Origin: Pseudomonas sp. ACM7
Lineage (GTDB): Bacteria > Pseudomonadota > Gammaproteobacteria > Pseudomonadales > Pseudomonadaceae
DNA length: 64,000 nt
Reading direction: 5' to 3'
Assembly (NCBI RefSeq): GCF_004136015.1
Contig: NZ_CP024866.1
Span: 512,327 to 576,326 of the forward strand
Shown: piece after piece, positions 1 through 64,000 of the stretch
How the letters are laid out: the number at the start of each line of letters is the position of its first letter
Numbering within the stretch: the stretch's first letter is position 1
Program-made: the position numbers and the translations under genes
The notes under the pieces: model-generated
Told to the model about the DNA's origin: nothing
The model's database searches: none
What the model saw: the letters and a program-made list of their open reading frames with translations, nothing else

Positions 1-911
1 TCCGGGATCAGACCGAACTTGACCAAATCGTCAGGCTCGACTTCACGCAGGGACTCACCGACTTTCTTGCCTTCTTCCTTGCTGCGCACTTCCGCGTTGA
101 AACCGATGCCGCCCTTGGTGGAACGGTTTTGAATAACCTTTTCCAGACCGGAGAACGCACCACCGCAGATGAACAGGATGTTACGGGTGTCGACCTGAAG
201 GAATTCCTGCTGCGGATGCTTGCGACCACCTTGAGGCGGAACGGAAGCGACCGTGCCTTCGATCAACTTGAGCAGGGCCTGCTGCACGCCTTCACCGGAA
301 ACGTCCCGGGTGATCGACGGGTTGTCAGACTTGCGCGAGATCTTGTCGATCTCATCGATGTAGACAATGCCCATTTGGGCCTTTTCTACGTCGTAATCGC
401 ACTTCTGCAGCAGCTTCTGAATGATGTTTTCGACATCTTCACCTACGTAACCTGCCTCGGTGAGGGTGGTTGCGTCGGCGATGGTGAACGGAACGTTCAG
501 TAAGCGGGCCAGTGTTTCGGCAAGCAGGGTTTTACCCGAGCCTGTCGGGCCGATCAGCAAGATGTTGCTCTTGCCGAGTTCGACATCGTCATTCTTTTTG
601 TCACGCTGGTTCAGGCGCTTGTAGTGGTTGTACACCGCTACGGCCAGAACCTTTTTCGCACGCTCCTGACCAATCACGTACTGATCAAGGATGCCGCTGA
701 TTTCTTTAGGCGAAGGCAATTTATGCGCGCTGCTTTCGGCCTGGGCTTCCTGCACCTCCTCACGGATGATGTCATTGCACAGGTCGACGCACTCGTCGCA
801 GATAAAGACCGAGGGGCCGGCAATCAATTTGCGCACTTCATGCTGGCTTTTGCCACAGAAGGAGCAATAGAGCAGCTTGCCGTTGTCCTCGCCGTTGCGG
901 GTGTCAGTCAT
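1..911 (-). CDS. clpX: ATP-dependent Clp protease ATP-binding subunit ClpX (partial, C-terminus outside window)
   Basis: ClpX is the AAA+ unfoldase that recognises substrates, unfolds them with ATP and feeds them to ClpP in the cytoplasm. The visible 303 residues begin [10 protein letters not shown] and carry the N-terminal zinc-binding domain (Cys16, Cys19, Cys38, Cys41), the Walker A motif GPTGSGKT near residue 120 and the Walker B segment IVYIDEID. About 120 C-terminal residues (sensor 2 region) lie beyond the left edge. The gene is the last visible member of a tig-clpP-clpX run, 112 bp after clpP. The start at 911 is the ATG that gives the conserved ClpX N-terminus. Identity is certain; only completeness is limited. 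Confidence 0.97.
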
Positions 912-959
912 TCGTTCGATCCAAATCCGATAGGCTTGCAACACAAGATGAAGGCTATT

Positions 960-979
960 GCGGGCTTTTTCAAGCCCGC
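960..979 (-). other. GAAA-tetraloop hairpin between clpP and clpX
   Basis: A perfect 8-bp stem (960-967 with 972-979) closes a four-base loop that reads GAAA in the transcribed (minus) direction, a GNRA tetraloop. No U-run follows, so it does not look like an intrinsic terminator. It may mark an RNA processing or stabilising site in the clpP-clpX transcript; this is inference. Confidence 0.55.
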
Positions 980-1023
980 TGGTGATCGGACGCGCCGACC
1001 AACCCTATTTTGAGCTGCTTAAT

Positions 1024-1659
1024 TTAAGCGGGGCGCTGGCTGATCACTTCATCGATCAACCCGTATTCACGTGCTGCTTCTGCACTCATGAAATTATCGC
1101 GGTTGGTATCGCGCTCGATTTCTTCAAGAGTGTGCCCGCTATGCTTGGCCATCAGCGTGTTGAGACGCTCACGAATGAAGAGGATTTCCTTGGCATGGAT
1201 TTCGATGTCCGAAGCCTGGCCCTGGAAACCGCCCAGTGGCTGGTGAATCATCACACGCGAGTTCGGCAGGCAGTAACGCTTGCCGGGGGCACCGGCCGTC
1301 AGTAGAAACGCACCCATGCTGCACGCCTGGCCGATACAGGTGGTCGACACGTTTGGCTTGATGAACTGCATGGTGTCATAGATCGACATGCCCGCCGTCA
1401 CCGAACCGCCCGGGGAGTTGATATAGAGATGGATGTCCTTGTCCGGGTTTTCCGCTTCAAGGAACAGCAGTTGCGCACAGATCAGGTTGGCCATGTAGTC
1501 CTCTACCGGACCAACCAGAAAGATCACTCGCTCCTTGAGAAGGCGCGAATAGATGTCGTAGGCGCGCTCGCCACGAGCGGACTGCTCGACAACCATCGGG
1601 ACCAGGCCGCCTGCGGCCTGGATATCAGAGTTCTGCTGAATATACGAATTACGGAACAT
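1024..1659 (-). CDS. clpP: ATP-dependent Clp protease proteolytic subunit ClpP
   Basis: ClpP is the serine peptidase that forms the tetradecameric proteolytic chamber working with ClpX or ClpA. The 211-residue product has the usual length. It carries the active-site motif [11 protein letters not shown] with Ser114, the MIHQPLGG motif with His139, and Asp188 in the expected place, so the Ser-His-Asp triad is intact. It lies between tig (upstream) and clpX (downstream) on the same strand, the normal proteobacterial order. Intergenic spacers of 94 bp (to tig) and 112 bp (to clpX) each hold a strong hairpin, suggesting separate or processed transcripts rather than tight translational coupling. 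Confidence 0.98.
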
Positions 1660-1698
1660 GCTCTGCAGTCACTCCCAAATAGTTATGTCTTGAATACG

Positions 1699-1726
1699 CA
1701 TAAGCCAGCGCGAAGGCTGGCTTATG
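1699..1726 (-). other. Hairpin between tig and clpP
   Basis: A perfect 11-bp inverted repeat (1699-1709 with 1716-1726) with a 6-base loop lies in the 94-bp spacer. There is no clear U-tract on the minus strand, so it is either a weak terminator/attenuator of tig or an mRNA stability or processing element ahead of clpP. Confidence 0.55.
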
Positions 1727-1753
1727 GTGATTACTTCTTACCGCAAAAAGCTA

Positions 1754-3064
1754 TCAGTCGGCTTGTGGAGCTTCTACCGGCTTGACTGCTTCTTCGTAAG
1801 AGACCGATTTGTCGGTCACGTTAGCCTTCTGCAGAACAGTATCCACAACTTGTTCTTCCAGCACAACCGAACGGACTTCGTTCAGTTGCTGGTCGTTCTT
1901 GTAGTACCAGGACACAACCTGCTCAGGCTCTTGGTAAGCCGAAGCCATTTCCTGAATCATTTCACGAACGCGAGCTTCGTCAGGCTTGAGGTCGAATTGC
2001 TTGACCACTTCAGCCACGATCAGACCCAGTACAACGCGACGCTTGGCTTGCTCTTCGAACAGCTCGGCCGGCAGTTGCTCAGGCTTGATGTTGCCACCGA
2101 ATTGCTGAACAGCCTGCACGCGCAGACGGTCAACTTCGTTGGACAGCAGAGCCTTAGGCACTTCGATCGGGTTGGTGGCCAGCAGACCGTCCATTACCTG
2201 ATTCTTGACCTTGGATTTGATCGCCTGACGCAGTTCACGCTCCATGTTCTTGCGAACTTCGGTGCGGAAGCCTTCCAGACCGGTTTCCTTGATGCCGAAT
2301 TGAGCGAAGAATTCTTCGGTCAGTTCTGGCAGTTTTGGCTCGGAAACAGTGTTCACGGTCACGGTGAACTCAGCGGTTTTGCCTGCCAGGTCGAGGTTCT
2401 GATAGTCCTCCGGGAAGGTCAGGTTCAGAACGCGCTCTTCGCCGGCTTTAGCGCCAACCAGACCGTCTTCAAAACCAGGAATCATGCGGCCGGAACCCAG
2501 CACCAGCTGAGTACCTTTGGCGGAACCGCCAGCGAACACTTCACCGTCGACCTTGCCAACGAAATCGATGTTCAGTTGGTCTTCGTTTTGAGCAGCGCGA
2601 TCGGCCACTTCGAAACGGGTGTTCTGCTTGCGCAGCACTTCCAGCATTTTGTCCAGATCGGCATCAGCCACGTCAGCGCTCAGGCGCTCTACCGCGATAC
2701 CTTCGAAACCGGCAACGGTGAACTCAGGGAACACTTCGAAAATCGCGACGTATTCCAGGTCTTTGCCAGCTTCCAGCGATTTCGGCTCGATCGAAGGAGC
2801 GCCAGCCGGGTTCAGCTTTTGTTCAACAACAGCTTCGTAGAAAGAAGACTGGATCACGTCGCCAACCGCTTCCTGACGTGCATCAGCACCAAAACGGCGC
2901 TTGATTTCACTCATTGGCACTTTGCCTGGACGGAAGCCAGCAATCTTGGCCTTTTGGGCAGTCTGCTGCAGACGCTTGTTGACCTGAGTCTCGATGCGCT
3001 CAGCCGGCACGGTGATGCTCATGCGGCGCTCAAGAGCAGAAGTATTTTCAACAGAAACTTGCAT
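1754..3064 (-). CDS. tig: Trigger factor, ribosome-associated chaperone/PPIase
   Basis: Trigger factor binds at the ribosome exit tunnel and shields nascent chains. From the ATG at 3064 the product is 436 residues, close to the family norm. It shows the N-terminal ribosome-binding domain with the signature AGFRPGKVP around residues 43-51, a central FKBP-like peptidyl-prolyl isomerase domain, and the long C-terminal chaperone domain. An in-frame extension to 3127 exists but does not match the conserved [14 protein letters not shown] start, so the shorter start is preferred. It is first in the tig-clpP-clpX group. Confidence 0.97.
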
Positions 3065-3423
3065 GGATATTCCTCGTTGCACAGACGTTAGCCGGCCGTT
3101 TCCGACCCCAGAATCAAGGGCATGCATTCTAGTGGGTCAAACTCAAGAAGTCACCCTACTGAAACGGGTAAAAAAGCAGCAGGCAATTTATAGGCGGGGA
3201 CAAACGGTTGTGCCTCGCCCTGTTAGCAAATACAGCCAATCATGCCAGGGCTCTGCACCAATCCTTCTATATATAGAAGGCATCGGCAATCCATCCCTGA
3301 CAGTCGACCCCACAAGGGGACCAACGGGCGAGCCAGCATCATCGAGAAACATAAATCCTACGATCCGAGCCGCCCTCTCGGCCCAGAACCTGCGGCCGCT
3401 TTGAAAATTCAGACTTCTAAAAC
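3065..3423. other. Intergenic region upstream of tig without a convincing gene
   Basis: About 360 bp separate tig from the tRNA terminator. Short open frames here have no recognisable start context or family similarity. The tig promoter must lie here, but I cannot name a convincing -35/-10 pair. Confidence 0.4.
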
Positions 3424-3462
3424 AAAAACGGCGCAGCCCTTTTCAGGTGCTGCGCCGTTTTC
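3424..3462 (-). terminator. Intrinsic terminator of the tRNA operon
   Basis: A 13-bp inverted repeat (3425-3437 with 3449-3461) is followed on the minus strand by a T-rich tail, 3' of tRNA-Leu. It has the geometry of a strong Rho-independent terminator for the leftward Arg-His-Leu tRNA transcript. Confidence 0.8.
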
Positions 3463-3485
3463 TGCTATTAAATAGCTACTTGTAA

Positions 3486-3570
3486 TGGTGCGGACGGAGA
3501 GACTCGAACTCTCACACCTTGCGGCGCTGGAACCTAAATCCAGTGTGTCTACCAATTCCACCACATCCGC
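3486..3570 (-). tRNA. tRNA-Leu(TAG)
   Basis: The 85-nt cloverleaf has acceptor arm GCGGATG paired with CGTCCGC, discriminator A and an encoded CCA at 3486-3488. The anticodon stem CTGGA/TCCAG encloses loop TTTAGGT, giving anticodon TAG. The long variable arm is typical of a class II tRNA. It is the third gene of an Arg-His-Leu cluster. Confidence 0.96.
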
Positions 3571-3587
3571 ATCAAGCTTTTAAAGCA

Positions 3588-3617
3588 AAGGCGCCAGACT
3601 GTTAATCTGGCGCCTTT
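3588..3617 (-). other. Strong hairpin between tRNA-His and tRNA-Leu
   Basis: A perfect 12-bp stem (3588-3599 with 3606-3617) with a 6-base loop sits in the 54-bp spacer between two tRNAs of the same transcript. It could be a partial terminator or an RNase processing element; the stem ends are A/T-rich on both strands. Confidence 0.6.
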
Positions 3618-3624
3618 CTAAATA

Positions 3625-3701
3625 TGGGGTGGACGAAGGGGATCGAACCCTCGACAACGGGAGTCACAATCCCGTGCTCTACCAACTGAGCTACGCCCAC
3701 C
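3625..3701 (-). tRNA. tRNA-His(GTG)
   Basis: The 77-nt gene has the extra 5' G (position -1, at 3701) opposite discriminator C73, the hallmark of tRNA-His. The anticodon stem CGGGA/TCCCG encloses loop TTGTGAC, anticodon GTG. CCA is encoded at 3625-3627. It is the middle member of the cluster. Confidence 0.97.
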
Positions 3702-3740
3702 ATATTGCCATGTTGCGCTACTTGTGCCAAAGCTGCCTAA

Positions 3741-3817
3741 TGGCGCACCCGGCAGGACTCGAACCTGCGACCATCCGCTTAGAAGGCGGATGCTCTATCC
3801 AGCTGAGCTACGGGCGC
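3741..3817 (-). tRNA. tRNA-Arg(TCT)
   Basis: The 77-nt cloverleaf has acceptor GCGCCCG paired with CGGGTGC (one G-T pair), D-stem GCTC/GAGC, anticodon stem TCCGC/GCGGA with loop CTTCTAA (anticodon TCT), T-stem GCAGG/CCTGC and an encoded CCA. It is first in the leftward Arg-His-Leu cluster, whose order resembles enterobacterial argX-hisR-leuT. Confidence 0.96.
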
Positions 3818-4096
3818 CTTGTTAATCTGTATTCTTGGACGATTACAAACTAAGTGCTTTCAGTCTCACCGAATTAAACATCAACTCTGCTCGACCTTCT
3901 TAACCAGTGCTAGGCTGTGCCCGACAAGTGCGACGAATGTTATAGGTGACCCTGAAGGTCGTCAACTCTTTTTTAAAAAAAATTCATTTAATTAAAGGGG
4001 TTAGGGGAATTTGCAGACCAAGCGCCTTTGCCCTCACCTCATGACATGCGAGAATGCGTTCTCTTTTTTTCCCCTCTCGATGGTTAATCACGCGCA

Positions 4097-4951
4097 ATGA
4101 CTGCACAACTAATCGACGGCAAATCGATCGCCGCCAGCCTGCGCCAGCAGATCGCCAAACGCGTCAACGAGCGTCGCCAGCAAGGTCTGCGCACGCCCGG
4201 TCTCGCGGTGATCCTGGTCGGTAGCGATCCCGCCTCTCAGGTTTATGTCTCGCACAAGCGTAAAGACTGTGAAGAGGTCGGCTTCATTTCCCAAGCCTAC
4301 GACCTGCCTTCCGAAACCACTCAAGAAGCGCTGACCGATCTGATCGATCGCCTGAACGACGACCCGGCGATTGATGGCGTTCTGCTTCAGCTTCCTTTAC
4401 CTGAACACCTGGACGCCTCCAAATTGCTGGAACGCATTCGTCCAGACAAGGACGTCGACGGTTTCCACCCTTATAACGTCGGCCGCCTCGCCCAACGTAT
4501 TCCGCTGCTGCGTCCATGCACCCCTAAAGGCATCATGACGTTGCTGGAAAGCACCGGTGTCGATCTCTACGGGATGGACGCAGTGGTTGTCGGGGCCTCC
4601 AACATTGTTGGCCGCCCGATGGCAATGGAATTGCTGCTGGCCGGCTGCACCGTGACCGTCACCCACCGCTTCACCAAGGATCTGGCAGGCCACGTCGGTC
4701 GCGCCGATCTGGTGGTGGTCGCCGCCGGCAAGCCGGGGCTGGTAAAGGGTGAGTGGATCAAGGAAGGCGCGATCGTGATCGACGTCGGCATCAACCGCCA
4801 GGAAGACGGCAAACTGGTTGGTGACGTGATCTACGACACCGCCCTGCCCCGCGCCGGCTGGATCACTCCAGTCCCAGGTGGCGTTGGCCCGATGACCCGC
4901 GCTTGCCTGCTGGAAAACACGCTGTACGCAGCCGAAACACTGCACAGCTGA
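4097..4951 (+). CDS. folD: Bifunctional methylenetetrahydrofolate dehydrogenase/cyclohydrolase FolD
   Basis: FolD interconverts 5,10-methylene-THF and 10-formyl-THF with NADP+ in cytosolic one-carbon metabolism. The product has 284 residues, the usual length. Family motifs are all present: [14 protein letters not shown] with the catalytic lysine near residue 56, [23 protein letters not shown], and the C-terminal [10 protein letters not shown] loop. It is transcribed away from the tRNA cluster and ends in its own strong terminator, so it is probably monocistronic. The tRNA genes next to it are also adjacent to folD and tig in other pseudomonads. Confidence 0.98.
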
Positions 4952-4982
4952 GTTCGCATTTTCATGGCTGCGACGAACAAAG

Positions 4983-5010
4983 GAACCCCGCCATTGGCGG
5001 GGTTCTTTTT
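4983..5010 (+). terminator. Intrinsic terminator of folD
   Basis: A GC-rich 10-bp stem (GAACCCCGCC with GGCGGGGTTC) is followed by TTTTT, about 30 bp after the folD stop. Confidence 0.9.
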
Positions 5011-5189
5011 GCCTGAATTAAAAACTTTACCGCTCGCCGGAAACCTACTGCTTGTAGGGGTTTTCAAGGACTTTGACCTGTTCATTGAACAACCATCGAC
5101 AGTTCTTCAGCCATACTCCTAAAATGCGTCGGTTTTAAAGAAACAACCCGTTACAGAACGGCTTATCCACACCTAACGAGTCTGCCAGC

Positions 5190-6128
5190 GTGAAAATCCG
5201 TCTTTCCATCCTGAGCCTATTTTTTGCATTTACAGGGACTTTCACCACGCCAATGGTCAACGCTGCCGACACCACTTCGGCGCCGCGAGATACGTCAACA
5301 CTGAAGATCGCTTCCGGCAGTGCATTGCTGATGGATCTGCAGACCAACAAAGTCATCTATGCCAGCAATCCTGACGTGGTTGTGCCTATCGCTTCCGTCA
5401 GCAAACTGATGACCGGGCTGATCGTGGTTGAAGCCAGACAGAACATGGACGAATACCTGTCCATCAACATCAGCGACACGCCGGAAATGAAAGGCGTGTT
5501 CTCCCGCGTGAAACTCAACAGCGAAATGCCGCGCAGGGAAATGCTGCTGATTGCCCTGATGTCCTCGGAAAACCGCGCTGCCGCGAGCCTGGCCCATCAC
5601 TATCCGGGCGGCTACGTCGCGTTCATTGCCGCAATGAATGCCAAAGCGAAAGCACTGGGCATGACCAGTACCCACTTTGTCGAACCCACCGGCCTCTCCC
5701 CTCGCAACGTGTCCACGGCCCGCGACCTGAGCAAACTGCTGATCGCTGCGCACAAGTACCCGCTGTTGACTGAGCTAAGTACCACCAAGGAAAAAACCGT
5801 CTCGTTCCGTAAACCCAACTACAGCCTGGGTTTCCATAATACCGACCATTTGATCAACAAGCCGAACTGGGACATCAAGCTGACGAAAACCGGCTTCACC
5901 AACGAGGCCGGTCACTGCCTGGTGCTAGTCACCAGCATGGCCAACCGCCCGGTTGCGCTGGTCATCCTCGATGCTTTCGGCAAGTACACACACTTTGCCG
6001 ATGCCAGCCGTATTCGCAGCTGGGTGGAAACCGGCCAAGGCACGAACGTGCCGTCTGTAGCCTTGCAGTACAAATCCAACAAGAACCTCAAGCATCGTCA
6101 GAGCGGCGTGGTTGAAGCGTCGAAATAA
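5190..6128 (+). CDS. pbpG: D-alanyl-D-alanine endopeptidase (penicillin-binding protein 7 type)
   Basis: This is a periplasmic peptidoglycan hydrolase of the S11 family that cleaves DD-crosslinks. The 312-residue product starts with a signal peptide (about residues 1-25, cleavage after VNAA) and contains the three penicillin-binding motifs: SVSK at 69-72, SEN at 126-128 and KTG at 233-235. Length and the absence of a C-terminal amphipathic anchor fit PbpG/PBP7 rather than DacA-type carboxypeptidases. It is flanked by the folD terminator and its own terminator, so it is monocistronic. Confidence 0.93.
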
Positions 6129-6146
6129 GTAAACGACAGATGAAAG

Positions 6147-6173
6147 AAAGCCCCGACTATTCGGGGCTTTTTT
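6147..6173 (+). terminator. Intrinsic terminator of pbpG
   Basis: Stem AAAGCCCCGA/TCGGGGCTTT with a 4-base loop is followed by a T-run, 19 bp after the pbpG stop. Confidence 0.9.
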
Positions 6174-6182
6174 CGTCCGGCG

Positions 6183-6398
6183 TCAGTCATTCGGCAGCGG
6201 CATCTGGTCGTCATCCGGAATGCCGTCCCCGGCATTCGGGTCATTCCAGCCCTGTGGATGCTCCGTCGGCACGACCACAGGCCTGGCCAAAGGATCCCTT
6301 AACGGGCTGTCCGGATCCATCACGGGGTCGATGTCTTTTTCGGGGCTGGTTGGAACGCTGTCCGGACGTTTGTCGTTGAAACTCGAATCGGTAGACAT
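6183..6398 (-). CDS. Small acidic proline/aspartate-rich protein, unknown function
   Basis: About 71 residues from the ATG at 6398, which has a GAGG Shine-Dalgarno 5 nt upstream; a GTG two codons earlier would overlap that site. The protein is low in complexity and rich in Asp and Pro (SPEKDIDPVMDPDSPLRDP), with no signal peptide, membrane segment or cysteine. It is probably intrinsically disordered. It lies 17 bp after a similar small gene (6416-6622) on the same strand, so the two look like a bicistronic unit. I do not recognise a named family. Confidence 0.7.
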   Translation of the reverse strand: MSTDSSFNDKRPDSVPTSPEKDIDPVMDPDSPLRDPLARPVVVPTEHPQGWNDPNAGDGIPDDDQMPLPND

Positions 6399-6415
6399 AC
6401 GCACCTCACTAAGGC

Positions 6416-6622
6416 TCAGGGTTTCAGATCGGCAAGTGGATCGTAAGGCTTCGCTGGAGCCTTGGTATTGTCGCCCGGCTTCACATCCCTGGGGGCCTTT
6501 GCAGGTCCGATGGGGTCGACCTGAGGATCAGCGAGGTCCGGCGAATCGGGATCGAACCCCAACTCATCGCCCGAAGAATGTTCAGACGAGTGCGGGCCGA
6601 CGGGGGGAGTGGAATGTGCCAT
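6416..6622 (-). CDS. Small acidic proline-rich protein, unknown function
   Basis: A 68-residue product beginning MAHSTPPVG. The ATG at 6622 has a near-perfect AGGAGG ribosome binding site 5 nt upstream, strong evidence that it is translated. Composition resembles its downstream neighbour (DPDSPDLADPQVDPIGP), with many DP pairs and no hydrophobic core, so it is probably disordered. The shared bias suggests an old tandem duplication of a small gene. No function can be assigned. Confidence 0.75.
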   Translation of the reverse strand: MAHSTPPVGPHSSEHSSGDELGFDPDSPDLADPQVDPIGPAKAPRDVKPGDNTKAPAKPYDPLADLKP

Positions 6623-6716
6623 GGGCACCTCCTTTGAGTCTGGCCCGGAGAAATCCGGGCCCTACTTTCTTAGAGGTCGGCAAAATGCAGGGGTGCCTGA
6701 AAGATGACGAACGGAC

Positions 6717-7394
6717 TTATTGCGCGTTCAGCGCTTTCTTCGCCCTGGCGGCCGCCTGCTCCTGACCTGCCTGGGCAAGGTCGCTCGCGGCCTTGAGCCA
6801 TCGCTGTTGATCGACATTGGCCGGCAGTTGATTCGGCTTCTGAATCAGCACGGCCCAGCCACCGGCATCCTTGAGCGCCGATTCAAACGAACCGAAGCCC
6901 ATCAACTCCCGACGATTCATGCCCGAGCGCAGCAGCACTGTCTGTTTCTGACGGTTGTACCCGGCAAGAATGGCGTAACGCGGTTCAGCCCAGAACGCCG
7001 AGCCTTCCGTGAAACGCACCATTACCGGGTAACCGGCCGCAACCTGGGTCAACAGTGCAGGCAGATTGCTGTCGAGGGGATAGACGACCATGCCGTACTC
7101 GCGAGCGAGGTTCTGCATGTTCTGCTGCAACTGGGCTTCGGCACCCGGCAAGTGCAACGGTTTTTCGAGCAAACCTGGCGTAATCACAATGCCTTGCTGG
7201 GACAACATGCTGGCCAGCACTTGTGGCCCACTCTGATTCGCCACGCCACGGTAGAACGTGCCACTGAGCTCGACTCGCTCCGGCAGGCGCTTGATTTCAG
7301 GCGCCACACTCCCCGCGCAGCCAGCCAGACCTGCAACGCAGCCAACGACCAGCACTAAAGATCGAATTCGAGAAAATACCCGCACCATCATCAC
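6717..7394 (-). CDS. Putative lipoprotein with a peptidase C39-like fold, probably inactive
   Basis: The 225-residue product has a type II signal peptide ending in the lipobox LAGC near residue 26, so it is probably a membrane-anchored periplasmic lipoprotein. The rest resembles the C39-like fold (NQSGPQVLASMLSQQGI, then PVMVRF and RYAILAGYN). In active C39 peptidases the first motif holds a catalytic Cys and the later strand a His; here these places read Ser/Gly and Arg-Tyr, so peptidase activity is unlikely. Its C-terminus is Ala/Gln-rich and helical. It is monocistronic. Several Met codons at the start make the exact start uncertain by 1-2 codons. Confidence 0.75.
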   Translation of the reverse strand: MMMVRVFSRIRSLVLVVGCVAGLAGCAGSVAPEIKRLPERVELSGTFYRGVANQSGPQVLASMLSQQGIVITPGLLEKPLHLPGAEAQLQQNMQNLAREYGMVVYPLDSNLPALLTQVAAGYPVMVRFTEGSAFWAEPRYAILAGYNRQKQTVLLRSGMNRRELMGFGSFESALKDAGGWAVLIQKPNQLPANVDQQRWLKAASDLAQAGQEQAAARAKKALNAQ

Positions 7395-7613
7395 TCTCTT
7401 GATTTAGACGCCAGGCGTTCACGCTCCCGGCTTGGCCGTCGATCATAGGACGCCGCGCGGCAACGGTATAGCCTTAACCGGCAGATGATGGCATTCGATA
7501 GAGCGAACTGATTGGTGACAGCCGACCTTTGGTCAATAGCCTGAAACACAGCAGCGACTAGACTGTCATGTGCAAAGAGTGTGTGCCTGCAGCAGGGCGA
7601 AGAGGAGGCACTG

Positions 7614-7781
7614 ATGAGCCTGACAATGACCATTGTGATGTTGATTTCTGGCTGGCTGGCCGTTGCCGCCGCCATGTTATGGGGAGTCCTGCGAATTACC
7701 CGCCGGCACCATCATCCGGCTCAGTCGGTGCCGGTACCGAAAACAGATACAACCGATGCACACCACGTTACCGCGCACTGA
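7614..7781 (+). CDS. Small single-pass membrane protein, unknown function
   Basis: A 55-residue ORF starting at 7614, with AGGAGG 5 nt before the ATG. It has one strong hydrophobic helix (TMTIVMLISGWLAVAAAMLW, about residues 4-23), then a basic ITRRHHH stretch and a polar tail, implying an N-out/C-in single-pass protein. An in-frame upstream ATG at 7581 lacks a comparable ribosome binding site. The terminator just downstream supports a real gene. Function unknown. Confidence 0.65.
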   Translation: MSLTMTIVMLISGWLAVAAAMLWGVLRITRRHHHPAQSVPVPKTDTTDAHHVTAH

Positions 7782-7805
7782 ACGACACCATTGTGTAGCG
7801 CAAAC

Positions 7806-7852
7806 AAAAACGGCCGCCTGGGCTCTTTCGAGCACAGGCGGCCGTTTCGTTT
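7806..7852. terminator. Bidirectional terminator between small membrane ORF and terC-like gene
   Basis: An 11-bp GC stem (7810-7820 with 7835-7845), with an inner hairpin, has T-rich tails on both strands, serving the two convergent genes. Confidence 0.85.
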
Positions 7853-7860
7853 AATGCAGA

Positions 7861-8610
7861 TTAAGCTTCAGCGACTAAACGCTTCTGCTTTGCCCGGCGC
7901 GACATCATGTTCAAACCTTCGATCGTCGCCGAGAACGCCATGGCCGCATACACGTAGCCTTTCGGTACATGGGCGCCGAAGCCTTCGGCGATCAGCGTCA
8001 TGCCGATCATGATCAGGAAGCCCAGCGCCAGCATCACCACCGTCGGGTTGTCGTTGATGAATTTGGCCAGAGGATCAGCCGCCAGCAACATCACCAGTAC
8101 CGACACCACCACCGCGATGATCATGATCGGCAAATGCTCAGTCATGCCGACAGCGGTAATGATGCTGTCGATGGAGAACACCATGTCCAGCAGCAGGATC
8201 TGACCGATCGCGGCGGCAAAGCCCAAGGTCACGGTCGAGGTGGCCGACGTCGGATCATCCGGTGCAGGGTCCATGCTGTGATGGATCTCGGTGGTCGCCT
8301 TCCACAACAGGAACAGGCCGCCGGCAATCAGGATCATGTCCTTCCAGGAGAACGTCTGGCCGAAGATATCGATCACAGGCTCAGTCAACTGGACGATGAA
8401 CGCGATGGTGCTCAGCAGCGCCAGTCGCAGGATCAGCGCCATGCCGATACCGATGCGCCGCGCCTTCTGCCGGTGCTGCTCGGGCAGTTTATTGGTCAGG
8501 ATCGAAATGAAGATCAGGTTATCGATGCCGAGTACGATTTCCATGACGATCAACGTAGCCAGGGCAACCCAGGCGGTGGGGCTTGCAGCAAGTTCTAAAA
8601 GGTATTCCAT
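7861..8610 (-). CDS. TerC family integral membrane protein
   Basis: A 249-residue polytopic membrane protein with about seven hydrophobic segments. The TerC signatures are the two acidic transmembrane motifs: [18 protein letters not shown] near the N-terminus and [17 protein letters not shown] in the middle. TerC relatives are implicated in metal (notably Mn2+) export and in metalation of exported proteins; the original name comes from tellurite resistance. No ter operon partners are nearby, so a general metal-handling role is more likely than tellurite resistance. A 28-bp gap follows the small lipoprotein gene (8639-8881), so the two may be co-transcribed. Confidence 0.93.
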
Positions 8611-8638
8611 GGGTCAGTCCTGACTCTTTTAAGACGGT

Positions 8639-8881
8639 TTAGATTTCCTGGGACGAAGATTCGGTTTTGTCCGTTTCTTTGGCCGGCTGTTCTTTCTTGC
8701 TGATCAGCCCGCCAGTGGCGTCACTGATTGCCTGCTCTGCGGCTTTGTGGGTGTCGTCGATCGCTTGTTTGGCGGTTTCGGCAGCCTTGCCCATCAGTTG
8801 CTGAGCGCTTTTTTCGGCCTGGTCACAACCGGCCAATACCAGTAAAGACGTGATCAACAGTGCCGTGGTTTTAAGCTTCAT
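8639..8881 (-). CDS. Small helical lipoprotein
   Basis: An 80-residue product with an N-terminal signal and lipobox LAGC (Cys19), so it is predicted to be lipidated. The mature part is Ala/Lys/Gln-rich with heptad-like spacing (AEKSAQQLMGKAAETAKQA), suggesting one amphipathic helix, and ends in a charged tail. It sits directly upstream of the TerC-family gene on the same strand. Function unknown. Confidence 0.75.
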   Translation of the reverse strand: MKLKTTALLITSLLVLAGCDQAEKSAQQLMGKAAETAKQAIDDTHKAAEQAISDATGGLISKKEQPAKETDKTESSSQEI

Positions 8882-9033
8882 GATGCTTTCCTCGATAGAA
8901 CAGACAGGGCCGAAAAGGCCGCCCGTCGATAGCGGGGCATTCTAGGGAGTCAAACACTTCAGTAAAATTCGTATTTCTAGCGGTTATACTTCGGTTTTTA
9001 CGAATCCAGATCTGCGTACGCCGATCGCTTTAC

Positions 9034-9117
9034 GTAGGAGCTGCCGTAAGCTGCGATCTTTTGATCTTCGCTTTTACAAACAAGATCAAAAGATCGCAGC
9101 TTACGGCAGCTCCTACA
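9034..9117. repeat. REP family B inverted pair
   Basis: Two inverted copies of the GTAGGAGCTGCCG...CTGCGATCTTTTGATC element lie head to head around a short A/T-rich centre. The right copy ends 13 bp before the nhaR start codon, so it lies in or next to the nhaR 5' leader. Confidence 0.9.
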
Positions 9118-9130
9118 GGTCATAAACATC

Positions 9131-10030
9131 ATGTTGAATTACCGACAGCTTCATTACTTCTGGGTGGTGGCCAAGACCGGCAGCATCGTGCGCGCCTGCG
9201 AGCAGCTGAACCTGACGCCGCAGACCATCAGCGGGCAGATTTCCCTGCTCGAACAAACCTATGGCATTGAGCTGTTTCGCCGAGTTGGCCGACAACTGGA
9301 ACTCACTGAAGCCGGCCGTCAGACCCTGCCCTACGCCGAGCAAATGTTTCAGCTGGGCGGCGAACTGGAGCTGATGCTGCGAGCTCAGCCCAACGAACAG
9401 CAGATTCTGTTTCGGGTTGGTGTGGCCGACGTGGTGCCCAAATCCATCGTCTATCGGCTGATTGCGCCGACCATGGAATTGAGCGAGCCGCTGCGCATCA
9501 CCTGTCGCGAAGACAAACTCGAACGTTTGCTCGCCGATCTGGCGATCCAGCGTCTCGACCTGGTGATCTCCGACAGCCCGATGCCCTCGCACCTGGACAT
9601 CAAGGGCTACAGCCAGAAACTCGGGGAATGCGGGATCAGCTTCTTCGCCACTGCTGAACTGGCGGCGCAATACGGTCAGGATTTCCCCCGCAGCCTGCAC
9701 GGCGCACCGCTGCTGATTCCAGGGCCGGAGACCGTGGTGCGCAGTCGCTTGCAGCGCTGGTTTGCCGAGCAGCAGATCCAGCCGCGCATCGTCGGCGAGT
9801 TCGACGACAGCGCCTTGATGCAGGCTTTCGGCCAATCCGGTAGCGGGATCTTCATCGGCCCGAGCGTGATTGCCGACGAGGTGAAACGCCAATACGGTGT
9901 GGAGTTGATTGGCCAGACCGACGCGGTGACCGAGTCGTTCTACGCCATTTCGGTGGAACGCAAGGTCAAGCACCCCGGCATTGTTGCCATTACCGAAGGT
10001 GCCCGACGCGAGCTGTTCACCGAGATGTGA
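9131..10030 (+). CDS. nhaR: LysR-family transcriptional activator NhaR
   Basis: A 299-residue LysR-type regulator with an N-terminal winged helix-turn-helix (NYRQLHYFWVVAKTGSIVRACEQLNLTPQTISGQ) and a substrate-binding-like effector domain. It is recognisable as NhaR by several segments shared with the enterobacterial protein: LTPQT(I)(S/T)GQI, VGVAD, IGECG(I/V)SF, and GEFDDxALMxAFG. NhaR senses Na+/alkaline pH and activates Na+/H+ antiporter genes in enterobacteria. No nhaA is adjacent here, so its target is elsewhere or different. The start codon has only a weak AGG site, next to a REP pair. Confidence 0.88.
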   Translation: MLNYRQLHYFWVVAKTGSIVRACEQLNLTPQTISGQISLLEQTYGIELFRRVGRQLELTEAGRQTLPYAEQMFQLGGELELMLRAQPNEQQILFRVGVADVVPKSIVYRLIAPTMELSEPLRITCREDKLERLLADLAIQRLDLVISDSPMPSHLDIKGYSQKLGECGISFFATAELAAQYGQDFPRSLHGAPLLIPGPETVVRSRLQRWFAEQQIQPRIVGEFDDSALMQAFGQSGSGIFIGPSVIADEVKRQYGVELIGQTDAVTESFYAISVERKVKHPGIVAITEGARRELFTEM

Positions 10031-10034
10031 GGTG

Positions 10035-11189
10035 TCAGGCGCAGACTTCGCGGGGCTTGAAGGTCATCAGCGCGATGGCCAAGAGGATCGAGGCGAGGAT
10101 AAAAGCGGCCGCCGCGAAACCAAGACCTTGCAGGCCTACACCGTCGATGACCCTACCGCCGATCATGGCGCCCAGGCCGATCCCGAGGTTAGCCCCGGCA
10201 ATGTTCAGCGATGCCGCGAACGCCGGCGCTTCGGGTGCAGCCTTCATCAATCGCACATGGCTGACCAGGAACAACGCCGCCTGAGTCACGCCCCAAATCC
10301 CCATCGCCGCTGCCAGACCCAGCGGCGAATGAATGTTCGGCACCAATGCCACCAGGCCGGCGATCATGAACGCGCAGAACATCATCGAGGCGATCAACGG
10401 ATGGCGATCCACCGCGCGGCCGCCCAATGAGTTGCCGATCAAGCCGACCGCGCCGAAGCCCATCAGGCACCAGCCGACCAGCGTGCCGCTGAAACCGGCC
10501 AGTCGCTCAAGAATGTCCGCCAGATAGGTGTAAGCGGTAAACATGCCGCTAAACACCAGGATCGACAGCAGCACATGCCCCACCATCAGCGGGCTGCGCA
10601 AAATTTTGAATTGCGAACTGAAGCTCACTTGATGCTGATGCAGATTGGTTTTCGGCAGGTAGATAAACAGCAGCAATGCCTTGGCAAACGCGATCACCGC
10701 CAGAATGCCGAAGGCACTGCGCCAACCGAACGCATCGGAGATCAGTGTACCCACCGGAATGCCGAACACCGTGGCGCAGACAATCCCGAATCCGATCTTG
10801 GCGATGGCGCGGCCAGCGTAATCCGGCCCGACGATGTCTACCGCCGTCTCACTGGCCAGCGCCCAGAACACCGGCAGCCCCAACGCAGGGATCAATCGGG
10901 CGACGGACATCACCCAGATGTTCGGCGCAAACGCCGCGAGGGTGTTGGCCAGGCCGAACATGATCAGCACCGAGATGAACAATTTGCGGCGCTCGAACCG
11001 GGCGAAATACGCGGTCAGGAACGGCCCGAATGCGGCGACCGTGAAGGCGAACAAGGTCACCAGCAAACCCGCTTGCGGGATGGTGACTTCAAGGTCTCGA
11101 GCGATCGCCGGCAACAGGCCGACGATGATGAATTCCGTGGTCAGCACCGTGAAACCGGCGGCAGACAACAGAAGGATGGGCAACAGCAT
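10035..11189 (-). CDS. MFS transporter, DHA1/AraJ-like exporter
   Basis: A 384-residue protein with about 12 transmembrane helices. It resembles the arabinose-efflux/Bcr-like DHA1 branch: the N-terminus reads FTVLTTEFIIVGLLPAIARDLEV, and the loop 2-3 region YFARFERRKLFI replaces the canonical GxLaDrxGrkxv. The ATG at 11189 has GGAG 6 nt upstream. It converges on nhaR with only 4 bp between stops. Substrate unknown; drug or sugar-derivative export is plausible. Confidence 0.88.
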   Translation of the reverse strand: MLLPILLLSAAGFTVLTTEFIIVGLLPAIARDLEVTIPQAGLLVTLFAFTVAAFGPFLTAYFARFERRKLFISVLIMFGLANTLAAFAPNIWVMSVARLIPALGLPVFWALASETAVDIVGPDYAGRAIAKIGFGIVCATVFGIPVGTLISDAFGWRSAFGILAVIAFAKALLLFIYLPKTNLHQHQVSFSSQFKILRSPLMVGHVLLSILVFSGMFTAYTYLADILERLAGFSGTLVGWCLMGFGAVGLIGNSLGGRAVDRHPLIASMMFCAFMIAGLVALVPNIHSPLGLAAAMGIWGVTQAALFLVSHVRLMKAAPEAPAFAASLNIAGANLGIGLGAMIGGRVIDGVGLQGLGFAAAAFILASILLAIALMTFKPREVCA

Positions 11190-11469
11190 GCAGAACTCCA
11201 GAAAACGACGACACCAGCGATAGCCCGAAGGCCCACTGGCATGACTTGAAAATGAGGATGGCGAATCTTAACAGAGTGTTTCCGATCAGGGTTGCACGAA
11301 CCTGCCGATCTCGTTGGCCCACGGGCGGCAGATCGTCACAGGTCTGAAGGGTAAAGGCCACGCTGTGATAAAGTCCGCGCCCTGCGATACGTACACCCTG
11401 TTCATCGGCCATTGATTGGCATTGATGTCGCGATACCCCCGCACCTAAAAAAATCAGAGATGCCGTTTT

Positions 11470-12702
11470 ATGACCGCTCCATCCCCTTCTCTATGGTTAC
11501 GCCTGAAACGCTTAAGCCTGGTCACACAAATCATCATCGGCCTGATCGCCGGGATTGCCCTGGCCCTGTTCGCACCGGAGGTAGCGAAGTCCACCTCGTT
11601 TATCGGCAAAGTCTTCGTATCGGCGCTGAAAGCTGTCGCGCCGATTCTGGTGTTCGTGCTGGTCATGGCCTCGATTGCCAACCATAAGCACGGCCAGGAA
11701 ACCCACATCCGGCCGATCCTGTTTCTGTATCTGCTGGGAACGTTTGCGGCGGCGGTGGTGGCCGTTGTCGCCAGTACGTTGTTCCCCTCGAGCCTGGTAT
11801 TGGCGACTCACGACGTTGCGGTCACCGCGCCGGGCGGTATCAGTGAAGTGCTGCAAAGCCTGCTGTTGAGCGTGGTCGACAACCCGGTCAGTGCGCTGAT
11901 GAATGCCAACTTCATCGGCATTCTGGCGTGGGCGATTGGGATGGGCGTTGCCATTCGCCATGCCGGTGACACCACTCGCGAGGTGCTCGGCGACTTGTCC
12001 AACGGCGTGACCCTGATCGTGCGCTTGGTGATCCGTTTCGCGCCGCTGGGGATCTTCGGCCTGGTGGCTTCGACCCTCGCCACCTCCGGTTTCGGTGCCT
12101 TGATCGGCTATGTGCATCTGCTGGCGGTGCTGCTGGGCTGCATGTTGTTTGTGGCGCTGGTGATGAACCCGGTCATCGTGTTCTGGAAACTGCGTCGCAA
12201 CCCTTATCCGTTGGTGCTGATGTGCCTGCGGGAAAGCGGCATCACCGCATTTTTCACCCGCAGTTCGGCGGCGAACATTCCAGTCAATCTGGAACTGAGC
12301 AAGCGCCTGGGCCTGCACGAAGACACCTACTCGGTCTCGATCCCGCTCGGCGCGACCATCAACATGGCGGGCGCGGCGATCACCATTACCGTGCTGACCC
12401 TGGCCGCCGTGCATACGCTGGGCATCGCCGTGGACATTCCGACCGCCATCCTGCTGAGCATCGTCGCGGCGATCTGTGCCTGTGGCGCTTCGGGCGTGGC
12501 GGGCGGTTCGTTGCTGTTGATTCCACTGGCATGCAGCCTGTTTGGCATCCCCAGTGAAATCGCCATGCAGGTGGTGGCCGTCGGGTTCATCATCGGTGTG
12601 CTGCAGGACTCGGCGGAAACCGCGCTGAACTCCTCCACCGACGTACTGTTTACGGCCGCCGCTTGCCTGGGTGAAGACGAGAAAGCCCAGCGATTGGCTT
12701 AA
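11470..12702 (+). CDS. sstT: Serine/threonine:Na+ symporter SstT
   Basis: A 410-residue member of the dicarboxylate/amino acid:cation symporter family that imports serine and threonine with Na+ across the inner membrane. Typical motifs are the serine-rich hairpin [16 protein letters not shown], the unwound helix region [15 protein letters not shown], and the substrate-site segment [21 protein letters not shown]. Length and N-terminus match SstT rather than GltP/DctA. It ends in a strong terminator after a REP pair and appears to be monocistronic. Confidence 0.95.
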
Positions 12703-12705
12703 CAA

Positions 12706-12806
12706 AGATCAAAAGATCGCAGCCTCGTTTCACTCGACAGCTCCTACAGGCGGTACGCATCTCAATGTAGGAGCTGTCGAGTGAAACGAGGCTGCGATCT
12801 TTTGAT
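12706..12806. repeat. REP family B inverted pair, long perfect arms
   Basis: Two arms of about 40 nt, perfectly inverted around a short spacer, carry the family core plus an internal TCGTTTCACTCGACAG variation copied on both sides. It starts within 4 bp of the sstT stop. Confidence 0.92.
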
Positions 12807-12814
12807 TCACCAAA

Positions 12815-12853
12815 AAAAAGCCCGCCAAGGCGCGAACCTTGGCGGGCTTTTTT
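12815..12853. terminator. Terminator shared by sstT and the DUF1993 gene
   Basis: A 12-bp stem AGCCCGCCAAGG/CCTTGGCGGGCT has an A-run on one side and a T-run on the other, so it can act in both directions between convergent genes. Confidence 0.9.
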
Positions 12854-12865
12854 ACGCTGGGAGGT

Positions 12866-13375
12866 TTAGAACGCGCCCATGTAATCGCGCTTGCCCACTT
12901 CCACACCGTTGTGACGCAGCAGTGCGTAGGTGGTGGTGACGTGGAAGAAGAATTGCGGCAGACCGTAGCTCAGCAGGTAAGCCTGGCCAGTGAAGCGCTT
13001 CTCTTTCGGCGTGCCCTGACGGGTGATGATTTCGATGCCTTCCTTGCCGTCGATCTGTTCCGGTTTGATCTCGCCGATGAAGGCCAGCACTTTGGCGATC
13101 AGCGCTTGCAGTTCGGCGAAGGTGGTTTCGGTGTCGTCGTATTTCGGCAGTTCAACTTCGGCCAGACGCGCGGAAACGCCCTTGGCGAAATCAACGGCGA
13201 TCTGCACCTGACGGACCAGCGGGAACATGTCCGGGTACAGACGGGCTTGCAGGAAAGCATTCGGGTCGATGTTCTTGGCGGTGGCGTGGGCTTCGGCCTT
13301 GTTCAAAACGTCGCTCAGGGCGTTGAGCATTTGTTTGAAAACCGGGACGGAAGCGGCGTACAGGGAAATAGTCAT
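12866..13375 (-). CDS. DUF1993 family protein
   Basis: A 169-residue soluble protein without a signal peptide. The sequence YAASVPVFKQMLNALSDVLNKAEAHA at the start, the LYPDMFPLVRQVQIA segment and the C-terminal FFFHVTTTYALLRHNGVEVGKRDYMG fit DUF1993, related to the DinB/YfiT-type four-helix bundle. No function is established for the family. It is monocistronic. Confidence 0.88.
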   Translation of the reverse strand: MTISLYAASVPVFKQMLNALSDVLNKAEAHATAKNIDPNAFLQARLYPDMFPLVRQVQIAVDFAKGVSARLAEVELPKYDDTETTFAELQALIAKVLAFIGEIKPEQIDGKEGIEIITRQGTPKEKRFTGQAYLLSYGLPQFFFHVTTTYALLRHNGVEVGKRDYMGAF

Positions 13376-13529
13376 GGCAATCTCGTGTTGTGACAGGAGG
13401 GAAACGTGGGGCGATTATAGCCATGCGCGGTCCCCCTGCGGCGGGTCTTTTATCCGGTGGGGAAACGCAGCGCACCTCTGAACGATCTGCGCACGTTAGC
13501 CCCTTGCCGGCATGAAAACTTCAACTTCG

Positions 13530-14468
13530 TCAGTGTTTTTCTGCACTCGCCGACAGACCAGCCTTCGATTGAGTGAACCGGTAAAACAGATTGGGCTCGC
13601 TCACGATGTAAAGCTCGCCTGCGCTGTCCATGGTCATGCCTTCGGCTTGCGGCAGCGTATGTTTGAGGTCCCCCGCCAAGGCGCGCAGGGAGAGAATACT
13701 GACGAAGTTACCCTGCTGGTCCAGTTCGGTCAGGTTGCTGGACTGTTCGCTCAGCAACAGTAAGTGGCCGGTCCGAGGATCGTAGTAACCCTCGGAAAGG
13801 TCTTTGCTGAAAACGCCGCGGTCGACCCAGGTCGTCAAGTCCTTGATACGGATCTGCAATTGGCTGCCAATGGAGCCGAGCATGCCGGTGATTGAATACA
13901 GCTGCCGCGGATCACGCTCCTTGATGGCGAAGATACGGTCATTGGCCGGGTCATAGGTCACACCTTCAAACCCCTTGTTATGCTCGCTCAGGTTGATCTC
14001 AATGGCGAGTGATTGGGTTTGCTCTGCACGGATGGGGCCAGGGGTGTCCGGCAGGGTGAAAATGTGCAGCCGCTGCCGCCGTTCATCAACGATGACCACC
14101 CGCCCCTTGCCCATATAAGCAATGCCTTCGGTGTCCTCGAAACCGATCAATGGGTAGCGTTCGAGCAAATCGCCGTCACGGGTCAGCGCCAGAATTTCCA
14201 TAGGCACACCATTGGTGATACCCAACAAGCGGTCGCGCTCAGGGTCATAGGCGATACCGGAGATATCGGTGATGCCCGGGATCGGTTTGCCGTCGATCGC
14301 GACCTTGTAGTCTGGCAGCCAGATATTTTTGTCTGGCGCCTGATTGCCATACCAGCTGTTATGCCAGTGCGCGTACAACTGCCCGTGCCAGCCAAAATGA
14401 ACGGAAACCACGCTAACGCCGAGCAGCGCGGCGATCAGCAGAACTCCAGCCTTCCATGTTTTACTCAT
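13530..14468 (-). CDS. SdiA-regulated/YjiK-like beta-propeller protein, membrane anchored
   Basis: From the ATG at 14468 the product is 312 residues. An N-terminal hydrophobic segment (about residues 5-24) anchors or exports it, and the remainder is a YjiK-like (SdiA-regulated family) beta-propeller with repeated blades such as ITDISGIAYDPERDRLLGITN, NKGFEGVTYDPANDRIFAIKE and LSEGYYDPRTGHLLLLSEQS. The start overlaps the stop of the ArnT-like gene by 4 bp (ATGA type), so it is the last gene of the envelope-sugar operon and is translationally coupled to it. Function unknown; a periplasmic sensor or partner of the sugar transferase is an inference from position. Confidence 0.85.
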   Translation of the reverse strand: MSKTWKAGVLLIAALLGVSVVSVHFGWHGQLYAHWHNSWYGNQAPDKNIWLPDYKVAIDGKPIPGITDISGIAYDPERDRLLGITNGVPMEILALTRDGDLLERYPLIGFEDTEGIAYMGKGRVVIVDERRQRLHIFTLPDTPGPIRAEQTQSLAIEINLSEHNKGFEGVTYDPANDRIFAIKERDPRQLYSITGMLGSIGSQLQIRIKDLTTWVDRGVFSKDLSEGYYDPRTGHLLLLSEQSSNLTELDQQGNFVSILSLRALAGDLKHTLPQAEGMTMDSAGELYIVSEPNLFYRFTQSKAGLSASAEKH

Positions 14469-15985
14469 GTTTTTTTCTGGTCCCAGGTAAATCGATAGAC
14501 ATTGACGGGTTGTCCCGGACGGCATTGGCCGTTATCGGCATCGGCGCCGACGATCGACCAGTGTGCACGGGAGGTTTCGCCCAACTCATGCGCGGCCTGG
14601 GGATTGAAACACTGGCTCAACAGCTCGTCGGGGACCAAGGCGTATGCCTGAGGGTGTTCGCGCAGCCACAGTGCCGCCTGCTCGACGGTGGAGCCGACCA
14701 TCCCGAAGTGCACGATCGGTTGTCGTGCGAACAGCCAATGGCCCTCGCGCCAATTGACCAACACCAGGTCGGCGCCTTGAGTCATGGTCGCCGCCTGCGC
14801 CATGATCGCCTCATGAGGGTTGGGACCGTCCTTGATCGGCTCGATGAAACCGCGGGCAATCCAAAGCGCAAACCAGGTCACGACCAGTGCCTGGAATACT
14901 CGCCGACCACGCGGACGCTGACTGAACCAGCGCTTGAGCAACCAGGGAATCAGCGGTGCAGCCACCAGCACCAGCCCAGGCAGCGCCGGGTAGATGTACA
15001 ACTTGCGCTTGCCGCTGCTGATACAGAAAAACAGTACCACCAGCACGACCCAGCCCAGCAGCACCAGCACTCGGCCGTCGCGCTTGTGCAGTTGCCGGCG
15101 CCAAGCGGGCACCAACCACGGCAACGCGAGTACCAGCGGCAGCCAATATTGCGGGATCACGTGAACGAAGAAATACCAGAACGGCTCGCGATGGTCCCAG
15201 GCAGCGGCATAGCGTCCCGCGGTCTGGCGCAGCAGAATTTCTCGCGCATAGGCGACTTCGTCAGCAGTGCCATTGATCGCGATGGACAAGGCCAAGGGCA
15301 GTAACCAGATCGCGATGGCGCCCAGCATGACCAACAGTCCCAGCAGCCACTTGCGCGCCTCGCCCGGCATGGCCACCACACCGGGCCAACCTTTGCGCAC
15401 CGCGTAGGCATACGGAATCAGCATCAGGGCCGGGACGAAGCCAACCCCTTTGGTGATCACACCAATACCCATGGCGGCGCAACCCAGGTAAAACCAGCGC
15501 CAGGCCGGCCCGAGCAACAGGTGCCGCGCCAGACCGTACATACCCACGGAGGTGAACAGAATCAAAAAGCTATCGATCTGGCCGGTCTGCAGGATGCTAT
15601 AGGTCTGATAAGTCGCCAGGTACAAGAGCGCCGCCATCCGACCGGCACGTTGATGCCATAACCGTCGAGCCAGATCATAGACCACTGCGGTGACCGTCAC
15701 GGCCGATAGAAGACCCGGCAGATACAAGGCGATAGCGGGTTTACCGGTGAGCCAGGCGAAGAACGCCACCGTCCACATGAAAATCGGCGGTTTGTCGCCG
15801 TAGATCTCTGCCGCACGGTGCGGAATCAGCCACGAGCCGTGCTGCAACATCTCGAGCGCAACGCCAAGGAATCGCTCCTCGTCGACATTCTGCGGCTGAC
15901 GTAGCCCCAGCCCGGCACCGATCAAAACCAGGGCGAGTAACATCAAACCCAGGCATTCGACCCGGGGTGATAACGTTCTGCGCAT
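14465..15985 (-). CDS. ArnT-like (GT83) lipid-linked sugar transferase
   Basis: A 506-residue inner-membrane glycosyltransferase of the PMT/ArnT superfamily, with roughly 12 transmembrane helices and a periplasmic C-terminal domain (about residues 390-506). The first periplasmic loop has the catalytic acidic region NVDEERF, and a GDKPPIFMW motif follows, as in ArnT. These enzymes move a sugar from a polyprenyl-phosphate carrier to lipid A or core in the periplasm. It lies after epimerase, GT2 and LAB_N genes with gaps of -4 to 3 bp. The epimerase suggests a uronic acid or similar sugar instead of aminoarabinose, since no arnA/B/D genes are present. Acceptor and sugar are inferred. Confidence 0.88.
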   Translation of the reverse strand: MRRTLSPRVECLGLMLLALVLIGAGLGLRQPQNVDEERFLGVALEMLQHGSWLIPHRAAEIYGDKPPIFMWTVAFFAWLTGKPAIALYLPGLLSAVTVTAVVYDLARRLWHQRAGRMAALLYLATYQTYSILQTGQIDSFLILFTSVGMYGLARHLLLGPAWRWFYLGCAAMGIGVITKGVGFVPALMLIPYAYAVRKGWPGVVAMPGEARKWLLGLLVMLGAIAIWLLPLALSIAINGTADEVAYAREILLRQTAGRYAAAWDHREPFWYFFVHVIPQYWLPLVLALPWLVPAWRRQLHKRDGRVLVLLGWVVLVVLFFCISSGKRKLYIYPALPGLVLVAAPLIPWLLKRWFSQRPRGRRVFQALVVTWFALWIARGFIEPIKDGPNPHEAIMAQAATMTQGADLVLVNWREGHWLFARQPIVHFGMVGSTVEQAALWLREHPQAYALVPDELLSQCFNPQAAHELGETSRAHWSIVGADADNGQCRPGQPVNVYRFTWDQKKT

Positions 15986-15988
15986 GAC

Positions 15989-16267
15989 TCAGTCCTTTAA
16001 GTGTTTGCTGCGGGCAATCAACTGCAAATTGCGCAGATAAACGATCGAGCCAAAGGCTTGACCGGCAATGAACACCGGGTCCTCCCGGTAAATGGCATAA
16101 GCGAGTAGCAGGGCGCTACCGACGATGCTCAGGTACCAGAAACTCACTGGAATCACGCTGCGTTTCTTGTATTCGCTGTACAGCCACTGCAAGACGAAGC
16201 GACCGGTAAAGGCTATCTGGCCGGCGAAGCCGACCACCAGCCACAGGGTTTCACGGGAGAGATTCAT
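15989..16267 (-). CDS. Lipid A biosynthesis N-terminal (LAB_N) domain membrane protein
   Basis: A 92-residue protein from the ATG at 16267, composed of three hydrophobic segments. It matches the LAB_N domain, which also occurs at the N-terminus of some LpxB proteins: WLVVGFAGQIAFTGRFVLQW, VSFWYLSIVGSALLLAYAIY and FIAGQAFGSIVYLRNLQLI. The start overlaps the GT2 stop by 4 bp. A standalone LAB_N protein between a GT2 and an ArnT-like gene may help flip or hand over the lipid-linked sugar, in the place ArnE/ArnF hold in the arn system; this is inference. A longer upstream reading frame exists but runs through the GT2 gene. Confidence 0.88.
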   Translation of the reverse strand: MNLSRETLWLVVGFAGQIAFTGRFVLQWLYSEYKKRSVIPVSFWYLSIVGSALLLAYAIYREDPVFIAGQAFGSIVYLRNLQLIARSKHLKD

Positions 16268-17004
16268 CCTTCGATTTCCTGCGCATTGGCGTTCAGGCGC
16301 GTGCGCCGGATCAGCCACCAGACGCCGATCAGGTCGAGAATGCCCACCAGGGCACGGTCGAGGTTGCCGTATTTGGAGACCCCGGAGGTGCGGTGACGGT
16401 GGTTGACCGGATGGGTGATCATTCGGCCGTTGTGGCGCTGGATCAGTGCAGGAATGAACCGATGCATATGATCGAAGTACGGCAGGCGCAGAAACGCCGC
16501 CCGCTCGATCAGTTTCAATCCGCAACCGGTGTCCGGTGTCTGGTCCTTGAGCATGCGGCTGCGCAAACCATTGGCAAACCGTGAAGCCCAGCGCTTGCTC
16601 GCGTTGTCGCGGCGGTTGACCCGGTGCCCGGCCACCAGCTGAAGCCCGTCCATCCCCTGTCCACCACGCACCAAGGCCAACATCCCGGGGATGTCCGCAG
16701 GATCGTTCTGGCCGTCGCCATCGAGCGTGGCCAGCCACTGCCCCTTGGCAGCCAGTGCCGCATGGTAAAGCGAGGTACTTTGCCCAAGCGAACGCTCATG
16801 ACGCAGGATACGCAGCGTGCTCAGGCCGCTGTTTTTGAGCTGCCGCAATTCGTGCAAGGTGGCATCGGTACTGCCATCGTCCACGACGATGATTTCGTAC
16901 GCCTCGTCGGCCAAGGCCGTGCGCACTTCTTCAATCAAGGGCTTAAGGTTGTTCGCTTCGTTTTTTGCCGGAATCAGTACAGATACAAAAATTTCATGAC
17001 TCAT
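16264..17004 (-). CDS. Family 2 glycosyltransferase, polyprenyl-phosphate sugar synthase type
   Basis: A 246-residue GT-A fold enzyme of the DPM1/ArnC type, cytoplasmic face of the membrane. Motifs are VSVLIPAKNEANNL, IIVVDDGSTD, ATLDGDGQNDP (DXD-like metal site) and HRHRTSGVSKYG, the conserved basic patch for the polyprenyl-phosphate acceptor. It lacks the two C-terminal helices of ArnC/GtrB, so it is a short DPM1-like form. It is expected to load a sugar nucleotide product onto undecaprenyl phosphate. It starts 48 bp after the epimerase stop and overlaps the LAB_N start. Confidence 0.9.
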   Translation of the reverse strand: MSHEIFVSVLIPAKNEANNLKPLIEEVRTALADEAYEIIVVDDGSTDATLHELRQLKNSGLSTLRILRHERSLGQSTSLYHAALAAKGQWLATLDGDGQNDPADIPGMLALVRGGQGMDGLQLVAGHRVNRRDNASKRWASRFANGLRSRMLKDQTPDTGCGLKLIERAAFLRLPYFDHMHRFIPALIQRHNGRMITHPVNHRHRTSGVSKYGNLDRALVGILDLIGVWWLIRRTRLNANAQEIEG

Positions 17005-17052
17005 AGGGTCCCCCCTTTAATCCTTGGTTTCTTATTATCAAGGGCGAACATT

Positions 17053-18030
17053 TCATCGCTGATAAAAGTGGCGATACCATTTCACAAATTCCGCTACACC
17101 CGCTTCCACCGTCACCTGAGGGTGGAAGTCGACCCATTGGGTCAATGCCGACACGTCAGCCCAGGTCTTGACCACATCGCCAGGCTGCAGTGGTAGAAAG
17201 TTACGCTGCGCCTTGATCCCCAGCGCCGATTCCAGACAATCGACGAACTCTAGCAGAGCTACCGGCATGCCACGCCCGATGTTGAAAATCCGGTTAACGC
17301 CGTCGCCCTCCCCGTCCGGGATCGGCGGCCGTGGGCGCAGACGGGCGATGCTTTCGACAATGTCGTCGATGTAAGTGAAGTCGCGCGCCATCTGGCCGTG
17401 GTTATAGATATCGATCGGCAGGCCGTTGAGGATCGCTTCGGTGAACTTGAACAGCGCCATGTCGGGGCGCCCCCAAGGTCCGTAAACGGTAAAAAAGCGT
17501 AGGCCGCTGGCCTTCAGACCATACAAATGACAGTAGCTGTGAGCCATCAACTCATTGGCACGTTTGCTGGCCGCGTACAGTGAAATGGGGTGATCGACAG
17601 CGTCTTCGACACTGAACGGCATTTTGCTGTTGGTACCGTACACCGAGCTGCTTGATGCATAGATCAGGTGCTCGGGGCGATAGTGACGGCACGCTTCCAG
17701 CACATTCAGAAAACCCACCAGGTTCGATTGCGCGTAGACGTCCGGGTTGTCCAGTGAATAGCGAACACCCGCCTGGGCCGCCAGGTGCACAACGTCGGTA
17801 AAACGATGTTCTTTGAACAACGTCATCAATGCCGGTTTGTCGACGATATCCAGGGTCTGAAAACGAAAGCCTGGCAAGGACGCAAGCTCGTTGAGCCGTG
17901 CGCGTTTAAGCTCAACGCTGTAATAGTCGTTGAGGTTGTCGATACCTATGACTTCAAGACCTTCCAGGCACAAACGCTTAACAGTGTGATACCCGATGAA
18001 ACCGGCAGCGCCAGTGACCAGAACGGTCAT
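17053..18030 (-). CDS. NAD-dependent epimerase, UDP-glucuronate 4-epimerase type
   Basis: A 325-residue extended short-chain dehydrogenase/reductase. It has the NAD-binding TGAAGFIGYHT, the IDNLNDYYSVELKRARL segment typical of UDP-glucuronate 4-epimerases, the catalytic ASSSSVYG and YAASKRANE (Tyr-x3-Lys), and the RFFTVYGPWGRPDMALFKF signature. It would make UDP-galacturonate from UDP-glucuronate. The ATG at 18030 has no Shine-Dalgarno, but it overlaps (ATGA) the stop of a 19-codon ORF that does, implying coupled translation. An upstream in-frame GTG at 18075 is less likely. It is the first enzyme gene of the operon. Confidence 0.9.
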   Translation of the reverse strand: MTVLVTGAAGFIGYHTVKRLCLEGLEVIGIDNLNDYYSVELKRARLNELASLPGFRFQTLDIVDKPALMTLFKEHRFTDVVHLAAQAGVRYSLDNPDVYAQSNLVGFLNVLEACRHYRPEHLIYASSSSVYGTNSKMPFSVEDAVDHPISLYAASKRANELMAHSYCHLYGLKASGLRFFTVYGPWGRPDMALFKFTEAILNGLPIDIYNHGQMARDFTYIDDIVESIARLRPRPPIPDGEGDGVNRIFNIGRGMPVALLEFVDCLESALGIKAQRNFLPLQPGDVVKTWADVSALTQWVDFHPQVTVEAGVAEFVKWYRHFYQR

Positions 18031-18086
18031 AGGGAGTACGCGCCGGTCAGCGCACTGTTTTTGGCCAATACCCACGTCAGCTTCAT
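18027..18086 (-). CDS. Candidate 19-residue leader peptide coupled to the epimerase gene
   Basis: ATG at 18086, preceded by GGAG with 6-nt spacing, opens a 19-codon frame (MKLTWVLAKNSALTGAYSL) whose TGA overlaps the epimerase ATG as ATGA. The downstream gene has no ribosome binding site of its own, so this ORF probably delivers ribosomes to it. No family is recognisable. It could be a regulatory leader or only a coupling device. Confidence 0.5.
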   Translation of the reverse strand: MKLTWVLAKNSALTGAYSL

Positions 18087-18337
18087 GCTTTGCTCCATAG
18101 TCCAGTCAATAAGGCTTGTATCGTCGATGGGAGAACTGCCAGATGCCCACAATGAATCCCGCCAGTTCTCGGCCATGCATACGTTGCTCGTCGGATTGTA
18201 AAAATAGCGTTAATTATTCATTTAGGTTTTGTGATGATTGCCAAGAAGGCGTGACGAATTCAGTTGCCATTGACACACGTCAATCTAAAGTGCATGCCAG
18301 CAGGAGAAAAAATCGCCCCCGGGAAGGATAAAGAACC

Positions 18338-18985
18338 ATGAGTACTGAGCAAGAAACAACGTTCGACGAGCCGCGGCTTAACAGCACGGAAATCCGCATA
18401 CTGGGCTCGTTGATCGAAAAACAGGCCACCAGCCCGGAAACCTATCCGCTGACCCTCAATGCGTTGGTGATTGCCTGCAACCAGAAAACCAGCCGCGAGC
18501 CGGTGATGAACCTTACCCAGGGTCAGGTCGGCCAAAGCCTGCGCGCCCTCGAAGGACGTGGTTTCACCAAACTGGTGATGGGCACCCGTGCGGACCGTTG
18601 GGAGCATAAGGTCGACAAGGCCCTGGAATTAGTGCCCGCCCAGGTGATTTTGACAGGGCTGTTGTTCCTGCGCGGCCCACAAACGGTCAATGAACTGCTG
18701 ACTCGCAGCGGCCGCATGCATGACTTCGAAGATGCCGAACAGGTGGTGCATCAACTGGAACGGCTGATTGCTCGCGATCTGGCACTGCTGATTCCGCGCC
18801 AGGCTGGGCAGCGGGAAGACCGCTACATGCACGCCTTGGGGGACCCGGCGGACATCGAAACGATCCTGGCGGCACGGCAGAACCCGACCGAGCGTGGCGC
18901 GGGTGGTGGCGTATCGGTTGAGCGGATCGAAGAGCTTGAGGCGCGAATTGCGGCGCTGGAAGAGCGTCTGGCCCGCCTCGAATAA
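18338..18985 (+). CDS. YceH family protein (DUF480)
   Basis: A 215-residue cytoplasmic protein with two winged-helix domains typical of YceH: the N-terminal [40 protein letters not shown] is highly characteristic, and a second begins around [17 protein letters not shown]-terminal coiled coil ([20 protein letters not shown]) ends the protein. Function is not established; the fold suggests DNA binding or protein interaction. It is divergent from the envelope-sugar operon across 251 bp that must carry both promoters. Confidence 0.95.
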
Positions 18986-19007
18986 CCCGGTGCAACGCAC
19001 ATATTAA

Positions 19008-19031
19008 TGTGGAAGCGAGCTTGCTCCCACA
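19008..19031. repeat. Single REP family A element
   Basis: One imperfect palindrome TGTGGAAGCGAGC/TTGCTCCCACA, alone between the yceH stop and the convergent cupin gene. It may serve as a transcription end. Confidence 0.75.
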
Positions 19032-19048
19032 TTAGGTTTGCGGTGCTT

Positions 19049-19567
19049 CTACTCGCCGTCCCAATAATCCACGCCGTCGGCCGGCCTGGCGACGGCGACG
19101 AAGCCCGAGGCATTGCCCTCGGCGTCGACCTTGAAGTCGTCCATCACCGCATACTTGCCGGAATCCGGGTACTCGCAAATTTCGGGTGATTGTTGGGTGC
19201 TGACCGCCAGGTAGCGCAGCTCAGCGTTGCTGGTGTTGATGATCTGGTGCGCGGTTTCAGGACCGCCCGGCGGGCAGGCAATGACATCACCGGCGCGAAC
19301 GGGAAAGCGCTCGGCGCCCAAGCGAACCTCCCCTTCCCCGGCCACGATGTAAAACATCTCCTCGTTGACCCGATGACTGTGAAACGGGCTGCCACGCATC
19401 CCCGGTTCCAGCACGTACAGGCGATAACCCAGCTTCTGCGCGCCAAGTTGCTGGCCGATGCGCGCCTGCCGTTGCTGATAGCGGTCGGCGGTGTCTCCCG
19501 TCGGGGCAAACGCTTCGGGCAGCGGTTCAAGTTCGGCCTGATCCAGATTAAGAATGGCAGGATGCAT
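19049..19567 (-). CDS. Cupin domain protein
   Basis: A 172-residue cupin. Motif 1 reads PGMRGSPFHSHRVNEEMFYIVAGEG with His, His and Glu metal ligands (GX5HXHX3,4EX6G), and motif 2 reads PGGPETAHQIINTSN with the fourth ligand His. Binding of a divalent metal is therefore likely. Substrate unknown. It starts 8 bp after the shikimate-dehydrogenase-like gene on the same strand and so is probably co-transcribed with it. Confidence 0.9.
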   Translation of the reverse strand: MHPAILNLDQAELEPLPEAFAPTGDTADRYQQRQARIGQQLGAQKLGYRLYVLEPGMRGSPFHSHRVNEEMFYIVAGEGEVRLGAERFPVRAGDVIACPPGGPETAHQIINTSNAELRYLAVSTQQSPEICEYPDSGKYAVMDDFKVDAEGNASGFVAVARPADGVDYWDGE

Positions 19568-19575
19568 GAGTCACC

Positions 19576-20430
19576 TCAGTCACGGTTTGCTTGCTGGGCA
19601 CCAGGAGAGCCAACGCCACTTCGGGCAAATTCCACGGCTTTGTGAAACTGCTCATCGGTCGGCCGCACGCCGGTGTACAGCACGAACTGCTCCAGCGCCT
19701 GGATCGCGATCACTTCCAGCCCGGTGATCACTCGCTTGCCTTCAGCACGAGCGCGCACAATCAACGGTGTTTCCGAGGGGACTGCCACTACATCGAAGAC
19801 AATCTCGGCAGCAGCGATGGTTTCAACATCGAACGCCAGCTGATCGGCCTCGGGGCCGGACATGCCAATCGGTGTGACGTTGATCAGCATCTGCGGCCGC
19901 TCCGAACCCAGCTCCACTTGCCATCGATAGCCCAGCGATTCGGCCAACGCACATCCGGCACGCTCGTTGCGGGCTACGATCAGGCCATTTTTGTAGCCAC
20001 CATCGCGCAAGGCACTGGCCACAGCCTTGGCCATGCCGCCGCTGCCGCGCAGGGCAAAGGTCAATTGCTTCGGCACCTGGTGGGTTTCAAGCAACTGGGC
20101 GATCGCGATGTAATCGGTGTTGTAAGCCTTGAGATGGCCGTTAGTGTTGACGATGGTGTTGATCGATTGAATGGCCGCAGCGGAGGGATCCAGTTCATCG
20201 ACCAGCGCAATGCAGGGCTCCTTGAACGGCATCGACACGCCGCAACCACGAATCCCCAAGGCGCGAATGCCACCAACGGCGCCTGGCAGATCCTGACTGC
20301 TGAAGGCTTTGTAGTAAAAATTCAGGTCCAGTTGCTCATACAGATGATTGTGAAACCGCAAACCGAAGTTCCCGGGACGTGCGGAAAGCGACATGCACAG
20401 CTGGGTGTCTCTGTCGGGGTTCATCTGCAT
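19576..20430 (-). CDS. Shikimate 5-dehydrogenase-like oxidoreductase
   Basis: A 284-residue protein of the shikimate/quinate dehydrogenase family. The catalytic lysine is in SMPFKE near residue 69, the substrate Asp in AYNTDYIA, and the nucleotide-binding loop reads LRGSGGMAKA. The loop departs from the GAGGA form of AroE, and the neighbour is a cupin rather than other aromatic pathway genes, so this is more likely a paralogue of the SdhL/RifI/quinate type than housekeeping AroE. The ATG at 20430 has AAGGAG 8 nt upstream. Confidence 0.85.
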   Translation of the reverse strand: MQMNPDRDTQLCMSLSARPGNFGLRFHNHLYEQLDLNFYYKAFSSQDLPGAVGGIRALGIRGCGVSMPFKEPCIALVDELDPSAAAIQSINTIVNTNGHLKAYNTDYIAIAQLLETHQVPKQLTFALRGSGGMAKAVASALRDGGYKNGLIVARNERAGCALAESLGYRWQVELGSERPQMLINVTPIGMSGPEADQLAFDVETIAAAEIVFDVVAVPSETPLIVRARAEGKRVITGLEVIAIQALEQFVLYTGVRPTDEQFHKAVEFARSGVGSPGAQQANRD

Positions 20431-20675
20431 GAAAAATCTCCTTGAATAGCACTTTCAGATGGACGGGATTAGCCAATCCATCGGGTCTGATCGATCATAA
20501 CGGCGTGTCTGCACGCGGCCCCACTGAACCGTAAAGAAACTAGTACAGACCTTACACAAAATTTACCCAACGGCTGTGCTGATTTTGAAAAAAACGCTGT
20601 CTTAGAAGTATCCCCGCGACAATCCTTGGGTCTATTGCAGACTCAAGCGCCGGGGCGAAGAACCGAGGAACTATC

Positions 20676-21047
20676 ATGATCCGTAAAATCCCCACAGTAG
20701 CCTTGCTGATCGGTGCTTTTGCTATCGCCGGGCAGGCAGAGGCTGGCGGCGGTCACGGCGGTCACGGTTGGGAAGGGCCGGCGGTATTTGGCGCGATCGT
20801 TGGCACGGCCATCGTCGGTTCGGCCATCATCAACAGCAACCGCCCGGTCTATGTACAGCAACCGGTTTACGCTGAGCCACAACCGGTTTACAACGGCCCG
20901 CCACCGGTTTATTACCAGCCGGCACCGGTCTACGTGCAACAACCGGTCTATTACGGCCCGCCGCCGGTTTACTACGGCCCGCCACGTGGTTACTACGGTC
21001 CACCGCGCGGGTACTACGGCCCTCCCCACGGTTATGGCCGCTGGTAA
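20676..21047 (+). CDS. Secreted Pro/Tyr-rich PVY-repeat protein
   Basis: A 123-residue product with a clear signal peptide (MIRKIPTVALLIGAFAIAGQAEA), a Gly/His-rich patch (GGGHGGHGWEG), a short hydrophobic stretch (AIVGTAIVGSAI), and then a low-complexity tail of repeated PVY and GPP units ending GYYGPPHGYGRW. The tail is probably a disordered, possibly surface-adhesive extension. Similar short proteins are common in Pseudomonas but have no assigned function. It is monocistronic with a strong terminator. Confidence 0.8.
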   Translation: MIRKIPTVALLIGAFAIAGQAEAGGGHGGHGWEGPAVFGAIVGTAIVGSAIINSNRPVYVQQPVYAEPQPVYNGPPPVYYQPAPVYVQQPVYYGPPPVYYGPPRGYYGPPRGYYGPPHGYGRW

Positions 21048-21057
21048 CGGAATCATC

Positions 21058-21086
21058 AGGCCCCGCCTCAACAGCGGGGCCTTTTT
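21058..21086 (+). terminator. Terminator of the PVY-repeat protein gene
   Basis: Stem GGCCCCGC/GCGGGGCC with a 7-base loop, followed by TTTTTT, 11 bp after the stop. Confidence 0.9.
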
Positions 21087-21282
21087 TGTGACCGTCCGTC
21101 GGCAGAGGTCTGGATAAATCTCGCCAAGGTCGCTGTCGGGACAGTCTTTGCGGTTCAAGTTGGCAAGATTGACTCGCCACCCTTCCCCCGCTTTGGGGAA
21201 AACGGTCATATTTATGTCATGTCAGGTCCGCAATCTTGGATCTGTCCGTTAACAACAGGTTGATAAAAACAAGGACGACCTC

Positions 21283-21477
21283 ATGCCCACGCAAAACCCG
21301 CACCGCATTGTCGGCTTGTGCACTTCCAGCAAGGTGTACAACGCACTGACCGAACTCAAGCACCTGGAAGGCCATCGCAGCGCCAAGTTTCTTTCGCTGC
21401 TGGCAGAAAACCTGGTGCGAAAAGGCCTGCTCAACGAGCAGGAAGTGGTTCATATGCTGGACCTGGTGGTCGACTGA
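21283..21477 (+). CDS. Small conserved protein, unknown function
   Basis: A 64-residue protein of ordinary composition (MPTQNPHRIVGLCTSSKVYN...), predicted to be mostly alpha-helical with the central motif LKHLEGHRSAKFLSLLAENLVRKGLL. No signal peptide or membrane segment. Codon use matches neighbours. A weak AGGACG site precedes the ATG. Function unknown. Confidence 0.7.
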   Translation: MPTQNPHRIVGLCTSSKVYNALTELKHLEGHRSAKFLSLLAENLVRKGLLNEQEVVHMLDLVVD

Positions 21478-21577
21478 ACCGATGACTCATTGGCATCAAT
21501 GACGACTATCGAAAGCGTTGATTGTCCGTTCAGGCGTCAGGTCCGTAAGGTAGCTCCATTGATTGATGGAGGTACTT

Positions 21578-21760
21578 ATGTCCCAGGTTCAGATCATGTC
21601 CGTTATCGGCAGCGCCGTTCCCGCACCGCTCAGAGAGCTAGGATTGCTCGCCTGTTGGTACCTGGTGCAGGACGGCGAACCGATCAGCGGTCCGCTCACC
21701 TCGCTGCCGGCTGCCCAGGCACTGTCGCAACGCATCCGCCAAGTCCAAATCAGCGCTTAA
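21578..21760 (+). CDS. Small protein, unknown function
   Basis: A 60-residue product starting MSQVQIMSVIG. The ATG at 21578 has GGAGG with 6-nt spacing, so translation is likely. The sequence RELGLLACWYLVQDGEPISGPLTSLPAAQALSQRI has a pattern like a short beta-hairpin plus helix, as in small GYF/DUF-type domains. It overlaps the end of the convergent transporter gene by 4 bp. Function unknown. Confidence 0.65.
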   Translation: MSQVQIMSVIGSAVPAPLRELGLLACWYLVQDGEPISGPLTSLPAAQALSQRIRQVQISA

Positions 21761-22818
21761 GGCAGCTGCACCCGCGGCTTGGTTTCAATGAAGATGGCCC
21801 AGCTCGACATAAACAGCGCAGCGATCAGCGGCCCGATCACAAAGCCATTGAGGCCGAAGACCGCCAGACCGCCAAGGGTCGAGATAAGGATCAGATAGTC
21901 CGGCATCTTTGTATCCTTGCCCACCAGGATCGGTCGCAGCACGTTATCCACCAGGCCGATCACAAAAACCCCGTACAGCCCCAGCACCACGCCCTGCCAG
22001 ATCGCTCCGGCGAATAGGAAAAACGCCGCCACCGGCGCCCAGACGATCCCTGCCCCCACCGCTGGCAACAGCGACAGAAACGCCATCAGCACCGCCCAGA
22101 GCAGCGCGCTCGGAATATCCAGAAACCAGAAAATCAAACCGCCCAATGCACCCTGCGTGATCGCCACCACCAGGTTGCCCTTCACCGTCGCCCGCACTAC
22201 GCGATTGAACTTGAGTTGCAAACGACGTTTCTGGTGCTCCTGCAGCGGCACTGCAGCGCGAACTTTGCGGGCCAGTTCGGCGCCGTCCCGCAGAAAGAAG
22301 AACAGCAGGTAAAGCATGATGAAAAAGCTCACCAAAAAATCGAAAGTGCCCTGACCGACACTGAAAACCTGCGTGGCGACAAACTCATTGCCTGTCACTG
22401 CACTCTTGATGATTTTCTCCCGCAGCCCGTCCAACTCGCCAACCCCGGCCCGATCGAGCAAGTGCTGGAAGTACGGCGGCAGGCTGTGTTTGAAATGCGT
22501 CACATACCCGGCGATGTCCAGTTCGCCGCTTTCGATGCTCTTGTACACCGCGGCCCCTTCTTGAACCAGCAAGATACTGAGGACAATCACCGGCAGAATC
22601 GCGATCACCAGGCAGATGCTCAGGGTGAGCAGCGACGTCAGATTGCGCTCCCAGCCGAACTTCAGTTGCAGTCGTCGCTGCAGGGGCGCGAAGAGGATGC
22701 CGAGGATCACCGCCCAGAACACTGCACCGTAAAACGGCAGCAAAATCCAGATAAACGCGGCGGTGACCAGCCCTAGCAAGATCACCAGTGATTTGTTTTG
22801 TACTGTCTCTTCGTTCAT
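21757..22818 (-). CDS. AI-2E family transporter (PerM-type permease)
   Basis: A 353-residue integral membrane protein of the AI-2E/UPF0118 family. It has paired N-terminal helices (LVILLGLVTAAFIWILLPFYGAVFWAVILGILFAPLQRRL), a central periplasmic or amphipathic section (about 90-160) and C-terminal helices with the family pattern AVGAGIVWAPVAAFFLFAG and DNVLRPILVGKDTKMPDYLILISTLGGL. Members export signalling molecules or act as Na+/H+ antiporters; the substrate here cannot be told. Divergent from trhP. Confidence 0.9.
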   Translation of the reverse strand: MNEETVQNKSLVILLGLVTAAFIWILLPFYGAVFWAVILGILFAPLQRRLQLKFGWERNLTSLLTLSICLVIAILPVIVLSILLVQEGAAVYKSIESGELDIAGYVTHFKHSLPPYFQHLLDRAGVGELDGLREKIIKSAVTGNEFVATQVFSVGQGTFDFLVSFFIMLYLLFFFLRDGAELARKVRAAVPLQEHQKRRLQLKFNRVVRATVKGNLVVAITQGALGGLIFWFLDIPSALLWAVLMAFLSLLPAVGAGIVWAPVAAFFLFAGAIWQGVVLGLYGVFVIGLVDNVLRPILVGKDTKMPDYLILISTLGGLAVFGLNGFVIGPLIAALFMSSWAIFIETKPRVQLP

Positions 22819-22941
22819 GTCCGATCCATGTCAGTCCGCAAGGACACAATGTCGCGTCCTGATGCTTAGTCCGCCACGGTTCGCGCGAGTGCCATCCGTT
22901 TGTTCATCAAGCATAGATCCAGATCAATGAACCCCGCGGGC

Positions 22942-22966
22942 AAGCCGCTTACTCTCGGCGGCTTTT
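22942..22966 (+). other. Terminator-like hairpin just upstream of trhP
   Basis: A 7-bp stem AAGCCGC/GCGGCTT with a short loop and TTTT tail ends 15 bp before the trhP ATG. If transcribed, it could attenuate trhP or hide its ribosome binding site; it may also be a relic terminator. Confidence 0.4.
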
Positions 22967-22981
22967 GTGACCGACTCTGCC

Positions 22982-24307
22982 ATGACTCTCCTGCCTCCAG
23001 AACTGCTCGCCCCCGCCGGCACCCTGAAAAACATGCGATATGCCTTCGCCTACGGCGCCGATGCGGTGTACGCCGGTCAGCCGCGCTACAGCCTGCGGGT
23101 GCGCAACAACGAATTCGATCACGCCAATCTGGCCCTCGGCATCCACGAGGCCCAGGCTCAAGGCAAGCGCTTCTATGTGGTGGTGAACATCGCCCCGCAC
23201 AACGCCAAACTGAAAACCTTCCTCAAAGACCTGGCGCCGGTGATTGCCATGGCGCCGGACGCGCTGATCATGTCCGATCCAGGCCTGATCATGCTGGTCC
23301 ACCGACATTATCCGCAGATGCCGATTCACCTTTCGGTACAGGCCAACACGGTGAACTGGGCCAGTGTCGAGTTCTGGCAGCAACAAGGCTTGAGCCGGAT
23401 CATCCTGTCACGGGAACTGTCCCTGGAAGAAATCGCCGAAATCCGCGAGCAGGTCCCGGCGATGGAACTGGAAGTGTTCGTCCACGGTGCCTTGTGCATG
23501 GCCTATTCCGGTCGCTGCCTGTTGTCGGGTTACATGAACAAGCGCGACGCCAATCAGGGCAGTTGCACCAATGCCTGTCGCTGGAAGTACTCGGCGCAGC
23601 AGGCCACGGAAAACCAGCTCGGCGAAATCGTTCAAACCTTCCAGCCCGAACCGACCCTGGGCATCGGCGCCCCGACCGATCAGGTGTTCCTGTTGCAGGA
23701 AGCCAATCGGCCCGACGAATTGATGCCGGCCTTCGAAGACGAGCACGGCACTTACATCATGAACGCCAAGGACCTGCGCGCGGTGCAGCATGTCGAGCGC
23801 CTGACGCAGATGGGCGTGCACTCACTGAAAATCGAGGGCCGGACCAAATCCCACTTTTATTGCGCGCGGACCACTCAGGTTTACCGTCGGGCGATCGACG
23901 ACGCGGTGGCCGGTCGCGAGTTCGACCGCAACCTGATGACGGACCTGGAATCCCTCGCCCAGCGCGGCTACACCGAAGGTTTTCTGCGGCGGCATGTGCA
24001 TGACGAATACCAGAACTACCAGCACGGCAGTTCGGTGTCGGAGCGGCAGCAGTTTGTCGGCGAGCTGACCGGCGAGCGGCGTGACCGGATGGCGGAGGTC
24101 AAGGTGAAGAATCGATTTGGTCTGGGCGACCACCTGGAACTGATGACGCCCAAGGGCAACTTCCAATTCGATTTGCATGATCTGCAAAACATCAAAGGCG
24201 AGCCGGTCGAGGTGGCGCCGGGGGATGGGCATACGGTGTATCTGCCGATTCCGGATGCGGTGGATTTGCAGTTTGGGTTGTTGATGCGCGATGTCAGCGT
24301 CGCATGA
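22982..24307 (+). CDS. trhP: tRNA hydroxylation protein TrhP (YegQ), U32 peptidase family
   Basis: A 441-residue U32-family protein. In E. coli YegQ/TrhP makes 5-hydroxyuridine at wobble U34 using prephenate. It opens PPELLAPAGTLKNMRYAFAYGADAVYAG and has the family cysteine cluster in GALCMAYSGRCLLSGYMNKRDANQGSCTNACRW, presumably Fe-S ligands. Length and the C-terminal MRDVSVA match YegQ rather than the shorter UbiU/UbiV. The ATG at 22982 gives the conserved start; a GTG at 22967 is the alternative. It is monocistronic and ends in a REP pair. Confidence 0.92.
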   Translation: MTLLPPELLAPAGTLKNMRYAFAYGADAVYAGQPRYSLRVRNNEFDHANLALGIHEAQAQGKRFYVVVNIAPHNAKLKTFLKDLAPVIAMAPDALIMSDPGLIMLVHRHYPQMPIHLSVQANTVNWASVEFWQQQGLSRIILSRELSLEEIAEIREQVPAMELEVFVHGALCMAYSGRCLLSGYMNKRDANQGSCTNACRWKYSAQQATENQLGEIVQTFQPEPTLGIGAPTDQVFLLQEANRPDELMPAFEDEHGTYIMNAKDLRAVQHVERLTQMGVHSLKIEGRTKSHFYCARTTQVYRRAIDDAVAGREFDRNLMTDLESLAQRGYTEGFLRRHVHDEYQNYQHGSSVSERQQFVGELTGERRDRMAEVKVKNRFGLGDHLELMTPKGNFQFDLHDLQNIKGEPVEVAPGDGHTVYLPIPDAVDLQFGLLMRDVSVA

Positions 24308-24330
24308 TCAACAAGAACGCACACAATCCC

Positions 24331-24450
24331 TGTGGGAGCGGCGGTGCGGCGATCCGACTTGCTCGCGAATGCGGTGTGTCAGGCAACTCAGATGTTGAAT
24401 GTGAGTCCGTCTTCGCGAGCAAGTCGGATCGCCGCACCGCCGCTCCCACA
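24331..24450. repeat. REP family A variant pair with 39-nt perfect arms
   Basis: Arms 24331-24369 and 24412-24450 are perfectly inverted. They share the TGTGGGAGCG and TTGCTCGCGAA ends of family A but carry an extra GC-rich insert (GCGGTGCGGCGATCCGAC) in both arms, so this is a distinct sub-family. Confidence 0.92.
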
Positions 24451-24455
24451 GGAAC

Positions 24456-25319
24456 TCAGGCGAACTCTTGACGCAACATCCCCACAAACGCCTCCCGCGC
24501 CGGGTGAACCCCGGCGTTTTCATGCCAATAAAACAGGTTGTCGATGGCGGTCAATTCGGGGAACTCATAGCCCACGCAACCGGCGCCTTTGGCGTACTGA
24601 TCAAACACGCCTTTAGGCACCAGCGCGACACCCGCCCCGGCACTGACGCAGCCGACAATCGCCCCGTAACTGGCCAGGCTGACAATCGGCAATGCATGCC
24701 CCTGCCGCAGCAACCAATGCTCCAGCGCCGCCCGGTAGGGACAACCCTGAGGCCACATGAATACGGTCTTGTCCTGCAAATCCGCGATGTCACGCACCGG
24801 CCTCAGGGACGTCGAGGCAATCAGCAGTAGCTCCTCACGGTACATCGGCGTGCGTTTGAGGTGTGCGCGCTCGACATCCACCGCGACGATCGCGCCGTCG
24901 AGCCGGTGGCTGAGTGTGTCGTCGAGCAATTGGCCCCAGGTGCCGGTGGTCAGTTCCAGTGCCACCGCCGGGAAACGTTTGTGGAATTTCGCCAGCAAAC
25001 GCGGCAATCGACCGGTCGCCGACGACTCGATGGCGCCAATGCGCAACGGCCCGGACGGCTTGGCCGAAGGGTCCACCGCGCGCTTGGCTTCCGCCGTAAG
25101 GGCGAGAATTTTCGCGGCATAAGCCAGAAAGGTCTGCCCCGCCGGGCTGATTCGCAGCCCTCGGCCCTCGCGCAGAAACAGCGCGACACCCAGCTCCGCT
25201 TCCAGGGACTTGATCCGTGCCGTGATGTTCGACGGCACGCAATGCAACAACTCGGCCGCCCGGGCGATACTGCCGACTTCGGCGACGGTCTTGAACATGC
25301 GTATCTGTGCCAGCTCCAT
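24456..25319 (-). CDS. LysR-family transcriptional regulator
   Basis: A 287-residue LTTR. The N-terminal helix-turn-helix reads MELAQIRMFKTVAEVGSIARAAELLHCVPSNITARIKSLE, followed by the linker helix and an effector-binding domain (PLRIGAIESSATGRLP, then GAIVGCVSAGAGVALVPKG). It is divergent from an EamA-type exporter across 96 bp, the classical arrangement for a LysR regulator controlling the adjacent gene; the target is inferred. Effector unknown. The stop lies 5 bp from the trhP REP pair. Confidence 0.92.
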   Translation of the reverse strand: MELAQIRMFKTVAEVGSIARAAELLHCVPSNITARIKSLEAELGVALFLREGRGLRISPAGQTFLAYAAKILALTAEAKRAVDPSAKPSGPLRIGAIESSATGRLPRLLAKFHKRFPAVALELTTGTWGQLLDDTLSHRLDGAIVAVDVERAHLKRTPMYREELLLIASTSLRPVRDIADLQDKTVFMWPQGCPYRAALEHWLLRQGHALPIVSLASYGAIVGCVSAGAGVALVPKGVFDQYAKGAGCVGYEFPELTAIDNLFYWHENAGVHPAREAFVGMLRQEFA

Positions 25320-25415
25320 ACATCACCCAAAGTGAAGAGTTGACGCACTATAAGTCAGTTGTGGAGAACAGTCAGGCTTCTGATACTGGATGCATCCGCC
25401 TACAGGTGCCCGATC

Positions 25416-26324
25416 ATGAAGCCACTCACGCCCTCCCCCGGTTCTCCCGTCAAAATCTTCCTGGCCATGGCATTTGTGGTCGGCTGCTGGGGTTACTCAC
25501 CGACCGGCATTCACATCGGTTTGCAGGCCTATGAGCCTGGTCATCTGGCCTTGCTGCGGTTTCTGCTGGCGTCAGCATTCATGGCGGTGGTCGCAGTGTT
25601 CCGAGGCATCAGCCTGCCGAACAGGCGTGACCTGCCGCTGCTGTTCGCGCTCGGTTTCTTTGCCGTGAGCCTGCACCATGTCGCGCTCAACTTCGGCCAG
25701 CAAAGTGTCAGCGCCGGCGCCTCCAGTGTGTTGGCGCAATCGACGCCGTTGTTCAGCACGTTGCTGGCGCGTTTCGTCTTCAAGGACCGGGTGAGCGCGT
25801 GGCGCTGGGGCTGCGTTTTACTGGGATTGATCGGCGTGGTGATTGTGGTGGCCGGGGATCAAGGACTGGGGAGCATCGACGCCCATGGATGGCTGATTGT
25901 GTTGGCGGCGGTTTCGTGGAGTTTTTACTTTGCCTTGCAGAAGCATCATTCGCGGCGCTACGACGGGCTGACGCTGGTGTGTTACACGGTTTGGTTCGGG
26001 ACGCTTTTGCTGTTGGTTTATCTTCCGGGGCTGGTGAGCCAGGTCATCACCGCTCCGGTTGAAGTGCAGCTTGCGGTCATCGGGTTGGGCATTTTTCCAA
26101 GTGCCCTTGCGTATCTCGCCTGGGCGTATGTGCTGACTCATGTGGATTTGAGCCGTGCAACGATGACGCTGTATCTGATTCCACCGACCGCCATGGCGAT
26201 TGCCGCTTTTGCGCTGGGCGAGCGGCCGACGTTGATGATCGTTGCGGGAGCACTGGTGGTGCTGGTCAGTGTGCTGGCATTGAACCTGGAGCGGCGGGTG
26301 GTGGTTCCGGTGGCCAGCATCTGA
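25416..26324 (+). CDS. EamA/DMT family transporter
   Basis: A 302-residue inner-membrane protein with ten predicted helices in two EamA repeats (VKIFLAMAFVVGCWGYSPTGIHIGL and DAHGWLIVLAAVSWSFYFALQKHH). Such proteins usually export metabolites or amino acids. The ATG at 25416 gives the standard short cytoplasmic N-terminus; an earlier in-frame start would run into the LysR promoter region. It is divergent from the LysR gene and probably regulated by it. Confidence 0.9.
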   Translation: MKPLTPSPGSPVKIFLAMAFVVGCWGYSPTGIHIGLQAYEPGHLALLRFLLASAFMAVVAVFRGISLPNRRDLPLLFALGFFAVSLHHVALNFGQQSVSAGASSVLAQSTPLFSTLLARFVFKDRVSAWRWGCVLLGLIGVVIVVAGDQGLGSIDAHGWLIVLAAVSWSFYFALQKHHSRRYDGLTLVCYTVWFGTLLLLVYLPGLVSQVITAPVEVQLAVIGLGIFPSALAYLAWAYVLTHVDLSRATMTLYLIPPTAMAIAAFALGERPTLMIVAGALVVLVSVLALNLERRVVVPVASI

Positions 26325-26372
26325 TCGCTGATTTGTGGTGAGGCGTCAGGCGCCTTCGTCGGAACGCCGCCC

Positions 26373-26443
26373 GGAGCAAGCCCGCTCCCACACTGATCAC
26401 ATGAACACTGGAAATCAAATGTGGGAGCGGGCTTGCTCGCGAA
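26373..26443. repeat. REP family A inverted pair, one arm shortened
   Basis: The left arm (GGAGCAAGCCCGCTCCCACA) is shorter than the right (TGTGGGAGCGGGCTTGCTCGCGAAG), with a 27-bp centre. It lies 3' of the EamA gene. Confidence 0.88.
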
Positions 26444-26564
26444 GAACGATGACTGGGTTAGCCTGCTTCACAAAAAATCCGGCGCACTGACCGGGTTCTG
26501 TTCTGGGCCGTACTCGATGGAAGCAGGGCCGCGGATGAGGTGCTATCGAGTAGACAAACGGTAG

Positions 26565-27278
26565 TCAGCGATCGGCCGAAAACCGGTCGCGGCTGTTGGT
26601 CAGGTGCAGCCACATCGCCGCCCGCGCCGCGTCCGGATCCTGGCGTTTGATCGCATTGAGAATCGCCTCGTGCTCAAGGTTGGCCAGTTGCCCGAGCTTG
26701 CTCAAGTCCACTGCGCCGCGCTCGGCGGCATTGACGCGGGTGCGCGGGATCATGGCGCTGCCCAGATGCTGCATGATTTCGGTGAAGCACACGTTGCCGG
26801 TGGCTTCGGCGATCAGCAAGTGGAAGCGCTTGTCGGCTTCGACGCAGCTGTCGTTGTTGGCCAGCAGGCTTTGATAGTCGTCCAGCGCTTCGCGCATCTG
26901 CGCCAATTGATTGTCCGTGCGACGGGTTGCCGCCAAAGCGGCGGCCTGGGTTTCCAGACCCATGCGCAACTCCAGAATGCTGCGCACCCCCAGCGCGGTA
27001 TCGACGTTCAACCGCAGCCCCTGCTCCGGTGCTCGCTCGATAACAAAGGTGCCGATGCCGTGGCGGGTTTCCACGAGACCTGACGCCTGCAACTTCGAGA
27101 TCGCCTCGCGCACCACCGTGCGACTGACCCCGTGCTCCTGAACAATCGTGTTCTCCGACGGCAGCTTGTCCCCGGGCAGCATCTGGCCAAGCAAGATGCT
27201 CTGGGTCAGTTTGGCGACCAGGTCATGGGCCAGGTTGTGGGTGCGCTTGCGGGCAGGCGCGTCGAGGTCTTCTTGCAT
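26565..27278 (-). CDS. FadR-subfamily GntR regulator, probable glucarate-operon regulator
   Basis: A 237-residue GntR/FadR-type regulator (from ATG 27278; another ATG three codons upstream at 27287). The winged helix contains LPSENTIVQEHGVSRTVVREAISKLQASGLVETRHGIGTFV, and the all-helical FCD domain has its metal-ligand pattern in ELRMGLE, DKRFHLLIAEATGN and LEHEAILNAI. It is divergent from gudP-gudD, and the intergenic region holds repeated TTGT-N3-ACAA-like sites of the kind FadR-family proteins bind. It is probably a repressor relieved by a sugar acid; this is inference. Confidence 0.9.
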   Translation of the reverse strand: MQEDLDAPARKRTHNLAHDLVAKLTQSILLGQMLPGDKLPSENTIVQEHGVSRTVVREAISKLQASGLVETRHGIGTFVIERAPEQGLRLNVDTALGVRSILELRMGLETQAAALAATRRTDNQLAQMREALDDYQSLLANNDSCVEADKRFHLLIAEATGNVCFTEIMQHLGSAMIPRTRVNAAERGAVDLSKLGQLANLEHEAILNAIKRQDPDAARAAMWLHLTNSRDRFSADR

Positions 27279-27354
27279 GGCGATCATCCGAAAGCAGGGC
27301 TACCGGAATCGTAGCACTGCGTTCGACGGGAATCTCAGGAAAACGTCAATCAAC

Positions 27355-27365
27355 TTGTATGACAA
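27355..27365. promoter_or_regulatory. Candidate FadR-family operator 1
   Basis: TTGTATGACAA, a perfect TTGT-N3-ACAA palindrome 77 bp from the regulator start. It fits the spacing of FadR-subfamily operators. Confidence 0.55.
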
Positions 27366-27449
27366 CACTCAACAAACAGGGTATTAGAGCCCATCATCAA
27401 GGTCATGCATCACCGCAAAAGAATAATAAATACTCTACAAAGCGCCATT

Positions 27450-27460
27450 TTGTTGGACAA
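27450..27460. promoter_or_regulatory. Candidate FadR-family operator 2
   Basis: TTGTTGGACAA, a second perfect TTGT-N3-ACAA palindrome in the same intergenic region, about 100 bp before the gudP start. Confidence 0.55.
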
Positions 27461-27487
27461 CCGCTCTTGCGGGATGAAAAAACGTAG

Positions 27488-27498
27488 TTGTATGATGT
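27488..27498. promoter_or_regulatory. Candidate FadR-family operator 3 (half-degenerate)
   Basis: TTGTATGATGT repeats the left half and centre of operator 1 exactly but has a degenerate right half. It lies about 60 bp before the gudP start, where it could cover the promoter. Confidence 0.4.
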
Positions 27499-27559
27499 CT
27501 ATCAACATCGCGATACCCAGTCACACCCCGCATAAAAATAATCAGTGGGAGATAACGCA

Positions 27560-28906
27560 GTGAATACATCCATATCCGGGATGAACGATGGCGCCGATTC
27601 GGTCCTGAAGTCCGCCATCTCGAAAGTGAAACGCCATGTTCTGCCGCTGTTCGTGATCATGTTCATCGTCAACTACATTGACCGCGTGAACATCGGCTTC
27701 GTCCGCGCCCACATGGAACATGACCTGGGCATCGGCGCTGCCGCCTACGGCCTTGGCGCCGGGCTGTTCTTCATCGGTTACGCGCTATTTGAAGTCCCCT
27801 CCAACATCCTCCTGCAAAAAGTCGGCGCGCGAATCTGGCTGACCCGCATCATGCTGACCTGGGGCCTGGTCGCCGCTTGCATGGCGTTCATCCAGAACGA
27901 AACCCACTTCTACATCTTGCGATTTCTGCTGGGCGTGGCCGAAGCCGGGTTCTTCCCCGGAGTGATTTACTACTTCACCCGCTGGTTACCTGGCGTTGAG
28001 CGCGGCAAGGCGATTGCCATCTTCCTCAGCGGTTCGGCGATTGCTTCGCTGATCTCCGGCCCGCTGTCCGGGTTACTGCTGCAAATCAGCGGTTTCGGGA
28101 TGCACGGCTGGCAGTGGATGTACTTCATTGAAGGGATGTTCTCGGTCGGGCTGTGCGTGTTCGTCTGGTTCTGGCTGGACTCCAAACCCCACGACGCCAA
28201 ATGGCTAAGCCGTGAAGAACAGGACGCGCTGGTCAAGGCCATCGACGACGAACAACTGGCCCGCGAAGCCGCGACGCCGATCAAACCGTCACTGGGCACG
28301 CTGCTCAAGGATCGCCAGATCATCCTGTTTTGCCTGATCTACTTCTTCATCCAATTGACCATCTACGCCGCGACCTTCTGGCTGCCGAGCATCATCAAAA
28401 AGATGGGCGACCTGAGCGATATTCAGGTCGGGTTGTTCAACTCGATTCCATGGTTGCTGTCGATCGTCGGCATGTACGCCTTCGCTTCGCTGTCGGCCAA
28501 ATGGAAGCATCAACAAGCGTGGGTCGCCGCGGCCCTGCTGATCGCGGCGGCCGGGATGTTCATGTCCACCACCGGCGGGCCGATCTTCGCCTTCGTTGCG
28601 ATCTGCTTTGCTGCGTTGGGTTTCAAATCGGCGTCGTCGCTGTTCTGGCCGATTCCACAGGCCTATCTGGATGCGCGGATCGCTGCCGGCGTGATCGCGC
28701 TGATCAACTCGGTGGGCAACCTCGGTGGCTTCGTCGCGCCGACGACGTTCGGCCTGCTGGAAGAACGAACCGGCTCGATTCAGGGCGGGCTGTACGGCCT
28801 GGCCGCGACCTCGATCATTGCCGCGATCATCGTCTTCGCCGCACGCAATAAACCGAAATCCGCACCTGCCATTGCATCGGCCAAACAAGCGCCCAACCTC
28901 GCCTGA
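27560..28906 (+). CDS. gudP: MFS transporter for D-glucarate/galactarate (GudP type)
   Basis: A 448-residue major facilitator of the anion:cation symporter branch, with 12 helices. It shows NYIDRVNIGFVRAHMEHDLGI in the first helix, the family loop RIWLTRIMLTWGLVAACMAF and the EAGFFPGVIYYFTRWLPGVERGKAI segment. The GTG at 27560 is chosen as start because GGGAG lies 8 nt upstream; the in-frame GTG at 27545 overlaps that site. It is followed 24 bp later by glucarate dehydratase, so the substrate is most likely D-glucarate (or galactarate). Confidence 0.88.
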   Translation: MNTSISGMNDGADSVLKSAISKVKRHVLPLFVIMFIVNYIDRVNIGFVRAHMEHDLGIGAAAYGLGAGLFFIGYALFEVPSNILLQKVGARIWLTRIMLTWGLVAACMAFIQNETHFYILRFLLGVAEAGFFPGVIYYFTRWLPGVERGKAIAIFLSGSAIASLISGPLSGLLLQISGFGMHGWQWMYFIEGMFSVGLCVFVWFWLDSKPHDAKWLSREEQDALVKAIDDEQLAREAATPIKPSLGTLLKDRQIILFCLIYFFIQLTIYAATFWLPSIIKKMGDLSDIQVGLFNSIPWLLSIVGMYAFASLSAKWKHQQAWVAAALLIAAAGMFMSTTGGPIFAFVAICFAALGFKSASSLFWPIPQAYLDARIAAGVIALINSVGNLGGFVAPTTFGLLEERTGSIQGGLYGLAATSIIAAIIVFAARNKPKSAPAIASAKQAPNLA

Positions 28907-28930
28907 ACATCTGTTTTGAAGGACATAACA

Positions 28931-30274
28931 ATGAACACACAAGAAACCGCCAAAGCCCCGATCATCACCAGCATGCAGGTTGTTCCGGTGGCCGGCCACG
29001 ACGGCATGTTGCTCAACCTGAGCGGCGCCCACGGGCCGTTTTTCACCCGCAACATCGTGATCCTCAAGGACAACGCCGGTCACACCGGCGTCGGTGAAGT
29101 ACCGGGCGGCGAGCGCATTCGCCAGACCCTGGAAGATGCGCGCAGCCTGGTGGTCGGCAGTCCGATCGGCACCTACCAGAAGATCCTCAATCAAGTGCGC
29201 CAGACCTTCGCCGATCGCGATGCCGGCGGTCGCGGGTTACAAACGTTCGATTTGCGCATCACCATCCACGCCGTCACCGGCCTTGAAGCTGCCCTGCTCG
29301 ATCTGCTCGGCCAGCACCTGGACGTGCCGGTCGCGGCCTTGCTCGGTGAAGGTCAGCAGCGCGATGAAGTGAAGATGCTCGGTTACCTGTTTTACGTCGG
29401 TGATCGCAACGAAACCGACCTGGCCTACCGCAGCGAGCCGGACGCCGACAACGACTGGTTCCGCGTGCGTCACGAAAAAGCCATGACCGCCGATGCCGTG
29501 GTGCGTCTGGCCGAAGCGGCTCACTCGCGCTACGGTTTCAAGGACTTCAAACTCAAGGGCGGCGTGCTCAGTGGCGATGACGAAATCGAAGCCGTTACCG
29601 CCCTGGCCGAACGCTTCCCCGATGCGCGCATCACCCTCGATCCGAATGGCGCGTGGTCACTGAAAGAAGCCATTCGCCTGTGCCGGGATCAGCATCACGT
29701 CCTGGCTTACGCCGAAGATCCGTGCGGCTCGGAAAACGGTTATTCGGGCCGCGAAGTCATGGCTGAATTCCGTCGCGCCACGGGTTTGAAAACCGCCACC
29801 AACATGATCGCCACCGACTGGCGGGAAATGGGCCACGCGATCCAGTTGCAATCAGTGGACATTCCCCTGGCCGACCCGCACTTCTGGACCATGCAGGGTT
29901 CGGTCCGCGTGGCGCAGATGTGCCATGAGTGGGGCCTGACCTGGGGTTCGCATTCCAACAACCACTTCGATATTTCCCTGGCCATGTTCACCCACGTCGC
30001 GGCCGCCGCGCCGGGTGAAATCACCGCCATCGACACGCATTGGATCTGGCAGGACGGCCAGCGCCTGACCAAAGCGCCGCTGCAAATCGTCGGCGGCTGC
30101 GTACAAGTGCCGAAGAAACCCGGGCTGGGCGTCGAACTGGACATGGATCAGTTGGCCAGGGCCCATGAGCTGTATAAAGGCATGGGACTGGGCGCCCGGG
30201 ATGACAGCGTGGCGATGCAGTTTCTGATTCCGGGATGGAAATTCGATAACAAGCGGCCGTGTCTGGTGCGCTGA
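28931..30274 (+). CDS. gudD: Glucarate dehydratase
   Basis: A 447-residue enolase-superfamily enzyme that dehydrates D-glucarate (often also L-idarate) to 5-keto-4-deoxy-D-glucarate. It carries FKLKGGV with the KxK-type base (DFKLKGG), metal ligands in LDPNGAW, YAEDPCG and [13 protein letters not shown], and the His-Asp dyad region [13 protein letters not shown]. The ATG at 28931 has AAGGA upstream. It follows gudP by 24 bp. The later pathway enzymes (KDG dehydratase, semialdehyde dehydrogenase) are not in this window. Confidence 0.95.
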
Positions 30275-30304
30275 GTCCGCGGTCGCGCCTGGCCTGTTAA
30301 CTAT

Positions 30305-30338
30305 CAGCCCGACCCGCCTTTGGGCGGCCGGGTTTAAA
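30305..30338 (+). terminator. Probable terminator of the gud operon
   Basis: A GC-rich imperfect hairpin (CCCG...CCGCC-TTTG-GGCGG...CGGG) with a short TTTA tail, about 30 bp after gudD. Weak U-run, so only moderately supported. Confidence 0.5.
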
Positions 30339-30390
30339 AAACGCTCGGAGCGTAGCGTTTAACCCCCTAAAATGGCGCGCAATCGAATCA

Positions 30391-31548
30391 ATGACGGACC
30401 AAACCAACATGGATAGGCTGAAAACTCTCGCCGTTTGCGTGGCGCTGCTCGCCACCGGCCAATGCGTCGCACAGGATCAAATCGAGACGGTGGTGAATGC
30501 CGCCGTACGACCGGTCATGCAAGCCCAGGCCGTTCCTGGAATCGCCGTGGCCGTGACCGTCAACGGAAAGCCGTATTACTTCAACTACGGGGTAGCTTCG
30601 AAAGAGAGCGCACAACCCGTCACTGAAAACACCCTGTTCGAGATCGGCTCGGTGAGCAAAACCTTCACCGCCACCCTCGCCGCCTACGCTCAGGCCACCG
30701 GCAAACTGTCCCTGTCGGACAAGGCCAGCAACGTGCTGCCGGATCTGCGTGGCAGCGCGTTCGACACCATCAGCGTGCTGCAACTGGGCACCTACAGCGC
30801 CGGTGGCCTGCCACTGCAATTCCCCGACGATGCCGATGCACCGGACAAGATGCTCGGCTATTTCAAGCAGTGGAAACCGACCTACATCGCCGGCACCCAT
30901 CGGCAGTATTCGAACCCGAGCCTGGGGTTGTTCGGTTACCTCGCCGCCCAAAGCATGGGCGCACCGTTTGATGACGTGATGGAAAAAACCCTGCTGCCGA
31001 AACTCGGACTGAAGCACACCTACCTCACGGTGCCGCAGGCTCAAATGGGGCTTTACGCTCAAGGTTACAACAAGGATGACAAGCCTGTGCGGGTTGGGCC
31101 GGGGGCACTGGATTCGGAGGCTTATGGCGTCAAAACCAGCGCTGCGGACCTGATTCGTTATGTTGAAGTGAACATGAAACCGTCGGGACTTGAAACGCCG
31201 ATGCAGCGGGCCGTCGCCATCACTCACAACGGGTATTACAAGGTCGGCGACATGACCCAAGGCCTGGGATGGGAGTTCTACCACTATCCGGTCACCCTCG
31301 ATACGTTGCTTGCTGGCAATTCGACGCAGATGGCGATGGAGGCTCACGAAGTCCAGTGGCTGACCCCGCCGCAACCTCAACCAGAAAACGTATTGATCAA
31401 CAAAACCGGCTCAACAAGCGGCTTCGGTGCCTACGTGGCGTATGTGCCATCGAAAGACATCGGCATTGTGATCCTGGCCAACAAAAACTACCCGAACCCT
31501 GAGCGGATCAAGATTGCTCATACGATATTGAGCGCACTGGCGAAGTAA
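30391..31548 (+). CDS. ampC: Class C beta-lactamase AmpC
   Basis: A 385-residue periplasmic serine beta-lactamase. All class C motifs are present: SVSK at 87-90 (nucleophile Ser87), YSN at 173-175, and KTG at 338-340. A signal peptide (MDRLKTLAVCVALLATGQCVA) precedes the mature enzyme; the Met at 30409 gives a more usual signal peptide than the one at 30391, so either may be the start. No ampR gene is adjacent, unlike in P. aeruginosa, so control by a divergent AmpR is not evident here. Confidence 0.93.
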   Translation: MTDQTNMDRLKTLAVCVALLATGQCVAQDQIETVVNAAVRPVMQAQAVPGIAVAVTVNGKPYYFNYGVASKESAQPVTENTLFEIGSVSKTFTATLAAYAQATGKLSLSDKASNVLPDLRGSAFDTISVLQLGTYSAGGLPLQFPDDADAPDKMLGYFKQWKPTYIAGTHRQYSNPSLGLFGYLAAQSMGAPFDDVMEKTLLPKLGLKHTYLTVPQAQMGLYAQGYNKDDKPVRVGPGALDSEAYGVKTSAADLIRYVEVNMKPSGLETPMQRAVAITHNGYYKVGDMTQGLGWEFYHYPVTLDTLLAGNSTQMAMEAHEVQWLTPPQPQPENVLINKTGSTSGFGAYVAYVPSKDIGIVILANKNYPNPERIKIAHTILSALAK

Positions 31549-31564
31549 TCTAGTACCCCTTACC

Positions 31565-31654
31565 TGTGGGAGCGAGCTTGCTCGCGATAGCAGTCTGATA
31601 GTCGAAATAGATGTCGAATGTGATGGCCTTATCGCGAGCAAGCTCGCTCCCACA
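31565..31654. repeat. REP family A inverted pair
   Basis: Arms starting TGTGGGAGCGAGCTTGCTCG lie around a 40-bp centre, 17 bp after ampC. Confidence 0.92.
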
Positions 31655-31675
31655 GGGTTTGGCAGTGACAAACAA

Positions 31676-31704
31676 AATGGGCGACCCCTTTGAGGTCACC
31701 CATT
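31676..31704 (-). terminator. Terminator of the DUF6124-like gene
   Basis: Stem AATGGGYGACC/GGTCRCCCATT with one mismatch and a TTTTG tail on the minus strand, 18 bp after the stop. It closely resembles the hairpin at 32324-32356. Confidence 0.75.
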
Positions 31705-31721
31705 GTCGTTACTGCGTCAAC

Positions 31722-32114
31722 TCAATGCCTAGTCGGCGGCTGAGCGTCAGGTGCATCGCTTCTCGGATCAAGATTTTCCCGTGCCTGATTCACCAACAAC
31801 TCGGCGACCGCCGCCAATTGTTGAATCGACAGCAGCACCTTGCGGTTCGAGCCTTCCAGTTTTCCGGCAAAACTCGCAATCAGGACATTCAGGGTGGCAA
31901 GGTTTTCGCAGGCCTGATTTAGCAGGGTTAGTGTGTCAACACCAGGAGCAACAGTGAAAATCTGCTGGGTCGTGGCAGTACGCCTGGGGTTTCGGGCGAC
32001 TGCGCCTTTTGCGGTTTCACACAGCTTCGCGGGATCGAGATGATCGGCGTCGGTTAGGGTTTGCGGTTGATGCTTGCTGAACTTTTTCACAGACGAGGCT
32101 CCTTTTTGTGCCAT
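31722..32114 (-). CDS. DUF6124-like (DUF3077-type) Pseudomonas protein
   Basis: A 130-residue protein from the ATG at 32114. The C-terminal half (FTVAPGVDTLTLLNQACENLATLNVLIASFAGKLEGSNRKVLLSIQQLAAVAELLVNQARENLDP) matches the helical core of small Pseudomonas proteins called DUF6124/DUF3077. The N-terminus is basic and probably disordered. Such genes are scattered and often multicopy in Pseudomonas; function is unknown. The in-frame extension to 32222 has no ribosome binding site and is not used. Confidence 0.78.
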   Translation of the reverse strand: MAQKGASSVKKFSKHQPQTLTDADHLDPAKLCETAKGAVARNPRRTATTQQIFTVAPGVDTLTLLNQACENLATLNVLIASFAGKLEGSNRKVLLSIQQLAAVAELLVNQARENLDPRSDAPDAQPPTRH

Positions 32115-32302
32115 TGGTGTTTTCGTCCCTGGATCCCTCAGTGTCGCGGATTCCGACGTCCGACCGCGATTTCGCGGTGGCTGACGAAGGCTAGCGGTGC
32201 TCTCTGACAGAAACCAGTTCATAAAGACCGACAGGACTTGCAGGAAACTTCCGAGACCAATAGAAGCCAGTACATCTCACCCCGAAACACCCGATTTTTT
32301 TT

Positions 32303-32397
32303 TGTAGCAGCTGCCGAGCAAACAAAATGGGCGACCTCTTGAGGTCGCCCATTTTTCATTGTTGTAGCAGCTGGCGCAGGCTGCGCCAGCTGCTACA
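32303..32397. repeat. REP family C elements around a hairpin
   Basis: A half-element (TGTAGCAGCTGCCG, 32303-32316) is followed by the terminator at 32324-32356 and then a complete palindrome at 32363-32397 (TGTAGCAGCTGGCGCAGG and its inverse). The terminator appears to separate the two REP-derived parts. Confidence 0.8.
32324..32356 (-). terminator. Terminator of the DUF4174 gene
   Basis: A perfect 15-bp stem AAAATGGGCGACCTC/GAGGTCGCCCATTTT with a 2-base loop and T-rich tails on both strands, 53 bp after the DUF4174 stop. Near-duplicate of the 31676-31704 hairpin. Confidence 0.85.
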
Positions 32398-32408
32398 AAA
32401 GTCTGCGT

Positions 32409-32987
32409 TTAATCATCCGGCATTTCAGGCGGCTTGGCGGGCTTCGCCGGTTTGCCTGGTTTTGCGCCCTTGGCGCCCTTTGCACCATTGACCGGTTCAG
32501 CCGCTTCAACAGGGGTCGCGACCGTCGGCGCTGCGGCTTCTTTTTCGGTCGCTGGCAGGGCGTCGATCGTGTCGAAAATTTTCTTCAAATCGACCGATTT
32601 TGATTCATCCCCCGAACTCTCAAACTTCTTCTCGCCGTCCTTGCCCACCAGGATGACTTTGCTCTTCGCGCCGGCACCCAACTTGAGCGAGCGGATCAAT
32701 GCCGCCGTGTCTTGTGGCCCCAGGTCTTTGCCCTCGCGCTGGCCCATCAAATTGAGCACGGTGTACAGGACCATGTTTCGCTCGGTGAACCCCTTGCGGT
32801 TGGCCGGCTCATCCAGCGACTTTTTCAGGCTGACCCACGTGGGATCGACCGTACTTGGAGCGATGACAATCAATGGCCGGGACCTGCCCTTGTCCATATC
32901 CAGCGGTGAGCCGTCATCGGCAGCGAACAAGGGGCCGGTGAAAGCCAGCAGGGTAGTCAGGGTCAATGACCTGATGAGCATGCGCAT
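32409..32987 (-). CDS. DUF4174 domain protein, exported
   Basis: A 192-residue protein with a signal peptide (MRMLIRSLTLTTLLAFTGPLFA) and a DUF4174 domain (RSRPLIVIAPSTVDPTWVSLKKSLDEP...KVILVGKDGEKKFES), a thioredoxin-like fold without a CXXC motif. The C-terminus is a low-complexity run of GAK and PAK units (about residues 165-188). It is probably periplasmic. Function unknown. Confidence 0.85.
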   Translation of the reverse strand: MRMLIRSLTLTTLLAFTGPLFAADDGSPLDMDKGRSRPLIVIAPSTVDPTWVSLKKSLDEPANRKGFTERNMVLYTVLNLMGQREGKDLGPQDTAALIRSLKLGAGAKSKVILVGKDGEKKFESSGDESKSVDLKKIFDTIDALPATEKEAAAPTVATPVEAAEPVNGAKGAKGAKPGKPAKPAKPPEMPDD

Positions 32988-33160
32988 CTCCTTTTGATAT
33001 CCACGCTCTAATGATTGCGCATCGCGGCGTTCGTTCCGGGTGACGCTCGCAATTATGTCTCGCCTTGCCCCAAGCTTAGGTCAGGGCGGTCATTGCGCAA
33101 CAGGCTGAGCTAATCTCATAGCTCAAAAACAACGCCCTGATTTGCCGTGAGGACCTGTGC

Positions 33161-33451
33161 ATGAGCGCTCAGTTGAACCACACCATCGTCTGGTGTCGCG
33201 ACAAGCAGACATCAGCCAACTATCTGGCAGACATCCTCGGCCTGCCCAGCCCCGAACCCTTCGGACCGATGCTGATCGTCAAGTTCGACAACGGTGTGTC
33301 GCTGGACTTCTACGACAATGACCCGCCGATTGCCTCCCAGCACTACGCGTTTTTGATCGGTGACGACGATTTCGATGCGGCCTTCACCCGCCTGCAAGCC
33401 AGACAGCAACCCTGGTGGGCCGACCCCGATAATCGGGGCTTTATGGGTTAA
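33161..33451 (+). pseudogene. VOC (glyoxalase-fold) protein gene, truncated at the 3' end
   Basis: The 96-residue frame starts as a normal VOC family protein (LNHTIVWCRDKQTSANYLADILGLPSPEPFGPMLIVKFDNGVSLDFYD... FLIGDDDFDAAF), but intact relatives are about 125-130 residues and end with a strand bearing the last metal-ligand Glu (GHLLE-type motif). Here, after WADPDNRG, the sequence runs into a terminator-like hairpin (CCCCGATAATCGGGG CTTT) and a stop. Only 27 bp remain before the next gene, so no shifted tail exists. The ribosome binding site (GAGG) and start are intact. Probably a deletion product. Confidence 0.65.
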
Positions 33452-33478
33452 ATTTTACAAAATCACCTCTGGTACACG

Positions 33479-34264
33479 CTAAAAGGCCAGTTTGTACCCG
33501 ATCAGCACCAGCATCGTAGCCAGGCAAGGCCGCAGCACTTCATCGGAGATGCGGCCCGTCAGGTGGCTGCCCAGGTAAATCCCCGGCAGCGAACCGATCA
33601 GCAAATAACCCAGCACGTGCCAATCCATGTTGCCCATGCTCGCATGGCCAAGGCCGGCAACCAGGGTCAGCGGTACGGCGTGCGCGATTTCCGTGCCCAC
33701 CAGGCGGCGGGTCGGCAACAGCGGATAGAGAATGAACAACGCGACGGTGCCCAGGGCGCCAGCGCCGATGGAGGTCAGGGCAACCATGGTGCCAAGGACC
33801 AAGCCAGTGATCACGGTCAGCGCATTCAAGCGGTTGCCGCTGGGGTTGTAATGACCGCCCGCGCGTTTGTGGGCGAAATCGAGCAGGCGTTTCTTGAAGA
33901 AAATCGCCAGCGCCGTGGCAAACAGGACAAAGCCCAACGCCTGTTTGATGACCGCATTCATCGCCTCGGGCGACGTTTGCAAGGTGCTCAGGAACCACAG
34001 CGTCAGCGCCACTGCCGGCACACTGCCAAGGGTCAGCCAACCGGTAATGGCCCAGTCGATGTTCTTGTTCTTTCTATGAACCAGCACACCACTGGACTTG
34101 GTGATCGCCGCGTACAGCAAATCCGTCCCCACTGCGGTGGCCGGATTGACCCCGAACCACAACAGAATGGGAGTCATCAACGAACCGCCACCGACCCCGG
34201 TCATCCCGACAATAAAGCCGACCACCAGACCTGCCACGACTAAACCGAAATTACCGAATTCCAT
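33479..34264 (-). CDS. TauE/SafE family sulfite exporter-type permease
   Basis: A 261-residue inner-membrane protein from the ATG at 34264 with about eight helices in two inverted repeats. Family signatures are VVGFIVGMTGVGGGSLMTPIL near the N-terminus and ALTSIGAGALGTVALFILYPLLPTRRLVGTEIAHAVPLTLVAG in the middle. Such proteins export sulfite or organosulfonates; no sulphur genes are adjacent, so the substrate is unknown. A Met four codons upstream (34276) is an alternative start. Confidence 0.9.
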   Translation of the reverse strand: MEFGNFGLVVAGLVVGFIVGMTGVGGGSLMTPILLWFGVNPATAVGTDLLYAAITKSSGVLVHRKNKNIDWAITGWLTLGSVPAVALTLWFLSTLQTSPEAMNAVIKQALGFVLFATALAIFFKKRLLDFAHKRAGGHYNPSGNRLNALTVITGLVLGTMVALTSIGAGALGTVALFILYPLLPTRRLVGTEIAHAVPLTLVAGLGHASMGNMDWHVLGYLLIGSLPGIYLGSHLTGRISDEVLRPCLATMLVLIGYKLAF

Positions 34265-34366
34265 TAACACGCCCACAAAAAACGCATGAAAAATCTGCCC
34301 CGCAGCATAGCGATTTTTCTTATAACCAGTTATATCGATGCGATCTATCTTTATGCACTTCCCTGC

Positions 34367-35116
34367 TTACTGAACCGGCAAGAAATTCAAAAACAGCAAA
34401 CTCTGCGCGTAATTCAAGCCGATCCGTCGGTAGCGCTCGTCCAGCATCTGCGTCAGCAGATCCAGCCGCGCGACGATCTTGCCGAACTCCACGGCAAAAC
34501 TCAGGTTGCTGCCCTCCTCCGAGATTTCATTGGAGAACAGCAACGGCTCGCCGTTCTTGCTTTGCCGCTGGCTGAGTATCCAGGTGGCTTTCTCTATGTT
34601 GCGGGCAGCGTTGCTGACGAACGTCGGGTTGATCGCATCCGTCATGTAGAACTCGAGCCGATTGCCGTGGGCGGTGACGAGCATGCTGCCGATGGCATAG
34701 ATGAAGGCACCGACCCGGTCGCCGAGAAACTCCGGGCTCATGGCATAACTCAGCGCAGCCAGGTCTTTTTTGCCCCCCAGGGTCGGCAGCGGTTGTTGCT
34801 GTTCGATGGCCATGCGCACTTGCTTGCCAGCGGTGCGGGCGTCGAGGAAACCGGATTTTTTCAGCTCGTCCGGGTTGCGCAGGTAAAGCTTACTCATCAG
34901 CAGGTAGAGGCTGTCGAGGTTGTCGCGCATCGCCAGGGTCGCTATGCGGTCGACGCTGGTCTGGAGGAACTCCTGGGGTTTGCCCTCGCGGAACTGGCTG
35001 ACGATCTCGTTGCCCTGCTGCTGGCTGCACCCGGAGGCTGCGAGCATCGACAAGCAGGCCAACAGCAGGCAACGGCGGCGGATTGACGGGGTGGTGCGGG
35101 GTAAAACTCGAGCCAT
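34367..35116 (-). CDS. Putative lipoprotein, unknown function
   Basis: From the ATG at 35116 the product is 249 residues. It has a basic N-terminus (RRRC), a hydrophobic core and a lipobox-like AASGC (Cys about 29), so it is probably a lipoprotein. The mature part is helical (SQFREGKPQEFLQTSVDRIATLAMRDNLDSLYLLMSKLYLRNPDELKKSG) with no recognised domain. No good ribosome binding site is seen, so the start is uncertain. It is divergent from the aldo/keto reductase. Confidence 0.75.
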   Translation of the reverse strand: MARVLPRTTPSIRRRCLLLACLSMLAASGCSQQQGNEIVSQFREGKPQEFLQTSVDRIATLAMRDNLDSLYLLMSKLYLRNPDELKKSGFLDARTAGKQVRMAIEQQQPLPTLGGKKDLAALSYAMSPEFLGDRVGAFIYAIGSMLVTAHGNRLEFYMTDAINPTFVSNAARNIEKATWILSQRQSKNGEPLLFSNEISEEGSNLSFAVEFGKIVARLDLLTQMLDERYRRIGLNYAQSLLFLNFLPVQ

Positions 35117-35304
35117 GGGTTCTTGAACTTGGGCATGGGCCGGCGGTGGGGATTCGCCGCAGGCTGGCCAAGGATAGAGCCGTGATTCCTGAAAAAGTGC
35201 AGTGCCGACGGTCCGTAAGCGTTGGCAAGCACGTGCTCGAAGGAACCACCGGGCTATTCTGCTGCCCACTGAAGTATCGATCGAAATTCAGAAAGGAGGT
35301 TTGA

Positions 35305-36126
35305 ATGCGGACCCTCGAACTGGCCGGCGTCAATGTACCGGTCATAGGCCAAGGCACCTGGCGCATGGGCGAAGATCGTTCCCGGCACACCCAGGAAGTG
35401 GCGGCATTGCGCCTGGGCATCGAATTGGGCATGACCCTCATCGACACTGCTGAAATGTACGGCGAGGGCGGCGCTGAGGAAGTGGTCGGTGAAGCCATCG
35501 CCGGCAGGCGTGACGAAGTGTTTCTGGTCAGCAAGGTTTACCCGCACAACGCCAGCCGCAAAGGTATCCCCCAGGCGTGCGAACGCAGTCTGCGGCGGCT
35601 GGATACCGATTACATCGATCTCTACCTGCTGCACTGGCGCGGCCAGTACCCCCTCGAAGAAACGGTCGAAGCCTTCGAGCGCCTGCGCGAAGAAGGCAAG
35701 ATCGGTCGCTGGGGCGTCTCCAATTTTGATGTCGACGACCTGGAGGAACTGGCCTCACCGGCCTGTGCCACCAATCAGGTGCTCTACAACCTGGAAGAAC
35801 GCGGCATCGAGTTTGATCTGTTGCCCTGGAGTCGCCAGCATCAAATGCCGGTCATGGCCTACTGTCCGATCGGTCAGGGTGGGCCTATGCTGAACCATAC
35901 AACGCTCAAACAAATAGCCGCCCGTCACCGTGTGACGCCGGCCCAGGTAGCGCTGGCATGGATGCTGCGTAAGGAAGGCGTGATCGCCATCCCCAAAGCG
36001 GTCCGACCCGAGCACGTGCAACTCAACGCGCAAGCCGCACAATTGCAATTGGAGACTGGGGATCTGGAGGCGCTGGACCAGGCGTTTCGCGCGCCACAAC
36101 GCAAACAGCGGTTGGCCATGGTCTGA
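35305..36126 (+). CDS. Aldo/keto reductase
   Basis: A 273-residue NADPH-dependent (beta/alpha)8-barrel oxidoreductase. The catalytic tetrad is visible: Asp in LIDTAEMYG with Tyr, Lys in FLVSKVYPHN, and His in YLLHWRG. The C-terminal IPKAVRPEHVQLNA segment is the NADP-phosphate-binding motif. It is preceded by AAAGGAGG at 7 nt. The length is short for the superfamily, like the 2,5-diketogluconate reductase-type AKR5 group. Substrate unknown. It lies 29 bp before the DUF1810 gene, so the two may be co-transcribed. Confidence 0.93.
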   Translation: MRTLELAGVNVPVIGQGTWRMGEDRSRHTQEVAALRLGIELGMTLIDTAEMYGEGGAEEVVGEAIAGRRDEVFLVSKVYPHNASRKGIPQACERSLRRLDTDYIDLYLLHWRGQYPLEETVEAFERLREEGKIGRWGVSNFDVDDLEELASPACATNQVLYNLEERGIEFDLLPWSRQHQMPVMAYCPIGQGGPMLNHTTLKQIAARHRVTPAQVALAWMLRKEGVIAIPKAVRPEHVQLNAQAAQLQLETGDLEALDQAFRAPQRKQRLAMV

Positions 36127-36155
36127 GCCATCGCAGTCTGTCAGAGGGCTTCGGC

Positions 36156-36626
36156 ATGAGAAGCACTGATCAGGACGATTCCTTTAATCTGCAACGCTTT
36201 ATCCAGGCACAGGACCCGGTGTTCAAACGGGTCCAGGCCGAGCTGAACGCCGGTCACAAGCGCAGTCACTGGATGTGGTTCATCTTTCCGCAACTCTCAG
36301 GATTGGGCGGCAGCGAGATGTCCCGCCACTTTGCCATTCGTTCCAAAGAGGAAGCCGCGGCGTACCTCAACCATCCGCTGCTGGGTTCACGGTTGCGCAC
36401 CTGCACGCAATTGGTGCTGAACATCGAAAAAAGCTCGATTGCCGGCATATTCGGCCATCCCGACGATCTCAAGTTCCACTCTTCCATGACGCTGTTCGCC
36501 CAGGTTGCCGGCGCTAACAGCGACTTTCATCGAGCACTTGACCAGTATTTCCATGGCATCCTGGATGACTGGACGTTGTTGCTGCTCGACTCAAAACAGG
36601 CCCAACTGCCCACCAATCAGGGTTGA
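36156..36626 (+). CDS. DUF1810 family protein
   Basis: A 156-residue cytoplasmic protein with the DUF1810 pattern: [21 protein letters not shown], the invariant [26 protein letters not shown] and [15 protein letters not shown]. The family is widespread and distantly related to NADAR-type proteins, but its role is unknown. The 3' end overlaps that of the convergent polB by 36 bp, an unusually large antisense overlap. Confidence 0.93.
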
Positions 36627-38951
36627 AAAGTCGTCGTCCACGAAGGGCAGAATGGCGTCCGCCACCGGTTGCAGTTGCCGGGTGACGTAGTGGTCGTAGT
36701 CGATGGGCGCGCTGCGGATTTCCAGCGGCTCGGGCCCGGCGACGGTGATCACGTAACTGATCCAGCCACCGTTCTGGTATTGCCGCGGACGGCCCTGCTG
36801 GTCGTTGTAATCATCGGCAATCCGCGCAGCCCGCACATGCGGCGGCACATTGCGCTGATAGTCATCGAGGGTGCGGCGCAGGCGCTTGCGGTAGATCAGG
36901 CGATCGTCGAACTCCCCCGCCAACGTCTTGCGCACGTAGTCGCGCACATAATCCTGATAGGGTTTGCGATTGAAGATGCGCAGGTACAGCTCCTGCTGGA
37001 ATTGCCGGGCCAGCGGCGACCAGTCGGTGCGCACGGTTTCCAGGCCTTTGTAGACCATTTCGTCGGTGCCATCGGCGCGGGTCACAAGCCCCGCATAGCG
37101 TTTCTTGCTGCCCTCCTCGGCGCCGCGAATGGTCGGCATCAGAAAGCGCTTGTAGTGGGTTTCGAACTGCAACTCCAACGCACTTTCCAGACCGTATTCC
37201 TGCCGCACATGCTCGCGCCACCACTGGTTGACGTGATCCACCAGCGCGCGGCCGATCTGTGCGGCTTCTTGTTGACCGTGCGCACGGCGCAGCCAGACGA
37301 AGGTCGAGTCGGTGTCGCCGTAAATCACTGTGTGGCCCTGGGCTTCGATCAGCTGTCGCGTACGCAGCATGATCTCGTGACCGCGCAGCGTGATGGACGA
37401 CGCCAGGCGTGTATCGAAGAAGCGGCAACCGCTGGAACCGAGCACACCGTAAAAGGCGTTCATGATGATCTTCAGGGCCTGGGACAGCGGCGCGTTGTGT
37501 TCGCGCTTGGCGGTTTCGCGACCTTCGGCGACCCGGGCGACGATGGCGGGCAGGCAATGCCGGGTTCTGGAAAAACGCGCACCGCGAAAGCCTGGCACCG
37601 ACTCGCTGTCCTCGGGATGTTTAAGCCCCTCGATCAAGCCCACCGGGTCGATGAGGAAGGTACGGATGATCGATGGATAAAGGCTTTTGTAGTCGAGCAC
37701 CAACACCGACTCGTACAGGCCCGGTTGCGAGTCCATGACAAAACCGCCGGGGCTGGCCTGCGCAGGCTTGTTCCCAAGGTTCGGCGCAACGAAACCCTGG
37801 CGATGCATCAGCGGCATGTAAAGGTGCGTGAACGCCGCCACCGAGCCGCCGCTGCGATCCGCCGGCAACCCGGTGACGCTGGCCCGTTCCAGCAGGAAGG
37901 TCAGCAGCTCGGTCTTGGCGAAAATCCGCGTCACCAGCTCGCAGTCCTTGAGGTTGTACTTGGCCAGGGCCGGTTTGTCCTCGGCGAACATGCGGTTGAT
38001 TTCGTCCATGCGCTGGTACGGATTGTCGATCGACTTGCCCTCGCCAAGCAGGGTTTGCGCGACGTTTTCCAGGCTGAACGAAGGAAAACTCCAGGTCGCC
38101 GAACGCAGGGATTCGATCCCATCGATGATTAGCCGGCCGGCGGCCGAAGCGAAGTAATGGTTGCGGCTACCGTGTTCGCGCCACTGCATTTCTTCGCCGC
38201 CACGCCCCAGTTTCAGCGGCACCGCCAGGCGCCGGGCGTGTTCGTGGAGCACGCGCAGGTCGAACTGTACGACGTTCCAGCCGATGATCGCGTCGGGGTC
38301 ATGGCGGGCGAACCATTCGTTGAGTTTTTTCAGCAGCAGGGTTCGGGAATCGCAGTATTCGAGCTGGAAATCCACTGCGCTGTCGTCGCCATTGGGCGGG
38401 CCGAGCATGTAGACCTGGCGCTCGCCGCAGCCTTCCAGGGCGATGGAGTACAGCTCGCCCTGAGCGGTGGTTTCGATGTCCAGGGAGACCAGCCTGAGGC
38501 TCGGGCGATAGTCGGGGTCGGGTTTCATCTGCGCATCGAGCAGCAGGCCCTCGGTGTTCGGCGTGCCACTGAACCGGACCGGTGCGGTGATGAAACGCTC
38601 CATCATGTAGCGTTCCGGCGGGCGCACGTCGGCTTCGAAGATGTCGACGCCGGCCTTGCGCAGCGCGGTTTCCAGGCGTATCAACTGGCCGTGCTGCTGG
38701 CAATACAGACCGAGCACCGGGCGGTGCTCGAAATCCAGCAACGCCAACGGCCGCAGCTCGACGTTCTTTTCGCCGCGCAGCAGCGCTTCGGCCTGCTCAC
38801 GCTGGGCTGCGGGGATGAACGCCACCGACGGTTGATGAGGCAGGCGGATCCGCTGGGGACCGGTGTCGGTCGCCAGCCAGAACTCGACTTCCGTACCGGC
38901 CGGGGTATCACGCCAATGCCGGGTCAGGACGAAGCCCCGCTGTAAATCCAC
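36591..38951 (-). CDS. polB: DNA polymerase II (family B)
   Basis: A 786-residue family B polymerase with proofreading, SOS-related in E. coli, used in replication restart and translesion synthesis. Exonuclease motifs are LDIETT (Exo I), [11 protein letters not shown] (Exo II) and YNLKDCELV (Exo III). Polymerase motifs are DYKSLYPSI (A), [15 protein letters not shown] (B) and YGDTDST (C). The start is a GTG at 38951 (or 38954), with TGAGG 5-8 nt upstream, giving a [12 protein letters not shown] start like other Pseudomonas PolB. A TTG at 38984 is less likely. No LexA box was identified by eye. Confidence 0.95.
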
Positions 38952-39046
38952 CACTGCAACCTCAAGATTTGATTCAAGGCGCAATTCTACGCGTCATCGA
39001 AGGCGATAGCCCGTCTGGCTCCAACGTCTCGGACAGACCCGGAACC

Positions 39047-39136
39047 TGTGGGAGCGAGCTTGCTCGCGATAGCGGTGTGTCAGTCAATACAGGTGTCCAC
39101 TGATCCACCGCTATCGCGAGCAAGCTCGCTCCCACA
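39047..39136. repeat. REP family A inverted pair
   Basis: Two family A arms with GATAGCGGT-type flanks, inverted around a short centre, in the 354-bp spacer between polB and the CBS-protein gene. The rest of this spacer (39137-39305) holds no gene and presumably the CBS-gene promoter. Confidence 0.92.
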
Positions 39137-39305
39137 GGGTTTTGATGGAGCCCATGGATGAGGGAATAACTGTGGAATACACCAGGTTTTCGGAAGAAAA
39201 ACCGCTGAATGGCGTTTTTTGCGTGTTATCTGCCGCTTTCTCCCTTGCCCTCAGCGCCTGTGTCTACGATTCTTCAAGGACAACGACAACACCTGAGAAA
39301 CTGCC

Positions 39306-39746
39306 ATGAAAACCGTCGCCCAACTGCTGAAGTTAAAGGCTGAACAGAATCATGAAGTCCACACCATTGCGCCGCATCAAATGGTGCTGGAAGCGCTGAT
39401 GGTCATGGCCGCCAAAAACGTCGGCGCCTTGCCGGTCCTGAAGAATGGCGAGGTCGTTGGCATCATCAGCGAGCGTGACTATGCGCGCAAACTCGTGCTC
39501 AAGGGCCGTTCCTCCGTCGGTACGCCGGTCGAAGACATCATGGTGTCGCCGGTGATCACCGTGGACACCCATCAAACCGTCGAAACCTGCATGGGCATCA
39601 TGTCCGACAAACGCCTGCGCCACTTGCCGGTGGTGGAAAACGGCCAGTTGATCGGCTTGCTGTCAATCGGCGACCTGGTTAAGGAGGCCATCGCCGAACA
39701 GGCTGAGCTGATTCGCCAGTTGGAGCAGTACATCCGCGGCGAATAG
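39306..39746 (+). CDS. CBS domain-pair protein
   Basis: A 146-residue protein made almost entirely of two CBS motifs (about residues 15-70 and 80-135), seen as VGALPVLKNGEVVGIISERDYARKL and LRHLPVVENGQLIGLLSIGDLVKEAI. CBS pairs bind adenosine nucleotides and act as energy sensors, usually regulating partner proteins. It is a standalone form with no obvious partner nearby. Convergent with the GST gene, only 1 bp apart. Confidence 0.93.
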   Translation: MKTVAQLLKLKAEQNHEVHTIAPHQMVLEALMVMAAKNVGALPVLKNGEVVGIISERDYARKLVLKGRSSVGTPVEDIMVSPVITVDTHQTVETCMGIMSDKRLRHLPVVENGQLIGLLSIGDLVKEAIAEQAELIRQLEQYIRGE

Positions 39747-39747
39747 A

Positions 39748-40371
39748 TCAATCCGGCCAATGCCGCGCGAAGACCGGTGCCAATGTCGGGTGCCGGTCGA
39801 TGCGCGTAAGCCACGCGAAAAACCCAGGCCTTGCACTGCGTAAATGTTCCCGGCTACCCGCCCATCTGGAAACCACAGCCGCCAGCACATCCAGCGCCCC
39901 CGGCATCTCGTCGCCCAGGTACAAATCACCCGAAAACTGATCGGCAAACACCTCCCAACTCCTGTGCAGTCGCGCGCGGGCGCCGGCCATGAGGTTTTGC
40001 CTGGACGATTCATCGGCCTCGGCCAACCAGCGCTCGGGGTAGTCGATGATGCCAATGGCCGAATAGCAATTGCTGACGATGTACACCAAGCCGCGAATGA
40101 CCTGATCACGCGCAGCGGTGTTTTTCGGCAACAGGTTTGATTTGGGGAACGTGAGCCCCAGGTGAATCAGAATCGCCGCGCTCTCGGTGAGAACGCTGCC
40201 ATCGGGCAATTGCAGCGTCGGGATCTGCTTGAGCGGATTGAGTTTCTCCAGCGCGTGGGTCGCCTCGGGAGAGGTTTCAACGTCGATGAAGCGGTAAGGG
40301 ATTTCGCAAAGCTCCAGTGCCGCTTCTATCGCGGCAGCGCCGGAGTTCTGGTGTCCGTATAGCTGGTACAT
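39748..40371 (-). CDS. Glutathione S-transferase family protein
   Basis: A 207-residue GST from the ATG at 40371. The N-terminal thioredoxin-fold domain includes YQLYGHQNSGAAAIEAALELCEIPYRFIDVE, the cis-Pro loop NPLKQIPTLQLPDGSVLTESAAI with the Glu-Ser pair that binds the gamma-glutamyl group, and a helical C-terminal domain. The start is chosen because the MYQLYGH beginning is typical of the fold; the upstream extension has no counterpart. Substrate unknown. Confidence 0.9.
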   Translation of the reverse strand: MYQLYGHQNSGAAAIEAALELCEIPYRFIDVETSPEATHALEKLNPLKQIPTLQLPDGSVLTESAAILIHLGLTFPKSNLLPKNTAARDQVIRGLVYIVSNCYSAIGIIDYPERWLAEADESSRQNLMAGARARLHRSWEVFADQFSGDLYLGDEMPGALDVLAAVVSRWAGSREHLRSARPGFFAWLTRIDRHPTLAPVFARHWPD

Positions 40372-40610
40372 ATCGCGCGCTCCTGGCGAAACGAACAGAG
40401 TCAGTAGACGAGTGAGCACGAGGCACGTTCCCGTCATCGGCCAGTCTAGTCGGTGAACAAGGGCGCGGCTGAGCCATGCTCGCGTGAGGTGCCTCGTCCT
40501 TCCTATAATTGCCGTCGATGTTCACCATCACGGCAATGAAGTTCTCATAAAAAATCCGCGGCGTAACATCAGCTCCAGCCCCAACAACTACACCCCCGGA
40601 GCACACCATC

Positions 40611-40817
40611 ATGAAACGCCAAATCCTCCTCAGCATCGCTTTCTCGGTTTTTGCAGTTAACGCTTTCGCCGCTACCTCTGTTCACCCGGTTGTCGCCGAA
40701 GGCGGCTCGGATCGTCTGATTGAAAGTCGTGTGGCCGAAGGTGGTTCGGATCGTTTGATCGAAAACCGCGTTGCTGAGGGTGGTTCGGATCGCCTGATCG
40801 AAAGCCGCGCGGCATAA
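40611..40817 (+). CDS. Secreted protein of three tandem VAEGGSDRLIE(S/N)R repeats
   Basis: A 68-residue product: a signal peptide (MKRQILLSIAFSVFAVNAFA), then TSVHPV and three 13-residue repeats, VAEGGSDRLIESR, VAEGGSDRLIENR and VAEGGSDRLIESR, ending AA. The repeats differ by one residue and recur at 39-nt intervals in the DNA, so they arose by tandem duplication. CCGGAGCACACCATC precedes the ATG (GGAG at about 9 nt), and a terminator follows. The mature protein is small, charged and probably exported to the periplasm or outside. Function unknown. Confidence 0.85.
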   Translation: MKRQILLSIAFSVFAVNAFAATSVHPVVAEGGSDRLIESRVAEGGSDRLIENRVAEGGSDRLIESRAA

Positions 40818-40846
40818 ATGATTGGCTTTACCACGGTACTCAGTGA

Positions 40847-40878
40847 AAAACCCGGCCTCATCAGCCGGTTTTTTTTAT
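40847..40878 (+). terminator. Terminator of the repeat-protein gene
   Basis: A hairpin AACCCGGC...AGCCGGTT with a bulge, followed by TTTTTT, about 30 bp after the stop. Confidence 0.85.
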
Positions 40879-40923
40879 GCCTGCGATTATCCGGAACTCA
40901 TGCGGTGTCTGGGTTTGCGCCAA

Positions 40924-41017
40924 GATCGCAGCCTCGTTGCACTCGACAGCTCCTACAGGAGGAATGCAAAACCCTTGTAGGAGCTGTCGAGTGCAACGAG
41001 GCTCCGATCTTTTGATC
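40924..41017. repeat. REP family B inverted pair
   Basis: Arms GATCGCAGCCTCGTTGCACTC... and the inverse lie around a 23-bp centre. The insert (TCGTTGCACTCGAC) is the same kind as in the 12706-12806 copy, showing a shared sub-type. Confidence 0.92.
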
Positions 41018-41018
41018 T

Positions 41019-42110
41019 TCAACCACCCTTGGCCATGCAACGCTGATAACGCTCATCGACCCGCTTGGCAAACCACGCCGTGGTGAGTTTGCGGGTGATT
41101 TTCGGGCTTTGCAGCGCAATCCCCGGCAACACCGCGCGCGGTAATGGCCGACCTTCCGCCTCTTCGGCCAGGGCGAAAACCCGTGCATAGAGCTGGGTGT
41201 CCTCGAATTCGAAGTTTTTGCCCTCCTCCAATTGGTCCCGAATGGTCGGATTGCGCATGCCCAGTTGCTTGCCGAGCGTGCGCACCGCCAATTCCGTGGT
41301 GCCAGGCATGATCGAATCGTACCGGACCAGGTCACCATCCAGCGCCAGCGGTATGCCCGACGCGCGACTCACCGCGTTCTGAAACGCGGCATTGCGACTG
41401 GCGTACCAACCGGCATTGAAATCGGCAAAGCGATACAGCGGTTGTTTGTAGCTCACCGGATAACCGAGCAAGTGGGCGATACCGAAGTACAGGCCGCCGC
41501 GACGACTGAACACTTCATGACGGATCGAGCCTTCCACTGGGTACGGATACGCCTTCGCCTGTTGCTCGGCGAAATCGATGCTGACCTGCATCGGCCCACC
41601 GGTGTGCACCGGATTGAACCCACCGAACAGCGTCCGGCCCATGGGCACCATGCCGATGAAGTCATCGAAGATCGCGCTGAGTTCTTTTTCACTGCGCGCC
41701 GCATTGAGTCGGTCGCTGTAGCTTTTGCCGTTGGATGAACTCACCTGCAGCGCACCGCTCACCAGCAGGCCGGGAATGTGGGCTTTGTCGGCACGGCGGT
41801 CGATCTCCTCGCGGGCGATTTTGCCCAGGCCCGGTACCGGCGGGTCCACCTGAAAGGTCGACTCCTGCTCGGTGACCGCCAGTACCGAGCACAGGTTTTG
41901 GGTGGATGGATAAATATTCTGGGCAGCAAATGCTGCGTAAATATCGGTAGCCCAGCCCTGGCGATCGGTGGTTTTGGCCGGCAGCAGGCGCACGATCTCG
42001 GCCTTGACCTCGGCAGGCTTGCGCGCAGGAAGCTCTTGCGTGCGCTGAGTGCCGCAACCGGCCAGCACCAGCAGCGCGGCGACGCTCATCATCAATCGAT
42101 TGGCTTGCAT
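41019..42110 (-). CDS. DUF1615 family lipoprotein
   Basis: A 363-residue product with a type II signal (MQANRLMMSVAALLVLAGC, Cys19) and the DUF1615 region: EQESTFQVDPPVPGLGKIAREEIDRRADKAHIP, then FNPVHTGGPMQVSIDFAEQQAK and LYFGIAHLLGYP. The segment EQESTF and the GPMQV motif resemble lysozyme-fold murein enzymes, so a lytic-transglycosylase-like fold is possible; this is inference. It is predicted to be an outer- or inner-membrane lipoprotein. It follows a REP pair at its 3' end and is monocistronic. Confidence 0.88.
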   Translation of the reverse strand: MQANRLMMSVAALLVLAGCGTQRTQELPARKPAEVKAEIVRLLPAKTTDRQGWATDIYAAFAAQNIYPSTQNLCSVLAVTEQESTFQVDPPVPGLGKIAREEIDRRADKAHIPGLLVSGALQVSSSNGKSYSDRLNAARSEKELSAIFDDFIGMVPMGRTLFGGFNPVHTGGPMQVSIDFAEQQAKAYPYPVEGSIRHEVFSRRGGLYFGIAHLLGYPVSYKQPLYRFADFNAGWYASRNAAFQNAVSRASGIPLALDGDLVRYDSIMPGTTELAVRTLGKQLGMRNPTIRDQLEEGKNFEFEDTQLYARVFALAEEAEGRPLPRAVLPGIALQSPKITRKLTTAWFAKRVDERYQRCMAKGG

Positions 42111-42293
42111 GTTGCTCCATCAAATCCGTTGAGCCGGGGTAACCATACGATCAATGGCCTGGCGCAGGCTATGACTCTCGCCGCCCACTGCTGTTCCCCA
42201 TAGCAGCGCGGGGCCTTTTTCCGTTTGGCAGACAACCTGCCCGTCTGTCGCGGCTGAACCATACTTGAGCCACACACCGAGGAGGACAGTCTC

Positions 42294-43829
42294 ATGAACC
42301 GTAGCGACGTTCTGATCATCGGCGCCGGCCCGACCGGGCTGGTGTTGGCGTTGTGGCTGAGCAAGCTTGGCGTGCAAGTGCGCATCATCGACAAGACGTC
42401 GGCACCCGGAACCACTTCGCGGGCGCTGGCCGTGCAGGCGCGGACGCTGGAGCTGTATCGCCAGCTCGACCTCAGCAATGCGGTGGTGCAGAACGGCCAT
42501 CGTGTGGCCGCAGCGAACTTCTGGGTCAAGGGCGAACCCGTGGCGCGCTTGCCGCTGAGCCGCATCGGCGAAGGCCTGACACCCTATGCGTTTCTCGAAA
42601 TCTTTCCTCAGGACGAACACGAACGGCTGCTGATAGACCGCCTCGAAACCTTTGGCATCAAAGTGGAGCGCAACACGGCGCTGGAGAGTTTCCTGGAAAC
42701 CGGTGACGGCATCACCGCCTATCTGCGCTTGGCCGATGGTCAGGAGGAAACCTGCCAGGCCTGCTATCTGGCAGGTTGCGACGGTGCCCGGTCGATCGTG
42801 CGCAAGACCCTGGACACCGGATTTCCCGGCGGCACCTACCAGCACATTTTCTACGTCGCCGACGTGCAAGCCAGCGGGCCGACGTTCAATGGCGAACTGC
42901 ATGTGGATCTCGATGAAGCGGATTTTCTCGCGGTGTTTCCCTTGGCCGGTGAAGGCCGCGCCCGTCTGATCGGCACCGTACGCGACGAACGTGCCGACCA
43001 GGCCGAAACCCTGCAATTTGAAGACGTCAGCAGCTGGGCCATCGAACATATGAAAGTAAAGATCGAGCAACTGAACTGGTTCTCGACCTACCGCGTGCAT
43101 CATCGGGTGGCGGATCATTTTCGCACCGGGCGCGCGTTTCTATTGGGTGACGCCGCCCACGTCCACAGCCCCGCCGGTGGCCAGGGCATGAACACCGGCA
43201 TTGGCGATGCCATCAACCTCGCATGGAAACTCGCGGCGGTGCTGAGTGGCGCCGCTGAGGCCAAACTCCTCGATACTTACGAAACTGAACGCATCGCCTT
43301 TGCCCGAAAACTGGTCGCCACCACCGATCGGGTGTTCAGTTTTGTCACGGCCGAAGGGCGCATGGCCGATTTGCTGCGCACGCGTCTGGCGCCGTTCGTG
43401 ATTCCGAAAATGGCATCGTTTGAGGCGTCCCGCGAATTCCTGTTTCGCACGGTGTCGCAGATCACCTTGAATTATCGCGGGATGCCGCTGAGCACGGGCG
43501 TTGCCGGTCATGTTCACGGTGGCGACCGCCTGCCCTGGGCTCACGACGGAGAGGGGGACAATTTCGAATCGTTGAAGTGTTCGACCTGGCAGGTGCATGT
43601 GTATGGCGACACCAGCGACGAAATGATCGCCTGGTGCCACGAACATCATTTGCCGTTGCATGTTTTTGACTGGCGGCCGGCGTTTGAAGCGGCTGGCCTG
43701 GGGCGTAACGGGTTTTACCTGTTGCGGCCGGATACGTATGTGGCGATTGCCGATAACTCTGCCGATCCCAATGTGATCGAGCGGTACTTCCGGGACCACG
43801 GGATCAGGCCGTTTTTCGGCTCGCCCTGA
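42294..43829 (+). CDS. FAD-dependent aromatic monooxygenase (PheA/TfdB/UbiH type)
   Basis: A 511-residue class A flavoprotein hydroxylase. It has the N-terminal dinucleotide fold IIGAGPTGLVLALWLSKLGV, the middle DG motif CDGARSIVRKTL, and the second FAD motif LLGDAAHVHSPAGGQGMNTGIGDAINLAWKLAAVL. A C-terminal thioredoxin-like domain (WQVHVYGDTSDEMIAWC to the end) is typical of phenol-hydroxylase-type enzymes. The ATG follows GAGGAGG within 10 nt. The substrate is probably an aromatic or polyketide compound; no catabolic partners lie beside it. Confidence 0.9.
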   Translation: MNRSDVLIIGAGPTGLVLALWLSKLGVQVRIIDKTSAPGTTSRALAVQARTLELYRQLDLSNAVVQNGHRVAAANFWVKGEPVARLPLSRIGEGLTPYAFLEIFPQDEHERLLIDRLETFGIKVERNTALESFLETGDGITAYLRLADGQEETCQACYLAGCDGARSIVRKTLDTGFPGGTYQHIFYVADVQASGPTFNGELHVDLDEADFLAVFPLAGEGRARLIGTVRDERADQAETLQFEDVSSWAIEHMKVKIEQLNWFSTYRVHHRVADHFRTGRAFLLGDAAHVHSPAGGQGMNTGIGDAINLAWKLAAVLSGAAEAKLLDTYETERIAFARKLVATTDRVFSFVTAEGRMADLLRTRLAPFVIPKMASFEASREFLFRTVSQITLNYRGMPLSTGVAGHVHGGDRLPWAHDGEGDNFESLKCSTWQVHVYGDTSDEMIAWCHEHHLPLHVFDWRPAFEAAGLGRNGFYLLRPDTYVAIADNSADPNVIERYFRDHGIRPFFGSP

Positions 43830-43845
43830 TTCCACACAGTTCAAA

Positions 43846-43935
43846 TGTGGGAGCGAGCTTGCTCGCGATAGCAGTGTGTCAGTCAATTCAAGTGTCGACT
43901 GACATACCGCTATCGCGAGCAAGCTCGCTCCCACA
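43846..43935. repeat. REP family A inverted pair
   Basis: An inverted pair with arms of about 33 nt, 17 bp after the monooxygenase stop and 18 bp from the convergent hemB stop; it may serve as a joint transcription end. Confidence 0.92.
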
Positions 43936-43952
43936 GGGGGTTGTGGTGTTTG

Positions 43953-44927
43953 TCAGATCCCGGCCAGCGCCAGGTCCATCGCGAAGTAAGTGAAGATCAG
44001 ATCCGCCCCGGCCCGCTTGATCGCGCCAAGACTCTCACGCACCACGCGATCCTCATCGATCGCCCCGGCCTGGGCGGCGAATTTGATCATCGCGTACTCG
44101 CCACTCACCTGATACGCCGACAGCGGCAAACGCGAGGCTTCACGGATGTCGCGGATGATGTCCAGATACGCGCCGGCCGGTTTGACCATCAGCGCGTCGG
44201 CGCCTTCCTGCTCGTCCAGCAGGGATTCGCGCACGGCTTCGCGGCGGTTCATCGGGTTCATCTGATAGCTTTTGCGGTCGCCCTTGAGCGCGCTGCCGCC
44301 GGCTTCACGGAATGGACCGTAGAGCGCCGAGGCAAACTTGGTCGAATAGGCCATGATCGCGGTCTGGTTGAAACCCGCTTCATCGAGCGCCCGGCGAATG
44401 GCCTGGACCTGCCCGTCCATCGCGGCCGACGGGGCGATCACATCGGCGCCGGCACGGGCCGCGGCCACCGCTTGTTTGCCGAGGTTGATCAGGGTCTGGT
44501 CGTTGTCGACCTCATGGTTGTGCAGCACGCCGCAATGGCCGTGGTCGGTGTATTCACAGAAGCAGGTGTCGGACATCACGATCATGTCCGGCACCGCATC
44601 CTTGGCAATGCGCGACATGCGCGACACCAGACCGTTTTCGCTCCAGGTGTCACTGCCGTTGCCGTCCAAATGGTGCGACACGCCGAACGTCATCACCGAC
44701 TTGATCCCGGCCCGGGCATAACGCTCGATCTCGCCGGCCAGTTTCGACTCTGGAATACGCATCACGCCGGGCATGCTTTTGATCGGTACGAAGTCGTCGA
44801 TCTCTTCCTCGACGAAAATCGGCAGCACCAGATCATTCAAGCTGAACTCGGTTTCCTGGAACAGGCTGCGCAGGCTCGCATTGCGGCGCAGACGGCGTGG
44901 ACGTGCTTCGGGGAACTGACTGGACAT
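43953..44927 (-). CDS. hemB: Delta-aminolevulinic acid dehydratase (porphobilinogen synthase), zinc type
   Basis: A 324-residue enzyme that condenses two 5-aminolevulinates to porphobilinogen in tetrapyrrole synthesis. Schiff-base lysines are Lys197 (STKFAS) and Lys249 (MVKPAG). The metal loop [15 protein letters not shown] holds Cys122, Cys124 and Cys132, the zinc triad of E. coli HemB, whereas P. aeruginosa HemB is a Mg-type enzyme with Asp in this place. This gene may thus be a second, zinc-type paralogue; a Mg-type hemB would lie elsewhere. The ATG at 44927 has AGGAA upstream. Confidence 0.93.
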
Positions 44928-44983
44928 GAGGGGTTCCTGAAAAACAGAGGACGAGACGAAAGTCGTAGGGGGCCAAAGCTTAT

Positions 44984-45002
44984 GCCCTGCAAGGCGCAGG
45001 GC
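44984..45002 (-). other. Short hairpin in the hemB upstream region
   Basis: GCCCTGC/GCAGGGC with a 5-base loop, 57 bp before the hemB start. No U-run and no Zur-like palindrome is seen. Weak evidence for function. Confidence 0.35.
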
Positions 45003-45063
45003 ACAAACCTCAGACGCGGAATAAGCCCTTACCGGTTCGGCAATAATCACCGCGATACAAGCC

Positions 45064-45216
45064 TGTAGCAGCTGCCGAGCCCGCGAGCCCGCGAGGCTGC
45101 GTTCGGCCGCGAAGCGGTCGTAGTCCGGTGAACGCGATCTACTGAAAGAACACGGTTGCAGGTTTTACGACCGCTTCGCGGCCGAACGCAGCCTCGCGGG
45201 CTCGGCAGCTGCTACA
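45064..45216. repeat. REP family C inverted pair
   Basis: Arms TGTAGCAGCTGCCGAGCC... extending about 55 nt inward are inverted around a short centre, between the hemB promoter side and the phzF-like gene end. Confidence 0.9.
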
Positions 45217-45236
45217 GGGTTTTGCGGCAAGTTCTG

Positions 45237-46079
45237 CTAGAGAGTCAAGGTTCCGCTGATGCAGGTCACCACCGCGCCGCCGATCCAGATCTCGTCGCCC
45301 ACTTGCTCGACCTGAATGCGTCCGGCGCGGCCCATGGTCAGGCCCTGGCTGACCACATAGGACGCCGGCGCCAGTCCTTCGCTGAGCAACCATTGGGCAA
45401 TCCCGGCGTTCAGGCTTCCGGTGGCGGGGTCTTCCGGCATGCCGTCGCCGGAGATGAACGCGCGCACTTCGAATTGTGCGTCATCGCCATCGCGCTCGGG
45501 ATGCCATGGCGCGATGACACCGACGGCCAGGCCAAGCATTTGCGAATGATCCGGTTGCAGGTCCAGCACCTGCTGACGATCCTCGACCATCACGGCCAAC
45601 CATCCGGCACCGTTGTCGACCCACTGAGTGCGCACAATCGCGTCCGATTCCAGCCCTAGCCCCCGCCGCACCCGTTCCACCACATCCGCCTCCACCGGCC
45701 CGGTTTTGAGCAATGGCGGTGCGAGAAAGGCCAGCTCTGACCCTTGTCGACGAACCCGCACCAGCCCCACACCGCACTCCTGAATGATCTCTTCGCCCTT
45801 GGGCACGCCACCGGCCTCCAGCCACGCATGGCAGGTGCCCAGTGTCGGATGACCAGCGAACGGCAATTCGTGCAGGGTGGTGAAGATCCGCACGCGATAA
45901 TCGGCGCGAGGGTCGCGCGGTTCGAGTATGAATGTGGTTTCGCTGAGATTGGTCCAGCTGGCGAACGCCGCCATGCGCTCATCGCTGAGCTCATCGGCGC
46001 CGAACACCACCGCCAACGGATTGCCCTTGAGCGCAACACGACTGAAGACATCTACTTGCTTGAAATCGAATGAGTGCAT
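45237..46079 (-). CDS. PhzF family isomerase-like protein
   Basis: A 280-residue protein with the PhzF/diaminopimelate-epimerase-like double fold. It shows QVDVFSRVALKGNPLAVVF, the catalytic Glu in NLSETTFIL, FAGHPTLGT and, in the C-terminal half, DPATGSLNAGIAQWL. In phenazine producers PhzF isomerises trans-2,3-dihydro-3-hydroxyanthranilate, but no other phz genes occur here, so this is a general PhzF-like paralogue of unknown substrate. Followed upstream by a GST gene on the same strand with an 18-bp gap. Confidence 0.92.
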   Translation of the reverse strand: MHSFDFKQVDVFSRVALKGNPLAVVFGADELSDERMAAFASWTNLSETTFILEPRDPRADYRVRIFTTLHELPFAGHPTLGTCHAWLEAGGVPKGEEIIQECGVGLVRVRRQGSELAFLAPPLLKTGPVEADVVERVRRGLGLESDAIVRTQWVDNGAGWLAVMVEDRQQVLDLQPDHSQMLGLAVGVIAPWHPERDGDDAQFEVRAFISGDGMPEDPATGSLNAGIAQWLLSEGLAPASYVVSQGLTMGRAGRIQVEQVGDEIWIGGAVVTCISGTLTL

Positions 46080-46097
46080 GGCCTGCCTTGGTCTTGA

Positions 46098-46811
46098 TCA
46101 AATCGAGGCGTTTTGCTTGGGAATTTCCAGCCCGCGCATCACCGCCGGCCGCGCCAGAAAGCGCTCCAGCACCCGCGTGACGTTCGGGAAGTCGTTGATG
46201 CCCACCAGCTCGCCGGCCTCATAGAAGCCGATCAGGTTGCGCACCCAGGGGAAGGTCGCGATGTCCGCGATGGTGTAGCGCTCGCCCATGATCCAGTCGC
46301 GCCCTTCCAGGCGGTTATCGAGGACATTAAGCAGGCGTTTGCTTTCATCGACGTAGCGGTCGCGGGGACGTTTGTCCTCGTAGTCCTTGCCGGCAAATTT
46401 GTTGAAAAAACCGAGCTGGCCGAACATCGGCCCGATGCCGCCCATCTGAAACATCAGCCACTGGAGGGTCTCGTATCGCGCCGCCGATTCCTGGGCCAGC
46501 AGTTGCCCGCTCTTGTCGGCCAGGTAAATCAGAATCGCCCCGGACTCGAACAGCGCCAGGGGTTGGTCCCCCGGACCGTGGGGATCGAGGATTGCCGGGA
46601 TCTTGTTGTTGGGGTTCAGCGAAAGAAATTCGGGGGACAACTGATCATGGGTGTCGAAGCCCACACGATGCGGTTCGTAGGGCAGTCCGATCTCTTCGAG
46701 CATGATCGACACCTTGACGCCGTTGGGTGTGGGCAAGGAGTAAAGCTGGATCCACTCGGGGTATTGAGCCGGCCATTTTTGGGTAATCGGGAACGCGGAC
46801 AGATCGGTCAT
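46098..46811 (-). CDS. Glutathione S-transferase (YfcG/nu-class-like)
   Basis: A 237-residue GST. It opens with WIQLYSLPTPNGVKVSIMLEEIGLPYEPHRV, where the TPNG active-site Thr-Asn replaces the usual Cys or Ser, as in the nu-class disulfide reductases YfcG/YghU. FLSLNPNNKIPAILDPHGP follows with the cis-Pro loop, and ESGAILIYLADKSG holds the Glu-Ser pair. Likely a glutathione-dependent disulfide or peroxide reductase. Co-oriented with the phzF-like gene (18 bp apart). Confidence 0.92.
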   Translation of the reverse strand: MTDLSAFPITQKWPAQYPEWIQLYSLPTPNGVKVSIMLEEIGLPYEPHRVGFDTHDQLSPEFLSLNPNNKIPAILDPHGPGDQPLALFESGAILIYLADKSGQLLAQESAARYETLQWLMFQMGGIGPMFGQLGFFNKFAGKDYEDKRPRDRYVDESKRLLNVLDNRLEGRDWIMGERYTIADIATFPWVRNLIGFYEAGELVGINDFPNVTRVLERFLARPAVMRGLEIPKQNASI

Positions 46812-47180
46812 GGGAAAGGATCCACGAGAAAATTGAGAGTGACGATCATAATGTCAGCGGCCGAAGAACTGCGACCTTTTGGCGTGATTGATATCGCTGA
46901 TGAACATGATCAAAAGATTGCTGCCTGCGTCTGCCCAGCTACGTGTAACGTGTCCACAAATTCGCAACATCCTGTCGATAACCTAAGCTCCAACCCGTTC
47001 AAGGTTACCGGTACATTGCTGCGCACTCGCCGGAATCGAACCAAATGAGTATCAGGGGACTCTGAGCACTACCCCTTTGAAACGAACCGGCTTAATGACA
47101 TGGAAAACACCCGACGCAGGAATTTCGCGGTGTAAAGGTTTGTCAGCCTTAACCGAATGCGCTGAAGACCCCTTAACTCA
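46812..47180. other. Intergenic region without a supported gene
   Basis: About 370 bp between divergent GST and histidine-phosphatase genes. A 66-codon frame from 46851 (MSAAEELRPFGVIDIAD) exists but has no ribosome binding site and no family resemblance. The region should hold two promoters, not identifiable with confidence. Confidence 0.4.
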
Positions 47181-47855
47181 ATGATGAACCCTCTGAAATT
47201 CGCCAACCGCTTCAAACATCGCGCTTATCTGTTACTGCCCGCCCTGCTGGCGGCGGGCGCGTTGTTTCTGGCGCTGGACTCCCGCGAAAGCCGCGCCCAA
47301 CCGGCAGACGGCACTCAGACGCTGGTGTTCCTGCGTCACGCGGAAAAACCAGAGGGTGGCCTCGGCCAGCTCAACTGCCAGGGCCTGAACCGCGCCATCG
47401 ACCTGGCCACCTTGCTGCCGGAAAAATTCGGCAAGGCCAACTACGTGTTTGCCGCCAACCCGACGCGCAATGTCGAGGAAGGCGAACAGGACAATTCCTA
47501 CAGTTACATCCGTCCCCTGATGACCATCAGCCCCAGCGCGATCAAGCTCGGTTTGCCGGTGAACATCAACTTCTCGGCCAACGACACCAGCGACCTCGCG
47601 GATGAGTTGCTTCAGGACAAGTATCACAACTCGGTCATCTACACCGCCTGGTCCCACGGCTATCTGCCCGAACTGATCAACAAGGTCGCTGGAGAAGCCG
47701 TCGGCAAGAAACAGACCATCGCCGATGACTGGGAATCCAACGATTACGACTCGCTGTACGTGCTCACCCTGACCTGGCACAACGGCAAGGCCAGTGTGGT
47801 GAGCCACAGCTACAAGCAAGGCCTGAATAACGGTTCGCAGACCTGTCCAACATAA
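47181..47855 (+). CDS. Exported histidine phosphatase superfamily protein
   Basis: A 224-residue protein with an N-terminal hydrophobic segment (AYLLLPALLAAGALFLAL, about 14-31) that exports or anchors it. The catalytic motif LRHAEKP (Arg-His) begins the phosphoglycerate mutase-like core, and the second conserved His is in TAWSHGYLP. The substrate is unknown. The cap region is short. Start may be the first or second ATG (47181 or 47184). It has no operon partner and ends at a REP pair. Confidence 0.85.
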   Translation: MMNPLKFANRFKHRAYLLLPALLAAGALFLALDSRESRAQPADGTQTLVFLRHAEKPEGGLGQLNCQGLNRAIDLATLLPEKFGKANYVFAANPTRNVEEGEQDNSYSYIRPLMTISPSAIKLGLPVNINFSANDTSDLADELLQDKYHNSVIYTAWSHGYLPELINKVAGEAVGKKQTIADDWESNDYDSLYVLTLTWHNGKASVVSHSYKQGLNNGSQTCPT

Positions 47856-47869
47856 ATAGTGTCTGCAAG

Positions 47870-47974
47870 GGCCCCTTCGCGAGCAAGCCCGCTCCCACAC
47901 TGAATCTTGGTAGTACACAAAAATCTGGGTTCACTGAAAATCAAATGTGGGAGCGGGCTTGCTCGCGAAGGGGC
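47870..47974. repeat. REP family A inverted pair (reversed arm order)
   Basis: Arms of about 30 nt (GGCCCCTTCGCGAGC... and inverse) face inwards with TGTGGGAGC at the centre side, opposite to most other pairs in the window. Confidence 0.9.
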
Positions 47975-47988
47975 CGGCAAATACGACA

Positions 47989-49092
47989 TTATCCTCGCTG
48001 GGAAACGCGCGCTCGCAGATACTCAAGGACCGCTGTCCGCTCCCCGGCAAACTCAATCCGCCCCCCCTTCTTCTCCCGCTGAAACGCATACATCGGGTCG
48101 TAATACTCGCGAAGCAACCCTTCGATCCAGCCCCGGTGCAAGTCCACCGCACCGCTGCTCGCCTGCTCCGCCAGCGCGTCTTCCATCAACATCAACATCC
48201 GCCGATGGCGCTCACCGCCCAGACGTTTCTGAACATTGTTCAGGCTCTCCAGCAAGCGCTCGGAAAACAGCGCGAAGCCTTCATCGCCATGCACGCCGAT
48301 GAACTCCGCACACAAGTCCACCACGTAATCGCGCAAAATCCGTTCGACCCGCCCTTCCAGGCTGTCTTCCAGCCAGACCATCGGGAACTGTTGCATGCCC
48401 TGAAACAGCGGCAACGGCAGCGCACAACTGCCGATCGCGCGGCTCTCGTCTTCCAGTACAAACTGCTCGATGCCGTGGGCGCGCTTCTTCAGCACGTCCA
48501 CTGCCAGGCGGTTTTCAAAATCGATGTTGGAGGGTTGGCCGGTGGCGCGTTTACCGAAGCTGGAGCCGCGATGATGGGCGTGACCTTCAAGGTCCAGCCC
48601 GTTGCGCAACTGCGTGAGCACTTCGGTTTTACCGGTGCCGGTCATGCCGCCCAGCAAGACAAAATCACACTGGGCAACCGCCTGATCGAGCGTGTCGAGC
48701 AAGAAGGTGCGCATCGCCTTGTAGCCGCCACCCACTCGTGGATAGTCGATGCCCGCCTCGTCCTTGAGCCATTGCTGGACGATCTGCGAACGCAAACCGC
48801 CGCGAAAACAATACAAATACCCATCAGGATGAGCCCGGGCAAAATCGGCCCAGGCCTGGATACGCTCGGCTTTTATCTCGCCGGACACCAACTGGTGCCC
48901 CAGCGTAATGGCCGCTTGCTGGCCGTGTTGCTTGTAACAAGTGCCGACCCGTTGCCGCTCATGGTCATTCATCAGCGGCAGGTTGATCACGCCGGGGAAT
49001 GAGCCTTTGAGAAATTCGACCGGCGCACGGGCATCCATCATCGGTCGGTCGTTGAGGAAAATGTCGCGGTAATCGGTGAATTCGATGGACAT
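47989..49092 (-). CDS. mnmH: tRNA 2-selenouridine synthase MnmH (SelU)
   Basis: A 367-residue enzyme that replaces sulphur in 2-thiouridine at wobble position 34 with selenium from selenophosphate, via geranylation. It has an N-terminal rhodanese domain with catalytic Cys95 in [11 protein letters not shown] and a P-loop GGMTGTGKT at 148-156. The ATG at 49092 overlaps the selD stop as TGATG, so translation is coupled to that of selD, the enzyme supplying selenophosphate. Downstream is a REP pair. Confidence 0.95.
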
Positions 49093-50126
49093 CAAAACAC
49101 CTCAACCGCGTTCGTCTGTCGCTCGATCAGTTCACCGATCGGCTCAAGGGTCAGGCCCAGCTCGGCGGCGACTTTGAGGAAGTGTTCGTTGCCTTCGGGG
49201 GCGACCGCAACCAGCAGACCACCGCTGGTCTGCGGATCGCAGAGCACGCGTTTGTGCATTTCCTGAAGACGCCCAAGCTTGCTGGCGTAGCTGTCGAAGT
49301 TGCGCAACGTCCCGCCCGGCACGCAGCCTTGGTCGAGGTAATACTCGACACCCGGCAGACGCGGCACACGGTCGTACTCGATACGAGCGGTCACGTTGCT
49401 GCCGTCGGCCATTTCCACCAAATGCCCCAGCAGGCCGAAACCGGTGACGTCGGTCATCGCGGTGACGCCTTCGAGTTTGCCGAAACGGCTGCCGGGTTTG
49501 TTCAGGGTGCACATCCAGTCGCGGGCCAGGCCGATGTCGGCGTCGCGCAATTTGCCCTTCTTCTCGGCGGTGGTGAGGATGCCAATGCCCAGCGGTTTGG
49601 TGAGGTAGAGCAGGCAACCGGCGGTGGCGGTGTCGTTGCGCTTCATGTGGCGCTTTTCCACCAGACCGGTCACGGCAAGGCCGAAGATCGGCTCCGGCGC
49701 GTCGATGGAGTGCCCACCGGCCAACGGAATACCGGCTTCATCGCAGACCGAACGCCCGCCGCGAATCACTTCCCGGGCAATTTCCGGGGCCAGTATGTTG
49801 ACCGGCCAGCCAAGGATCGCAATCGCCATCAACGGATCGCCGCCCATGGCATAGATGTCGCTGATGGCATTGGTGGCGGCGATGCGACCGAAATCGAACG
49901 GGTCGTCGACGATCGGCATAAAGAAGTCGGTGGTCGACACCACGCCGCGTTCTTCATCAATGGCGTACACCGCCGCGTCATCGCGTGAGGCGTTGCCGAC
50001 CCAGAGTTTCGGGTCAAGGTTCTGCGCCCCGCTGCCGGCCAGAATCACCTCCAGCACCTGGGGAGAAATCTTGCAGCCACATCCAGCACCGTGGCTGTAT
50101 TGGGTCAGACGAATCGGTTCGGTCAT
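49092..50126 (-). CDS. selD: Selenide, water dikinase SelD
   Basis: A 344-residue ATP-dependent enzyme that makes selenophosphate from selenide. The N-terminal motif [11 protein letters not shown] has the catalytic Cys16 and Lys19, with cysteine and not selenocysteine. The ATP-binding [19 protein letters not shown] and [10 protein letters not shown] segments are intact. The ATG at 50126 has GAGG 10 nt upstream; an ATG three codons earlier overlaps it. It is the first gene of the selD-mnmH operon, which suggests selenium is used for tRNA modification; selA/selB are not in view. Confidence 0.96.
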
Positions 50127-50272
50127 GGGGGGCATACCTCGTGAAGTCAGTGCCGAAGAGTCTACATCAACGTCGTCTCCCCCGAGGTCCCACGAATCGT
50201 TGACCGAAAGGACAGTTAAGCCACCAATTCCCTAGCCTTTTCCGTGCCTTGAGCAAAACTGGTATGTCTTGT

Positions 50273-50284
50273 GCAAACGTTTGC
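50273..50284. promoter_or_regulatory. PurR/LacI-family-like palindrome 1 upstream of tsx
   Basis: GCAAACGTTTGC, a perfect 12-nt palindrome with the CG centre of LacI-family operators; it matches the E. coli PurR-box core. It lies 85 bp before the tsx start. Confidence 0.6.
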
Positions 50285-50295
50285 TAGTCGCTGAT

Positions 50296-50309
50296 GCAAG
50301 CGTTTTCGC
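50296..50309. promoter_or_regulatory. PurR/LacI-family-like box 2 upstream of tsx
   Basis: GCAAGCGTTTTCGC, a second, slightly degenerate PurR-like box 23-24 bp (centre to centre) from the first, consistent with two operators on about the same DNA face. Confidence 0.5.
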
Positions 50310-50368
50310 TACATAACCGCGCAAGCCCGCAGAACCGGGCCTTCGATCCGCACGAAAAGGGACTTTTA

Positions 50369-51325
50369 ATGCACCGCACGTCCAGCCGCGTGACTTGCTC
50401 GCGCACTTTTGCTGTTTCCTTGCTGCTGGCCAGCGTTACAGGACTACTCAGCAGCACCGTTTTGGCGCAACCCGATTACGCCGAAGAATCCGCCCAAGGC
50501 GAAACCCTCAGCCCCGAAGCGAGCCCACCGAAAAAAGGCGTGTACCTCTCGGACTGGTTCAACCAGGACCTGACCGTCATCGGCAGCAAAGACATCAGTT
50601 TCGGCCCGCAACCGGCCGACGACATTTATCTGGAATACGAGTACTTCGGGCGCAAGGGGCCGTTCGAGTTGTATGGCTACATCGACATCCCGAAGATTTT
50701 CGACATCGGCAACAGCCATGACAAAGGCGTATGGGACCACGGCTCGCCGGTGTTCATGGAGCACGAACCGCGGATCTCCATCGATTACCTCGCCGGCCGC
50801 AGCCTGGCCATCGGGCCGTTCAAGGAATGGTACGTCGCCTTCGACTGGATCTACGACCACGGCAGTAACAGCGCCAACCGCGCCAATACGCTGTACAGCG
50901 GTTTGGGCACCGACATCGACACCCATTCGCGGGTCAACCTGTCGGCCAACTTCTATGGGCGTTACCAGTGGGAAAACTACGGCGCCAGCAACGAGTATTC
51001 ATGGGACGGCTATCGCGCCCAACTCAAATACATCGTGCCGATCAGCAGCTTCAGCAACGGCGCGTCACTGACCTACATCGGGTTCACCAACTTCGACTTC
51101 GGCTCGGACCTGCACAAGGACAACCCGGCTCGCACTGCCAACGCCACCGTCGCCACCAACGTCTTGCTGTACTCGTTCACCCACTTGCGTTTCACCCTGG
51201 TCGGCCGTTATTTCCACAACGGCGGCAACTGGGAGGATGGCAGCGAATTGAATTTTGGCGACGGTAACTTCCGCGCCCGTTCCGACGGCTGGGGTTACTA
51301 CGCCGGCGTCGGTTATCAGTTTTAG
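50369..51325 (+). CDS. tsx: Nucleoside-specific outer membrane channel, Tsx family
   Basis: A 318-residue outer membrane beta-barrel. From the ATG at 50369 (AAGGGA upstream) there is a signal peptide ending near VLAQ, then alternating strands. The family shows in GVYLSDWFNQDLTVIGSKDISFGP and DIYLEYEYFGRKGPFELYGYIDIPKIF, and the sequence ends YYAGVGYQF with the terminal Phe typical of outer membrane barrels. It should pass nucleosides. Two PurR-like boxes precede it and a purine nucleoside permease remnant follows, so the locus was once a purine nucleoside uptake unit. Confidence 0.88.
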   Translation: MHRTSSRVTCSRTFAVSLLLASVTGLLSSTVLAQPDYAEESAQGETLSPEASPPKKGVYLSDWFNQDLTVIGSKDISFGPQPADDIYLEYEYFGRKGPFELYGYIDIPKIFDIGNSHDKGVWDHGSPVFMEHEPRISIDYLAGRSLAIGPFKEWYVAFDWIYDHGSNSANRANTLYSGLGTDIDTHSRVNLSANFYGRYQWENYGASNEYSWDGYRAQLKYIVPISSFSNGASLTYIGFTNFDFGSDLHKDNPARTANATVATNVLLYSFTHLRFTLVGRYFHNGGNWEDGSELNFGDGNFRARSDGWGYYAGVGYQF

Positions 51326-51604
51326 TACTGCACGACGCAGCAGGAAGACAACTCCACTTATGAAGCGCTGCTGCGGGCGAGTCGTGAAGGTTTGGTGGAT
51401 GTCCAGCGACTGGCGGTGGTGCGTGCCGGTTCCGATTTTGATCGGCCGGCCCCGGGCCAGAGTGAGGTGGATAACCTGCTCAAGTATGCGGATCAAGGAG
51501 GGTTTGTGCCGGCGCTGGAGAACCTGTACCGGACGGGTAATCCGTTGGTGCAGGAGATTTTGAAGAACTGGTCGGCGTGGGAGAACGGTGTTCCCGAGGT
51601 TTGA
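51326..51604 (+). pseudogene. 3' remnant of a purine nucleoside permease (NUP family)
   Basis: Immediately after the tsx stop, an open frame of about 92 codons resembles the C-terminal quarter of NUP-family purine nucleoside permeases: TTQQEDNSTYEALLRASREGLVDVQRLAVVRAGSDFDRPAPG..., then FVPALENLYRTGNPLVQEILKNW. The first two-thirds or more of the gene (signal and ligand-binding part) is missing and no start codon with ribosome binding site exists. It shares tsx's frame but is separated by the tsx TAG. A deletion between tsx and the permease 3' end is the simplest reading. Confidence 0.7.
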
Positions 51605-51622
51605 TCTGACAATACAAAACCT

Positions 51623-51712
51623 TGTGGGAGCGAGCTTGCTCGCGATGGGGCCATCACATTCAACATTTCCATTGACTGTCATGCCCTCATCGCGAGCAAG
51701 CTCGCTCCCACA
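51623..51712. repeat. REP family A inverted pair
   Basis: Arms TGTGGGAGCGAGCTTGCTCG... and inverse with a 40-bp centre, 19 bp after the permease remnant and 10 bp before the next convergent gene. Confidence 0.92.
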
Positions 51713-51722
51713 TTGATTGGGG

Positions 51723-52679
51723 TTACGGCAACAAAATCACCTTGTCACTGCCGCCCTGACTCACCTCGGCATACCGCGCCAGCCCTTCCTCCAACGGCGA
51801 TTCAAACAAACCCTCGGGCAACGGCAACAAGCCCTGATCGAAGAACGTGCCGAATTGCTCAAGCATCGCCGCACACGCCTGGACGCCGTACAACAACGAG
51901 TTGATCCCCTCCACCGAACCGCCCTTGCGATACAGCGCCAGGGCCGGCAATTGCACCATGCCGTCCACCGGCGCGGCGATGATCGCGATGCGACCGAACG
52001 CAGCCAGCGCCGGGACCGAGGCCGGCAGCCAGAAACCGGTGGTGTCGAAAATCACATCGGCGCCGCCGGCATACACGGCGTTCACCTGAGCACCGAGATC
52101 CTCGGGTTTATCCAGTTGCAGCGTCTGATACCCCTGGGCCTGCAAATCCTTGACCTGTTCCGGCCGCCGCGCCGCTGCCAGTACTTGAGCGCCACGCACT
52201 TTGGCCAGCGCCAGCGCCGCAGTGCCAACCGCCCCGCCACCGATCACCAGCAACCGGGTTTCGGCCGTCACGAGACTGCGCTCCAACGCATCCCACGCCG
52301 TGGTGTACGGCACGCCGAGGCTTGCAGCCTGGGCAAAACTCAGATGGGTCGGCTTTTTCGCCACGCCATTGGCCGGCAGTTTGACGAATTGTGCGTGCGA
52401 GCCATCGGCGAAAAATCCCAATTCACGGCCGGTGCCCCAGACTTCCTGACCGATCAGCGCCTGCGGGCCTTCAACGACTACACCGGCGAAATCACGACCG
52501 GGAATCCGCGGCAGTGTGGTGTAGGGAAAACGCCCGAGCACGTTCTTCACATCGCCGGGGTTGAGGCCGGCGGCCTTGATCTGGATCAGCACTTCATCGG
52601 CGCCGGGGACGGGGGTTGGAACCTCAACGTAGCGCAGGGCCGAGAGGTCACCGGTCTTGTCGAATTGCAGTGCTTTCAT
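51723..52679 (-). CDS. Zinc-type alcohol dehydrogenase-like/quinone oxidoreductase family protein
   Basis: A 318-residue MDR-superfamily oxidoreductase. It begins MKALQFDKTGDLSALRYVEVPTPVPGADEVLIQIKAAGLNPGDVKNV and has the NADPH-binding loop LVIGGGAVGTAALALAKVRGAQVLAAARR. No Cys/His zinc ligands are seen in the usual places, so it is the zinc-free quinone oxidoreductase-like type. The ATG at 52679 is the standard start; upstream in-frame codons overlap the xapX gene, which ends 28 bp before it, implying co-transcription. Confidence 0.9.
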   Translation of the reverse strand: MKALQFDKTGDLSALRYVEVPTPVPGADEVLIQIKAAGLNPGDVKNVLGRFPYTTLPRIPGRDFAGVVVEGPQALIGQEVWGTGRELGFFADGSHAQFVKLPANGVAKKPTHLSFAQAASLGVPYTTAWDALERSLVTAETRLLVIGGGAVGTAALALAKVRGAQVLAAARRPEQVKDLQAQGYQTLQLDKPEDLGAQVNAVYAGGADVIFDTTGFWLPASVPALAAFGRIAIIAAPVDGMVQLPALALYRKGGSVEGINSLLYGVQACAAMLEQFGTFFDQGLLPLPEGLFESPLEEGLARYAEVSQGGSDKVILLP

Positions 52680-52707
52680 GAGCGTTTCTCTCGAATGAAT
52701 AAACGGT

Positions 52708-52881
52708 TCAGGAGATCCAGCCAGTGACCAGCTGCCGGCCCATTGGCCACACCTTCTCACCCGCCAACATGCCGAGCAGCCCTACCAGCGCGATGGCCGG
52801 CGGTGCGGGGGAACGAAAATCAAGAGCGCCGTAAAGCAGACCGACGCCCAGACCGATGACCAATGAGATGAGGTAGCTCAT
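52708..52881 (-). CDS. XapX domain small membrane protein
   Basis: A 57-residue ORF (ATG at 52881, GGAG 6 nt upstream) reading MSYLISLVIGLGVGLLYGALDFRSPAPPAIALVGLLGMLAGEKV, which matches the XapX/DUF1427 pattern: two hydrophobic helices around a conserved RSPAPPAIALVGLLGMLxGE segment. These tiny membrane proteins often accompany xanthosine or other small-molecule genes, but their role is unknown. It precedes the oxidoreductase gene and is probably in the same transcript. Confidence 0.85.
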   Translation of the reverse strand: MSYLISLVIGLGVGLLYGALDFRSPAPPAIALVGLLGMLAGEKVWPMGRQLVTGWIS

Positions 52882-52997
52882 GGCAGACTCCGTGGCTAAT
52901 TAAGGTATGCCCGGAGTCTAAAGATCGGTAGCGACGAGCACCGGCCAAGTGCTTCTGAATATCGGCCAAAGCGCTAATGCCCGAGGCAAGGCAAACC

Positions 52998-53144
52998 TGT
53001 AGCAGCTGGCGCAGCCTGCGTTCGGTTCGGGCCGCGTTCGGACGCAGCAGTCGTAAAACCTGTGTGCACGATATTACTGAAGCACCGCGTTACCTGATTT
53101 CACGACTGCTGCGCAGCCGAACGCAGCCTTCGGCAGCTGCTACA
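52998..53144. repeat. REP family C inverted pair
   Basis: Outer arms TGTAGCAGCTGGCGCAGCC... and inverse, with GCGTTCGG and TCGTAAAACCTG inner parts, span about 147 bp between the AraC gene end and the xapX promoter side. Confidence 0.9.
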
Positions 53145-53151
53145 GGTTTTG

Positions 53152-53937
53152 TTATGCCTCGGCCTGACGCTGGCCCGCCGAAAATTGCGAAGGCGCGACG
53201 CCCAATTCCCGTCGGAACATGTCGCTGAAGCTGCTCGGTGAATAACCCAGCTCCCGGGCAATCGCACTGACCGGCACGCCCTGGATCAACTCCGCCACCG
53301 CCGTCGCCAGTTGCACCTGGCGCCGCCATTCGGCGAAGCCCATGCCCAAACCGTCCTTGAACAACCGCGCCAGCGTACGCACGCTGGCACCGGCGTTTTC
53401 GGCGTGTTGTTCGAAGGCAATGTCCAGCGATGGCGCGGCCATGACCGCCTGGCACAGGTTCATCAGGCGTCGGTCGGAATCATCCGGCAAGGGGATTTTC
53501 AGCAGCGAGCGCCTGGCTCGCCTAAGCTCCAGCAGCGCCAGGCCGACCAGCGCTTCGCAATACTCGGGCGCGCCATCGTCGCCCTGCTCCACCAACCCGA
53601 CGATCAGCTCACGCAGCAGTCCGCCGACTTCGATCACCTGAACCGTGTCGTCCAGCGTCGCCGCCAATGAGGGCCGCAAATAGATGTTGCGCATCTGTAA
53701 ATCCGAAACCACCCGAATCCCGTGGGGCATACCTGGCGGCAGCCACACCGCTCGTTGCGGCGGCACCACCAGCGCTTCATGGGGCGTCTCGACCCACATC
53801 ACCCCGCTCATCGCATACAGCAACTGCCCCCAGACATGCTCATGCGGCTCGATGTACAAGCCGCGCGGATAGGTGCGCGCCAGCGGTTGCACGGGCACAT
53901 CGGTGTCACTCAGGTCTGGGGGCGCGGCAAGGGCCAT
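53152..53937 (-). CDS. AraC-family transcriptional regulator with cupin sensor domain
   Basis: A 261-residue regulator. The N-terminal cupin-like domain (PRGLYIEPHEHVWGQLLYAMSGVMWVETPHEALVVPPQRAVWLPPGMPHGI) is followed by a two-HTH AraC DNA-binding domain (about residues 155-255), with the motif VPVSAIARELGYSPSSFSDMFRRELGVAPSQF. Start at ATG 53937; a TTG three codons upstream is the alternative. It may control the downstream oxidoreductase/xapX pair, since all three are co-oriented; the REP pair separates them. Confidence 0.92.
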   Translation of the reverse strand: MALAAPPDLSDTDVPVQPLARTYPRGLYIEPHEHVWGQLLYAMSGVMWVETPHEALVVPPQRAVWLPPGMPHGIRVVSDLQMRNIYLRPSLAATLDDTVQVIEVGGLLRELIVGLVEQGDDGAPEYCEALVGLALLELRRARRSLLKIPLPDDSDRRLMNLCQAVMAAPSLDIAFEQHAENAGASVRTLARLFKDGLGMGFAEWRRQVQLATAVAELIQGVPVSAIARELGYSPSSFSDMFRRELGVAPSQFSAGQRQAEA

Positions 53938-54074
53938 GGGCAGCAATCATTGGGGAGTTTCAGATATTGCATGGTAACGAGCCACCGGCCTTGTCGCCAC
54001 TGGCGGCCTCCATCTGACAATTCGAGTGAATTTTCCGTAACGCCAACGATCCTTGTATTACCACAGGGAGGAAT

Positions 54075-54311
54075 ATGGGCTTTATGAACAACGCAAAACT
54101 TTTCGTCATTGAATACACCCTTCATGGCGCGCCCAAGTCTTTCATCATCCGCCTGGACAAGATGGATAGTGCGGAGGCCTGGCATTGGGCAAGTTGCGAC
54201 GCGGGAGTCGGACGAATCCCTCGCTTCGGCCGAGAGAAGGTGCAAAAAACCAGCAAGCCGATGGCGGAGAAGTTCGGCGTGGAAAACGTCAAGTGGCGGC
54301 CGGCAAATTGA
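54075..54311 (+). CDS. DUF6555-like small Pseudomonas protein
   Basis: A 78-residue cytoplasmic protein of ordinary composition (KLFVIEYTLHGAPKSFIIRLDKMDSAEAWHWASCDAGVGRIPRFGREKVQKTSKPMAEKFGVENVKWRP). It resembles small Pseudomonas-specific proteins annotated as DUF6555; I am fairly but not fully sure of the number. GGGAGG precedes the ATG by 3-5 nt. A strong terminator follows. Function unknown. Confidence 0.78.
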   Translation: MGFMNNAKLFVIEYTLHGAPKSFIIRLDKMDSAEAWHWASCDAGVGRIPRFGREKVQKTSKPMAEKFGVENVKWRPAN

Positions 54312-54318
54312 AATGAAA

Positions 54319-54348
54319 GTGGAGCCCGATCAGGCTCCACCTTTTTTT
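54319..54348 (+). terminator. Terminator of the DUF6555-like gene
   Basis: An 8-bp stem GTGGAGCC/GGCTCCAC is followed by CTTTTTTT, 8 bp after the stop. It may also end the convergent metallothionein transcript. Confidence 0.88.
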
Positions 54349-54358
54349 GGATGAGTGG

Positions 54359-54523
54359 TCAGCGTTTGGCGCACTTGCAGCCCTTGCTGGCACATTCTTC
54401 GCCATGTTCGTGGTGCTTGGCGCAGGCTTCACAGCAATAGTGCTTGCCGTGGCGCGCGATCGGATGTTCGCCCAGTTTGCAGGAGCATTTTGGGCAGTCG
54501 CAGATACTTTCACTGTCGATCAT
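54359..54523 (-). CDS. Bacterial metallothionein (SmtA/BmtA type)
   Basis: A 54-residue protein with ten cysteines: ICDCPKCSCKLGEHP, HYCCEACAKHHEHGEECASKGCKC, plus six histidines. This matches the zinc/cadmium-binding bacterial metallothioneins of Pseudomonas. It would buffer Zn2+ or Cd2+ in the cytoplasm. The ATG at 54523 has GGAG about 9 nt upstream. No SmtB-like repressor gene is adjacent, so how it is controlled is not evident. The upstream in-frame extension runs into a REP element and is not used. Confidence 0.92.
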   Translation of the reverse strand: MIDSESICDCPKCSCKLGEHPIARHGKHYCCEACAKHHEHGEECASKGCKCAKR

Positions 54524-54590
54524 GAGTCTGACTCCAGGGTTATGGTCGTCTGGTGCCGCCGATGTGCACCGTCTTACCAGTGTAGGAGCT

Positions 54591-54665
54591 GCCGCAGGCT
54601 GCGATCTTTTGATCTTGCTTTTGAAACAAAAAATCAAAAGATCGCAGCCTGCGGCAGCTCCTACA
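54591..54665. repeat. REP family B inverted pair
   Basis: Arms TGTAGGAGCTGCCGCAGGCTGCGATC and inverse around a short A/T centre, between the metallothionein gene and the DMT transporter pair. Confidence 0.92.
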
Positions 54666-54677
54666 TGAGGGTCAGCG

Positions 54678-55133
54678 TTATGCCTGCCGGGTACTGCTGC
54701 GATACATGAACAGCAACGCCAACGCGAGACACACCATCGCCAGCATCCGGCTACTCGACAACTCGATCGCCGGGTTGCCCAGCCAGCCGAAGTTATCGAT
54801 CAGGATCCCCATCCCCAGTTGCCCGACGATCACCGCCACCGTCGCCACTGCCGCGCCGACCCGCAGCACCGCGCCAACCATCACCATCATGTACACCACT
54901 CCGAACAGTGCACCGCTGAGCTGCCATTTCGGCACGTCCAGCAAACTCACGGCATGTGCCGGTTCGAAAAACAGAATCAGCAACCCGGTGGTCACGGCAC
55001 CGACCACGAAGGTCAACAAACTGCTGCGCAACACGCCCACCGTTTCGCCCAACCGCCCATTGATCGCCGCCTGAACACTCAATACCGCACCGGCCGCCAC
55101 GACCACCGCCAACAAAATAATCAGATTCATCAT
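54678..55133 (-). CDS. DUF606/YdcZ-type small membrane transporter subunit 2
   Basis: A 151-residue protein from the ATG at 55133, with five hydrophobic helices of the DUF606 (YdcZ) family: AGAVLSVQAAINGRLGETVGVLRSSLLTFVVGAV and LSGALFGVVYMMVMVGAVLRVGAAVATVAVIVGQLGMGILIDNFGW. The start overlaps the stop of a second DUF606 gene (TGATG), so the two proteins are made together and probably form an antiparallel heterodimer, as known for paired DUF606 proteins. Substrate unknown. Confidence 0.88.
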   Translation of the reverse strand: MMNLIILLAVVVAAGAVLSVQAAINGRLGETVGVLRSSLLTFVVGAVTTGLLILFFEPAHAVSLLDVPKWQLSGALFGVVYMMVMVGAVLRVGAAVATVAVIVGQLGMGILIDNFGWLGNPAIELSSSRMLAMVCLALALLFMYRSSTRQA

Positions 55134-55627
55134 CAACCCCGAGCGATCAGAACAAGTGCCGCGACAATCAGCAGCAAGGCCAGCCAGCGTTCACCGTTGA
55201 CCTTCTTGCGGGTGGCGCCGAACCAGCCGAAGTGGTCGATCAACACGCTTTTGCCGACCTGCCCGGAGAGGATTGCGATCATGGTCATGGCAATGCCGAT
55301 GTGCGGCGTGGCCAAGGTCAGCACGATCACGTACATCGGCCCCAAAAACCCGCCGATCAACTGCCAGCGCGGCAGCTCATTCAAGGCCGGTCCCTGTTGC
55401 CGACCGCTGAACAGCAACAATAAAAACAGAATCGCCGAGCCGACACCGAAGATGCTCAAGGTCGCCCACAAGTGCCCGACCTGAACCCCGAGCGGCCCGA
55501 GCAAACCGGCCTCCACGGACAGGCCCATGCCGGCCAGAATCACCAGCGGCAGCAGCAACAGCCGCAGCCCCGGTTGGGTGGTCGGCGTGGCGACAACGCC
55601 AACGTCGTCGATTGAAGAAGATTGCAT
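55133..55627 (-). CDS. DUF606/YdcZ-type small membrane transporter subunit 1
   Basis: A 164-residue protein from the ATG at 55627 with five helices: LLLLPLVILAGMGLSVEAGLLGPLGVQVGHLWATLSIFGVGSA, then WQLIGGFLGPMYVIVLTLATPHIGIAMTMIAILSGQVGKSVLIDHFGWFG. It shares the GQ-(V/L)G-(K/M)...LID-(H/N)FGW signature with the downstream partner, so the pair arose by duplication. Located divergently from a LysR regulator that may control it. Confidence 0.88.
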   Translation of the reverse strand: MQSSSIDDVGVVATPTTQPGLRLLLLPLVILAGMGLSVEAGLLGPLGVQVGHLWATLSIFGVGSAILFLLLLFSGRQQGPALNELPRWQLIGGFLGPMYVIVLTLATPHIGIAMTMIAILSGQVGKSVLIDHFGWFGATRKKVNGERWLALLLIVAALVLIARG

Positions 55628-55667
55628 AGAGAAACACCTGCCAGTCATCAGATAAAACACGGGACCT

Positions 55668-55757
55668 TGTGGGCGCGAGCTTGCTCGCGAAAGCGGTGTG
55701 TCAATCGATACAAATATTGGCTGGAAGACCGCTTTCGCGAGCAAGCTCGCTCCCACA
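55668..55757. repeat. REP family A inverted pair
   Basis: Arms with the family core (TGTGGGCGCGAGCTTGCTCG, one substitution) and inverse, in the divergent region between the DUF606 pair and the LysR gene, so near promoters. Confidence 0.9.
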
Positions 55758-55867
55758 GGGTTTTGTGTTCTCAGTGGAATAGGCGCGCATTATCGGCTGG
55801 CGATCCTTTGCGATAAATGGGAGCATCCTGACAACACTTTTGCGTAACTCGCACAGCAGGATTCGTC

Positions 55868-56803
55868 ATGCATGGCCTCAACGAACTGGGATTCAAGGCA
55901 CTTCGGCTGTTTGTAGCGGTGCTGGACCACGGCAGTTTCTCCGAAGTCGCCCGCCGCGAAGGCCTGGCACCCTCTTCGATTTCCCGGCAGATCCAATTGA
56001 TGGAGCAAGCCCTGAGCCAGCAATTGCTGTATCGCCACACCCGCGCCGTCTCGCCCACCGAAGCCGGGCGCATGCTCGGTCATCACGCGCGGCTGGTGCT
56101 GGTGCAACTCGAAGAGGCCGAACAGGCCTTGCAGGAACAGCAAAGCGAACCGAGCGGACTGGTGCGGATCAATGCGCCAGTGGTGTTTGGCCAACGGCAC
56201 CTGACGCCGTGGCTGGGACGGCTCTGCGAGCGCTACCCGAAACTGCAACTGGATATCCAGCAGACCGACAGCTACGTCGACCCGCTACAGGAAGGCGCCG
56301 ACCTGCTGTTTCGCATCGGCCCGCTGCACGATTCGCGCATGCAGGCGCGGATTCTGGCGCCCCATCGTTTTCAAGTCGCCGCGAGCCCGGCCTATTTGGA
56401 ACGTCACGGCACGCCGCAACATCCCGAAGAACTGGCCGCGCATCAGTGCCTGGCCTACAAGGGCGTGACCGGCCAGCAGCGCTGGTTTTTCCGCAAGGAC
56501 CAGCAGGACTGGACGCCTTGGTCGGTGAAGGGGCCGATCACCGGCAACCACGCCGACACCCTGACCCAAGCCGCCGAAAAAGGCTTGGGGCTGGTGATGT
56601 TTCCGTCGTGGCTGATTGGTGAGGCGGTGCGCAATGGCACGCTGGTGCCGGTGCTGGGGGCGTATCAGGTGTCCAACAGCCTTGAGCCGCAGCAGATTGC
56701 GGTGCTGTGGCCCGGCAGCCGACGGTTGTCGGTGAAGGTGCGGACGGTGATTGATTTTTTTGTCGAGTGTTTTGGAACGGTGCCCTACTGGGACAGACCG
56801 TAA
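55868..56803 (+). CDS. LysR-family transcriptional regulator (DsdC/TrcR-like subgroup)
   Basis: A 311-residue LTTR. The N-terminal HTH contains LRLFVAVLDHGSFSEVARREGLAPSSISRQIQLMEQAL, followed by the effector domain (GLVRINAPVVFGQRHLTPWLGRLCERYPKLQLDIQQTDSYVDPLQEGADLLFRIG). The sequence pattern is that of the large LysR subgroup regulating oxidoreductases and transporters. It is divergent from the DUF606 pair across 240 bp that also hold a REP pair, so it probably controls them. Confidence 0.92.
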   Translation: MHGLNELGFKALRLFVAVLDHGSFSEVARREGLAPSSISRQIQLMEQALSQQLLYRHTRAVSPTEAGRMLGHHARLVLVQLEEAEQALQEQQSEPSGLVRINAPVVFGQRHLTPWLGRLCERYPKLQLDIQQTDSYVDPLQEGADLLFRIGPLHDSRMQARILAPHRFQVAASPAYLERHGTPQHPEELAAHQCLAYKGVTGQQRWFFRKDQQDWTPWSVKGPITGNHADTLTQAAEKGLGLVMFPSWLIGEAVRNGTLVPVLGAYQVSNSLEPQQIAVLWPGSRRLSVKVRTVIDFFVECFGTVPYWDRP

Positions 56804-56825
56804 TGTCTGTCGGCACCACAACCCC

Positions 56826-56849
56826 TGTGGGAGCGAGCTTGCTCCCACA
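56826..56849. repeat. Single REP family A element
   Basis: One short palindrome TGTGGGAGCGAGC/TTGCTCCCACA, unpaired, between the LysR stop and the broken chemoreceptor gene. Confidence 0.82.
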
Positions 56850-56885
56850 GGTTCAGTGCTTGCCTCCAATATTCGGTGAATAAAG

Positions 56886-58567
56886 TCAGATACGGAACTG
56901 CCCCACCAGTTTGCCCAGGCGCTGACCGAGGTCGGCGAGGCTGCGGGAAGTCTGGGCGCCGAGTTGGGTTTCGTCGGCGACGCTGTCCACGGCCACGGCG
57001 ATCTGATGCACGCTGCGATTGATCTCTTCGGCCACGGCGGTCTGTTCTTCGGCGGCGCTGGCGATCTGCGCGTTCATCGAGTTGATGGTGCCAATCAGCT
57101 GGGCCATGGTATCGAGCGAAGCGCCGGCCTCGTTGGCCTGAGCCGAAGTGCCGTCGCCGGCCTCGCTGGAACGGCGCATCGCTTCCACGGCCGATTGGGT
57201 GCCGGCCTGCAAGCGATCGATCATGCCCTGGATTTCCTGGGTGCTGATTTGTGTACGACTGGCCAGCGCTCGAACCTCATCGGCCACCACGGCAAAGCCA
57301 CGCCCGGCCTCACCGGCACGAGCGGCTTCAATGGCGGCGTTGAGTGCCAACAGGTTGGTCTGCTCGGCAATCGAACGAATCACCCAAGCACGCTGACAAT
57401 CGACGACACGTCTTTTTGCAGACTGTCCAGAGACACGCCACTGCTGCGAATGTCGTCCACCAATGCATGAATCTTCACAATGCTGCCGGCCACCACACGC
57501 TTGGCAGCCTGGCCTTCTTCGTCGGTCTGCTGGGCAGCCACCGCGGCGTTTTGAGCGCTTTTCGCCACTTCCTGAGCGGCGGCGGACATTTGGTTGATCG
57601 CCGTGGCGACCTGATCGGTCTCGTGACGCTGACGTTCCATGGCCTGATCCGAACGCTGGGCCTGATCGGAGACCTGATTCACCAGTCCGGTCAGTTGCAA
57701 GGTCATTTCGGTGATCTGGCGCACCAGGCCGTGGATCTTGTCGACGAAGCGGTTGAACGAGCCGGCCAGTTCGCCGAGTTCATCCTGGCTGGTGATGGTC
57801 AGGCGACGCGTCAGGTCGCCCTCACCCGCCGCGATGTCATCGAGGTTGGCTTTCATCAGGTTCAGCGGACGCAAGATGGTGTTGGCCAACAGCATCCCGG
57901 CGGCGGCAATCACCAAAAGCACCACGGCGGCAATCCCGACGATGCTTAGCACCACGCCTTGCATGCGCTCCTGGACCTTGATTTCGACCAGTGCCACTTG
58001 GGCTTCGATGCCGTCGAGGTTGACCGACGTACCGACCGCCATGTCCCACTTCGGCAGGTATTCGGTGTAGCCCAGTTTCGGCACCAGCACTTGGGTGTTG
58101 CCGGGCAGCGGTGAGCTGTATTGCAGATAGTGGGTCCCGTCCTTCGCGACCTTCACCAGGTCGCGGTTGACGTAGACGCCGTTCGGATCGCGGTTGTCCT
58201 TGAAGCTCTGGCCCACGCCTTCAGGGCTGTTGGCCTTGAACAGGCGCACGGTGTTGGAGTCGTAGCCGAAGAAGTAGCCGTCCTTGCCGTAGGTGATGCT
58301 CGACAGCAACTTGACCACTTGGGCCCGCGCCGCGTCATCACCGGGGGCGGCCGCATCGTACAGCGGTTTGATCGTGGTCATGGCCACGGCGACGTAGCTT
58401 TGCAGCGTCGCCTTGGCATCGCTGAGCAGGCGCTGGCGAGTTTCCTCGACTTCCTTGCGGGCCTGCTCCTGCAGAATGAACAACGTGGTCAGGCTGATGA
58501 CCAGCGCAAAGAGCAACACCGGGAGGACGGCAAGGGACAGGACTTTAGCCTTCAGGCTCATGCGCAT
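56886..58567 (-). pseudogene. Methyl-accepting chemotaxis protein, disrupted by a one-base deletion
   Basis: Two reading frames together encode one MCP of about 560 residues: an sCache sensor (YGKDGYFFGYDSNTVRLFKANSPEGVGQSF), two transmembrane segments, HAMP (about 195-250) and the signalling domain. The first frame (58567-57380) stops after SSIVSVLG; the second resumes with [30 protein letters not shown], the invariant MCP hairpin. The stop arises at a CCC run (57383-57385, GGG on the coding strand) where relatives would read GGGG, so one G is missing. The first part alone lacks the CheA/CheW contact region, so the receptor should be inactive unless the frameshift is reversible. Confidence 0.85.
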
Positions 58568-58657
58568 GACGGTTCACTCTTTTGATTTTATTGGCGTGGT
58601 TAAAGGCTTTAACGGCACGCCAGGCCAAAAGTTGAGTGAAGGGTCACCCGAATCAAA

Positions 58658-58746
58658 TGTGGGAGCGGGCTTGCTCGCGAAAGCGGTATGTCAGTCACAT
58701 CAATGCTGGATGTGCCGCCGTCTTCGCGAGCAAGCCCGCTCCCACA
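58658..58746. repeat. REP family A inverted pair
   Basis: Arms TGTGGGAGCGGGCTTGCTCG and inverse with a 40-bp centre, between the convergent-side end of the antiporter gene and the MCP start region. Confidence 0.92.
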
Positions 58747-58776
58747 TTTGTTCCGGGTTGACCAGTGAGCAATGGG

Positions 58777-60096
58777 TTACAAGACCATCGCCGCCACCCA
58801 GCCGAACGCCAGCAGCGGCAGGTTGTAGTGCAGGAAGGTCGGGACCACGGTGTCCCAGATGTGGTGATGCTGGCCGTCGATGTTCAGGCCCGAGGTCGGG
58901 CCGAGGGTCGAGTCCGAGGCTGGCGAACCGGCGTCACCCAAGGCGCCGGCAGTCCCAACGATACAAACAATGGCAATCGGGCTAAAGCCCAGTTGCACGC
59001 ACAACGGCACAAAAATCGCTGCCAGGATCGGCACTGTGGAAAACGACGAACCGATGCCCATGGTCACCAACAGTCCGACCAGCAACATCAGCAACGCGCC
59101 AATGCCTTTGCTGTGATCGATCCACGAGGCCGAGGCCTCGACCAGGGTCTGCACCTGACCAGTGGCTTTCATCACCTCGGCAAAACCGGACGCGGCGATC
59201 ATGATGAAACCGATCATCGCCATCATCTTCATGCCTTCGGTGAACAGATCGTCGGTTTCACGCCACTTCACGATCCCCGACACCGAAAAAATCAGAAAGC
59301 CAGCCAACGCACCGATGATCATCGAATCCAGCAACAGCTGAATGATGAACGCCACCGCAATGGCCAGACCGGCGACCATCAGGCTCAGCGGGTTGTACTG
59401 CACCGCGACCTGTTCGACTTGCTCGATCTTTTCCAGATCGTAGACGCGCTTCTTGCGGTAGCTGACAAACGCTGCCGCGAGCCCGACGAACATGCCCAAT
59501 GCCGGAATCCCCATGGCATGGGTGACGTTGATGCCGCTGATGTCCACACCACTACGGGCGACGTTGGCCAGCAGGATTTCATTAAGGAAGATGTTGCCGA
59601 AGCCCACGGGCAAGAACATGTACGGCGTAATCAAGCCGAAGGTCATGACACAGGCAATCAACCGGCGGTCCAGTTGCAGCTTGGTCAGCACATATAACAG
59701 TGGCGGCACCAGCAGGGGAATAAAGGCGATATGTATCGGCAGAATGTTCTGCGAAGCGATAGCCACCACCCACAGCAAACCGATCAACAGCCATTTGACC
59801 TGACGCCCACCGCTGACGTGCTGACGGTCGACCATCAGCAAGGCTTTGTCTGCCAGGGCATGCGCCAGGCCGGACTTGGCAATGGCCACGGCGAAAGCGC
59901 CGAGCAATGCGTAGGACAACGCGACCGTCGCGCCGCCACCAAGGCCGCTGTTGAAGGCTTTCAATGTTGCCTCGATGCCCAGGCCACCGGTCAAACCACC
60001 CACCAGGGCGCCCACGATCAGCGCGATTACAACGTGCACGCGGGACAGGCTGAGGATCAGCATGACGCCGACCGCGGCAATTACAGCATTAATCAT
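58777..60096 (-). CDS. Na+/H+ antiporter family permease (NhaC/YuiF-like)
   Basis: A 439-residue inner membrane protein with about 11-12 helices. The family shows in [58 protein letters not shown] and in the C-terminal [41 protein letters not shown]. Such YuiF-type permeases are called Na+/H+ antiporters but some move amino acids. The ATG at 60096 has GAGG 5 nt upstream. It sits between two chemoreceptor genes. Confidence 0.88.
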
Positions 60097-60232
60097 CGTT
60101 ACCTCAAGGCAAACGGAAAGAGTCCGGCCGGCAGTCTGCAAAGAGCCGCCAGCGGATTGAATGAGAGGGTTTTATTAGAGGGCGCGCACTGTGCCGGACC
60201 ATTAACGCGTTGTCAAAGCGACCACGATCCCT

Positions 60233-60364
60233 TGTAGCAGCTGGCGAAGCCTGCGTTCGGCTGCGAAGCAGTCGTAAAACCTGCTTGCACGTTCCGCCAG
60301 ATACACCGCGCCAGCTGGATTACGACTGCTGCGCAGCCGAACGCAGGCTTCGCCAGCTGCTACA
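60233..60364. repeat. REP family C inverted pair
   Basis: Arms TGTAGCAGCTGGCGAAGCC... and inverse lie in the 369-bp divergent spacer between the antiporter and the second chemoreceptor. The remaining spacer has no gene. Confidence 0.92.
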
Positions 60365-60465
60365 GGTTTTGTGTGATGGCTTATTTAATTGAGCGGATAA
60401 AGAAAGCCGAATCGCGGCCGCTACAGTGCAAAGTCTCAGATATTTATCGAATAAAGGACGTCTCC

Positions 60466-62613
60466 ATGTCGCTCAGAGAACTTTCCATTCAATGGAAAAT
60501 CACCCTGCTGGCCGGGCTGTGCCTGGCCGGCATCGTGACCCTGCTGGTGGGTCTTTCGCTGTATCGCATGGAGCACAGCTCCGAAATGGTGAAAGCATCC
60601 AGCATGGAGATGCTCACCGAAGCGGCCCAGGCCCGGATCGAATCCCAGGGTGAAAACCAGGCGCTGGGGATTCGCCAGCAGTTCATGGACGCCTATCAAT
60701 ATGGCCACGGCTTTTCGCGCCAGGTGCTGTTCCTGCGCGACCAGGCCGAGAAGCGCTTTCTCGATGCCTTTGACCTGCGTGAAGACCTGACACGTCAGGT
60801 CAAGTCGGCCCTGCAAGCCAACCCGGACCTGCTCGGCCTCTCGCTGGTGTTCGAAGCCAACGCGCTGGACGGCAAGGACGATCTGTTCGCCGGCCAGGCC
60901 GAGTTGGGCAGCAACGACAAGGGCCGTTTCGCGCTCTATTGGTCGCAGCCGACACCGGGTAAGGTGACGTCGATGGCACTACCGGAAAGCGACATGGCCG
61001 ACACCAGCACCGGCCCCAGCGGCGAACCGGCCAACGCCTGGTTCACCTGCCCGCGCACGACCCTCAAGCCCTGCGTGATCGAACCCTACTTCTACGTGAT
61101 CGACGGCCAGAACGTGCTGATGACTAGTATCGTTTTCCCGCTGATGGTCAACGGCAAGGTCATCGCTTCGCTGTCGGTGGACATCAACCTCAACAGCCTG
61201 CAAGCCGTAAGCCAGGGTGCGAGCAAGAAGCTCTATGATGGCCAGACCAACGTCAGCATCATCAGCCCGGTCGGCTTGCTGGCCGGTTACAGCCCGGACG
61301 CCAGCAAGCTCAGCCAGCGCCTGGACACCGTGGACAAGACCAACGGTGCCGAGCTGATCCGCATGCTCGCCGCCAGCAGCAAGACCGAAAGCCTGCACAA
61401 CAATCAACAACTCAAAGTGCTGTCGCCGTTCCAGCCGATTCCCGGTGGCAAGTCCTGGGGCGTGTTGCTTGAGGTGCCGGAGAAAGTCCTGGTCGGCCCC
61501 GCTGAAGCGCTGAAAAAACAACTCGATGAAAGCAACACCGCCGGCACCCTGGTCGAACTCGGCCTGGGTGTGCTGGCCGCGTTGATTGGCCTGTTGCTGG
61601 TGTGGCTGATGGCCCGCAGCGTGACCAGGCCGATCCTGGGTGTGGCGCACATGCTCGAAGACATTGCCAGCGGTGAAGGCGATCTGACCCGCCGCCTGGC
61701 CTACGACAAGCAGGACGAACTCGGCCAATTGGCCGGGTGGTTCAACCGCTTCCTCGACAAGCTGCAACCGATCATCGCCGAGGTCAAACGCTCGGTGCAG
61801 GACGCGCGCAGCACGGCGGATCAGTCGTCCGCCATCGCCACCCAGACCAGCGCCGGCATGGAACAGCAATACCGTCAGGTGGATCAGGTCGCTACCGCTT
61901 CCCACGAAATGAGCGCCACCGCTCAAGACGTTGCTCGCAGTGCAGCGCAAGCGGCACAGGCGGCGCGGGATGCGGATCAGGCCACCCGTCGCGGTCTGAC
62001 CGTGATCGACCGCACCACCGCCAGCATCGACAACCTCGCCGCCGACATGAGCGCGGCGATGGTCCAAGTCGAAGGCCTGGCGGCCAACAGCGAGAAGATC
62101 GGTTCTGTGCTGGAAGTGATTCGGGCCATCGCCGAACAGACCAACCTGCTTGCGCTTAACGCCGCCATCGAGGCCGCTCGCGCCGGTGAGGCCGGACGCG
62201 GTTTTGCCGTCGTGGCCGATGAAGTGCGCAACCTGGCACGCCGGACCCAGGAGTCTGTCGAAGAAACCCGTCTGGTGATCGAGCAGTTGCAGACTGGCAC
62301 TCAGGACGTGGTCGGCTCGATGAACAACAGCCATCGTCAGGCTCAGGGCAGTGTCGAACAGGTGGGTCAGGCGGTGACGGCGCTACGCCAGATTGGTGAG
62401 GCGGTGACGGTGATCAGCGACATGAACTTGCAGATCGCCAGCGCCGCGGAAGAGCAAAGCGCGGTGGCTGAGGAGATCAACAACAACGTGGCGACGATTC
62501 GGGATGTGACGGAGTCGTTGTCGGGGCAGGCCAATGAATCGGCGCGGGTGAGTCAGTCGCTCAATAGCCTGGCGAATCAGCAGCAGAGTTTGATGGATCA
62601 GTTCCGCGTTTAA
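60466..62613 (+). CDS. Methyl-accepting chemotaxis protein with dCache sensor
   Basis: A 715-residue chemoreceptor from the ATG at 60466 (AAAGGA upstream). The N-terminal helix ([22 protein letters not shown], about 13-35) is followed by a large periplasmic dCache-type domain (about 40-370, with [20 protein letters not shown]), a second transmembrane helix ([22 protein letters not shown]), HAMP, and an intact signalling domain with [40 protein letters not shown]. dCache receptors of this layout often sense amino acids or organic acids. Ends with DQFRV, without a CheR-binding NWETF-type tail. Confidence 0.92.
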
Positions 62614-62643
62614 CGCAGTTATTGCGTCCTCTGAAGATCAAAA

Positions 62644-62732
62644 TGTGGGAGCGGGCTTGCTCGCGAATGCGGTGTGTCAGCAACAGCGATGTCGACTGAC
62701 ACACCGCATTCGCGAGCAAGCCCGCTCCCACA
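62644..62732. repeat. REP family A inverted pair
   Basis: Arms TGTGGGAGCGGGCTTGCTCG and inverse, between the MCP stop and the convergent sensor-kinase stop (62739); probably a shared transcription end. Confidence 0.92.
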
Positions 62733-62738
62733 GGGTAC

Positions 62739-64000
62739 TCAGCGTTTGGGTAATTGGATGACTACCTTCAGGCCGCCCCACTCGCTTTCCTGCAGCTTCA
62801 ATACCCCGCCCCACGTATCAACGATATCGCGCACAATCCCCAATCCCAACCCATGCCCGTCCGTTTGTTCATCAAGCCGCGTACCCCGGCTGAACACCTG
62901 ATCGCGCTTGTCTTCGGGAATCCCCGGCCCATCGTCTTCCACGCTTAACTCAAACCCATCGGCGGACTCGACCACGCTCAACCGAACCTCGGCATCCGCC
63001 CATTTGCTGGCGTTGTCCAGCAAGTTACCGAGCAGTTCGAGCAAGTCCTCGCGATCCCAAGGCAGTTGCAAACCGGCCGGTGCACGGTAGCTAAGATCAA
63101 GATGCTCACCATGAATCATGTTCAACGTCGCCAGTAACCCAGGCAATTCCGCATCGCAATCAAACAACGCCCCCGGCAACGCATCGCCGGATAACCGGGC
63201 GCGATTGAGTTCGCGATTGAGTCGCTGCTGGACCTGTTCCAGTTGCGCCTTAATCACCTTGCGCAGTTCCGGCTGCGCATCGAGCTTCTCGCTTGAGGCC
63301 AGGCTCAACAATACCGCCATCGGGGTTTTCAAGGCGTGGCCGAGGTTGCCCAGCGCATTGCGCGAACGCTTGAGGCTGTCTTCGGTGTGCGCCAGCAAAT
63401 GGTTGATCTGCGCCACCAGCGGTTCAAGCTCTACCGGCACCTGATCATCGAGCTGTGAGCGCTGGCCCTGCTGCAACTGGGCGATCTGCTCACGAGCCTT
63501 TTCCAGCGGGCGCAAGGCGCGGCGCACGGTAATGCGTTGCAGCAGCAGAATCAGCAGCAGTCCCGTCAGTCCAAGGCCCAATCCGACTTGACGCATGCGC
63601 TGGAAACTCTCGCGCACCGGCGTGTAATCCTGGGCCACGCTGATGGAAATCGATTGGCCGAGCCGTCGATAGTCTGAACGCAGCACCAGCAGTTGCTGCC
63701 CTTCCGGCCCCAATTCCAGGTTGCTGTGCAGGCCGGCATGGTCGAGGTGCGGCAGTTCCTGATCCCACAGCGAACGGGAGCGCCAATGGCTGTCGGCAAA
63801 ATCGATGCGGAAGTAATGCCCGGAAAACGGTCGCTGATAGGCCGGCGACAGGTGTCGCTCATCCAGCTGCAAACCCTGCGGCCCGCGCACCAGCGCCACC
63901 AGCAGGTTTTCGCTGTCGTTGCGCAGCCCGGCTTCAAGGTAGCTCTGCAAGCCCAGCTCGAAACACCATAGGCTGATTTGCGCCAGCGCCAGGCCGACGA
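62739..64000 (-). CDS. PhoQ-like sensor histidine kinase (partial, N-terminus outside window)
   Basis: The frame is open to the right edge, so the start lies beyond 64000; 419 residues are visible. There is a periplasmic sensor portion (SYLEAGLRNDSENLLVALVRGPQGLQLDERHLSPAYQRPFSGHYFRIDF), a transmembrane helix (VGLGLGLTGLLLILLL), HAMP-like linker, the phosphoacceptor H-box NLGHALKTPMAVL, the N-box LLGNLLDNASKWA, and G-boxes VEDDGPGIPEDKRDQVF and GHGLGLGIVRDIVDTW. HALKTP is PhoQ-like in style, but identity needs the response regulator gene, which would be to the right. Confidence 0.9.
   Translation of the reverse strand, partial: VGLALAQISLWCFELGLQSYLEAGLRNDSENLLVALVRGPQGLQLDERHLSPAYQRPFSGHYFRIDFADSHWRSRSLWDQELPHLDHAGLHSNLELGPEGQQLLVLRSDYRRLGQSISISVAQDYTPVRESFQRMRQVGLGLGLTGLLLILLLQRITVRRALRPLEKAREQIAQLQQGQRSQLDDQVPVELEPLVAQINHLLAHTEDSLKRSRNALGNLGHALKTPMAVLLSLASSEKLDAQPELRKVIKAQLEQVQQRLNRELNRARLSGDALPGALFDCDAELPGLLATLNMIHGEHLDLSYRAPAGLQLPWDREDLLELLGNLLDNASKWADAEVRLSVVESADGFELSVEDDGPGIPEDKRDQVFSRGTRLDEQTDGHGLGLGIVRDIVDTWGGVLKLQESEWGGLKVVIQLPKR

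Follow-up and report, generated by a model that had tools for sequence, protein, structure and literature searches.

A compact Pseudomonas operon predicted to make and use a lipid-linked hexuronate, with a SemiSWEET-like LAB_N protein and a leader ORF that is probably a remnant of ugd

Known members of the rhizobial Rgt system are RgtE, RgtA-D, RgtF and the LpsL epimerase. This system is described as combining a polyprenyl-phosphate-GalA synthase with GalA transferases acting on lipid A (PMC7663294). The GT2 and GT-C families of the operon studied here fit this description, the two systems being compared by their descriptions. In contrast to Rgt, the present genes form a single operon with a LAB_N protein and a beta-propeller and are headed by ugd in relatives. 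The second related system is Arn; the GT2 of our operon best matches ArnC and its GT-C best matches ArnT, but ArnA, ArnB, ArnD, ArnE and ArnF are absent from the operon, the GT83 scores far under the ArnT cut-off, and a separate arn locus is present in the host. P. putida PP0035-PP0033 encodes GtrA, an ArnC-like and an ArnT-like protein, is part of the ColR regulon and is thought to modify LPS (PMC2689224, PMC4074579). It is likewise a Pseudomonas membrane system with a GT2 and an ArnT-like gene, but it has GtrA where our operon has LAB_N, neither an epimerase nor ugd is named in the available text of these papers, and our operon bears only a loose likeness to the ColR box. Finally, the GtrA/GtrB/Gtr(type) systems are described as a GT2, a small membrane protein and a GT-C (PMC11127046, PMC8035078). 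GT2 and GT-C also co-occur in our operon, whereas its flippase candidate is a PQ-loop/SemiSWEET-like LAB_N protein (PF07578) and not a GtrA/SMR or MATE/Wzx protein.

The window, i.e. the whole stretch of 64,000 nucleotides of Pseudomonas sp. ACM7 that was analysed, carries the operon as six ORFs on the minus strand (18086-13530). ORF calls and Pfam matches agreed with the operon described in an earlier note on this DNA, and its gaps of -4, +48, -4, +3 and -4 bp were borne out by the ORF coordinates. The features are:

18198..18213, minus strand: candidate promoter or regulator box TTAAC-N7-TTAC, 127 bases 5' of the leader ATG
18027..18086, minus strand: leader ORF of 19 codons, its stop TGA overlapping the epimerase ATG
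17053..18030, minus strand: extended SDR, probable UDP-glucuronate 4-epimerase (325 aa; PF01370, 188 bits)
16264..17004, minus strand: GT2, probable undecaprenyl-phosphate uronate synthase (246 aa; PF00535, 97 bits)
15989..16267, minus strand: LAB_N, SemiSWEET-like, probable flippase or GT2 partner (92 aa; PF07578, 113.6 bits)
14465..15985, minus strand: GT83-type GT-C transferase, ArnT-like (506 aa; PMT_2, 59.5 bits)
13530..14468, minus strand: YjiK/SdiA-regulated beta-propeller, accessory, with a hydrophobic N-terminus (PF06977, 294.4 bits)

On balance we favour the reading that the operon makes and uses a lipid-linked hexuronate, with a LAB_N step, transfer by the GT83 and a leader that is a remnant of ugd; the interpretation in the earlier note was thus partly supported. 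In the proposed pathway, UDP-glucuronate would nowadays come from a ugd at another genomic site, acting in trans, and would be converted to UDP-galacturonate by the epimerase. The GT2 would transfer the uronate from UDP-galacturonate to undecaprenyl phosphate, a dimer of the three-helix, SemiSWEET-type LAB_N would bring the carrier to the periplasmic side, and the GT83 would pass the uronate on to lipid A or the LPS core. The ugd remnant would be retained because its start loads ribosomes that restart on the epimerase.

Counts refer to related Pseudomonas loci, the best 80 of 164 confirmed. Every locus was anchored on GT83, so loss of GT83 is invisible in these counts. Each neighbour family took its name from a single member of the cluster, the remaining members being assigned by BLAST clustering; some fetched flanks end at contig ends. 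The core genes were counted separately because the neighbourhood ORF caller drops some overlapping genes (it missed the window GT2). Epimerase, GT2, LAB_N and GT83 were found together in 71 of the best 80 loci, and three of the nine loci without the full set were contigs starting within the operon. The four-gene grouping is not due to chance. YjiK was present in 26 of the same best 80. The YjiK-type protein, which matches E. coli YjiK (3qqz), also occurs in one genome of the same family outside the genus. It had been considered to have no known place in such a pathway; it is instead an old but dispensable partner of the operon. Two further YjiK paralogues of the host lie in tandem at 3.01 Mb, among genes that we read as metabolic, and give no functional clue.

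The best PDB match of the epimerase was 5u4q (435.6 bits), followed by 6zl6, which we take to be the UDP-GlcA 4-epimerase of B. cereus. In UDP-GlcA 4-epimerases the carboxylate is described as bound by Thr126-Ser127-Ser128 and Thr178, with Glu at position 128 in decarboxylases (PMC7984243). At the residues named in the available text of that paper, the window protein has Ser-Ser-Ser and Thr (alignment to 6zl6, counted by hand): position 128 is Ser and not the decarboxylase Glu, and the first pocket position has Ser in place of Thr. A complete UDP-glucose 6-dehydrogenase gene (ugd) was present directly 5' of the epimerase in 23 of the best 80 loci, overlapping it in 22 of these 23; its identity was established by Pfam and NCBIfam (UDP-glucose dehydrogenase) for the representative L046 and by a common N-terminal motif for the others. 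The ugd-headed loci indicate that the pathway begins at UDP-glucuronate, which makes UDP-galacturonate the likely product. Judged from its sequence, the SDR is probably a UDP-glucuronate 4-epimerase, and galacturonate would be the sugar of the operon. The UDP-glucuronate route suggested earlier was strengthened by the ugd-first loci and the pocket residues, and the logic of a lipid-linked donor was supported as well.

The 19-codon leader, previously left without a known place, is probably a fossil of ugd, the ancestral first gene, as read from intermediates in relatives. The start of the window leader showed a modest match to the start of ugd (p=0.0074). All 13 window-type leaders passed the test for likeness to the ugd start, although many leader rows are close relatives of one another; the last 24 bases were unlike the ugd tail in all 13 (p 0.12-0.48). 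Because its own tail is unlike ugd, the link from the window leader to ugd runs via relatives, together with the modest 5' match. In five relatives (L014-L017 and L019) the leader has 41 codons; its front matches the window-type leader at up to 47 of 60 bases (p=0.0003 in each) and its end matches Ugd (p 0.0057-0.0203), and likeness to the ugd start reaches p<0.05 in only three of the five. Five P. graminis-type leaders resemble ugd at both ends. Presence of ugd required 4 changes on the GT83 tree against a shuffled mean of 19.6, on a tree with unsettled bootstrap, very long outgroup rows and a 'leader' label that included rows without a recognised leader (L047, L054, L078-L080 and L084 among them); loss of ugd is for that reason argued from the remnants and not from the root. 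Shine-Dalgarno pairing was -5.6 kcal/mol at the leader and -2.5 kcal/mol at the epimerase start, and the leader likely has a role in translational coupling to the epimerase.

Upstream of the leader, the pattern TTAAC-N7-T(G/T)AC, picked post hoc from the sequences themselves, was perfect in 11 of 28 representatives including the window, always at -90 to -131. The box had a shuffle p<=0.05 in 15 of the 28 (in L053 and L056 at other distances), and the window box was equalled in 0 of 200 shuffles. A site with 2 mismatches to the 16-bp ColR consensus was also found upstream (shuffle p=0.10 in the window; p<=0.05 in 6 of 28 representatives). The window contains 31 ColR-like sites with at most 2 mismatches where 20.9 are expected, so a single site says little.

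LAB_N has been placed in the MtN3-like clan (PMC4499210), and MPDU1 is described as required for dolichol-phosphate-monosaccharide-dependent reactions (PMC3281891). The predicted structure of the window LAB_N has three helices (pLDDT 84.7, pTM 0.62). With this model, Foldseek returned SemiSWEETs at all PDB ranks 1-14 (TM 0.53-0.74, weak E values of 0.028-0.30), and a PDB profile search up to E=10 gave three matches, all SemiSWEETs. VIA-align values were 10.5 for the mitochondrial pyruvate carrier and 10.4 for SemiSWEET, which the tool itself describes as indecisive for helical bundles. At E<=1 the window LAB_N had no match to the SWEET model PF03083; the cut-off of this model, 23.7 bits, was exceeded by two of the four tandem LAB_N relatives tested (P0129, 24.8; P0164, 27.2). 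In one genome of the same family outside the genus, epimerase-GT2-GT83-YjiK adjoins a tandem double LAB_N on the opposite strand. The tandem LAB_N was modelled with seven long helices and one short (pLDDT 91.4); as proof of a SWEET fold it was rejected, with SWEET TM values of 0.32-0.44 and PnuC first in VIA-align. By clan membership and model, the fold of LAB_N is SemiSWEET-like (PQ-loop). It differs from SemiSWEET, SWEET and MPDU1 in that the PQ pair, looked for in the window protein, is absent, and in its genomic company. In the LAB_N neighbourhoods read (28 of 45 LAB_N genomes, all non-Pseudomonas), a GT2 match was present in 25 of 28 and a GT-C match in 15 of 28 (phmmer E<=1e-4 for both; GT-C may be under-detected). 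Among the papers listed in literature searches there was no functional study of LAB_N. Tentatively, and with more doubt than confidence, we propose that LAB_N proteins are bacterial SemiSWEET-fold polyprenyl-phosphate-sugar flippases, functional counterparts of eukaryotic MPDU1, that act as dimers of a single-domain form or as fused seven-helix tandems. The window protein would act as a dimer and flip undecaprenyl-phosphate-uronate.

It is improbable that the leader arose de novo as an ordinary uORF for regulation or coupling and resembles ugd by chance. Such an origin would agree with the window-type leaders, modest at the start and without a match at the tail, and with failures elsewhere: 8 of 9 jessenii-type leaders and all four of the arsenicoxydans type failed the tail test, while the start test was failed by 2 of 14 jessenii-type leaders, two of the five 41-codon leaders, L029 and one of the four arsenicoxydans-type leaders (p=0.0506). 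Arsenicoxydans-type leaders have fewer than the 16 codons that this test covers, and it overruns their stop. It fits poorly with the 41-codon leaders, which bridge the window-type front and the Ugd end, with the double match of the graminis-type leaders and with the start test passed by every window-type leader. A remnant of ugd, which we prefer, also bears on the sugar. That the operon decorates LPS with another UDP-GlcA-derived sugar, either glucuronate or one completed elsewhere (e.g. by arn enzymes), seems to us quite unlikely, given that the epimerase was found in 72 of the best 80 loci. Five of these 80 loci lack it although the contig continues (L023, L026, L043, L045 and L048). All five keep GT83 and three also keep GT2 and LAB_N, which speaks for another sugar; L023 and L048 lack GT2 too and have a LAB_N piece at most. 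The epimerase is thus replaceable or the system is decaying in these loci. Arn enzymes are also encoded in the host: arnB, C, A, D, T and F are clustered with one ugd at about 5.70 Mb, and each of the six arn genes exceeds its NCBIfam cut-off. The earlier statement that arnA/B/D homologues are absent therefore holds for the operon, not for the genome. Against the NCBIfam ArnT model, however, the window GT83 scored 89.8 bits, far below the cut-off of 567, while two ArnT proteins of the genome scored 785.3 and 760.1. By this score the GT83 is ArnT-like and not an ArnT equivalog, and galacturonate remains our preferred sugar.

As to the acceptor, EptA, PmrG or PAP2 (lipid-A-phosphatase-like) genes were found near 7 of the best 80 loci, 6 of the 7 being ugd-type, and were absent from the fetched flanks of the other 73. 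These neighbours favour lipid A or the LPS core, in support of the setting proposed earlier. The donor sugar could be right and the GT83 still decorate O-antigen or another periplasmic glycan, as in Gtr-type three-component systems, where, in the available text of PMC11127046, GT2, small membrane protein and GT-C serve O-antigen; the genes directly flanking the window operon, for DUF1993 and YceH, are not LPS genes. We regard this as unlikely in view of the seven loci above and of ArnT as the best named match of the window GT-C. Lipid A or the core would be the acceptor. A somewhat less unlikely alternative keeps the whole pathway but has LAB_N anchor or activate the GT2, a general flippase moving the lipid-linked sugar. 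ArnC has a C-terminal membrane part. The best matches of the GT2 are ArnC proteins, with the alignment ending at residue 217 of its 246 aa, so that this part is missing, and LAB_N is accompanied more often by GT2 than by GT-C in the neighbourhoods read. Streptococcal GacJ, a small membrane protein proposed to anchor or activate the cytoplasmic glycosyltransferase GacI, offers a precedent (PMC8035078). A SemiSWEET fold and a tandem with seven long helices are nevertheless easier to reconcile with a carrier than with a simple anchor.

The passage of single lipid-linked sugars across membranes has long been an open question, for bacteria as well as for eukaryotes (MPDU1). The operon, which combines donor synthesis and a GT2 with a GT-C and a SemiSWEET-like protein, offers a compact test case for flipping; with LAB_N flanked by the GT2 and GT83 of the operon, and with a full uronate supply in relatives, it is a clean place for proof of a flippase. 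The ugd fossil, if true, would be a case of an operon losing its first enzyme while the start of the gene survives as a translation leader, and it also indicates the sugar family. If the uronate is placed on lipid A, the same molecule could bear positive Ara4N and negative GalA, and such dual lipid A sugars would be relevant to how Pseudomonas of soil and plants tolerate metals and peptides.

The genome is a single contig of 6.6 Mb, in which the window covers bases 512327-576326. When the ORFs were called again, the six reading frames of the operon were recovered as first described and Pfam confirmed their families. The G + C content of the operon (0.583) is about equal to that of the window (0.590), and its neighbours are a gene for DUF1993 and, in divergent orientation, one for YceH/DUF480. 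The membrane protein gene that is central to what follows begins at

16267, minus strand: start of the LAB_N gene (ORF and Pfam)

The operon is real and coherent, and it belongs largely to a known kind of system, three-component glycosylation of the envelope. Elsewhere in the window, the tRNA genes for Leu, His and Arg form a consecutive trio (3486-3817, minus strand).

Using the GT83 protein as query and one genome per species, 164 loci were found, of which the best 80 were kept. The closest GT83 among the loci found belonged to Pseudomonas mandelii-type strains (98% in P. mandelii OWC5). The earlier note had suggested looking for the six-gene order across Pseudomonas; the four core genes (epimerase, GT2, LAB_N and GT83) were all present in 71 of these best 80 loci, the epimerase in 72 and YjiK in 26. 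Two more SdiA-regulated/YjiK propellers lie in tandem in the window's own genome (3008490-3010146, locus L159). The loci occupy several different genomic neighbourhoods, and the distribution is patchy; a LAB_N query found a match in 91 of 398 Pseudomonas genomes. Some loci are reduced: L018 keeps epimerase and GT83 without GT2 and LAB_N, L026, L043 and L045 have no epimerase, L048 has GT83 alone and L023 has GT83 plus a piece of LAB_N. Pseudomonas moorei CCUG 53114 carries both L013, a copy at the YceH/DUF1993 site that has all four core genes, and, at another place, the reduced copy L023.

A complete ugd, the UDP-glucose 6-dehydrogenase gene, was the ORF immediately 5' of the epimerase in 23 of the best 80 of 164 loci, which by name belong to P. 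putida, P. syringae and their relatives. The representative from locus L046 was a nucleotide-sugar/UDP-glucose dehydrogenase by both Pfam and NCBIfam (PF03721, 212.7 bits). In 22 of the 23 the two genes overlap, ten times by ATGA, identical to the overlap of the window leader. Judged from gene content, a ugd-headed operon would cover the route from UDP-glucose through the transfer step. No other evidence bears on the sugar as strongly as this position of ugd: UDP-glucuronate is the most likely substrate of the epimerase, and the pocket residues of the enzyme agree with it.

The leader, for which the earlier note had no known place, is instead probably a fossil of ugd, as suggested by its likeness to the ugd start and tail through the leaders of relatives. 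In five P. graminis-type loci, an ORF of 24-25 codons resembles the first 16 residues of Ugd (p=0.0002 in 5/5) and its tail the ugd tail (p 0.0023-0.049 in 5/5). Five loci (L014-L017 and L019) carry a 41-codon ORF with a ugd-like tail (p 0.0057-0.0203 in 5/5) and a front like the window-type leader (p=0.0003 in 5/5, up to 47/60 bases); against the ugd start itself, p<0.05 was reached in only 3/5. At the position of Ugd's GIGR, three of these five peptides also have GIGR, whereas that of L014 has GISR and that of L019 GISH; the putative start codon of the L019 ORF is CTG. In comparisons with ugd starts, whose rows are related to each other and are not independent tests, all 13 window-type leaders beat codon-shuffled copies at p<0.05 (window, p=0.0074), as did 12 of the 14 jessenii-type leaders with the correct start for L040 (11/14 before); L029 and the jessenii-type L030 and L044 did not pass. 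A GGAGCA upstream of the leader is common to some ugd starts, e.g. L055 and L066. Against the fossil reading, leader tails were unlike ugd tails in 13/13 window-type (p 0.12-0.48), 8/9 jessenii-type and 4/4 arsenicoxydans-type leaders.

The leader start may couple translation to the epimerase, which would explain why it survived. Anti-Shine-Dalgarno pairing in the window is weakest of the six operon starts at the epimerase (-2.5 kcal/mol; leader -5.6), and the medians across loci are -3.8 for 73 epimerase, -5.5 for 40 leader and -7.3 for 23 ugd starts. Further upstream lies

127 bases 5' of the window leader: candidate box TTAAC-N7-T(G/T)AC, a motif chosen after viewing the sequences

Among 28 representatives, 11 carry this post hoc motif without a mismatch, always between -90 and -131, and 15 reach p<=0.05. 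It is similar to the ColR consensus (PMC2689224) but falls short of it. The published ColR consensus has a single perfect match in the 64 kb (41677-41692, plus strand).

UDP-glucuronate must now come from elsewhere. Four dehydrogenases in the genome exceed the PF03721 cut-off, one of which (573 bits to P. defluvii ugd) ends an arn operon at ~5.70 Mb, where arnB, C, A, D and F and also arnT were confirmed. The arn genes identified at ~5.695-5.725 Mb (L153, L154) are arnB, C, A, D, T and F, with ugd last and no arnE named separately; a second ArnT gene lies beside a PmrG gene, ~14 kb from the arn operon.

By association only, the flanks covered point to lipid A or core as the acceptor, because EptA, PmrG or PAP2 genes occur in 7 of the best 80 of 164 loci (L046, L047, L051, L055, L063, L066 and L072) and a second GT83-like gene (~475 aa) follows the operon in L012, L013, L046, L047 and L063. 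With the model for lipid A phosphoethanolamine transferase, EptA reached 653.2 bits where the cut-off is 500, and PmrG had 206.9 bits for a cut-off of 170; the PAP2 protein, at 74.9 bits, was below the 275 cut-off of the lipid A phosphatase model. The second GT83-like gene possibly serves a second acceptor site.

The window LAB_N was modelled with three helices (AlphaFold2 pLDDT 84.7, pTM 0.62). Its Foldseek PDB matches 1-14 were all SemiSWEETs, VIA-align gave 10.5 for the mitochondrial pyruvate carrier and 10.4 for SemiSWEET, and three SemiSWEETs were the sole matches in a PDB profile search (E 0.037-0.45). This fold membership is already in databases: the MtN3-like clan holds LAB_N as well as both these carriers (PMC4499210). 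Two LAB_N stretches in one protein were found in P0121, P0129, P0152 and P0164 and in one protein from locus L144 (163-216 aa):

L144:6654-7301: tandem LAB_N-LAB_N

Many further LAB_N proteins of about 163-216 aa were among the matches listed. Two of the four tandem P-proteins passed the SWEET model cut-off, and such tandems are a possible bacterial parallel to the fusion that led from SemiSWEET to SWEET. The model of P0121 has seven long helices.

A literature search found no function for LAB_N. Its neighbourhoods in other genomes contain a GT2 relative in 25/28 (absent in L128, L147 and L148), a GT-C relative in 15/28 and an epimerase relative in 5/28. One Pseudomonadaceae genome outside Pseudomonas keeps the order epimerase-GT2-GT83-YjiK, with a tandem LAB_N gene directly behind it on the opposite strand. 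From this we propose that LAB_N would move the lipid-linked sugar, like MPDU1, which is needed for dolichol-phosphate-monosaccharide reactions (PMC3281891). The main rival is that LAB_N is an anchor or activator instead, a role with precedent in PMC8035078.

Two points are fresh. The probable ugd fossil accounts for the leader and gives a clue to the sugar, and the operon is a good case in which to test whether LAB_N is a flippase of the PQ-loop type for lipid-linked sugars.
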